NCBI GenBank assembly: GCA_028693565.1
Contig: JAQUVE010000008.1
Location: 1 to 42,222, forward strand
DNA: 42,222 bases
Source: Sulfurospirillaceae bacterium
GTDB lineage: Bacteria; Campylobacterota; Campylobacteria; Campylobacterales; Sulfurospirillaceae
Reading direction: 5' to 3'
Both the position numbers and the translations under genes were made by a program. Under the pieces are notes generated by a model, which was not told where the DNA came from, ran no database searches, and was given only the letters and a program-made list of their open reading frames with translations. Below are positions 1 through 42,222 of this stretch, piece after piece. The number at the start of each line of letters is the position of its first letter. Position 1 is the first letter of the stretch.

Positions 1-1
1 T

Positions 2-115
2 AAAGCAACAACGATTGGTGGCTTTTTAACAAAGCTCAAACTTTTCATCACCGCTTATGCTATCAATTGCTTTTTGAAGCTTGGTGATGACAAAAAAGCT
101 TTACTGTTTAACTAG
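2..115 (+). CDS. 3' end of an unidentified CDS entering from the left edge
   Basis: Open frame from the window edge (KATTIGGFLTKLKLFITAYAINCFLKLGDDKKALLFN*), TAG at 113-115, convergent with the next gene. Too short to identify. Confidence 0.35.
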   Translation, partial: KATTIGGFLTKLKLFITAYAINCFLKLGDDKKALLFN

Positions 116-124
116 CAGTTTGAG

Positions 125-529
125 TTAAATAAATCCTTTGTAATTTTTGATAAACTGTTTTATGCCCTCTTGTGCAAAAAAAGCTTCATCCCAAAGTTTA
201 TGGTCAATAATATTAAAGTATTGTTCTTTAAGTACATAGACTTCGATAGGAATACTTTGGTGGTCTTCCAACAAAGCTTCCAGGCTTCTACGTTCATAAA
301 AGATGCCCTCAAACTCATCTAAAATTTTCATATCTTCATCGATTATATCGAAATAAACAACGCCTTGAACACTTTCATCAGCTGGAAAAATTACAGGATA
401 AACATCATTGAGAACACACCGTCGTGCATAGCCATTGAGTGTTGCTTTGCGTGAGTGATACTCTCCTTTGACCAGCTTCTCCCAAACATCATTGAACATT
501 AAAGAACCATAGGTTAATAAATTTGCCAT
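125..529 (-). CDS. gamma-glutamylcyclotransferase-like (AIG2/GGCT) family protein
   Basis: MANLLTYGSLMF start and AIG2-like layout (YGSL ... GVVYFDIIDEDMKILDEFEG). Start moved to the ATG at 529 because AAAGGAGATAAG precedes it. Confidence 0.75.
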   Translation of the reverse strand: MANLLTYGSLMFNDVWEKLVKGEYHSRKATLNGYARRCVLNDVYPVIFPADESVQGVVYFDIIDEDMKILDEFEGIFYERRSLEALLEDHQSIPIEVYVLKEQYFNIIDHKLWDEAFFAQEGIKQFIKNYKGFI

Positions 530-632
530 CTTATCTCCTTTGATAAAATAATAGCACGCTTTTGGGTTCATGAGATGTTTAAAAATAGACCAAAATGGTA
601 TAATAAAGCACTAAGACTTTAAGGAAGTGCGC

Positions 633-1088
633 ATGGAGATGAAACGTACAAGCAATGCAGATATCCATTTTCAGATTTTGACTCAACACCTTGATCAAGA
701 ACTCAATGCACGTTACGGTGCGCTTCAAAGTAGCTATGATAAACATAATGTGATCGTTCCCATAGAGACAGCATTGGTAGGCTTTGATGAAACAATGCCC
801 GTTGCATGTGGGTGTTTTAAAGTGATTGATGATAAAACTGTAGAGATTAAGAGAATGTTTGTTTTATCTGAATATCGCAGACAAGGCATTTCAACACAGA
901 TGTTACATGCGCTAGAACAATGGGCCATTTCTTTAGGCTATTGTATGGCACGCCTTGAAACAGGGAAAAGACAACCAGAGGCGATTGGGTTGTATCAAAA
1001 ATATGGCTATGAGATTATTGATAATTTTGAGCCTTATAGGGGTATTGACAATAGCGTATGTATGCAAAAAACATTAAGGAGCGAATGA
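633..1088 (+). CDS. GNAT family N-acetyltransferase
   Basis: VEIKRMFVLSEYRRQGISTQMLHALEQWA ... GLYQKYGYEII is a GNAT acetyl-CoA-binding core. ATG at 633 follows AAGGA. Confidence 0.85.
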   Translation: MEMKRTSNADIHFQILTQHLDQELNARYGALQSSYDKHNVIVPIETALVGFDETMPVACGCFKVIDDKTVEIKRMFVLSEYRRQGISTQMLHALEQWAISLGYCMARLETGKRQPEAIGLYQKYGYEIIDNFEPYRGIDNSVCMQKTLRSE

Positions 1089-1540
1089 TGGCGCAGTGTA
1101 GTATTGATACTCCTTTGGGACGAGTGATCGCTACGTCGGATGAGGTAGGTATATGCGCACTTGATTTTGACACTACAGTGTTAGTTAAAGAAGAGAGTGA
1201 TAAACATCTTGAACAACTTAAGCATGAATTGAAAGAGTATTTTTTAGGTAAGCGCACTACATTTGAAGTGAGCATCCATCCTACAGGTACACTGTTTCAA
1301 TTAAGTGTTTGGAATGTTTTATGTACGATTCCTTATGGGCATACCATTTCGTACAGTGAAGAGGCAAAACTGTTAAACCATCCTAAAGCAACACGAGCCG
1401 TTGCTAATGCCAATGGGAAAAATCCACTTCCTATTATTATTCCATGTCATAGAGTCATTGCTAAAGATCACAGCTTGGGTGGATATAGCGGTGGATTGTG
1501 GCGCAAAGAGATACTTCTTGATTTAGAAAAGCAACGATGA
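1085..1540 (+). CDS. ogt: methylated-DNA--[protein]-cysteine S-methyltransferase
   Basis: Active-site IPCHRVIAKD and the G-GGYSGGLWRKE C-terminus. Confidence 0.93.
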   Translation: MMAQCSIDTPLGRVIATSDEVGICALDFDTTVLVKEESDKHLEQLKHELKEYFLGKRTTFEVSIHPTGTLFQLSVWNVLCTIPYGHTISYSEEAKLLNHPKATRAVANANGKNPLPIIIPCHRVIAKDHSLGGYSGGLWRKEILLDLEKQR

Positions 1541-2715
1541 AAGTAGTGATAACGATAGATTCATTTAAAGGTTGTCTTAGCTCTTATGCTCTTTCAGAGT
1601 GTGTGAGAGAAGGTATCAAAGCCGTCTATCCTAATGCTGTTATTAAGGCGTTTGAAGTGGCCGATGGAGGCGAGGGAACCGTACAGGCAATGGTCAATAA
1701 TACCCATGGAAAAATCGTTACGTGTAAAGTGCATGATCCCTTAATGAACCTTATAGATGCACAGTATGGTATTTTAGGTGATGGCAAAACTGCTATCATT
1801 GAGATGGCCGCGGCCGCGGGACTTCCTCTCGTTCCTCCACACCTACGTAATCCAAGAATTGCAACAACTTTTGGCGTAGGTGAACTCATCAAAGATGCTT
1901 TGGAAAAAGGGTGTCGAGATTTTATCGTAGGCATTGGTGGCAGTGCGACCAATGATGCGGGACTTGGGATGTTACAAGCTTTAGGATTTCATTTTTTGGA
2001 TGATATGGGCAAGGATGTTGGTTTAGGCGGTGACGCCTTGGGTAATATTGTACGCATTGAGGGTGCGATGGCACTTTCTGCTCTCAAAGAGAGTCGTTTT
2101 ACCATCGCATGTGACGTTGATAATCCGATGTATGGTGAGCGAGGTGCAGCACATATCTATGGCAAACAAAAAGGTGCAAATAGTGAAGATGTACTTATCT
2201 TAGATGCCAATGTTAAACATTTTACAGAGGTGATTGAACAGCAATTGCATAAAAATGTCGCTCACATAGCAGGTTCTGGTGCCGCAGGTGCTTTGGGTGG
2301 CGGTTTTCTAGCCTTTTTAAATGCAACACTGCAACCAGGCATTGATATTATCTTAGATACCATTCATTTTGAAGAACACATCAAAGATGCTCAGTTTGTC
2401 ATAACAGGTGAAGGAAAAATCGACGCACAATCAGCGATGGGAAAAGTCATCAGTGGGATTGCCAAACGATGTATAAAGCACGAAGTTCCTCTTTTGGCTT
2501 TTGCAGGGCATGTTGAACAGAGTGCTAAAGCCTTGCATACGTATGGCGTTACGGCACTTTTTTCAATCATTCATGCTCCGATAAGTCTTGAAGAAGCGAT
2601 GTGTGAAGATACAACAAAAGTTTTAATGAAACAAGCTGTTGAAGAGGTTTTTAGAGTGATCAAAGTAGCTTCTCTAAAAAACAATCCAGTGTTAGAGTGT
2701 AAAGAATCAAAATAA
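1537..2715 (+). CDS. glycerate kinase (GarK/GlxK type)
   Basis: IDSFKGCLSSYALSECVREG ... VADGGEGTVQAM ... GIGGSATNDAGLGMLQALG; ATGA overlap with the upstream gene. Confidence 0.92.
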   Translation: MKVVITIDSFKGCLSSYALSECVREGIKAVYPNAVIKAFEVADGGEGTVQAMVNNTHGKIVTCKVHDPLMNLIDAQYGILGDGKTAIIEMAAAAGLPLVPPHLRNPRIATTFGVGELIKDALEKGCRDFIVGIGGSATNDAGLGMLQALGFHFLDDMGKDVGLGGDALGNIVRIEGAMALSALKESRFTIACDVDNPMYGERGAAHIYGKQKGANSEDVLILDANVKHFTEVIEQQLHKNVAHIAGSGAAGALGGGFLAFLNATLQPGIDIILDTIHFEEHIKDAQFVITGEGKIDAQSAMGKVISGIAKRCIKHEVPLLAFAGHVEQSAKALHTYGVTALFSIIHAPISLEEAMCEDTTKVLMKQAVEEVFRVIKVASLKNNPVLECKESK

Positions 2716-2726
2716 GAAAGAATTTA

Positions 2727-4058
2727 ATGAAACATTCAGAACTGGTTAAAATAACCGAATACCTCCAGCAATTTAAAAAAATATCCTCCATCTCACGTGC
2801 AGATGATAATGTGCTTAAAATCTATTTTGAGCGAGGCTTACCTTTGTTTGTGGATTTGAGCCGTAATGATTCGTATGTTTTTATCAAAGAAGATTTTAAA
2901 CGCTCTAAACTTTATAATGCTCCCTTTGATGTTATTCTCTCAAAGCGTTTTGCCAACAGTGCTTTAGAAGTGGTTGAAGTAGAGGCGGGCAACCGCATTT
3001 TACGTTTGCGTGCTTTGGCAAGTTCTAGTTATAAAGCGCAACGTACCATCTTACAACTTGAATTTACAGGGCGCAACACCAATGCTATCATTTTAGATGA
3101 TGAAGGCATTGTATTAGAAGCACTTCGTCATATTGATGCAAGTGTTAGTTTTCGCAGTGTTAAAGTAGGTGAGCCTCTAGTTGCATTGCCTCCACGAGAA
3201 CTTAAAGAAAAGTCTTTTGAGATGCAAGGATGCATTGAAGAGCATCTAGCATTGGCCTATCAAAAACGTTTGCAAGTGAGGCTTACAGATAGTAAAACAC
3301 AAAAAATAGCCCTTATTAGCAAGAAGATAGAGAAACTTATAGCACATATCAACATATTGGAAAATGAGGCTGAACTTTATGTCCAGAGTGATATCGCTAA
3401 TCATCACGGTACGCTAGTGCTTGCTAATTTACAGCATATCAAGGGATACCAAGAGTCTGTAAATATAGTGGATTTTGAAGGTAATGACATTGAAATTCCA
3501 TTGCCCAAAGAGGCACAAACCCCTCAAATGGCGGCCAATATACTTTTTAAAAAGTCTAAAAAGTTACGCCAAAAAGCGCTTTCTGTGCATCGACAAAAAG
3601 AAAATTTAGAGGAGAAAAAGCTCTTTTTAGAACGCTTGTGTGAAATGGTGCACAGTTGTGTCGATGAGGAAGAACTTAATATCTTCGTGCCAAAACAACG
3701 TCAAAGTAAACAAAAAAATGATGATAGTTTGTATTATGAAACCTTTTTTCTTGAGGGCTATAAAATTATGCTTGGCAAAAATGAAAAAGGTAATATCACC
3801 TTACTCAAAGAAGCCAAAAAAAGTGATATTTGGTTACACATCAAAGAAATGCCTTCAGCTCATGTTATCATTAGGACGGAAAAACAAAATATTCCCGAAC
3901 CCGTTTTACTTTTTGCCGCAAAGCTATGCGTAAATTTTAGCGTCTCTCAAAAAGGTGGCTATTTGGTCGATTATACTCCACGTAAAAACGTTAAACCTTT
4001 TGATGGAGCGAATGTTGCTTATGAAGTGTATCAAACACTGAAAATTTATAAAGAGTAG
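2727..4058 (+). CDS. NFACT family (RqcH/Tae2/fibronectin-binding-like) protein
   Basis: N-terminal NFACT-N-like region (LQLEFTGRNTNAIILDDEG), coiled coil, and NFACT-R-like C-terminus (DIWLHIKEMPSAHVIIRTE ... VDYTPRKNVKP). Confidence 0.85.
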   Translation: MKHSELVKITEYLQQFKKISSISRADDNVLKIYFERGLPLFVDLSRNDSYVFIKEDFKRSKLYNAPFDVILSKRFANSALEVVEVEAGNRILRLRALASSSYKAQRTILQLEFTGRNTNAIILDDEGIVLEALRHIDASVSFRSVKVGEPLVALPPRELKEKSFEMQGCIEEHLALAYQKRLQVRLTDSKTQKIALISKKIEKLIAHINILENEAELYVQSDIANHHGTLVLANLQHIKGYQESVNIVDFEGNDIEIPLPKEAQTPQMAANILFKKSKKLRQKALSVHRQKENLEEKKLFLERLCEMVHSCVDEEELNIFVPKQRQSKQKNDDSLYYETFFLEGYKIMLGKNEKGNITLLKEAKKSDIWLHIKEMPSAHVIIRTEKQNIPEPVLLFAAKLCVNFSVSQKGGYLVDYTPRKNVKPFDGANVAYEVYQTLKIYKE

Positions 4059-4069
4059 CGACGTATTTC

Positions 4070-4140
4070 TGGCTTTCAAGAGCCAAGCTTTAGCGCCTAG
4101 AGCAACGTAGCTTTTTGGGCTTTGCCTAAGAAGCGTGTAA
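4070..4140 (+). repeat. intergenic two-hairpin repeat, copy A
   Basis: Hairpin 1 4070-4075/4080-4085; hairpin 2 4110-4120/4124-4134 (11 bp, TTT loop). Aligns without gaps to copy B (6443-6513). Confidence 0.8.
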
Positions 4141-4160
4141 AGATGAAAAAGGAGCCTCTC

Positions 4161-4481
4161 ATGCCCGTTGGTCCTATTGGTAGTGTGATTTATGCCAATC
4201 AACTCACGACACTTCAAGCTTCCAAACAAGGTGATTATCAAAATAGAGTTGACATACAAAATGCTGCTGCGGCAGCTTTACTTAACGAAAAAGAAGATGA
4301 AATTCAAGAGGTGAGGCCCACTGAGGAAACGTATCGTATTGATCCTGAAAATGAACATGAAAAACAAAAGCGTGATGAAGAGAGTGGCGAAAAAGAAGAA
4401 GAGATACGTCAAGAAAAGCATGCGCATACGCAAGACGATGAAGAACCTACCCATTTAGGCTTACTAGACATTAAAGCTTAA
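4161..4481 (+). CDS. small highly charged hypothetical protein
   Basis: ATG at 4161 has AAAGGAG upstream; MPVGPIGSVIYANQLTTLQ then a Glu/Lys-rich tail. Confidence 0.7.
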   Translation: MPVGPIGSVIYANQLTTLQASKQGDYQNRVDIQNAAAAALLNEKEDEIQEVRPTEETYRIDPENEHEKQKRDEESGEKEEEIRQEKHAHTQDDEEPTHLGLLDIKA

Positions 4482-4530
4482 ACTCACATTTGCTTTGCTA
4501 TTATTTTAAAAATTACATGAAGAGTAAAGC

Positions 4531-5295
4531 ATGAACCTCAAAGCACTAATTGAATCCAATAAACAACGTGTCCTCACTGGTCTTGCCATGATTGCATTTG
4601 CTGCGGTTGTCGCCTTTTTAGACAATGGTTTTCTTACATGGGCCATTTTAGGAGTGATGTATCTTTTTGCATTTTATGAATCTATGAATCTTTTTGGTGT
4701 TAAAGACAATAAACTTTTTGTCTATGCGGTCGCATTGTGGCTTTGCGCTTATGTTTACCCAAATCCAGATGATTTAATTTATTTAATGCTTATCATCTCT
4801 TTAGCCATTATGGCGTATACAAAACAGATCAATTATGCCATGCTTGCGCCACTTTTGTATCCTTCTATTCCGATGCTCTTTATGTATACGTTATACCATG
4901 ATTTTGGCATGAATATTTTATTGTGGCTGGTGATCGTAGTAGCACTGACTGACACAGGGGCTTACTTTGTAGGTAAAAGTATCGGTAAAACACCTTTTTC
5001 TCCCACGTCACCCAATAAAACGCTAGAAGGGGTTTTAGGTGGAGTCATTATCGCTAGTATTGCTGGGTTTTTAGTCGGCAATTTTTTCGTTTCTGTATGG
5101 CTTGCTCTTTTCATCTCTGTGATTGTTTCGGTCACTTCAGTTTTTGGTGATTTATTTGAGAGTTTACTCAAACGAGAAGCGGATGTTAAAGATAGTGGTA
5201 CTCTTTTCCCTGGTCATGGAGGGATGTTAGATCGTTTGGATGGTTATTTATTTAGTGTGATTGTGATGGTTATCTTACTTAGAGGGCTTGCTTAA
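4531..5295 (+). CDS. cdsA: phosphatidate cytidylyltransferase
   Basis: Polytopic; C-terminal signature SVFGDLFESLLKREADVKDSGTLFPGHGGMLDRLDGYLF. Confidence 0.95.
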   Translation: MNLKALIESNKQRVLTGLAMIAFAAVVAFLDNGFLTWAILGVMYLFAFYESMNLFGVKDNKLFVYAVALWLCAYVYPNPDDLIYLMLIISLAIMAYTKQINYAMLAPLLYPSIPMLFMYTLYHDFGMNILLWLVIVVALTDTGAYFVGKSIGKTPFSPTSPNKTLEGVLGGVIIASIAGFLVGNFFVSVWLALFISVIVSVTSVFGDLFESLLKREADVKDSGTLFPGHGGMLDRLDGYLFSVIVMVILLRGLA

Positions 5296-6366
5296 GTGGT
5301 CATACTTGGTAGTACTGGCTCAATTGGAGTCAATGCTTTAGCGATTGCAAAACGGTTTAATCTGCATGTGGAAGCATTGGTAGCAGGTAAAAATATCGCT
5401 CTTTTAAATGAGCAAATTAAAGCATTTAATCCCACATGTGTTTGTATTGCGGATGAAGCAGATAAATCCTTGGTTAATCATAACCGTGTTTATGTTGGCA
5501 ACGCAGGTATTTTAGAGATTCTTAATCGCTCAATGAGTGATATTGTCGTGAATGCACTTGTAGGCTTTGTTGGGCTTGCTCCAAGCATTGAGACTTTAAG
5601 GTTGGGTAAGCGTTTGGCCCTTGCTAATAAAGAGTCTTTAGTCGTTGCTGGCCATCTGCTTGATACTTCTAAAATCATTCCTATCGATAGCGAGCATTTT
5701 GGTTTATGGTATCTCTTAAATGGACGTGCTGTAACGGGCATGACGATTACTGCGAGTGGAGGAGCTTTCCGTGATACACCACTAGAGCAACTCGCTCATA
5801 TGAGTCCTGCTGATGCTTTAAAGCATCCTAATTGGAACATGGGCTCTAAAATTACTATTGATAGCGCGACGATGACCAATAAACTTTTTGAACTTTTGGA
5901 AGCCAAATGGTTATTTGGGTGTGAAAAATTAGGCGCAATTATCGAGCCAAAGTCTATCATTCATGCTTTTGTGGAGTTTCAAGATGGAAGCACAACGGCG
6001 CATCTTGCTAATGCTGATATGAAATTGCCGATTGCTTATGCCCTTTTGGGTGAAGTAAAAGAGCGTATTTTGCCACATGTTGATTTGGCTTCCATAGGTG
6101 GATTTAATTTCTCGCCAATTTGTGAACAACGTTTTCCTATTTGGGAAATCAAAGATGATGTTTTAGCTAATCCTAAACGAGGTGTGGTTATAAATGCGGC
6201 AAATGAAGTGGCGCAAACACATTTTTTTCAAGGTAAAATCAATATTTTAGAGTTGGCGCAGTTAACTAAAAAGGCTTACCATCATTTTGAGGATACATTC
6301 CCACAAACTTTAGATGAAGTCTTTGAAATCGATAAAGAAGTACGGCACTATTGCTTATCGCTTTAG
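5296..6366 (+). CDS. dxr: 1-deoxy-D-xylulose-5-phosphate reductoisomerase
   Basis: VILGSTGSIGVNALAIA, ALANKESLVVAG, IPIDSEHFGLW, HPNWNMGSKITIDSATMTNK. GTG start directly abuts the cdsA stop. Confidence 0.95.
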   Translation: MVILGSTGSIGVNALAIAKRFNLHVEALVAGKNIALLNEQIKAFNPTCVCIADEADKSLVNHNRVYVGNAGILEILNRSMSDIVVNALVGFVGLAPSIETLRLGKRLALANKESLVVAGHLLDTSKIIPIDSEHFGLWYLLNGRAVTGMTITASGGAFRDTPLEQLAHMSPADALKHPNWNMGSKITIDSATMTNKLFELLEAKWLFGCEKLGAIIEPKSIIHAFVEFQDGSTTAHLANADMKLPIAYALLGEVKERILPHVDLASIGGFNFSPICEQRFPIWEIKDDVLANPKRGVVINAANEVAQTHFFQGKINILELAQLTKKAYHHFEDTFPQTLDEVFEIDKEVRHYCLSL

Positions 6367-6387
6367 CGTAGCTTTTTAGGCTTTGCC
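6359..6387 (+). repeat. partial/degenerate copy (C) of the intergenic repeat, overlapping the dxr stop codon
   Basis: CGCTTTAG-CGTAGCTTTTTAGGCTTTGCC shared with copies A and B; the right arm of hairpin 2 is degenerate. Confidence 0.65.
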
Positions 6388-6442
6388 GTGAGTTGTTATA
6401 AAATTGTAAAATAAAAAACTAGAGAGTGTCAGGGGAAGCTTC

Positions 6443-6513
6443 TGCCTCGAATGAGGCAAGCTTTAGTGCATAGCGCAGCGTAGCTTTTTAGGCTTTGCCT
6501 GGAAAGCGTGTAA
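6443..6513 (+). repeat. intergenic two-hairpin repeat, copy B
   Basis: Hairpin 1 6443-6448/6453-6458; hairpin 2 6483-6493/6497-6507 (TTT loop). Confidence 0.8.
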
Positions 6514-6535
6514 AAATTAAAACAAAGAGGTGTCA

Positions 6536-7786
6536 ATGTTACACAGTACAGACTATAACTTTAGGCTCAAAGACAGCATTATCGGGCTGCAGTTTTTGTT
6601 CGTTGCCTTTGGTGCATTAGTTTTGGTGCCCATTCTTACAGGCTTAAATCCTAATGTGGCGCTATTTACAGCAGGGCTTGGAACACTCATTTTCCAAGTG
6701 GTGACGCGTAAAGCCGTTCCACCCGTTTTTTTAGCATCATCATTTGCGTTTATTGCGCCGATTATTTATGGGGTAAAAACATGGGGAATTGCTGGAACGA
6801 TGAGTGGCCTTGTGGCAGCAGGGTTGTTTTATGTGTTATTGAGTGTATTGATCCAGCTTAAAGGCACAAATTTTTTACATGTTATGTTGCCACCGGTAGT
6901 AACAGGTCCTGTTATTATGACGATTGGGCTTATCCTCTCTCCCGTGGCAGTTAACATGGCGATGGGAAAAACAGGGGATGGCGCCATTGTATTAGTTCCT
7001 TTTACGCAAGCCATTACGATTTCTCTAATAGCGCTTGCTGCGACCATGTTGGCAACTTTAATGGGTAAAGGCGTGCTTCGTTTATTACCAATTATGTGTG
7101 GTATTGTTGCAGGATATATAGTCTCACTTGCTTTTGGGATTGTCAATTTTAGCTCTGTTACCAATGCTCCTTGGTTCGCAATGCCTGCTTTTAGTGCTCC
7201 AGAGTTTAACATGGAAGCGATTTTATATATTCTACCTATCGCCATTGCACCAGCGGTTGAGCATGTTGGTGATATTCTAGCCATTAGTAATGTGACTAAA
7301 AAAGATTATTTACAAAAACCAGGTCTTAAAATGACTCTTTTAGGCGATGGTTTAGCAACCAGTGCTGCTTCTTTGTTTGGCGGACCTCCTAATACAACTT
7401 ATTCTGAAGTGACGGGTGCTGTGACCATTACTAAAGCATTTAATCCTGCCATTATGACATGGGCTGCCATCTTTGCAATTGTTTTAGCGTTTGTTGGAAA
7501 ACTAGGAGGGTTGTTGGCTACGATTCCAGTCCCAGTTATGGGTGGTATTTTATTGCTTTTATTTGGAATTATTGCTTCTATTGGTATGGAAACGTTGATT
7601 AAAGGTAAAGTGGATATGGCAGATCCACGCAATATGATTATCGTCTCTATTATTTTAGTTTTTGCTATTGGTGGAATGACCTTTGACTTTGGTGGCACCA
7701 AATTTAGCGGTATTGGTTTAGGTGCTATTGTCGGTATTCTTCTCAATCTTGTTTTACCAAAAACACGCCACTTTGATGGCTATTAA
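6536..7786 (+). CDS. uracil/xanthine permease (NCS2 family)
   Basis: LKDSIIGLQFLFVAFGALVLVPILTGL ... PPVVTGPVIMTIGLILSPVAVNMA ... APAVEHVGDILAISNVT ... GGPPNTTYSEVTGAVTITKAFNP. Confidence 0.92.
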   Translation: MLHSTDYNFRLKDSIIGLQFLFVAFGALVLVPILTGLNPNVALFTAGLGTLIFQVVTRKAVPPVFLASSFAFIAPIIYGVKTWGIAGTMSGLVAAGLFYVLLSVLIQLKGTNFLHVMLPPVVTGPVIMTIGLILSPVAVNMAMGKTGDGAIVLVPFTQAITISLIALAATMLATLMGKGVLRLLPIMCGIVAGYIVSLAFGIVNFSSVTNAPWFAMPAFSAPEFNMEAILYILPIAIAPAVEHVGDILAISNVTKKDYLQKPGLKMTLLGDGLATSAASLFGGPPNTTYSEVTGAVTITKAFNPAIMTWAAIFAIVLAFVGKLGGLLATIPVPVMGGILLLLFGIIASIGMETLIKGKVDMADPRNMIIVSIILVFAIGGMTFDFGGTKFSGIGLGAIVGILLNLVLPKTRHFDGY

Positions 7787-7798
7787 TAAGGAAGCGCT

Positions 7799-9127
7799 AT
7801 GGAGTTTTTAGAACAAATTGTCTCATCTCTCTCTTCAATTGTATGGGGTCCACCAATGTTAATATTGTTGGTTGGAACAGGTATTTATCTTACAGTTATT
7901 CTTAAAGGAATGCAATTTTGGGCATTACCACACGCTTTAAAGCTTATCTTTCATAAAGAGAGTGATGGCGAAGGTGAAATCAGCCATTTTGCGGCATTGA
8001 TGACTGCACTTGCTGCAACGGTGGGTATCGGGAATATCGTCGGTGTCGCTACGGCGATTACGATGGGCGGACCTGGGGCTGTTTTTTGGATGTGGGTAAC
8101 AGGGCTTGTAGGTATGGCAACGAAGTATTCAGAAGCAGTACTTGCTGTTAAGTATCGTCAAAGAGGTCACCATGGGTATAAAGGTGGACCAATGTATTAC
8201 TTAACCTATGGTCTTAATATGCCAAAATTGGGTATGGCATTTGCAGTATTTACGGCACTTGCTGCTTTTGGTATTGGTAATATGACACAAGCCAATGCAG
8301 TAGCCTCTATTTTAGATTCACAAATGGCTATTCCAACGTGGGTAACAGGTTTAGTATTGTTAACATTAACAGCGTTGGTTATTTTAGGTGGTATTAAATC
8401 AATTGGCCGCTTCACCTCTTTCTTAGTGCCTTTTATGATTTTGATTTATGTCAGCGTGGCATTGATTATTTTAGTGATGAATTTGGATAAAATTGGCGGT
8501 GCATTTGGGCTTATTTTCCACTATGCCTTTAGCCCTATTGCAGCAGGTGGTGGATTTGTTGGTGCAACTATAGCGGCAGCGATTCGCTATGGTGTGGCAC
8601 GTGGAGTTTTTTCTAATGAATCTGGTCTTGGTTCAGCACCCATTGCCGCAGCAGCAGCTAAAACTAATGATCCCGTGCGTCAAGCATTGGTGAGTATGAC
8701 ACAAACATTTATTGATACATTGGTTGTTTGTACAATGACAGCGTTGATTATTTTAATTGGGCCGTTTTGGCAAGAAGGTGTAAGTCCAGGTATGCTAACG
8801 ATGCAAAGTTTTGCATTACATTTAGGTTCAATAGGCTCCATCGTTGTTGTTGTCTCAACAGTACTTTTTGCCTATTCCACGATTTTGGGTTGGAGTTATT
8901 ATGGCGAAAAAGCGTTTGAGTATATTGTGGGCGAGCGATACATTCGATTATATCGAGTTTTATTTATTGCGTTTGTCATGGTTGGGGCTATGATGAAGCT
9001 TGAATTTGTTTGGAATTTTTCAGATTTGATGAATGGTATGATGGCAATTCCTAATTTAATTGCTCTTTTATTGCTCTCCAAGGTCATTTCAACTGAGAGT
9101 GATCGTTATTTTAAAGCGTTAAAATAA
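7799..9127 (+). CDS. alanine/glycine:cation symporter (AGCS) family protein
   Basis: ATVGIGNIVGVATAITMGGPGAVFWMW ... GVARGVFSNESGLGSAPIAAAAAKT. Confidence 0.93.
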   Translation: MEFLEQIVSSLSSIVWGPPMLILLVGTGIYLTVILKGMQFWALPHALKLIFHKESDGEGEISHFAALMTALAATVGIGNIVGVATAITMGGPGAVFWMWVTGLVGMATKYSEAVLAVKYRQRGHHGYKGGPMYYLTYGLNMPKLGMAFAVFTALAAFGIGNMTQANAVASILDSQMAIPTWVTGLVLLTLTALVILGGIKSIGRFTSFLVPFMILIYVSVALIILVMNLDKIGGAFGLIFHYAFSPIAAGGGFVGATIAAAIRYGVARGVFSNESGLGSAPIAAAAAKTNDPVRQALVSMTQTFIDTLVVCTMTALIILIGPFWQEGVSPGMLTMQSFALHLGSIGSIVVVVSTVLFAYSTILGWSYYGEKAFEYIVGERYIRLYRVLFIAFVMVGAMMKLEFVWNFSDLMNGMMAIPNLIALLLLSKVISTESDRYFKALK

Positions 9128-9140
9128 GTAATAAAAAAAG

Positions 9141-10262
9141 ATGTTTAGACTGAGTTTTGCACTGGTTGCTGTTGCTGTACTTTCGCTAATCAATATGTAC
9201 AGTTATAAGCGATTTTTAAAGCGTTTAGACATCTTGGTGTTTTACCGAAAATTTCTCAAATGGCTGATGATAGTGATCAGCCTTTGTGAAATCGGTTATT
9301 TTTTAGTCCTTCGTCTGGATTTTTTAGATGCCAGACTTTACGCACTATTCTCATCGTTGATTGGCATCTCGTTTATGCTTTTTTGTGTAGCGATCGTTTA
9401 TGATTTAGTACATATCCCTTACAGTCGTATTCCTTTTGATCATTCACGGCGTATGATGATAAAAACAATCCTTGATATTACGATGTTGGTATTGGCTTTT
9501 TCGTATATCATAAAGGGGTTTATCAATGGGACAAAAGCTCCAATTCATAAACATGTGGAGATCTTTATGAAAGGGCTTTCACGTGAACTGCGCATTGTTC
9601 AATTGAGTGATGTGCATTTGGGTAAAACATTAGGGAAAGCATTTTTAGATGATATGATAGCCGAAATTAACACTATGGATGCCGATATAGTGGTTATTAC
9701 CGGTGATTTAGTGGATATGCCTGTTTCTAGTATCGGTGACACTTTAGATGGACTTACAGGGTTGCAAAGTCGATTGGGTGTCTTTTTTGTTCCAGGAAAT
9801 CATGAATATTTTTATGGGGTTGCGGAGATCATGGAGCATTTAGAGTATTTAGGGGTTAATGTTTTACTCAATCGTTCTGTTGTTATAGATGATGTAATTA
9901 ATCTTGCGGGAGTGGCTGATATGATGGGCAAACGGTTTGATTTTTTACCTCCCAATATTCAAAAAGCACTTGCCCATGTTAGACCCGAACTTCCTACGAT
10001 TTTACTTTCGCATCAGCCTAAAATTGTCAAAGAGTTAACTTCTGAAAAGATTGACTTGATTTTAAGTGGTCATACGCATGGAGGACAGATTTTTCCTTTT
10101 GGACTGCTTGTTTTATTGGATCAGCCTTACTTAAGTGGGCTGTATCAACACACTAAGCAGACTCAAGTATATGTGAGTAATGGAGCAGGTTATTGGGGGC
10201 CAGCGGTGCGCATGAATGCACCGAGTGAGATTACGATCATTCATCTTAAAGCAAGCGTATGA
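9141..10262 (+). CDS. membrane-anchored metallophosphoesterase (YaeI/YkuE-like)
   Basis: N-terminal TM segments; QLSDVHLG, VITGDLVD, VPGNHEYF, LSHQP, LSGHTHGGQIFPFG. Confidence 0.9.
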   Translation: MFRLSFALVAVAVLSLINMYSYKRFLKRLDILVFYRKFLKWLMIVISLCEIGYFLVLRLDFLDARLYALFSSLIGISFMLFCVAIVYDLVHIPYSRIPFDHSRRMMIKTILDITMLVLAFSYIIKGFINGTKAPIHKHVEIFMKGLSRELRIVQLSDVHLGKTLGKAFLDDMIAEINTMDADIVVITGDLVDMPVSSIGDTLDGLTGLQSRLGVFFVPGNHEYFYGVAEIMEHLEYLGVNVLLNRSVVIDDVINLAGVADMMGKRFDFLPPNIQKALAHVRPELPTILLSHQPKIVKELTSEKIDLILSGHTHGGQIFPFGLLVLLDQPYLSGLYQHTKQTQVYVSNGAGYWGPAVRMNAPSEITIIHLKASV

Positions 10263-10801
10263 AACAGAGTTTTTTTGGGTGTGTGATACTGCTTGTATTT
10301 TTTGGCTGTAGTGCTAAGGTAGAGCACATGCGTGTGGAGCCCATACGGGTTGAGCAACTTAGGCAAGAATTGCTTAGTTTGGGTGATAATATAGATACAA
10401 GAGAAGCAAAGATGCTTGCCTATGAGGCTATCTTGTATCCTCAAGAATTAGCTGTCAAATACGGGCTGGTATATCCTCCAACATTTCATAACTTTTTGAT
10501 TAATGCGGGACTTAAAGAGCGGGGTTTGTGTTATGAATGGAGTGAAGACATGATAACGCACCTTAAAGCACAACACTACCAGAGTTTTGATTTACGTTGG
10601 GGAGTAGCAAATAAGGGAGCCTTTGATGAGCATAATTCTGTCGTCGTTGTGGCTAAGAAAGCTCCTTTTGAAAAAGGTCTTTTACTTGATCCATGGCGAC
10701 ACTCTGGAGAACTTTACTGGACAAAATTAAAGGATGATCCTGAGTATACTTGGGTTGAGAATTTAGAGCGAAGCCGTTATTTTGGAACGATACAAAAGTA
10801 A
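10259..10801 (+). CDS. putative lipoprotein of unknown function, possible papain-like Cys/His/Asp arrangement
   Basis: Lipobox LVFFGC; LCYEW ... DEHNSVVVVA ... LLDPW order of Cys, His and Asp. Confidence 0.7.
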   Translation: MKQSFFGCVILLVFFGCSAKVEHMRVEPIRVEQLRQELLSLGDNIDTREAKMLAYEAILYPQELAVKYGLVYPPTFHNFLINAGLKERGLCYEWSEDMITHLKAQHYQSFDLRWGVANKGAFDEHNSVVVVAKKAPFEKGLLLDPWRHSGELYWTKLKDDPEYTWVENLERSRYFGTIQK

Positions 10802-10806
10802 AAAGA

Positions 10807-11421
10807 TTAGATGGCTATTTGTTTTTTCTTGAGGATGACGCGAATGACGCTTCCTTTGCCTTGATGGGATGTTCCTTCGTCTAAAAAGATGACTTCTTGT
10901 GAAAGTTTGAGAACTTCACAGGGTAAAGATTTTACCATGTCTAAGATATCATTAAAATCATAGAGTAAAGCGATATTTTTAGGGCCCCCACTGGAAAAAT
11001 TAATTTGGCTTTCGCTGAAGAGTTCAGCGATAAAAATACCTCCTACATGAAGTGCCAATAAAGCTTTTTCAAAGAGCATTTTTTGATCTTTTTTGAAAAG
11101 ATGTAAATAGGTACATACTACCGCGTCATAAGTAGGTGTTGGAGTCCAATATTGAATGAGTGTGTGGCGAATCTTAATATCAAGGTAGTACTCTTTTGCC
11201 CATTTGCGTAGTTTAAAGAGCGCAACATCTGAAGCGTCTAGTGCCTCAATTTCCAATCCTTTCTCGGCCAAATAAATGGCATTTCTGCCTTCACCCTCAC
11301 CCAAACACATAACAGTTTTTGCTTGAGCTATAAGCTCAAAGTTATCTTTGATAAAATTATTGGGAGCATAGCCGTAAAGTCGTTCTTTACTTTGAAATTT
11401 GGCATTCCAAACCTCTTGCAT
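10807..11421 (-). CDS. class I SAM-dependent methyltransferase (TehB-like)
   Basis: VMCLGEGEGRNAIYLAEKGLEIEALDAS ... YDAVVCTYLHLFKK. Confidence 0.85.
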   Translation of the reverse strand: MQEVWNAKFQSKERLYGYAPNNFIKDNFELIAQAKTVMCLGEGEGRNAIYLAEKGLEIEALDASDVALFKLRKWAKEYYLDIKIRHTLIQYWTPTPTYDAVVCTYLHLFKKDQKMLFEKALLALHVGGIFIAELFSESQINFSSGGPKNIALLYDFNDILDMVKSLPCEVLKLSQEVIFLDEGTSHQGKGSVIRVILKKKQIAI

Positions 11422-11523
11422 TCAACCCCTTTTATTTTTAATGAGACTATTGTAACACAATTTAAATCAATGAAATACATTTTGTTTTCAGATAGAATTG
11501 ACGAATTAATAAAGGAGTAAAAT

Positions 11524-12123
11524 ATGCAGTATCCTCATTTTTTCGAAACTGTAGAGACGATTAAGCTCAAAGATGAGCTTTCAGAAGTTTTAGGAGCATT
11601 TAGCGAAGGTATTTTAGAGATCAGTTATTTGGACGTTGTCAAAAATGCTGGGCACAGTTGTCCTACCACAGCGGGTGCTTATTTGATGGCAAGAGAAGGT
11701 CTTAAAGAGCTTTATCAAGGTGCAATTGCCAAGCGAGGTGACGTAAAGGTATATTTTAAAGAGGCCATTGAAGAGGGGACAACAGGTGTAAGCGCAAATA
11801 TTTTTTCATTAATAACAGGAGCCACTGATGTTTGGGGATTCAAAGGTTTGGGAAATCACTATATTCGAAAAAATTTAATGTTTTTTCAAGCGGATATTCC
11901 CTTATATGTAAGGCTTCAAAGAGCGGATACAGGAGCTATGATTGATATGGCATATCATCCCAATCGCATTGAGGCTGATGTAACTATAAATGCTTTGATG
12001 CCAAAAATCATAACAGAAAATGCAAATCAAGAAGAAAAAAAGCAGTTTATGGCTTTATGGCAGGCAAGGGTGCAAAATATTTTAGAAAATTTTGATAAAG
12101 TTATAGATTATAAAATAGATTAA
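11524..12123 (+). CDS. FmdE-like domain protein
   Basis: GHSCPTTAGAYLMAREGL and ITGATDVWGFKGLGNHYIRKNLMFF resemble the FmdE H-CP and TG-T-G-x-L signatures. Confidence 0.5.
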   Translation: MQYPHFFETVETIKLKDELSEVLGAFSEGILEISYLDVVKNAGHSCPTTAGAYLMAREGLKELYQGAIAKRGDVKVYFKEAIEEGTTGVSANIFSLITGATDVWGFKGLGNHYIRKNLMFFQADIPLYVRLQRADTGAMIDMAYHPNRIEADVTINALMPKIITENANQEEKKQFMALWQARVQNILENFDKVIDYKID

Positions 12124-12142
12124 AAACCAATAGGAGTTTAAT

Positions 12143-15037
12143 TTGATAGGGATGCTTAAAAAAGATATCACAAAGTGGATTATATTGTTACCCGCTTTTG
12201 CTGTTTTATTAACATCACTTATTATTCTAAGTATAGTGATTACCTCTGAAATTGCTACTTACAATAAATCGATTGAAGAAGCGCATGTTGAATATGTTAA
12301 AAGTGCTAAATTTCAAGCGCAAGACCGCATTGATAAGTTGATTGCTTATATTGATTTTAATGAAAAATTTGTTTTTAATGAAGCCAAAGAAGAAGTTCGT
12401 ACCATTGTCAATGTTGGCTATGGGTTAATGATGGATATATACAAAGAAAATTCCACATTGCCACGCCAAGAAATTTTAGAAAAAATCAAAATAAAACTAC
12501 GAAACACACGTTTTTTTAATGACTTGAGTGGGTATTATTTTATCTATGATATGCATGGAGTGAATATCATGCACGGTGGGGATAGCCGTTTAGAAGGACA
12601 AAATTTAAGTGCACTCCAAGATGTAAATGGTAAGTTTATTATTCAAGATGTGATTGAAAGACTGAAAAAAAACAATGAAATATTTAATGAATGGATGTGG
12701 AAAAATAGCGGTGAAAGTGGTTTTCGAAAAAAAATTGGCTTTGATAAATATGTTCCTGCCTTGGGTGTTTTTATTGGAAGTGCTCGCTATGAAGATGAAA
12801 TTCGCGAGAAAATAAAAAAAGAGACGCAAAAATTGTTGCTTAATACCCGCTATGGTGAAAGTGGCGATGGTTATATTTTTGCTTATGATTATGACGGTAT
12901 CACCATCTCTCACGGCGATACATCTTTAGTGGGACAAAATAGAAAAAGCGTTGTAAGTAATGGGCAATTTATTATTCGTGATATTATTGAAGGAGCAAGA
13001 ATTAATCCAGAAGGATTTTTTATGGCTTATCAATCAACATATCGTCCCAATGCAGCGAGTGATAAATCGAAAGTCTCTTTTATTAGGGCAATTCCTCAAT
13101 TTGGGTGGATAATAGGTACTGGAACGTATATTGCAGAAGAGCAAAAAGCACTGCTTGGACGCACATCAATGATTAAAGCAAAAATGAAAGAGACTATTTC
13201 TCAGATTACTCTTGTTTCAGTCATTATTATTTTTATTATTTTGTGGGTGATGTTTATTGTCTCGCATAAAATTCAAACAATACTTTCTCGTTATGAAAAT
13301 CATCTTTTAATGAGTAATGAAAAGATTAAAGAACAAAAGCACATCTTTGAAATTTTGTATCAAAAATCAGCTGATGGTATTATGTTGATTCGGGACAATG
13401 TTGTGATTGATTGTAATGAATCCGTGGTTAAAATGTTCAAAGCTCAAAACAAAGAAGAGCTTATTGATGTGTCTCCTTCAGAGCTTTCTCCTGCGTTTCA
13501 ACCAGACGGGCAAAACTCTTATGAAAAATCACTCAAGATGGATGCGCTAGCTGTGGAAAATGGCATGCACAAATTTGAGTGGCTCGCTCGAAGAAGCGAT
13601 GGCGATGTGTTTTGGCTAAGTATTGTGATGACAGCCATTCGAGTTAAGGAAAGTGTTGTGTTGCACTGCTCGATGCGTGATATTACAATGAGAAAGGCAC
13701 TTGAAGATGAAAATAAAAAACAAAAACAGCTACTCGTACATCAAGTCGAGCACGATATTTTAACAGGACTACCTAACCGTAATTTATTGCAAGATAGGCT
13801 TGCACAAGCGATTAAAAAAGCACACCGTGATGAGAGTGTATTGGCAGTATTGTTTGTAGATATAGATAAATTTAAAAGTGTTAATGATACATTAGGGCAT
13901 GATGCTGGTGATATTTTGTTAAAAACGATTGCGACTCGTATGCGAACCAATATCCGTGATACGGACACTGTTGCGAGACTTAGTGGCGATGAATTTATTA
14001 TTCTCTTTGATGGATGTAAAGATATTAGTGATGTTTTTATTGCCATCAAAAAGCTGTTAAATGCGTTTAATGAACCTGTTAGTTTTGGAAATGATAGCTT
14101 TAAAGTCACTATGAGTATCGGTGTAAGCGTCTATCCTAATGATGGAGAAAATGCTAGTAAGCTTCTACGTAATGCTGATCTTGCGATGTATCGTGCTAAG
14201 GCAGAAGGGCGTAATCGGTATAAATTTTTTGATGCTGAGATGAATAATGAGACAAATGAGCATTTGGCAATCGAAAAAAGCCTCGCGCATGCTTTATATA
14301 ACCATGAATTTGTATTGTATTACCAGCCGCAAATTAATTTACAAAATGAAAAAATTGTAGGATTTGAGGCTTTAATCAGATGGCAACATCCTGAAAAAGG
14401 GTTGGTGATGCCTTCTTATTTTATTCATATTGCAGAAGAGAGTGACCTTATTATTGAGATAGGTAAATGGGTTACTATGGAAGCTATGAAGCAAATGAAA
14501 GTATGGTATGACGCAGGATTGAATCCGGGAAAAGTGGCTATTAATTTTGCAGGTAAACAACTAGAATCACCTGAACTGACCCAATGTATGTTGAATTGTC
14601 TCAAAGAGAGCGGATGTAGTGCAAAATGGATTGAGATGGAGGTAGTCGAGCGTTTTATTATGCATGACACGCAAAAATCGATTACCCTGTTAAGCCATTT
14701 AAGAGAGATTGGTATCGATATTTCTATTGATGATTTTGGTACAGGACACTCTTCTTTGGCCTATCTTAAACAATTGCCGATTACGAAGTTAAAGATTGAT
14801 CAAAGTTTTGTTCAAAACTTGGAAAACTCTAAAGAAGACCGTGCTATTGCAAAAACGATTATAGAATTAGGACGAGGTTTAGGGTTGACGGTATTGGCTG
14901 AAGGCGTAGAAACGTTAGGGCAAAAAGAGTTTATTTATCAAAGTGGTTGCGAGTTGATGCAAGGCTATTTTTTTAGCCGACCAATTAGTGCAGAGAATGC
15001 AGAAAAATTACTGAAAAATCAGAGCGAAATGCTATAA
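12143..15037 (+). CDS. membrane c-di-GMP protein: tandem Cache sensor - TM - PAS - GGDEF - EAL
   Basis: Two Cache-like repeats (GYYFIYDMHGVNIMHGG..., GYIFAYDYDGITISHGD...), PAS, RDTDTVARLSGDEF (I-site RxxD), EALIRW and DDFGTGHSSLAYL. TTG start at 12143 or ATG at 12152. Confidence 0.92.
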   Translation: MIGMLKKDITKWIILLPAFAVLLTSLIILSIVITSEIATYNKSIEEAHVEYVKSAKFQAQDRIDKLIAYIDFNEKFVFNEAKEEVRTIVNVGYGLMMDIYKENSTLPRQEILEKIKIKLRNTRFFNDLSGYYFIYDMHGVNIMHGGDSRLEGQNLSALQDVNGKFIIQDVIERLKKNNEIFNEWMWKNSGESGFRKKIGFDKYVPALGVFIGSARYEDEIREKIKKETQKLLLNTRYGESGDGYIFAYDYDGITISHGDTSLVGQNRKSVVSNGQFIIRDIIEGARINPEGFFMAYQSTYRPNAASDKSKVSFIRAIPQFGWIIGTGTYIAEEQKALLGRTSMIKAKMKETISQITLVSVIIIFIILWVMFIVSHKIQTILSRYENHLLMSNEKIKEQKHIFEILYQKSADGIMLIRDNVVIDCNESVVKMFKAQNKEELIDVSPSELSPAFQPDGQNSYEKSLKMDALAVENGMHKFEWLARRSDGDVFWLSIVMTAIRVKESVVLHCSMRDITMRKALEDENKKQKQLLVHQVEHDILTGLPNRNLLQDRLAQAIKKAHRDESVLAVLFVDIDKFKSVNDTLGHDAGDILLKTIATRMRTNIRDTDTVARLSGDEFIILFDGCKDISDVFIAIKKLLNAFNEPVSFGNDSFKVTMSIGVSVYPNDGENASKLLRNADLAMYRAKAEGRNRYKFFDAEMNNETNEHLAIEKSLAHALYNHEFVLYYQPQINLQNEKIVGFEALIRWQHPEKGLVMPSYFIHIAEESDLIIEIGKWVTMEAMKQMKVWYDAGLNPGKVAINFAGKQLESPELTQCMLNCLKESGCSAKWIEMEVVERFIMHDTQKSITLLSHLREIGIDISIDDFGTGHSSLAYLKQLPITKLKIDQSFVQNLENSKEDRAIAKTIIELGRGLGLTVLAEGVETLGQKEFIYQSGCELMQGYFFSRPISAENAEKLLKNQSEML

Positions 15038-15038
15038 T
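15030..15038 (+). promoter_or_regulatory. extended -10 promoter element (TGCTATAAT) for the M15-like gene
   Basis: TGnTATAAT ~30 nt before the 15069 ATG, overlapping the TAA stop of the GGDEF/EAL gene. Confidence 0.55.
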
Positions 15039-15068
15039 ATTGACACTAAATCAAGAAGCGAGACAAGG

Positions 15069-15815
15069 ATGCTAAGAAGAGCTTTTTTAGGTGCTATGGG
15101 AGCAAGTTTACTCAGCACATTTGCGTTTGCAGATGAGCATAACAGTGAAGATATATGGCTGAGGGAAGATCAAAAGATACCTTTTTTCTCTGTAGTTAAG
15201 AAGCTTGATCAGATAGAAAGTACTGTCGGATATGCTAAATTCAATTTAATCTCTTTTGATGAAGCTATTAAAATTGCTCGAAATTATCCCAAAATAGAGC
15301 CCTTCACATCAGCAGAATTAGCCTATATCGAAGAGGTCTTTTATGAAGATCCTATCAAATATGGCTTTTATGGCAAGCGTACTTGTTTTAGTTTAAGTGA
15401 AAGTATCAATGAAAAAGATGTTATCAAAATACCTCACTCTGGTCATTACCTCTACCGTGGACATTCACAAGAATCTTTTGGACATATCCTTAAAGACGTA
15501 GGCAATTCTATTATTTTAACTTCTGGAATACGCGGTATCGTAAAACAGTTGAGTTTACATTTAGAAAAAATAAAAAGTGAAAATGGAAATATTACACTTG
15601 CTACACGTTCACTTGTTCCCCCAGGCTACTCGTATCATACGATAGGTGATTTTGACGTAGGTAAACGTGGTTGGGGGCATGAAAATTTTACGCCAAATTT
15701 TGCAAGGACATCAGAATTTTGGAGTTTACAAAAACTTCCTTATATCTCTATGCGCTATACTCTTGGAAATCAAGATGGCGTGCGCTTTGAGCCGTGGCAT
15801 GTTAAAATTGTATAA
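15069..15815 (+). CDS. exported M15 (VanY-like) D-Ala-D-Ala carboxypeptidase-like protein
   Basis: N-terminal MLRRAFLGAMGASLLSTFAFA signal; PPGYSYHTIGDFDVG (Zn His/Asp) and C-terminal RFEPWHVKIV. Confidence 0.75.
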   Translation: MLRRAFLGAMGASLLSTFAFADEHNSEDIWLREDQKIPFFSVVKKLDQIESTVGYAKFNLISFDEAIKIARNYPKIEPFTSAELAYIEEVFYEDPIKYGFYGKRTCFSLSESINEKDVIKIPHSGHYLYRGHSQESFGHILKDVGNSIILTSGIRGIVKQLSLHLEKIKSENGNITLATRSLVPPGYSYHTIGDFDVGKRGWGHENFTPNFARTSEFWSLQKLPYISMRYTLGNQDGVRFEPWHVKIV

Positions 15816-15830
15816 AGGAGTTTTTGAATT

Positions 15831-16826
15831 TTGATTTTAAGTATTGAGAGTAGTTGCGATGATAGTTCCGTTGCCATTACTCGCCAAAGTGATAAAAAAC
15901 TGCTTTTTCACAAAAAAATTTCCCAAGATGCTGAACATGCTGTTTACGGTGGTGTTGTACCAGAATTAGCAGCTCGTCTTCATGCCTTAGCCTTACCTAA
16001 TATATTAGAAGAGACAACGCTTTATTTTAACCAACTTAAAGCAGTTGCTGTGACCAATGAGCCAGGACTGTCTGTAACGTTAGTTGAAGGGATGAGTATG
16101 GCAAAAGCTTTAAGTATCTCCTTGGACATACCTTTAATGGGAATTAACCATCTTAGAGGCCACATCTACTCTTTATTTATTGAAAAAGAGACATGTTTTC
16201 CAATGGATATTTTATTGGTCTCAGGAGGGCACACGCAACTTCTACATGTCAAGAGTTATGAAGAGATTGAGGTGCTCGCTACAACCATGGACGATAGTTT
16301 TGGAGAGAGTTTTGATAAAGTTGGCAAGATGTTAGGACTTCCTTATCCTGCCGGACCTATTATTGAAAGTTACGCTAAAAAAGGCAATGAAAAACGGTTT
16401 GATTTCACCATACCGTTGCAAAGAAGTAAAACGTTAGCTTTTAGTTATTCGGGACTAAAAAACCAAGTCCGTTTGTGCATTGAAGCTCAAGAAAGATTAG
16501 ATGAACAAACGATTTGTGATATTTGCGCTTCGTTTCAGCGTGTTGCTATTGCGCATTTGATGCAACAAATTAAAAAAGCGTATAAAGAACGAAAAATAGA
16601 GCATTTTGGGGTTGTTGGTGGCGCTAGTGCCAATCTTTATTTGCGAGCTCAACTTGAAGCTTTTTGCCTTTCCAAAAAAGCCACTTTACATGTAGCTACT
16701 ATGGAATTTTGTTCTGATAATGCCGCGATGATAGGACGCTGTGCGATAGAAGCCTATGAAAAAAAATATTTTACCACCATTGAAGAGATTCAACTTAAAC
16801 CATCTTCTAAAAATGGATATTTTTAG
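15831..16826 (+). CDS. tsaD: tRNA N6-adenosine threonylcarbamoyltransferase
   Basis: [65 protein letters not shown] start. Confidence 0.93.
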
Positions 16827-17596
16827 AGAATAATAATCTCTTCTTCAAGGTTGATAGCAAAACGTTTCAAAACCTCTTTTTTAGCAAGCTCAATAAGGGC
16901 TATAGCATCTTCATACTTCCCATTGCCTAGGTTGATCAAAAAATTAGCATGGACTTCACTAAAAGCCATATTGCCGATACGTTTTCCCTTAAGCCCTGCA
17001 TCTTCAAGGAGCTTTCCTGCATAAGCACCTTTAGGATTTTTGAAACAACTTCCAGCACTGGGGAAAGGGGGTTGATTGTCTCTCATTTGTTTAAACATCG
17101 ATAAAAGGGTTTCATCAAATCCTTTGTTACACATAAAAGTAGCTTCAAAAATAACACCTTCTATGTGTGTATGACGGTAACCGTGAGGAATATCTTTTTT
17201 ATCTAACCAGCCTTTGTCCGTTCGTACGGACAAAAGGTTATTGAAGACTTCCCACTCTTTGAGCCCAGCATTCATTTTGACCATACCACCAAGGGTACCA
17301 GGAAGTTTTTGCATAAGCTCAAAGCCTGCTAAATTATGCTTTTTAGCATAAGAGAGGATTTTGCCACTGCTTGTTGCCCCACCCACATGCAAGACATTAT
17401 CTTTGATTGTTATAAAATCAAACGTTTTCCCCAGAATCGCAAGAGGAGGGGGTGTGGGACTGACTAAAAGATTATTAGCGCCACCAATGACATACGTATT
17501 AGGCTCAATGGATGCAATCGTCTCTAAGATTTCAACATCGATACATGGACCAATTTGAATACTGGAGAAGCTTGAAAAATTGATGGTGCGCTTCAT
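16823..17596 (-). CDS. murB: UDP-N-acetylmuramate dehydrogenase
   Basis: [57 protein letters not shown]. Start placed at ATG 17596, overlapping the fliQ stop. Confidence 0.93.
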
Positions 17597-17862
17597 TAGA
17601 ATAAAAAGGTGGGAATCATATCGAAGATATGTATTGTGAACTCTATCATCATATTCATCATCCACGGCATCGTAAAAATAGCTACTACAATAACAATGAG
17701 AATTTTTGGAACAAAACTTAGGGTCATCTCATTGATTTGGGTTGTTGCTTGAAAAATACTAATTGCCAAACCTGCTACTAGTCCTGCTAACAGCATTGGC
17801 ATGGAAAGGTAAAGAGCGATTTTAAATGTTTCAACACCTAGGCCTATCAGTTTAGATTCCAC
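17596..17862 (-). CDS. fliQ: flagellar export protein FliQ
   Basis: LYLSMPMLLAGLVAGLAISIFQATTQINEMTLSFVPKI; GTG start. Confidence 0.95.
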   Translation of the reverse strand: MESKLIGLGVETFKIALYLSMPMLLAGLVAGLAISIFQATTQINEMTLSFVPKILIVIVVAIFTMPWMMNMMIEFTIHIFDMIPTFLF

Positions 17863-18725
17863 TAGCTATTCCTCAATGCTTCATACTCTTTTGGGATTAG
17901 AAATGTTTTCGCATCTATGCATTGGTCGTAAAAACCATATTTAAAGCCTATCTCAAAAAGAGTATTGATAGCTATGTATTGCGTGTCGCTCATCTCAATA
18001 GATGTTTCATTGGCGTAAAGGCCTAGATAGGTTTGAAGGGTGCGTTGATTGACCCTAACAAGGTTTCGCTCGAGTAGCATTTTTGAAAGCAACCCTTGAT
18101 GATGGTGCGCTATATCAACGGCCTTAATGAGCATATCTTCACAGATAATTGCACGATGTAAAGGCATTGAACGGCGAAGTGCCATACCCCCAAGTGGTAA
18201 AGGTAGAGTAGCTTTACAGAGCTCTTTCCAAATATCCCAAAGTTCTCGTTCAACGATCAGCGTATTATTAAAATCTAAGATGCTTTCATGAATCAAAACC
18301 CCCGCATCTACTTCACCGCTTAAAACAGCATCTTCAATTGCTAAGAAATTCTTATAAATGATAGTTGCTTGAGGATAAGCGATTTTAAAAAGCATCGCAT
18401 TGGTCGTGTGCGTACCACTGAGTGCGACTTTAAATTTTTTCTTGAGAATAGTTCCTTTACGTTTGACTAATTTGGGACCATACCCTTCACCAAAGCTTAC
18501 TGCTGTACGTAAAAGTGCATATTCATTGCGAATTTTAGGATAGAGTGCAAAGCTAATCGCCGTAATATCGTAGGTATTTTTAAGCGCTTCTGTATTGAGT
18601 GTTTCAATATCTAAAGCGATGTTGTCAAAAAGGACTTCTTTATTACTGACCCAACCCAATTTAATTGCATAATACATAAAAATATCATCGGCATCGGGTG
18701 AGTGTGCCACAGAAATTGTTTTCAC
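17862..18725 (-). CDS. mqnD: futalosine-pathway menaquinone biosynthesis protein (MqnD, 1,4-dihydroxy-6-naphthoate synthase type)
   Basis: SVAHSPDADDIFMYYAI, TAISFALYPKI, SGTHTTNAMLF, LIHESILDFN, LPLPLGGMALRR. Confidence 0.85.
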   Translation of the reverse strand: MKTISVAHSPDADDIFMYYAIKLGWVSNKEVLFDNIALDIETLNTEALKNTYDITAISFALYPKIRNEYALLRTAVSFGEGYGPKLVKRKGTILKKKFKVALSGTHTTNAMLFKIAYPQATIIYKNFLAIEDAVLSGEVDAGVLIHESILDFNNTLIVERELWDIWKELCKATLPLPLGGMALRRSMPLHRAIICEDMLIKAVDIAHHHQGLLSKMLLERNLVRVNQRTLQTYLGLYANETSIEMSDTQYIAINTLFEIGFKYGFYDQCIDAKTFLIPKEYEALRNS

Positions 18726-18842
18726 ATGAAACCTTCATAAAGTATTTGATGATATTCTAACATATTCCATATTGAAATATTTTGAGAGCTGAAAAAATAA
18801 ATAGACTATGATACTTCCAAAGGGCTTTTTCAAGCTCAAAAT

Positions 18843-18850
18843 GATAGAAT
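18843..18850 (+). promoter_or_regulatory. extended -10 element (TGATAGAAT type, first T at 18842) upstream of recA
   Basis: TGnTAGAAT ~28 nt upstream of ATG 18878. Confidence 0.45.
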
Positions 18851-18877
18851 ATTAACACTATGAAAAGAGGTAGACCC

Positions 18878-19921
18878 ATGCAAATTGATGCAAACAAACA
18901 AAAAGCACTTGATTTAGCGATCAAACAGATAGATAAAGCCTTCGGAAAAGGTGCCCTTGTTCGTCTTGGCGATAAAGTGGTTGAACCGATTGAAGCGATA
19001 AGCACAGGTTCTATTGGGCTAGATTTAGCACTTGGTATTGGGGGAATTCCGCAAGGAAGAATCATAGAAATTTATGGGCCAGAGAGTTCGGGTAAAACAA
19101 CACTTTCATTACAAATTATCGCAGAAGCACAAGCCAAAGGTGGCGTATGTGCTTTTGTCGACGCGGAGCATGCACTGGATGTTAAATATGCTGGTAATTT
19201 GGGTGTTGATATAGAAAATCTTTTGGTATCACAACCAGATTTTGGCGAACAAGCTTTGGATATCGTTGAAACATTGGCGCGAAGTGGCGCGGTGGATGTC
19301 ATTGTCGTTGACTCAGTAGCAGCATTAACACCTAAAAGTGAGATTGAAGGTGATATGGGTGATTCGCATATGGGCGTTCAAGCAAGGCTCATGAGCCAAG
19401 CATTACGTAAACTAACAGCTGTTGTGCATAAAATGAATACAACGGTTATCTTTATTAACCAAATTCGTATGAAAATTGGCACAATGGGGTATGGTTCACC
19501 TGAGACTACAACAGGAGGCAATGCGCTTAAGTTTTATGCTTCGGTGCGTATTGATGTGCGTAAAATTGCTACGTTAAAACAGGGTGAAGAACAGATAGGA
19601 AATCGCGTTAAAGCGAAAGTTATTAAAAACAAAGTCGCTCCACCATTTCGTCAAGCAGAATTTGATATTATGTTTGGTGAGGGCATCTCTAAAGAAGGCG
19701 AAATGGTAGATTATGGTGTTAAACTAGATATCATTGATAAAAGTGGTGCTTGGTTTAGTTATAACGAAACACGACTTGGACAAGGACGCGAAAACGTTAA
19801 AGCTTTTTTAAAAGAGAATAAAGAAGTAGCCTTAGAAATTGAAGAAAAAATTAAACAAGCAATTGGCGGTACTGTCATGATGATGGCATGTGAAGTCGAG
19901 GATATAAAGGAAGATGAATGA
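18878..19921 (+). CDS. recA: recombinase RecA
   Basis: [62 protein letters not shown]. Confidence 0.98.
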
Positions 19922-21189
19922 TCTATATTGAAGATATTTCTGCAGATGAAGTACTCGATAGCCGAGGTAACCCAACCGTACGTGCAAAAGTAGTACTAAG
20001 TGATGGAACGATTGCAAGTGCGATTGTTCCTAGTGGTGCTAGTACAGGAAAACGTGAAGCACTAGAGCTAAGAGATGCAGATGCACGTTATATGGGTAAA
20101 GGTGTGCTCAAAGCGTGCGAAAATGTTAATACTGAAATCGCAGATGAATTGATGGGTATGAACCCTTTTAATCAAGCTATTATTGATGATGCGATGAAGA
20201 AATTGGATGGAACGGAAAATTATGGTCGCTTAGGTGCTAATGCCGTTTTGGGTGTTTCAATGGCCATTGCACGTGCTGCAGCTGCTAGCCTTGGAATGCC
20301 ATTGTATCGTTACTTAGGCGGCGCTAATGCTATGACTTTGCCGACTCCTATGTTTAATATTATTAATGGCGGTAGCCACGCTAATAATAGCGTCGATTTC
20401 CAAGAATATATGATTATGCCTTTAAATTTTGATAATTTTTCGGAAGCTCTACGTGCGTGTACTGAAGTTTATCACCAACTTAAGAAAATTATCGGCTCCA
20501 TGGGTGAGAGTACTGCTTTGGGTGATGAAGGTGGCTTTGCTCCCAATTTAAAAGACAATGAAGAACCAATAAAAGTCATTATGCAAGCCATTGAAAAAGC
20601 GGGTTATGAAGCAGGTAAGGATATTGCTATTGCATTGGACGTAGCAAGCAGTGAGCTTGTAGTCGAAGGTGGGTATAAACTTGATTCTGAAAAACGCACC
20701 CTTAGCAGTGCAGAGTTAGTGGCTTATTATGAAAATCTTTGTGCAAAATATCCTATTGTCTCTATAGAAGATGGATTAAGTGAAGATGATTGGGATGGTT
20801 GGAAACTATTAACTGAAAAACTAGGCGCAAAAGTGCAACTTGTGGGCGATGATTTGTTTGTTACCAATGAAAAGATTTTAGCAGAAGGTATTGCTAAAAA
20901 TATTGCAAACGCTATTTTAATTAAACCAAATCAAATAGGCTCTGTTACCGAAACTATGCGTACAGTGAGATTAGCCCAACGTAATAACTATAAATGTGTT
21001 ATGAGCCATCGAAGTGGTGAAAGCGAAGATGCCTTTATTGCAGATTTTGCAGTGGCGCTTAATACAGGTGAAATTAAAACAGGGGCAACTGCACGTGGCG
21101 AGCGAACCGCTAAATATAATCGTTTATTAGAGATTGAGCGAGAATTAAGCTTGAGCGAATATATAGGTCAACAACTGTTTTCTAAATGA
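19918..21189 (+). CDS. eno: enolase
   Basis: [80 protein letters not shown]. Confidence 0.98.
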
Positions 21190-21464
21190 GTAACGTTTTA
21201 GACGATTTTGAAGAAGAAAATGAGGAGGGTGAAGATCAAGCCCTCTTTTATCTTAAAGTAATCGGTTTAGCCATTGTTGTTCTAGGATTTGGTATTTATA
21301 TTGGTGATGTTCTTTTTGGGAAAAGCTCCTTAGATGTGTTATTGAATCTTCAAGAAGACAAAGATACTTTGAGCGCAAAAATACAAAGCTTAAAAGAGGA
21401 AAATGCAGTTTTACAGAAAGAATTTTTTGAATTACGTCAACTAGACCCAGATAGGAGAAAATGA
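21186..21464 (+). CDS. small single-pass membrane protein with coiled coil (FtsB/FtsL-like topology)
   Basis: One TM then [41 protein letters not shown] overlap with eno. Confidence 0.7.
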
Positions 21465-21465
21465 A

Positions 21466-22158
21466 ATGGTAAAAACAGCTTCGTTTCTTTTGCTGTGTGT
21501 TGCATGCATTAGCGCACGGGAAAATCCATTTGAGATGGCTGAGTCCTCCTCTATTGTAGGTAAAACAACACAAATTGAGCAGAAGCGTACCTCTTTTGAC
21601 ACAACAACACTTAAACTACCAAGTAGTGCTCGTATTCTTAAAAGTATTTCTATTACATTTCAAAACCTTGATGGCTCTATTAGCGAAGAAATTCAGAGTA
21701 TCGATAAAGACATTGATTGGCATAATACTCTAACACTATCGGCTATCAAAAATACTATGAATAAACCAAATGATGAAAATCCAATAGCTTTAACAGTAAC
21801 TACACCAGTATCTAAAAAAGATAGTTTATCTACGAAGCAACAAGCTATAAAAAGCCATACAAATCAATTTGTACTTAATGAAGCTATTCGTCTAGAAATT
21901 GATGATAAACAGCTCAAAATTCTCACAAAAGACACAAAAGTGAGAGATTTTTTAATTAATGATCCCTATAAAGTTGTTGTAGACTTTCAGAAAATAAGTT
22001 CTTTTGCAACTAAAACAGTAGAGCTAAAAAAATTACCCTTCATAGCTGCTACATTAGGAAATCATGATAATTTTTACCGCATTGCCATCACCTTAGATGG
22101 ACAATATCGTTATGATATACAAAAAATCGAAGAGGGATATCTAATTAGGCTGAAATAA
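21466..22158 (+). CDS. exported AMIN-domain-like protein
   Basis: N-terminal signal; RDFLINDPYKVVVDFQKISSFATKTVELKKLPFIAATLGNHDNFYRIAITLD is AMIN-like. Confidence 0.65.
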   Translation: MVKTASFLLLCVACISARENPFEMAESSSIVGKTTQIEQKRTSFDTTTLKLPSSARILKSISITFQNLDGSISEEIQSIDKDIDWHNTLTLSAIKNTMNKPNDENPIALTVTTPVSKKDSLSTKQQAIKSHTNQFVLNEAIRLEIDDKQLKILTKDTKVRDFLINDPYKVVVDFQKISSFATKTVELKKLPFIAATLGNHDNFYRIAITLDGQYRYDIQKIEEGYLIRLK

Positions 22159-22159
22159 G

Positions 22160-22191
22160 GTTACATGTAAAGAAAAATCCTTACATGTAAC
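22160..22191. terminator. 11-bp perfect inverted repeat between convergent genes
   Basis: GTTACATGTAA-AGAAAAATCC-TTACATGTAAC, one nt after the AMIN-like stop and just before the gltA 3' end; no clear U-tract. Confidence 0.5.
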
Positions 22192-22199
22192 TCAAAAAG

Positions 22200-23483
22200 T
22201 TATTTAGGAGTACGCTCCAATGGTCCAAGGTAAAGCTGGCGTGGGCGTGCTATTTTCATATCTGGTTGTTCTTTAAGTTCAATCCACTGTGAAATCCAAC
22301 CTGGCGTTCGACCAATCACAAAGATAACTGCAAACATCTCTTTTGGAATTTTAAGAGCTTGTAAAATTAATCCAGAATAAAAATCAATATTTGGATAGAG
22401 TTTTCGCTCGATAAAATATTCATCATTGAGCGCAATTTCTTCAATTTTATGTGCAACTGCCATTAATTCACTATCAATGGAGAGTTCATTGACCAGTTGT
22501 TTTTGAAGGTTTTTAAGAATTGTTGCACGTGGGTCAAAATTTTTATAAACTCTATGACCAAAGCCCATAAGCCTAAAAGGATCATTGTGGTCTTTGGCTT
22601 TTGCAATGTATTTATCAACATTGTCAACACTTCCAATAAGTTCTAGTTGGCGAATAACAGATTCATTGGCTCCACCATGCGCTCTTCCCCAAAGTGCACC
22701 AATACCTGCAGAAATAGCGGCATAAGGGTGTGCGTGAGTTGAAGCAACTACACGAACAGCAGTGGTTGAAGCATTTTGCTCATGATCTGCATGAAGTGTA
22801 AAAATTGTATCGAGAGCTTTTACTTCTATTGGCTTAAGGTCAATATGGTGATGAGGATAGCCTCTTAACATATAGAGAAAATTTTCAGTAAAGCCTTTAT
22901 CTAAATCAGGATATATAATAGGAAGACCCTGGGAATATCGATAAGAAAATGCTGCAATTGTAGGAATTTTGGCAATAATACGGTGTGCCATTTCCTTAAC
23001 CTCTTCTGGTGAATCCATATCTAAGTGATCAAAATAGAAAGTTGAAAGTGCTGAAACAGCTGAAGATAAAATAGCCATAGGATGAGCGTTATCTGGAAAA
23101 GCATCAAAAAGCTTACGCATACTTTCATGGATAAAAGAGCGTTTTTTAAGCTCATACAAAAAGTTTTTATATTGCTCTTTATTAGGGAGTTCTTTATGTA
23201 ACAACAAAAAGGCTGTATCCAAAAAGGATTTTCGAGTTGCTAAGTATTCAATATCGTATCCTCGGTACATAAGTTTACCAAGGTCGCCATCAATATAAGT
23301 GATGCGTGAGCGACAACTTGCAGTAGACGTAAAACCTCTGTCAAATGTAAACATACCTGTATTTGAATAAAATGAAGAAATGTCAACAACATCTTGTCCT
23401 ATAGTAGGTTTCAAAATGGGAAATTCAAACTCTTTACCCGTGCGGTTATCAATAACGGTAACAGTCTCTTTACTCATAGGCAT
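22200..23483 (-). CDS. gltA: citrate synthase
   Basis: GDLGKLMYRGYDIEYLA, LHADHEQNASTTAVRVVASTHAHPYAAISAGIGALWGRAHGGANESV, MGFGHRVYKNFDPRA. Start may be the in-frame ATG at 23477. Confidence 0.97.
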   Translation of the reverse strand: MPMSKETVTVIDNRTGKEFEFPILKPTIGQDVVDISSFYSNTGMFTFDRGFTSTASCRSRITYIDGDLGKLMYRGYDIEYLATRKSFLDTAFLLLHKELPNKEQYKNFLYELKKRSFIHESMRKLFDAFPDNAHPMAILSSAVSALSTFYFDHLDMDSPEEVKEMAHRIIAKIPTIAAFSYRYSQGLPIIYPDLDKGFTENFLYMLRGYPHHHIDLKPIEVKALDTIFTLHADHEQNASTTAVRVVASTHAHPYAAISAGIGALWGRAHGGANESVIRQLELIGSVDNVDKYIAKAKDHNDPFRLMGFGHRVYKNFDPRATILKNLQKQLVNELSIDSELMAVAHKIEEIALNDEYFIERKLYPNIDFYSGLILQALKIPKEMFAVIFVIGRTPGWISQWIELKEQPDMKIARPRQLYLGPLERTPK

Positions 23484-23652
23484 CCTTTTAAAATTATTGT
23501 TTTATCATTTTTGCTCTGTGACGTATTATATCAGATTTATATGAGCATCGTAATGATGAAATTAGTAATATTGTAAGCATCTTTGGTTTAGTTTTAAGAA
23601 TAGTAAAAAAGTTAATTTGAAAGTTTAGATAAAAATTTATTTTTTGGTACAT

Positions 23653-23689
23653 AATGACGTGGTTATCATAAAATAATGACCACGTCATT
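23653..23689 (-). terminator. strong hairpin downstream of bioB (terminator or operator)
   Basis: AATGACGTGGTTAT ... ATAATGACCACGTCATT, 11 bp perfect, extendable to 14 with one G.T; not followed by a U-tract. Confidence 0.45.
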
Positions 23690-23705
23690 TATAAGGATTA
23701 TATAC

Positions 23706-24551
23706 CTAAGTATGACATTGTGTCGCTAGTGAGTAACCAAGGGATTGAATCATCTCTAAATCGTGTTGAGGAAGTTGACCTTTTGTAGTGAGATAGTCAC
23801 CTATTACAATGGCATCCGCACCAGCAGCAAAAATATCTTTTTGTTTGCTTTTAAAGGTGATTTCTCGACCTCCTGCAACCATCAGCATTGTTTCAGGCAA
23901 GTTTTCACGCACCATTTGAATGATTGCTAAAGCTTCATCTTCACTTAAAGGTTTTGCAACTAAGGGAAGAGCAGGATTTGGATGATAAAAATTTAAAGGC
24001 ATCGTAGCGGGAGAGAGTTCTTTTACACTTTGGATAAAAGATATTCTATCTTCTTCGCTTTCCCCTAATCCAAAGATACCGCCACTACACAGATGTAGCC
24101 CTGCTTCTTTGACGTTGAGGCATGTTTGATAGCGCTCATCCCAACTATGGGTTGTACAGATTTTTGAATAATATGCTTTTGAACACTCTAAGTTATGATT
24201 GTAAGAATTGACTCCAGCATCTTTAAGTGCTAAAAGTTGCTCTGTAGTTGCCAAACCATTACATGCAATGAGATGAATATGTGGCAATGCCACTCGAACT
24301 GCACGAGCTGCCTCGCAAACAAAGGCAAGTTTTTTTTCATCTAGACCAAGTCCAGAAGTAACCAGACAAAAGCCAAGAGCACCATTTTGGGTAGCATTTT
24401 TAGCTTCAAAAACAATCTGCTCAATGGCTTTATACTTATAACGGTCAATTTTTGCGTGATGTTTTGCGCTTTGAGTACAAAACCCACAATCTTCAAGACA
24501 ACTTCCGCTTGAGATATTACAGATAGAACATAAAAAGATCTTTTTCTTCAT
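23706..24551 (-). CDS. bioB: biotin synthase
   Basis: Radical-SAM SGSCLEDCGFCTQSAKH; YNHNLECS; CSGGIFGLGES; AGGREITFK. Confidence 0.95.
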   Translation of the reverse strand: MKKKIFLCSICNISSGSCLEDCGFCTQSAKHHAKIDRYKYKAIEQIVFEAKNATQNGALGFCLVTSGLGLDEKKLAFVCEAARAVRVALPHIHLIACNGLATTEQLLALKDAGVNSYNHNLECSKAYYSKICTTHSWDERYQTCLNVKEAGLHLCSGGIFGLGESEEDRISFIQSVKELSPATMPLNFYHPNPALPLVAKPLSEDEALAIIQMVRENLPETMLMVAGGREITFKSKQKDIFAAGADAIVIGDYLTTKGQLPQHDLEMIQSLGYSLATQCHT

Positions 24552-24565
24552 AAAAACATATTTCC

Positions 24566-26635
24566 TTAAGCTTCAATTTTATGTTTGCACTTAATGCATT
24601 CATAAATCTCTTTTTTGCGAAGTTCACGTTTAGACATAGTGTAGCCACATTCAGGACATTTCTTCTCAGTTGGTTCATAATTAGAGATAAATTTACATTT
24701 CGGATAATTTCCACAGCCGTAAAATTTACCTCTACGAGAGCTTCGTTCGATGATATCACCACCACATTCAGGACATGGTACAGCAAGAGTAATTTTTTCT
24801 TTAGCTGGCATAGCTGCTTTGCTAAGGTTTTGAGTATATTTACATGTAGGGTATGTGCTACACGCGATAAATTCACCAAATCGTCCTTTGCGTTTCACCA
24901 ACTCTTTTCCACACTCAGGACACATTTCACCCGTGAAAACAACGACTTTTTGGCTTTCAATATTTGTTTTCCCTGCACTGACCTGCTGTTCAAACGGCTC
25001 ATAAAAATTCCATAGAGTTGTTTGCCAGTTCTCTTTATCTTCAGCGATTAAATCAAGTGTTTCTTCCATTGTTGATGTAAAAGATGAATCGACAATTTGA
25101 GGAAAGTGTTTTTCTAAAAGTTCAGTAACACTAAAAGCTATTTCACTTGGAATAAGTTGTTTTTTTTCAATAGAAATATAATCGCGAGCGGTTAAAACAG
25201 AAATGGTTGGAGCATAGGTTGATGGGCGTCCTATACCTAGGCTTTCTAATTTTTTAATTAAGCTTGCTTCTGAATAACGTGATGGTGGTTCTGTAAAATG
25301 TTGATTTGCTTCAATTTGGCTTAACTCAACGCTTTGGCCTAGGCTTAGATCAGGGAGCAATTTATCTTTATCATTATCGCCATAAGCTTTATAAAATCCA
25401 TCAAATAAGAGTTTTCGTCCACTGGCTTTAAATTTGCCACTTTCACTTTCAAAAATAAGTGTTTGCGACTCAAATCGTGCATTGTTCATTTGTGACGCAA
25501 TGAAACGGTTATAAATGAGTGCATAAAGTTTGAGTTCATCTGGTTTAAGAAAAGCACTCGCAACAGCAGGTGTGAAATCCAAAATAGTTGGGCGAATTGC
25601 CTCATGGGCTTCTTGCGCACCTTTGCTTTTATTGGCATAAAAACGTGGTTTTTCAGGTAAATATGCTTTCCCATAGGTATGAAGAATCTGTTCTCTTGCA
25701 CTTTCAATGGCTTCTTTGGCAATATTGAGGGAGTCTGTTCGCATATAAGTGATAACACCTTGTAAACCATTGTGTGTTTTAACACCTTCGTAAAGTGTTT
25801 GAGCAAGCATCATCGTTTTTTTAGGGGAATAGCCTAGTGCGCTTGAGGCACTTTGTTGCAATGTTGAGGTCATAAAAGCTGGGCTTGGGGAGCTTTCACG
25901 CTCTTTCTTTTCAATCAGTGCGACGGTAAAGGCTTCTTTTTCAAGTGTTTCTTTAATAAAACGTGCGCGTACTCCCTCAGAGATAGTCATTTTCTCTATT
26001 TTTTCGGTTTTAAATTCTATAAGAGATGCTTCAATCGTTTTGTTAAAAAGTGCGTCAATACTCCAAAATTCTTCAGGTATAAATGCTCTAATCTCTTTTT
26101 CTCTATCAACAACAATTTTAAGGCTTGAAGATTGGACTCTCCCCGCACTAAGTCCTTTTTGGATTTTAGCTGAAAGCAGTGGAGAGAGTTTGTAGCCGAC
26201 AATTCTATCGAGTAAACGCCTTGCTTGTTGCGCATTAACACTGTTAATGTCAAGCGTACGTGGATTTTCAAGCGCATGGGTGATAGCATTTTTAGTGATT
26301 TCATGAAAAACAATACGGGGAACTGTGTGAGGATCTTTTCCGATAGCCGCAGCAATATGAAATCCAATCGCTTCACCCTCTCTATCTTCATCCGTTGCGA
26401 TAAAGACGTGATCAGCTTCTTTGGCTAAATCTTTAATTTCTTTAACAACACTAGCATGGTCTTTGGGAACGCGATACTCTGGTGTAAAAGTTTGATTTTC
26501 GATTTTAATACCAAAACTACTTTTTGGAAGGTCTCGTATATGCCCTTTGGAAGCAATAATCGTATAGTTTTTACCTAAAAAATTCTTGATAGTTTTTGCT
26601 TTAGTCGGTGATTCGACAATAATTAAATTTTTCAC
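24566..26635 (-). CDS. topA: DNA topoisomerase I
   Basis: LIIVESPTKAKTIKNFLG, ATDEDREGEAIGFH, GLSAGRVQS, TYMRTDS and C-terminal four-Cys zinc ribbons. Confidence 0.97.
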   Translation of the reverse strand: MKNLIIVESPTKAKTIKNFLGKNYTIIASKGHIRDLPKSSFGIKIENQTFTPEYRVPKDHASVVKEIKDLAKEADHVFIATDEDREGEAIGFHIAAAIGKDPHTVPRIVFHEITKNAITHALENPRTLDINSVNAQQARRLLDRIVGYKLSPLLSAKIQKGLSAGRVQSSSLKIVVDREKEIRAFIPEEFWSIDALFNKTIEASLIEFKTEKIEKMTISEGVRARFIKETLEKEAFTVALIEKKERESSPSPAFMTSTLQQSASSALGYSPKKTMMLAQTLYEGVKTHNGLQGVITYMRTDSLNIAKEAIESAREQILHTYGKAYLPEKPRFYANKSKGAQEAHEAIRPTILDFTPAVASAFLKPDELKLYALIYNRFIASQMNNARFESQTLIFESESGKFKASGRKLLFDGFYKAYGDNDKDKLLPDLSLGQSVELSQIEANQHFTEPPSRYSEASLIKKLESLGIGRPSTYAPTISVLTARDYISIEKKQLIPSEIAFSVTELLEKHFPQIVDSSFTSTMEETLDLIAEDKENWQTTLWNFYEPFEQQVSAGKTNIESQKVVVFTGEMCPECGKELVKRKGRFGEFIACSTYPTCKYTQNLSKAAMPAKEKITLAVPCPECGGDIIERSSRRGKFYGCGNYPKCKFISNYEPTEKKCPECGYTMSKRELRKKEIYECIKCKHKIEA

Positions 26636-26712
26636 TACATTCCTATTTATATCTAAACGTTTTCCGTATTCTACCTAAAAAAGCTTCTTTTTAAAAATTT
26701 ACCTTTTGGTAC

Positions 26713-26739
26713 TAAAGTTTTTAAATGAGCTTCCGATAT
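26713..26739 (+). promoter_or_regulatory. sigma-28 (FliA) promoter of the flagellin gene
   Basis: TAAAGTTT-N11-TCCGATAT matches the FliA consensus TAAAGTTT-N11-GCCGATAA. Confidence 0.85.
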
Positions 26740-26751
26740 TGTTTTCATCAA

Positions 26752-26765
26752 AGGCAAGGATGCCT
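26752..26765 (+). promoter_or_regulatory. flagellin 5'UTR stem-loop 1, candidate CsrA site
   Basis: AGGCA-AGGA-TGCCT, 5-bp stem with AGGA loop. Confidence 0.6.
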
Positions 26766-26778
26766 GCGAAAATAAAAA

Positions 26779-26794
26779 GATAAAAGGATTTATC
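26779..26794 (+). promoter_or_regulatory. flagellin 5'UTR stem-loop 2: Shine-Dalgarno in hairpin loop, candidate CsrA site
   Basis: GATAAA-AGGA-TTTATC, 6-bp perfect stem directly followed by the ATG at 26795. Confidence 0.65.
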
Positions 26795-29227
26795 ATGGGT
26801 TTCCGTATTAATACTAACATTGCAGCGCTCAACTCTCATACAGCCGCTACAATGAACAACAGAAGTTTGGACAATTCTCTTTCTAAATTGTCTTCAGGTC
26901 TCCGTATCAACAAAGCAGCAGATGATGCTTCTGGTCTTGCGATTGCAAACTCATTGCGTGCACAAGCAAGCTCACTTGGTCAAGCAGTATCTAATGGTAA
27001 CGATGCGATTGGTTTGATTCAGACTGCCGATGGTGCGCTTAGCGAATACTCTAATATTCTTGATACTATCAAGACTAAAGCAGTACAAGCAGCGTCTGAC
27101 GGTCAAAACTCAGCTTCTCGTCTTGCGATTCAAAAAGATATCAATCGTTTGCTTGAGAACTTGAACAATATTGCTAAAACAACATCGTTCAACGGTCAAA
27201 AATTGCTTTCTGGTACATTCTCGAATAAAGAATTCCAAGTAGGTGCTAATGCAAATGAGACCATCAAAGCTTCAATCTCTTCTGCTGAGACAAGCCAAAT
27301 TGGTCAAACTAGTCGTGCTACTTTAACAGTTGCGGCTGGAGACAATCAATTGACTTTGAAAAGTGCAATCAGTGGACAAGAGATTACTCTTGAATCAGTG
27401 AGTATCTTGTCAAATAACAATCCGGCAAATGGCGTAGGAGCAATTGCTGGTGCAATCAATAAGTATAGTGCTGAAACAGGTATTACTGCAAAAGCTGTTG
27501 TAAGTTCAACAACAGAGGCAGCTATCAAAGCAGGTACTACAGGTGCTGATTTTGCTATCAATGGCGTCAATATTGGTGCAATCAATGTTTCAGCTAATGA
27601 CAGCGAAGCTACTTTGATGACAGCAATTAATAATAAATCTACTGAAACAGGTGTCAATGCAACAAGAACAGTAGATGGAAAAATTACATTGACATCAACA
27701 GATGGTCGCGCAATTAGTGTTACAGGAGATATTTCTGCAACAACTGGAAGTACAGCTGAGCAAATGAGTACTATTGGTCATCTTGAAGTTGTTCAAGCAG
27801 GTTCTTCTACGTTCCAAATTACTGGATCAGACCTTGGTTCCGCTGTTGGTGCAGATATTACTACTTCTGGTACTACAAATATGGTTCAAGACTCTCAATT
27901 AGCTATAGGTAGTATCATTGCTTCAGGAAGCGTTCTCGCAAAAGGAACAAAAACAGGTGTTCTTATTACAGCAACTACTGGTATGAGCCTTGTTACAGAT
28001 TCTTCAACAGCAGATATGACATTGGCTGTAGGGTCAGTTCTTGGTAGTGGTACTATGCTTAATAAAGATACAGTTCTTGCTTCAAAAATTAGTGTCACTG
28101 GTACTACTGCATTAAGTAGTAGTATGTTTGTAAAAGCAGGTTCAACATTGGCTTCTGGTACTATCCTTGACGCAGGTACTGTTTTAAATCAAGACTTTAC
28201 TATTCAAGGTACTACCTATAAGGCAGGAATGACGCTTACTCAAGCCGTAACTATCACTACAAGCTCTGTTATTCTTTCAAAAGATATGACAATTAATGTC
28301 AATAAAACTACACCTACCTCAGCAATTGGTGATGGTAGTGTCTTGCTTGCAGGAACAATTTTAGGTGCAGATATTACTATATCTTCAACTTCAACGCTTG
28401 CAACGGATATGACGCTTAAAACAGGTAGTGTATTAGGTACTTCTACTCAAATGGCGGCTGGTTCTATTTTGGGGCAAAGTATCACTATTACTGCTGCACC
28501 ATTGGCGGCAACAACTACTCTTATGGATGTTAAAGTAGGTTCAATTCTTGCTACAGCTTCTACTATTAAAGAAGGATCTTCTTTAGGTGGCGCAACAGTA
28601 GTAGCAAGTGCTTTAACATTAAATAGTGATATGTTAGTGAAAGCAGGCTCCACATTGTTATCAGGAACTGTTTTAAAAGCAGGTACAGTGGTTACGCAAG
28701 ATCTAAGCGCACTCCAAGCGGGAAATGAAGGCGTTGCTATTGCTGCGGGTACTGTTCTTGGTACTGATCTTACATTAACAGCAGATGTTTATACACAAAA
28801 AGATATGACGCTTCTCAAAGGTTCTGGTACAGCTGGCTCTATTGCAGCAGGTTCAACATTGGCAGCAAATGGTGGAAATCAAAACAGTGTAGCACTTAGC
28901 GATGCTGAGTTTTCTAACTTATCTAAAATTGATGTTACAACACTTGAAGGTGCAATGAAAGCTATCGATACAGTTAGTGCGGCGATGACAAACCTAGATA
29001 CTATTCGTTCAGATTTAGGTTCTGTTCAAAACCAAATTACTTCTACAATTAACAACATTTCAGTAACGCAAGTAAACGTTAAATCAGCGGAATCAAATAT
29101 CCGTGATGTTGACTTTGCTGCAGAATCTGCGAACTTTAGTAAGTTCAATATTCTTGCACAATCTGGTTCATACGCTATGAGCCAAGCAAATGCAGTTCAA
29201 CAAAATGTATTAAGACTACTTCAATAG
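26795..29227 (+). CDS. flaA: flagellin with large variable region (flagellin hook-IN-like modules plus hexad-repeat domain)
   Basis: MGFRINTNIAALNSHTAATMNNRSLDNSLSKLSSGLRINKAADDASGLAIANSLRAQ N-terminus; AESANFSKFNILAQSGSYAMSQANAVQQNVLRLLQ C-terminus. Confidence 0.96.
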   Translation: MGFRINTNIAALNSHTAATMNNRSLDNSLSKLSSGLRINKAADDASGLAIANSLRAQASSLGQAVSNGNDAIGLIQTADGALSEYSNILDTIKTKAVQAASDGQNSASRLAIQKDINRLLENLNNIAKTTSFNGQKLLSGTFSNKEFQVGANANETIKASISSAETSQIGQTSRATLTVAAGDNQLTLKSAISGQEITLESVSILSNNNPANGVGAIAGAINKYSAETGITAKAVVSSTTEAAIKAGTTGADFAINGVNIGAINVSANDSEATLMTAINNKSTETGVNATRTVDGKITLTSTDGRAISVTGDISATTGSTAEQMSTIGHLEVVQAGSSTFQITGSDLGSAVGADITTSGTTNMVQDSQLAIGSIIASGSVLAKGTKTGVLITATTGMSLVTDSSTADMTLAVGSVLGSGTMLNKDTVLASKISVTGTTALSSSMFVKAGSTLASGTILDAGTVLNQDFTIQGTTYKAGMTLTQAVTITTSSVILSKDMTINVNKTTPTSAIGDGSVLLAGTILGADITISSTSTLATDMTLKTGSVLGTSTQMAAGSILGQSITITAAPLAATTTLMDVKVGSILATASTIKEGSSLGGATVVASALTLNSDMLVKAGSTLLSGTVLKAGTVVTQDLSALQAGNEGVAIAAGTVLGTDLTLTADVYTQKDMTLLKGSGTAGSIAAGSTLAANGGNQNSVALSDAEFSNLSKIDVTTLEGAMKAIDTVSAAMTNLDTIRSDLGSVQNQITSTINNISVTQVNVKSAESNIRDVDFAAESANFSKFNILAQSGSYAMSQANAVQQNVLRLLQ
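27890..28875 (+). repeat. degenerate protein-level tandem repeat in flagellin
   Basis: About eight units of the form DMxxxxGSxLxSGTxLxAGTVLxxDxTIT..., with GS/GT every ~6 residues; weakly conserved in DNA. Confidence 0.85.
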
Positions 29228-29240
29228 TCGATTTTCTTAT

Positions 29241-29261
29241 GGCCGAGCCTTTGGCTCGGTC
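29241..29261. terminator. 9-bp GC-rich hairpin between convergent flagellin and maf genes
   Basis: GGCCGAGCC-TTT-GGCTCGGTC, 14 nt after the flagellin stop; T-tract absent. Confidence 0.55.
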
Positions 29262-29263
29262 AA

Positions 29264-31267
29264 CTACTTCAAATATTTTTCAAGTTTTGTGATATAAAGC
29301 TCTGATATCTTAAATAATTGTCTTATTAAAAGAGCGTTTATTTTTGTTACATGTTTATTAGGATTGTTAAGGTCTTTTGTATTAAAAAGGTCAAAGATAT
29401 AGCTAAGAACAATAGGAAAATATTCATAATAGACTTGCGCCAAATCTGATTGACGTTTATAATCCATATCGCTTAAATCCCAAGATAACTTTCCTATGGC
29501 AGCAAGATAAGCTTCTGCATGAACAAACTTCTTCTTAGCGAATTGTTTAATAATTTTTTCTAATTTTTTAGCTACTGTGATTTGATGTTTTATCTGCCCT
29601 CTATCTGCTTCATTAAACTCTGCTTCGCTAATATTCTTTAAAAAATGCATAAGCTTTTCATGTATTTGAGACTGGTTGAGTATCTCAAATTGTTCCCAGT
29701 TAAAGTCTTGTGTATGAAGTGGTTCCGCACCTTTGAGGTATGCTCCATTACTGAGATTATAAACAGCTGTTGTCTCGCTCTTTAATGTATCTGTAAAAAC
29801 TTCAAATTGCATATGAGATATTTTATAAGGTGCAAGAACAGGTACTTGGTCTAAAAAATTTCCACGTACAAAGTCAACAGAAGCTGTGGGATCAAGAGAT
29901 GCATTCTTTTCATCAATTTCGCCTTGCTTTTGGTAAGCATGAAAGCCTCCATGGGTTTGAAGCGTTTCACTATCAAGGGCTAAATCAATACCTAATAAAA
30001 ATACTTTTTTTGCTCCAAAGATTAGAAAAAGTCCATAGCTATACTCTCCGACACTGGGTGCAGAAAGTCTTCCAAAACCTTTTTTATAAGTGGTTCCTTG
30101 TTCTATAAAATGTATTTTTTCTCGGTCAAATCGTTGGACGGTTGTTTCATCTACATTGGAAGCAAGAAGGACAATGGTACCTTTAAAGTACTCTTTGGCA
30201 TCATTAATACCTTCAAAGAGTGATGCAGTAGTATCTGCGCCTGGATCTATATGTATAACGACATCAGGAGAGATATTGTGATGTTGCAGAATTCTGCAAG
30301 TTGATAGGGCCGATACCACGATGAAGCGGCAACGATTGGCTTTAACCCATTCAATATTTTTGAGTGTTGAAGGGCCTGAAAAAAGGAGTAAGATGGGTTT
30401 TTCTGACACGATATTTTGAGAGTGCAGTTGATTAACATTTACAAAAGAGTAGTTTTGCGATAAATAATGAGGTGAATCAATAAATCGAAGCAGCATCGCA
30501 CTGTAACCATAACTAATATAATCTTGTGCAAGAACATGACCTTGAAGTCTTCTAAGTTGAGGCTCATAATTGAGATTAAAAGGAATATGTTTCATATTAA
30601 GGTTAAAGTTATTGCCTTTGTCTAAAAATTGAGTAAAGATTACTCTTTCTGGCATCTCCTCATCAGCAATAGAAAAATAACAATAATAATTTTGTGTCAG
30701 GAGTTTGTAATTTGTAACAAATAAAGAAAGTCTAAAAAGCTCAAGATTTTTTTCTTTTATAAAAATAACTTGTGGATTGAGTTTTTTAAGAACACCTTCA
30801 AGATGAAGCCCCAAGCCAACATCTAAAAAAATAACTTTCTGTACCTTAGACATATAGGTTTCGGGACCAGTATAGGCTTGTGTATAATTTATAATTTTTA
30901 TTGTTGCCCATAGTGAATTATGAAATGAAAGTTCACTTTTATCGATGTAATCAGCTTGTTCCTCGTTTGCATAAACATATTTGTGTGCTTTAAAAACAGC
31001 TCCAGTACGCTTTAGGTTGAGATTTTCAACTATTCTTTTGGAATACTCAATGCTATTTTCTCCATAAAGCCATTCATTACTGCTTATTTCTAAGACATCA
31101 AAATACCCCTCTTCTTTATACTCCAGAGCATAGTGTTCTTTATAGGTACCGTCATCAATAAGTTGATTTAAAAGAGTAAGTTTTTCATAAATCGGTTTAT
31201 GATTTTCTTCAAAATATTTGAGGTTTTCTTGAAATGTTTGTAATGCAAGTTTTTCTATATCATGCAT
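29264..31267 (-). CDS. motility accessory factor (Maf, DUF115/MAF_flag10-like) flagellin glycosyltransferase
   Basis: SEKPILLLFSGPSTLKNIEWVKANRCRFIVVSALSTCRILQHHNISPDVVIHIDPG; VGEYSYGLFLIFGAKKVFLLGIDLALD. Confidence 0.88.
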   Translation of the reverse strand: MHDIEKLALQTFQENLKYFEENHKPIYEKLTLLNQLIDDGTYKEHYALEYKEEGYFDVLEISSNEWLYGENSIEYSKRIVENLNLKRTGAVFKAHKYVYANEEQADYIDKSELSFHNSLWATIKIINYTQAYTGPETYMSKVQKVIFLDVGLGLHLEGVLKKLNPQVIFIKEKNLELFRLSLFVTNYKLLTQNYYCYFSIADEEMPERVIFTQFLDKGNNFNLNMKHIPFNLNYEPQLRRLQGHVLAQDYISYGYSAMLLRFIDSPHYLSQNYSFVNVNQLHSQNIVSEKPILLLFSGPSTLKNIEWVKANRCRFIVVSALSTCRILQHHNISPDVVIHIDPGADTTASLFEGINDAKEYFKGTIVLLASNVDETTVQRFDREKIHFIEQGTTYKKGFGRLSAPSVGEYSYGLFLIFGAKKVFLLGIDLALDSETLQTHGGFHAYQKQGEIDEKNASLDPTASVDFVRGNFLDQVPVLAPYKISHMQFEVFTDTLKSETTAVYNLSNGAYLKGAEPLHTQDFNWEQFEILNQSQIHEKLMHFLKNISEAEFNEADRGQIKHQITVAKKLEKIIKQFAKKKFVHAEAYLAAIGKLSWDLSDMDYKRQSDLAQVYYEYFPIVLSYIFDLFNTKDLNNPNKHVTKINALLIRQLFKISELYITKLEKYLK

Positions 31268-31889
31268 GAAACCCCTTTTTCTCCATTAGAAACCATGTTG
31301 TATCACCTTGCATAAAAACTGGGTCTCTGCGATACACAAAACCATAATCTACTAATTGTAAATCTGGGTACGTCTCCATAAGCTCTCCTGCAAAATCTCG
31401 TTTATACATTTTATCACTATGCTCTCTATAAGGGATTTCCATAGGAGTAGGGTTATAGTACTCTATCATACAGATATAACGGTTACTGTTTTCGTACATC
31501 GTTTTATAGACTTGGGGTAACATGGTAGGTTCAAGATGAATCAATACGCCTTTAGAAAAAACAAAATCATTTTTCTCATTGGAAGAAAAATCAAAAATTG
31601 ATTGATGGTAAACTGTTAAATCTTTAATTTGTGAGAGTTGTTCGACTGCTTTGGCATTAATTTCAATAGCACTAAATTTTACATGTGGAAGTAAGCTTTT
31701 AAGCGCATGAATATTCATCCCAATATTCGCTCCAAATTCAATGACAGAATGCACATTCCTTGTGTGTCGGAGAATGGTTGAAAAAAGTGCAGTATTGGAT
31801 GCGAGTAGCCATGCATCTTTATTGCGTGAGATGTATTCGTCGCCAAATTCACCAGCCCAAAATTTTTCTTGTTCCGTTTTAAATGAATT
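31260..31889 (-). CDS. pseudaminic-acid-biosynthesis-associated methylase
   Basis: TEQEKFWAGEFGDEYISRN; SVIEFGANIGMNIHALK; FVFSKGVLIHL. Start moved to MNSFKTEQ. Confidence 0.82.
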   Translation of the reverse strand, partial: NSFKTEQEKFWAGEFGDEYISRNKDAWLLASNTALFSTILRHTRNVHSVIEFGANIGMNIHALKSLLPHVKFSAIEINAKAVEQLSQIKDLTVYHQSIFDFSSNEKNDFVFSKGVLIHLEPTMLPQVYKTMYENSNRYICMIEYYNPTPMEIPYREHSDKMYKRDFAGELMETYPDLQLVDYGFVYRRDPVFMQGDTTWFLMEKKGFHA

Positions 31890-31923
31890 CATAGTGTGCC
31901 TTGTGTGTAAAATTTGTAGAATA

Positions 31924-32445
31924 TTAAGCAAAAACTATGCCGTACTCCAAGATATCATAGAAGGTACCATCTTTAAATAGTGCCTCTTTGCGTCTGCCTT
32001 CAAGCTTCATGCCTAAAGAAAGGGCGAGACGCTGCATCGGAGTGTTGGCTTCACTTGTTCCGCAATAGATGCGGTGCAGTTTTAAAATCTCAAAACCATA
32101 CTTTAGTAAAAGTTTTCCTGCCTCTTTGGAAAGTCCTTTACCCCAAAAGGCTTTATCGCCGAGTAAGATGGCAAATTCTGCGCTTTGATTTTTGGTTGAA
32201 ATGGCTTGGAGCGCGATATTGCCAATGTGCTTATCGCTTGCTTTATCGCAGATCGCAAAGACTTTACATGTAGGGTTGTTTTGCACATTTTGAATGTAAG
32301 AAAGCGCCATCTCTTTGGTGTAAAGCGTATCGCCGTGTGAGTTATATCGACAGACTTCATAATCGTTCAACCAAGAGGGATAATTTCTCTCAGCATCGTT
32401 TACATGTAAAGGTCGAAGATAGAGATGCTCTCCAGCGAGTTTCAC
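31924..32445 (-). CDS. GNAT (RimJ/RimL-like) acetyltransferase in the glycosylation locus
   Basis: LRPLHVNDAERNYPSWLNDYEVCRYNSHG ... AFWGKGLSKEAGKLLLKYGFEILKLHRIYCGTSEANTPMQRLALSLG. GTG at 32445 gives a GTGA overlap with the DegT gene. Confidence 0.83.
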   Translation of the reverse strand: MKLAGEHLYLRPLHVNDAERNYPSWLNDYEVCRYNSHGDTLYTKEMALSYIQNVQNNPTCKVFAICDKASDKHIGNIALQAISTKNQSAEFAILLGDKAFWGKGLSKEAGKLLLKYGFEILKLHRIYCGTSEANTPMQRLALSLGMKLEGRRKEALFKDGTFYDILEYGIVFA

Positions 32446-33740
32446 GCCAGTTCCTCTCTGTTTTCCCATACTTTAATAAACGCTTTAACCACATCGTCCA
32501 TATCTTCTTTGCTCATACCAGGGCGCATCAGTTCATGCGTGAAAAGACGCTCAAAATGGAGACTCTCACACACGGGGCAGTCACCTTCTTGGTAGGCTAC
32601 AGTTGAGAGATTAAACGGATAACCTTTGCTTCCAAAGGCCATTTTATGTGCAAATATAGGTTGTAAGTAGATAGGTTTAACGTAACCGCAACCTATTAAA
32701 ACATCAGAATCATCACGCATCAGTGTGCGCGGAAGTTCGGCTTTGACTGCTTTAATGAAGACATCACGGGAGACACCAGCTTTGACAGCGTCAAACTCCA
32801 AAGGATGCACATAAAACGCGTGTTTGACATGTTCTCTTTGGAGTGTGGTTCTAAGGCAGGGAATGCTTTTGAGTGCTTCGTTGATGTAGGCGACATTGTT
32901 TTGGCGTTGTAGCACTAAATCGGGGAGTTTTTTGAGTTGTTCACGTGCTACTGCACATTCCATCTCTGTCATACGAAAGTTAAATCCAACCATATTAATG
33001 AGGTCTTTGGGTGAATCAAAGCCTTTATTGGCGATAACGGATTCGGCGTGATTTCGGATAAGTTGTAGTTTATTGGCTAGAACATCATCATTGGTCACGA
33101 TAACACCGCCTTCACCTGCGTGAATATGTTTGTGGTAATTAAGTGAATAAACACCTATATCGCCCAACGTTCCAGCGTAACGTTCTTTATACATGGCACC
33201 AGGAGCTTGCGCCGCATCTTCGATAACGATGAGGTTATGCTCTTTAGCGATAGCATTGATGGCTTCAACATCATAAGGTTGTCCGAAAATATCGACAACG
33301 ATGATAGCTTTTGTCTTTTGTGTGATATTCTTTTCAACACTTTTCGGATCTAAACAGTAGGTATCTTTTTCAACATCCGCAAAGACAGGAATGCCTCCAT
33401 AAAAAAGTGGCGCAACAGCTGAGGCTGACATGGTGTACGGACTAACAATGACTTCATCTCCTTCCTCAATGCCCGCAGCACCCACAGCGCAAATAAGCCC
33501 AGAGGTTGCTGAGTTGACGCTAATGGCATGCTTAACACCAAAGTATGCTGCCCACTCTTGCTCAAATGCTTTAACTTCCACACCACCGTAAAAATCTTCA
33601 TGCCAAGCGCCTAAATATGTAGAGAGTTTTCCGCTTCGCAGAACTCTTAAAACAGCTTCTTCTTCCTCTTTTCCTATCGTGTTGTAAGCAGGAAAAGGTT
33701 TAGTGCGGAGTTTTTCTCCACCGTTAATGGCTAGTTTCAT
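32442..33740 (-). CDS. DegT/DnrJ/EryC1/StrS aminotransferase
   Basis: VKHAISVNSATSGLICAVGAAGIEEGDEVIVSPYTMSASA; IEDAAQAPGA; YSLNYHKHIHAGEGGVIVTND (PLP lysine). Confidence 0.92.
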   Translation of the reverse strand: MKLAINGGEKLRTKPFPAYNTIGKEEEEAVLRVLRSGKLSTYLGAWHEDFYGGVEVKAFEQEWAAYFGVKHAISVNSATSGLICAVGAAGIEEGDEVIVSPYTMSASAVAPLFYGGIPVFADVEKDTYCLDPKSVEKNITQKTKAIIVVDIFGQPYDVEAINAIAKEHNLIVIEDAAQAPGAMYKERYAGTLGDIGVYSLNYHKHIHAGEGGVIVTNDDVLANKLQLIRNHAESVIANKGFDSPKDLINMVGFNFRMTEMECAVAREQLKKLPDLVLQRQNNVAYINEALKSIPCLRTTLQREHVKHAFYVHPLEFDAVKAGVSRDVFIKAVKAELPRTLMRDDSDVLIGCGYVKPIYLQPIFAHKMAFGSKGYPFNLSTVAYQEGDCPVCESLHFERLFTHELMRPGMSKEDMDDVVKAFIKVWENREELA

Positions 33741-34699
33741 GTATGTTTCTCTTTGTTGATAGTTTCAAAAATTTTTTCATGAAGGACAATGTGCTCTTCT
33801 AAAATTTGCTTTGCTTTTATATCGTCCACACTGAGTAAAAATTCAAGGGAGTGAAGGGCGTAAAATTGAAGAGAATTAGGAAGGCTTGTTTCGTGCTCTA
33901 AGGTAAAATAACCCTCATAAAGTGAAGAAGGTTTTTTCGCATAGGTATCGATTTTTGCACCTCCTTCTTTGATTTCAATTTTGCCATGTTCAAACCAAAT
34001 GCTAAGCTCAAACGCTGAGTAAGGAAGCTCATCTATACAACTCAGTAGTCCTTGTGCTTTTTCCAAGCTGACTTCAAAATCACCACTGATATCGTGTTCT
34101 AAAAGTTTTACGTGTAAAGGCTCAATAATTTTTATTTGTCCAAAAAAGTAGCTAAGAATATCAAGCATATGGATGCCATTGTGCAGTAAGCCTTTGGTGA
34201 AAACACCTTGAAAACGCAAAACTTTGCCCCATTTATGCATCGCAATATCATTGGCAAGTTGGATAAAAGAGGGGTCATATCTGCGCATTAAATGGATAAG
34301 AATTCTCTTGTCGCTCTCAAGTAGTAAAGGTTTTAAATGTTCTAATTCTTTTAGTGTGCTCACTAAAGGTTTTTCGCACATAATATACTTAATATTTTTT
34401 ACATGTAAAGCATCTTCAAGTGCTTTGGCGTGAAAAGGAGTAGGTGAAGCAAGTGCTAGGAGGTCGATAGTTTCGTATTCGAAAAGTGCATCTAAGGCAT
34501 AATAGACTCCAACTTTACCCCAACGCCCTATGAAAGCTTGTTGGTTGGTAATGCTTGGCTCACAAATGGCCACAAGCTTACAGTTTGAGTGTTTTGCAAT
34601 GGCATGAGCATGTGAAGCGATATTGGTGCTTTGAGGCGAATCTATCAATCCCCCAATACTTCCAGACCCAACAATCGCACACGAAAGTGGCTTTTGCAT
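33737..34699 (-). CDS. Gfo/Idh/MocA family oxidoreductase
   Basis: CAIVGSGSIGGLIDSP; LALASPTPFHAKALEDAL; MCEKPLVSTLKELEHL. Confidence 0.88.
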   Translation of the reverse strand: MQKPLSCAIVGSGSIGGLIDSPQSTNIASHAHAIAKHSNCKLVAICEPSITNQQAFIGRWGKVGVYYALDALFEYETIDLLALASPTPFHAKALEDALHVKNIKYIMCEKPLVSTLKELEHLKPLLLESDKRILIHLMRRYDPSFIQLANDIAMHKWGKVLRFQGVFTKGLLHNGIHMLDILSYFFGQIKIIEPLHVKLLEHDISGDFEVSLEKAQGLLSCIDELPYSAFELSIWFEHGKIEIKEGGAKIDTYAKKPSSLYEGYFTLEHETSLPNSLQFYALHSLEFLLSVDDIKAKQILEEHIVLHEKIFETINKEKHT

Positions 34700-34874
34700 T
34701 AGTTTCCTAAGTAGACTTCTCTCATAACCCATTGAAAAAAGAGTATCGCTTATAGCACATCACTTTTTAAAACTAAAAACATCGCCATAGCTTTGGTTAT
34801 GACTCAATTTTGAGTTTTAAAAATTAACGCACTCTACCCAAACTCTTTATCTTTTCAAGAGTTATGAAAGAAGT

Positions 34875-35849
34875 CTAATGATTTTTTATAAATAAAGCAA
34901 AATCTGTACCGAAATCGTGATGGTGTTTTTGTGCGATATGAAGTTGCGTTATATTGAGGTTTTTAAGGCTCTTGAGTTGGTTGGATTGGGGCAGAGGAAC
35001 TGAACATTCTCGTTTATCCGAAGGAATATAAGAGATAACTTTTTTGCCGAGTAAATAAGCAGTATAAAGGGCTACGGTGTCAATACCGATGATAATTTTG
35101 GCATTTGCAATATCTTCTAAAAGCGTATCGTGGCTAAATTCTATGGTGTTATCAATGGTTTGGTAAGTTTCAGGTGAGTCGGAGGGATGTAAGCGAATAA
35201 TTATTTTCTCACAGCCAAATTTTTCTTTACATGTAAGGATATTTTCAAACACTTCTTTTTCAGTAAAACCCCAAAAATAGGTATCTCCAAAAGAAGCTTG
35301 AGCCACTTTGGCGGTAGGTTCGCTCAAGAAAAGTAAGGTATTACTTTGTTTTGTGTCTTTAAAAGCTTTTAGTTGTGCAAGAAGGGCATAATTTTTTATA
35401 GCGATAATATTGGGGAGTCCTAACTCTTTTGCTTTGTCCTCGCTGGTTTTATCATGCGCAACGATAAAGCTGGGTAGGTTGTTTTCCCAATTTGGCTCTG
35501 GATAACCAAAGCGTTCACGGTAATTTGTCCAGTGGTCTAAAAATGCAAGACTTGGGAGTTTGTGCTCTTTGGCATAGTCTAAAAAGTGGTACTCAAGATG
35601 GTTTTGCCAACCAGTACTATACAGGATGATGGAAGGATTAAAAAAAAAGAGTTTAGCATGAATCTCTTCTTTAATAGGTGCAATTTTACAGCTATATGCT
35701 TCAATATTTTTTGCTTCAATCAGCCTAAAACAAGGTGAATCTGCCAAACAAAAAACGCGAAATTGCCCCACATGTAAAGAAGCCTTGAGCAATTCCAGAA
35801 GAATTTCTGCCCCTCCAGCATCGTGGGCAAATAAAGCAATTTTTTTCAC
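34875..35849 (-). CDS. GT-B-like protein of unknown function in the pse locus
   Basis: IALFAHDAGGAEILLELL; IIIRLHPSDSPETY; IIGIDTVALYTAYLLGKKVISYIP resemble GT-B/epimerase-type proteins; ATGA overlap with pseI. Confidence 0.55.
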   Translation of the reverse strand: MKKIALFAHDAGGAEILLELLKASLHVGQFRVFCLADSPCFRLIEAKNIEAYSCKIAPIKEEIHAKLFFFNPSIILYSTGWQNHLEYHFLDYAKEHKLPSLAFLDHWTNYRERFGYPEPNWENNLPSFIVAHDKTSEDKAKELGLPNIIAIKNYALLAQLKAFKDTKQSNTLLFLSEPTAKVAQASFGDTYFWGFTEKEVFENILTCKEKFGCEKIIIRLHPSDSPETYQTIDNTIEFSHDTLLEDIANAKIIIGIDTVALYTAYLLGKKVISYIPSDKRECSVPLPQSNQLKSLKNLNITQLHIAQKHHHDFGTDFALFIKNH

Positions 35850-36883
35850 TCAATATCTTCTTTTTTGAGCCTATCTCCAAAATGTAAATCCACTTTGGCA
35901 GATTTACCTAAAATCTCGTTTAGATATTTGGGATGAAGTCCGTATCCTGGGCGAATGGAGCGGATATTTTCTTCGCTGAATTTTTCACCTTTTTTAATAT
36001 CTTTTGCGACATAAAGACTTCGACTAAACTGTCGTCCTTTGATGGCTTGTTCATCGGTATGGTAAGTTGGTTTACCTAAAAGTTTTTCGGTATCACGTAC
36101 CGCTTGTACCATATGTGAAAATTCATCAACATCGAGTGAAAAAGAGGCATCCGCTCCACCGATAGTTTTGTCTAAAATAAAATGTTTTTCAATGACTTTT
36201 GCTCCAAGTGCTACTGCCGCAATGGGTGCTGTAATGCCTAATGTGTGGTCTGAAAATCCTGCTAGTACTCCAAACCTTTGACATAAATCAGGCATGGTTA
36301 GAAGATTTGCCCCTTCCAGTGGAGCAGGGTAAGAAGAGGTGCATTGCAACAAAATAATATTGTTATTGCCTACACTTTTGCAGATAGCCACCACATCTTC
36401 AATTTCTTGCAGTGTCGCAATGCCTGTGGAGATGATAATAGGCTTTTGGCAAGAAGCAATATAACGAACAAGCTCATAATCAGTGACTTCAAAGCTGGCC
36501 ACTTTGTAGGCGGGAGGATTAAGTGTTTCTAAAAAATCTACTGCACTTTTATCAAAAGGGGTTGAAAAGCAGAGCAGTCCCTCTTCTTTTGCTACGGCAA
36601 AAAGCTCTTGATGCCACTCCCATGGCGTATAAGCTTCTTGATAAAGAGCATAAAGTGTTTTGTTGTCCCAAAGTGTTCCCCCTTTGACGATAAAATCTTC
36701 TTTATCGCAGTTTAGAGTGAGTGTATCAGCGGTATATGTTTGCAGTTTTATGGCGTCTGCACCCGCTTTTTTGGCAGCTCTTATCGTCTCTTTTGCTGTT
36801 TCGATGCTATTGCCATGATTGGCTGAAAGCTCTGCAATAATGAATGTATGTGTACTCTCTAAGTCAAAATTACCGATTTTCAT
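35846..36883 (-). CDS. pseI: pseudaminic acid synthase
   Basis: FIIAELSANHGNSIETAKETIRAAKKAGADAIKLQTYTADTLTL; GFSDHTLGITAPIAAVALGAKVIEKHF; C-terminal SAF-like domain. Confidence 0.92.
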   Translation of the reverse strand: MKIGNFDLESTHTFIIAELSANHGNSIETAKETIRAAKKAGADAIKLQTYTADTLTLNCDKEDFIVKGGTLWDNKTLYALYQEAYTPWEWHQELFAVAKEEGLLCFSTPFDKSAVDFLETLNPPAYKVASFEVTDYELVRYIASCQKPIIISTGIATLQEIEDVVAICKSVGNNNIILLQCTSSYPAPLEGANLLTMPDLCQRFGVLAGFSDHTLGITAPIAAVALGAKVIEKHFILDKTIGGADASFSLDVDEFSHMVQAVRDTEKLLGKPTYHTDEQAIKGRQFSRSLYVAKDIKKGEKFSEENIRSIRPGYGLHPKYLNEILGKSAKVDLHFGDRLKKEDIE

Positions 36884-37352
36884 GTGTTAACTCCATACAA
36901 ATAACCTCTTTTTCATTGACGTATATGTGCGCTTTTTCGCAAAATCCAAATTTTTCATACAGCGCTTTGGCTCTTTGGTTGCCATCAAATACTTCAGCGA
37001 TGAGTGTTTTTACTTTTAATGTCTCAAACGCATACTCTATGATGGTTTGCATTAACAGCGAACCCATACCTTTTTGATGCAGCATAGGATTGGTGTAAAG
37101 TCCTAGTGTTGCACTGTGTGTGCTAATAGCATTAAAGTCGATAACACCGATATTTAAACCTTCATGTTGTGCTAGAAAATAGCGTTTGTCATCACGTGTT
37201 TTAAGGCTTTCGATAAAACCAAAATGCTCTGCTTCACTGATTGTGTGCGCATTGTACATATAGGTTTTGATATTTTCGTGGTTTCGCCACGCTAAAATCA
37301 TTCTTTTTTGAGCATCACTGAGTGTTGTAAAGTTGGTTAAATGCACACGCAT
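36870..37352 (-). CDS. pseH: UDP-4-amino-4,6-dideoxy-AltNAc N-acetyltransferase
   Basis: NFTTLSDAQKRMILAWRNHENIKTYMYN; GNAT fold; sits between pseG and pseI. Confidence 0.88.
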   Translation of the reverse strand: MRVHLTNFTTLSDAQKRMILAWRNHENIKTYMYNAHTISEAEHFGFIESLKTRDDKRYFLAQHEGLNIGVIDFNAISTHSATLGLYTNPMLHQKGMGSLLMQTIIEYAFETLKVKTLIAEVFDGNQRAKALYEKFGFCEKAHIYVNEKEVICMELTHENR

Positions 37353-38178
37353 CCCACTCCTTTAAAACAGGATACTCCTGCTGTTTTAAGTATCGATACA
37401 TATCGTCTTGGTTGTCTGCCACTTTAATGGCGATAAAAGGCAGTTCCATATAAAGTACTTCATGCACCATGACACTAGGTGTCGTGATAGCAAAATGGCT
37501 TTGGTGAAGCAGTTTGGCGACTTCATGTGAGTTTACGTGCAAGGTAATGTTAGGATTGGTTGCAATATAGTTTTGAAGTTCTTCAAGATAGGCATTGGCA
37601 GTTGTCGTCAGAACGCATACGTGCAACATGGGTGGTAATGTTTTTACGATAGATAGCGTGATGTTGGTAGCATCAGTCCCACCCATAGCGACCAATACAT
37701 CATATATCTTATCGCGTACTTGCTTTTTCTCTTCTCTAAATTCATCACGAATCAGTGTATATAAAATCCCACAGCGAAGTTCACAAGACTTTGGGACTAA
37801 TGTTTTATAGCGTTTTTTATCGGCTGAAATATTATGATTTAAAAGAATATCACAATGATGTGCTTGATAAGTGTCATCGAACGAGAGAATTTTTACACCC
37901 GTTGCTTCTTTGACAGCACGCTCAAAATGCGCATTAATTCCATAATGGTCGATAACCAACAAACTTATATGTAAAGTTTTTATGAGTTCTATAAGTTCAT
38001 CTTCGTTGTTGGTTTTTAAGATTTTGACTTCATAAGGGATAGAAGCGATAATGTTGCCTTCTAAGTTTTGGCAGGCAAAAATCACTTTATCTTCGCATTG
38101 TTTAGCAAAGACTAAATCACGCATAATATGCCCTAACCCTATCGTGCTAGAGCTATCACTTCGGATGAGTGTGCTCAC
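37315..38178 (-). CDS. pseG: UDP-sugar hydrolase of pseudaminate synthesis
   Basis: LIRSDSSSTIGLGHIMRDLVFAKQC; VAMGGTDATNITL; ITTPSVMVHEVLYMELPFIAIKVADNQ. Confidence 0.9.
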   Translation of the reverse strand: MSTLIRSDSSSTIGLGHIMRDLVFAKQCEDKVIFACQNLEGNIIASIPYEVKILKTNNEDELIELIKTLHISLLVIDHYGINAHFERAVKEATGVKILSFDDTYQAHHCDILLNHNISADKKRYKTLVPKSCELRCGILYTLIRDEFREEKKQVRDKIYDVLVAMGGTDATNITLSIVKTLPPMLHVCVLTTTANAYLEELQNYIATNPNITLHVNSHEVAKLLHQSHFAITTPSVMVHEVLYMELPFIAIKVADNQDDMYRYLKQQEYPVLKEWDACAFNQLYNTQ

Positions 38179-38860
38179 GATAAGCCCATCGCCTTGTACA
38201 TAAACTCAGCTCTCGTCCAATCCTCTGGCGTATCAATATCTTGTACCAAATGACGAGGCAATAACACAACACTTGAATGTGGTGCAAAAATCATTTTTCC
38301 CTCCAACCACGCTTGTGGTCTTCCCCAATAAAATTGTCCTGCGTCATGGTATGCCTCTTCCAAGTCTTGGCTTCGAGTACCAAAATGTTCTGGATAAAAC
38401 ATCTCCACAGCACCATCTTCTCTAAGCTTGATAGCACGCTGTATGGGAAAAGGAAAACTGGTTGCACTAAAGCAGTACTCTGATTGAGATGCCAGAAGCT
38501 TCTTATAGGCTTCTTGGATATAGTTTGGTTGCACAAAAGGTGCGGTGGCATAAAGACAACAGACCGCTTCAACCTCACTGAGGTCATGTACTGAAGCGGT
38601 AATGGCATGAGCGATGACGGGAATAGTTGCCGTGTGGTCATCACTGAGCTCTTTGGGGCGCATAAACGGAATGTCAGCGCCTAAGGATTGAGCTAACGTT
38701 GCGATTTCTTCATCATCGGTACTCACGACGATTTTATCAAAACAGCCACTTTGTAAGGCGGCTTCAATGCTATAAGCGATCATCGGTTTGCCACAAAATG
38801 CTTTGATATTTTTTCGAGGGATACGCTTACTCCCACCTCGTGCTGGAATCACAGCGAGTT

Positions 38861-38864
<4 letters not shown>
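38175..38864 (-). CDS. pseF: pseudaminic acid cytidylyltransferase
   Basis: LAVIPARGGSKRIPRKNIKAFCGKPMIAYSIEAA; CCLYATAPFVQP; YHDAGQFYWGR. Confidence 0.93.
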
Positions 38865-40992
<2,128 letters not shown>

Positions 40993-41000
40993 CTAAGTTA

Positions 41001-41018
41001 AAGCAATTTCAATTCCAA
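41001..41018 (-). promoter_or_regulatory. possible sigma-54 promoter for pseB
   Basis: Minus strand TTTGGAATTGAAATTGCTT has GG-N10-GC spacing and TTGCT at -12; the -24 box matches only at TGG. Confidence 0.35.
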
Positions 41019-41076
41019 AGTTTGAAATATTTAAAGAATGGGTGTATAATAAAACAGATAAACGAAGGAGGCTATC

Positions 41077-41796
41077 ATGCAAGTCGGCAATAGTTTCAAT
41101 ACACAAACAAGCAATTATGTGAATGACAATAAAACAGGGGTTGAAAAAGCACTCGCAAGAATTGCAGCAACCAAAGAGTTAAATGGCACAGATGGCGCAA
41201 GTTTGATACTTTCCAATGCCCTTTCATCTCAAATTTCTTCGATGACGCAAAGCATTCAAAATAGCAACGATGCTATTGGTATGTATCAGATTGCTGATGG
41301 TGCATTAAAGGCATTAAGCATCGGAAGTGATACGTTAGGTGAACTTTCTGTGCGTTATAACAGTGATACCCTTAATGCTTCTCAAAAAGGGAGTTTAGAG
41401 CAAGCGTTTACATCAGTAACAAAAGGTATGAAAGACATCATGGCTCAAGCCACTTTTAATGGTCAAAATGTGCTCTCTTCGACATTGGGACTTGATGCAT
41501 CACAATTAGATTCACTTTCAATCAGCAATCAGCAAAGTGTCAGTGATCTTCAAAACAATCTGACATCACTTAGCTCTGAAGTCAGCTCTCGTACCAAGTC
41601 TTATGAGGTCGGTATCGCCAATGCGCTTTCTTCCGTGAGTAATCTTACCAGTGCGAATGCGCAAATATCTGAAACACCGTTGGATAAAATCATCTCAGAC
41701 TTTTCTCAAAATCAGATCAAATTAGACAGTTCGATGATGGCTCAATTGCATCAAACAACGCTGATGCAGCAACAAATATCCACGTTATTAGCGTAA
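41077..41796 (+). CDS. flaC: FlaC-like short flagellin-related protein
   Basis: KALARIAATKELNGTDGASLILSNALSSQISSMTQSIQNSNDAIGMYQIADGALKALSIGSDTLGELSVRYNSDTLNASQKGSL and ATFNGQNVLSS resemble Campylobacter FlaC; no D2/D3 insert. AAGGAGG RBS. Confidence 0.82.
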   Translation: MQVGNSFNTQTSNYVNDNKTGVEKALARIAATKELNGTDGASLILSNALSSQISSMTQSIQNSNDAIGMYQIADGALKALSIGSDTLGELSVRYNSDTLNASQKGSLEQAFTSVTKGMKDIMAQATFNGQNVLSSTLGLDASQLDSLSISNQQSVSDLQNNLTSLSSEVSSRTKSYEVGIANALSSVSNLTSANAQISETPLDKIISDFSQNQIKLDSSMMAQLHQTTLMQQQISTLLA

Positions 41797-41798
41797 GC

Positions 41799-42116
41799 TT
41801 GAACAATACAACATTCTACCGAAATGCCTATGCGAAGCATGGTGTTTCGGCCATGGGTGTCAATTGGCATTCTAAAGAAACTCAAGAGATGCGTTTTGCC
41901 ATCATCGCTCAACTGCTTAAATCAGAGAAGATTGCTCATAGTACGATTTTAGATGCAGGGTGTGGATTTGGTGATTTGTATCTTTACCTTCATCAACAAG
42001 GCCTTCGGCCTAAACACTATGTGGGTGTCGATGTGATGGACGAATTCATCCAAATCGCGCATAAACGATTAGCCAGATTTAGTAATTGCAAGCTTATGAG
42101 CCACTTGCAAATTTAA
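41799..42116 (+). pseudogene. class I SAM methyltransferase, apparently truncated after motif II
   Basis: STILDAGCGFGDLYLYLHQQG ... YVGVDVMDEFIQIAHKRL then an early stop at 105 aa. TTG start. Confidence 0.55.
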
Positions 42117-42222
42117 CTAAGCAGCCAAGTCAATATCTTCTAAACTTAATTTTTTAACTTTTAAAAAAACTGGTTTTAGTCATCGCCTGTAATTTTACAG
42201 TTTTTTAGCTAATTTGCCATTT

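What the first reader, a model, noticed from the sequence alone, without database searches (positions are those of the whole stretch)
27890..28875. Flagellin variable region built from hexad repeats, predicted beta-solenoid
Seen directly: the 810-aa flagellin has canonical ends, but its middle is a degenerate array such as VKAGST-LLSGTV-LKAGTV-VTQDLS, VKAGST-LASGTI-LDAGTV-LNQDFT and LAVGSV-LGSGTM-LNKDTV. Hydrophobics recur every 6 residues, followed by G-[ST]. About eight ~35-50 aa units often begin DM[TL]. Established: the [LIV]-x-x-x-[ST]-x hexad is the hallmark of left-handed beta-helix/solenoid proteins, and flagellin D2/D3 domains are surface-exposed and variable. Inference: the filament may display solenoid outer domains, an unusual flagellin architecture.
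Basis: partly seen in the sequence, partly recalled or inferred. Interest (0 to 1): 0.82.

Follow-up and report, generated by a model that had tools for sequence, protein, structure and literature searches.

The report
Flagellin carrying a hexad-repeat beta-solenoid rod
The only full flagellin gene found in this Sulfurospirillum-type bacterium has, in the surface-exposed middle of the protein, about 340 residues predicted to coil into a long rod of the kind normally seen in sugar-modifying enzymes, and across species this rod comes and goes together with the neighbouring gene for a flagellin-type sugar-attaching enzyme.

Summary
The 810-aa flagellin (26795-29227, +) has normal D0/D1 ends and a Flagellin_IN D2. 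Residues ~350-690 are a degenerate hexad array: period-6 hydrophobics exceed all shuffles, and there are 20 [LIVM]xxG[ST] motifs against 3.5 expected. AlphaFold2 on 25 homologous inserts gives a confident solenoid-like pattern (mean pLDDT 86.5, pTM 0.79, 52 short strands ~6 residues apart). A profile of the insert matches only left-handed beta-helix (hexapeptide) proteins among the 60 PDB matches shown (best E 8e-9); reversed and shuffled controls lose the Hexapep match. Foldseek gave no meaningful match, so handedness and cross-section remain unconfirmed. Relatives at the same locus carry either this ~800-aa flagellin or a ~480-520-aa one with a 41-53-aa loop in its place; the states alternate at least 5 times on a core-gene tree. 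A homologue (>=34% identity) of the adjacent Maf glycosyltransferase occurs in exactly the 17 solenoid genomes, and Maf and solenoid divergence track each other (partial r 0.83 given core genes). A complete pseudaminic-acid pathway follows. Best reading: a rigid, O-glycosylated outer-domain rod inherited with its Maf as one unit. Related solenoid flagellins occur in Desulfobulbales-type MAGs. New variant of a known kind.

The parts
26713..26739 (+). sigma-28 (FliA)-type promoter TAAAGTTT-N11-TCCGATAT upstream of the flagellin gene
   Evidence: Exact pattern found once in the window, 0 expected in shuffles; consensus from general knowledge. A looser pattern matches upstream of the flagellin in only a few relatives
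26795..29227 (+). flagellin gene, 810 aa
   Evidence: Pfam Flagellin_N/IN/C; only full-length flagellin found in this draft assembly, which has three Flagellin_N hits: this one, a 239-aa protein, and an FlgL-type protein on another contig
26795..27319 (+). N-terminal D0/D1 (aa 1-175)
   Evidence: Flagellin_N aa 5-142; mean pairwise identity 86% among 16 homologues
27320..27769 (+). D2-type region with Flagellin_IN motif (aa 176-325)
   Evidence: Flagellin_IN aa 252-303, E 2e-7; 65% mean identity
27842..28864 (+). hexad-repeat beta-solenoid domain (aa ~350-690), replacing a 41-53-aa loop of short relatives at the same locus
   Evidence: Periodicity; AF2 pLDDT ~85-95 over most of this stretch, 52 strands ~6 aa apart; Hexapep/LbH profile matches; insertion edges
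28937..29224 (+). C-terminal D1/D0 (aa ~715-810)
   Evidence: Flagellin_C aa 724-809, E 7.9e-30
29264..31267 (-). Maf-type flagellin glycosyltransferase (convergent neighbour), co-distributed with the solenoid
   Evidence: MptE-like E 1.9e-24 and Maf_flag10_N E 1.2e-12; distribution; distance correlation; independent pairs
35846..40968 (-). complete pseudaminic-acid pathway: pseI 35846-36883, pseH 36870-37352, pseG 37315-38178, pseF 38175-38873, pseC 38861-40021, pseB 39979-40968
   Evidence: NCBIfam equivalogs TIGR03586, 03585, 03590, 03584, 03588 and 03589, all above curated cut-offs

Best explanation
The insert is a flagellin outer domain (in the D3 position, following a D2 strand) folded as a hexad beta-solenoid, most likely a left-handed parallel beta-helix of ~17-18 coils (~54 hexads, roughly 8-9 nm long at the usual ~4.8 A per coil). 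Each flagellin subunit therefore adds a stiff Ser/Thr-rich rod to the filament surface. The rod is most likely O-glycosylated with pseudaminic-acid-type sugars made by the neighbouring pse genes and attached by the adjacent Maf. Rod and Maf are inherited or exchanged as one unit between species, alternating with a short flagellin that has other glycosylation genes beside it. The probable effect is a thicker, sugar-coated, antigenically or phage-receptor-distinct filament. Shown: hexad array, predicted solenoid, similarity to LbH profiles, exact replacement of a loop, switching, and Maf co-distribution. Inferred: handedness and cross-section, glycosylation of the rod itself, surface orientation, biological role.
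For: AF2 on the insert: mean pLDDT 86.5, pTM 0.79, four of five models at 85.6-86.5; strand centres 5-7 aa apart in 45 of 51 gaps. Insert profile vs PDB: 70 matches at E<=10, and all 60 shown are LbH/hexapeptide-type proteins (QdtC 7.9e-9, LpxD, GlmU, LpxA, VioB, CcmN, eIF2B-epsilon, gamma-carbonic anhydrase). Pfam Hexapep and LbH_EIF2B match 24 of 25 homologues; two exceed Hexapep's cut-off (36.5 and 31.4 vs 27 bits), while reversed and shuffled sequences give no Hexapep match. Genome scans with the insert pick up LpxD-type enzymes as next-best hits. Length is conserved at 327-339 aa despite 49% mean identity. A 41-53-aa loop is replaced by ~345-355 aa at the same locus. A Maf homologue at >=34% identity is in exactly the 17 solenoid genomes; solenoid-Maf distance r 0.85, partial r given core genes 0.825, 0 of 5000 permutations, whereas D0/D1 vs solenoid partial r is 0.12. 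Solenoid/short needs 6 changes (>=5 on supported branches), and Maf goes with it in ~5 of 5 independent pairs, never against. All six pse genes are adjacent. Maf enzymes O-glycosylate flagellin Ser/Thr with nonulosonic acids (PMC11339370 abstract).
Against: Foldseek of the insert model against PDB and BFVD found nothing with E<=0.001, and TM-scores were ~0.1. LbH structures would be expected to appear if the model were a canonical LbH, unless Foldseek penalises highly periodic chains. The window's own sequence scores below the Hexapep and LbH_EIF2B cut-offs; only relatives exceed Hexapep's. D0/D1 was poorly modelled in the full-length run. Lag-18 identity is not enriched, so an 18-residue coil is not shown by autocorrelation. 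Glycosylation sites and rod orientation are untested. Linkage alone could explain the Maf correlation. Independent pairs are few (sign test p 0.06).
Confidence: 0.68

Rival explanations
1. The insert is a beta-solenoid of another geometry (for example a two-sided solenoid with 12-residue coils, or right-handed), which resembles the hexapeptide motif only by convergence.
For: Foldseek found no LbH match. Identity autocorrelation is high at lags 6, 12, 24 and 36 but not 18; a 36-residue super-repeat fits three 12-residue coils as well as two 18-residue coils.
Against: All 60 shown PDB profile matches are LbH-type proteins, and reversed or shuffled sequence loses the Hexapep match. Reading strands and loops by hand, 8 of 11 loops fall at the same corner if a coil is three hexads, including two pairs three hexads apart; this is suggestive only, since the 6-hexad super-repeat confounds it.
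Confidence: 0.2
2. The insert is an elongated outer domain with no glycan function: a bulky or stiff spacer that thickens the filament or stabilises it by lateral contacts, and the Maf link is passive hitch-hiking of neighbouring genes.
For: Gene order alone (solenoid ~400 bp from Maf) would give correlated histories, and D2 lies between D0/D1 and the solenoid in its correlation with Maf (0.29, 0.43, 0.85). Giant flagellins thicken filaments in marine gamma-proteobacteria (PMC6248924, abstract).
Against: The switch recurs at least five times and Maf accompanies it; short-flagellin genomes examined have different Maf-type and other glycosylation-type genes at the same place; S/T make up 25-33% of every insert.
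Confidence: 0.3
3. The insert is a low-complexity Thr/Ala/Ser/Gly linker and the hexads are a compositional artefact that AlphaFold over-interprets.
For: The composition is biased (T, A, S, G and L lead), and Foldseek does not match the model to a known structure.
Against: Periodicity exceeds shuffles in all 25 homologues. Hydrophobic positions are conserved in hexad register across large divergence, and length is nearly constant. Reversed sequence with the same composition and periodicity loses the Hexapep match.
Confidence: 0.04

Closest known systems
Campylobacter jejuni / Helicobacter pylori FlaA/FlaB-type flagellins (PDB 6x80, 9ygu, 9yh1)
   Same: Same D0/D1 and D2 plan (phmmer 3.8e-128 to 6x80, best stretch aa 1-456 plus a second stretch); both groups make pseudaminic acid for flagellin glycosylation (general knowledge; H. 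pylori: PMC4363471 abstract).
   Different: 6x80 is 576 aa; the ~340-aa hexad domain on its own has no match to any flagellin in the PDB.
Left-handed beta-helix hexapeptide-repeat proteins (LpxA, LpxD, GlmU, QdtC, DapH; Pfam Hexapep PF00132)
   Same: [LIV]-x-x-G-[ST]-x hexads; profile matches to PDB members and to Pfam Hexapep.
   Different: Embedded in flagellin; about 54 hexads, longer than the stretches matched in those enzymes; no acyltransferase domain found; Foldseek similarity not obtained.
Flagellinolysins (flagellins with a metallopeptidase in the hypervariable region; PMC5595980, PMC7643111)
   Same: A foreign domain placed in the central variable region of flagellin.
   Different: That insert is an enzyme; this one is a repeat solenoid with no catalytic domain found in Pfam.
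Giant flagellins of marine gamma-proteobacteria (PMC6248924)
   Same: Enlarged outer region, expected to thicken the filament.
   Different: Over 1000 aa; the terms helix, solenoid and hexapeptide do not occur in that paper's main text.

Membership tests
Bacterial flagellin (FliC/FlaA) | Flagellin_N and Flagellin_C helical ends above cut-off | tested here: met
   155.3 and 103.5 bits vs cut-offs 26.6 and 23
Bacterial flagellin (FliC/FlaA) | Assembles into the filament | not testable with these tools
   Only indirect: it is the only full-length flagellin found in a 99.6% complete draft assembly and has a sigma-28-type promoter
Left-handed beta-helix / hexapeptide repeat | Hexad motif [LIV]-x-x-x-[STAV]-x in tandem beyond chance | tested here: met
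   20 [LIVM]xxG[ST] vs 3.5 expected; all 25 homologues periodic
Left-handed beta-helix / hexapeptide repeat | Passes the Pfam Hexapep cut-off | tested here: inconclusive
   Window insert 21.9 bits vs 27 (below); homologues L018 36.5 and L067 31.4 (above); 24 of 25 match at E<=1
Left-handed beta-helix / hexapeptide repeat | Structural superposition on known LbH folds | tested here: not met
   Foldseek vs PDB: no LbH among the 50 listed rows, top TM ~0.1. The method may be insensitive to periodic chains; no coordinates were available for another comparison, so not filed as a proven LbH member
Left-handed beta-helix / hexapeptide repeat | Left-handed coil of three 6-residue sides | not testable with these tools
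   Model coordinates are not exposed; strand spacing of ~6 fits
Maf-type flagellin glycosyltransferase (neighbour) | MptE-like/DUF115 core and Maf N-terminal domain | tested here: met
   MptE-like 86.8 bits vs 34.6; Maf_flag10_N 48.2 vs 23.5
Flagellinolysin-type enzymatic flagellin | Catalytic domain in the variable region | tested here: not met
   No peptidase or other enzyme family above cut-off in the insert

The most novel reading that the evidence does not exclude
A flagellar filament whose every subunit carries an ~8-9-nm left-handed beta-helix rod serving as a rigid scaffold for nonulosonic-acid glycans, with rod and dedicated Maf glycosyltransferase exchanged between species as one surface-coat module, and the same rod type used by flagellins in a distant phylum.
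Probability: 0.42. Interest if true: 0.75.

Novelty: new variant of a known kind. Interest (0 to 1): 0.62.

Why it matters
Flagellin outer domains are known to be extremely diverse, but I found no report in the searched library of a hexapeptide-type solenoid in one. If confirmed it adds a fold best known from sugar and acyl transferases to the flagellar surface, predicts a measurably thicker filament, and gives a natural experiment: closely related strains, some cultured, that switch between the rod and a short loop at one locus along with their glycosyltransferase. That makes the question of what flagellin outer domains and their glycans are for directly testable. A rigid rod repeated thousands of times per filament could also be a useful display scaffold.

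Tried and rejected
1) Foldseek of the whole model matched only flagellin cores. Its odd hit 8d06_J is an alpha-helical coiled coil (PMC9724707), so it is irrelevant to the solenoid. 2) Foldseek of the insert vs PDB and BFVD: no usable match. 3) First genome-contig scan with the single sequence found nothing; the alignment-based scan did. 4) Weak hits L021-L026 at first looked like shorter solenoid proteins; they are LpxD-like hexapeptide enzymes. 5) No matches in plasmids or viral contigs. 7) Considered an enzymatic insert (no catalytic family), a low-complexity artefact (controls reject it), and a known D2/D3 fold (no PDB flagellin match for the insert).

Full report
Observation. The ORF at 26795-29227 (+) encodes an 810-aa flagellin with Flagellin_N, Flagellin_IN and Flagellin_C domains. 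Residues 331-700 have a strong period-6 hydrophobic signal (1.98 against a shuffle maximum of 1.29), and residues 351-690 contain 20 [LIVM]xxG[ST] motifs against 3.5 expected. The other regions of the protein lack the period-6 peak. The 'about eight DM units' are five exact plus about two degenerate starts. Identity autocorrelation gives peaks at 6, 12, 24, 30, 36 and 42 residues.

Setting. The genome is 2.78 Mb in 232 contigs, 99.6% complete. It has three Flagellin_N hits: this gene, a 239-aa flagellin-like protein at 41077-41796, and an FlgL-type protein on another contig. The genus is Sulfurospirillum: named contigs of the same lengths as same-genus genomes are S. diekertiae JPD-1 and S. 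cavolei UCH003. This is an inference, since the window itself is unnamed. A sigma-28-type promoter lies at 26713-26739.

Relatives. Within the family, 17 of 44 genomes (own included) carry a flagellin with a homologous insert. Sixteen full alignments give insert lengths of 327-339 aa. Mean pairwise identity is 49% in the solenoid, against 65% in D2 and 86-88% in D0/D1. An alignment-based scan of named genomes found the domain also in MAGs labelled Sulfurimonas and Sulfuricurvum, and outside the phylum in MAGs labelled Desulfurivibrio, Desulfobulbaceae, Deltaproteobacteria and Nitrospinota (MAG labels and binning not verified). Those are true flagellins. In several a FliD-like ORF follows, judged by eye from its N-terminus, and two have a longer solenoid region of ~525 aa.

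Fold. AF2 on the whole protein with 16 sequences modelled residues ~350-690 at pLDDT mostly 80-95, with 2-3-residue strands every ~6 residues, but modelled D0/D1 poorly. AF2 on the insert alone with 25 sequences gave mean pLDDT 86.5 and pTM 0.79. Of the 51 gaps between the 52 strand centres, 40 are 5.5-6.5 residues, and most of the others coincide with loops.

Independent sequence evidence points to left-handed beta-helix proteins. The insert profile against the PDB shows 60 rows, all of the hexapeptide/LbH type, best QdtC at 7.9e-9. Pfam Hexapep and LbH_EIF2B each match 24 of 25 members. Two homologues exceed Hexapep's cut-off, while reversed and shuffled sequences do not match it at all. NCBIfam also reports a weak NeuD/PglB/VioB acetyltransferase match inside the insert.

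Against this, Foldseek with the insert model gave no meaningful match in PDB or BFVD. I could not test whether that reflects Foldseek's treatment of periodic chains or a non-LbH geometry. I therefore hold beta-solenoid at about 0.9 and specifically left-handed triangular helix at about 0.7.

Locus and switching. All genomes examined keep the flagellin beside topA, bioB and citrate synthase where the contig allows. Short-flagellin species of the genus have a ~480-520-aa protein there, with 41-53 residues (in nearly all short relatives aligned) where the solenoid species have ~345-355. A tree of topA+gltA+bioB needs six changes between the two states, at least five of them on well-supported branches.

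Glycosylation link. The convergent neighbour at 29264-31267 is a Maf-type glycosyltransferase. Homologues of at least 34% identity occur in exactly the 17 solenoid genomes, immediately downstream; three further genomes have 31-33% homologues. Solenoid distances correlate with Maf distances (r 0.85; partial 0.825 after core genes; 0 of 5000 permutations) but hardly with D0/D1 of the same protein (partial 0.12). The nearest core-gene relative, G033, has topA, gltA and bioB at 92, 97 and 89% but solenoid only 41% and Maf 38%, whereas G016 and G023, more distant in core genes, have solenoid 75-76% and Maf 76-81%. The gene is thus a mosaic whose solenoid travels with Maf. Short-flagellin genomes carry other Maf-type and glycosyltransferase-like genes at the same place. 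The window also holds pseB, C, F, G, H and I, all above NCBIfam equivalog cut-offs. Maf enzymes attach nonulosonic acids to flagellin Ser/Thr (PMC11339370 abstract).

Mechanism. Inference: flagellins are exported unfolded through the filament channel (general knowledge). The rod would fold after export, stand on D2, and present a regular lattice of Ser/Thr-bearing faces. Glycosylation would occur in the cytoplasm before export, on the unfolded chain. This raises a point I cannot resolve: how Maf recognises the hexads. The conserved length suggests the rod's size is under selection rather than drifting by repeat expansion, at least within this family.

Literature. Searches for flagellin with beta-helix, solenoid or left-handed beta-helix in a 5.4-million-paper library found no report of such a domain in flagellin. 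Enzymatic and giant flagellins are known. Subscription papers are largely missing from this library.

Verdict. A real, well-conserved and previously unremarked (as far as could be searched) flagellin outer-domain architecture: new variant of a known kind.

Noticed in passing
window 41077-41796 (+): 239-aa protein with only a Flagellin_N domain, similar in plan to Campylobacter FlaC (secreted flagellin-like protein, from memory); relatives have one of ~240-285 aa too.
   Followed up: no
window 34875-35849 (-): 323-aa protein within the pse/glycosylation cluster with no Pfam or NCBIfam match.
   Followed up: no
window 31260-34732 (-): Methyltransferase-like, GNAT acetyltransferase, DegT aminotransferase and GFO/IDH oxidoreductase genes between Maf and pseI: probably further sugar modification.
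   Followed up: partly
L059:2032-7078, L070:832-5847, also L060, L065, L075: Tandem pairs of solenoid-type flagellin genes in relatives, whereas the window's genome has one.
   Followed up: no
L073 (Nitrospinota-labelled MAG) 408-1991; L075 (Deltaproteobacteria MAG) 3001-4575: Solenoid regions of ~525 aa, about 1.5 times longer: the rod length differs between phyla though nearly constant within the family.
   Followed up: partly
L142 (G011), L133 (G042): ~650-660-aa flagellins at the same locus with a different, non-hexad enlargement placed before D2: a further outer-domain type in the same family.
   Followed up: no
L110:3813-7693 (-) and equivalents in L112-L114: Next to short flagellins: a different Maf-type protein plus a ~660-aa protein with only a weak glycosyltransferase match.
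   Followed up: partly
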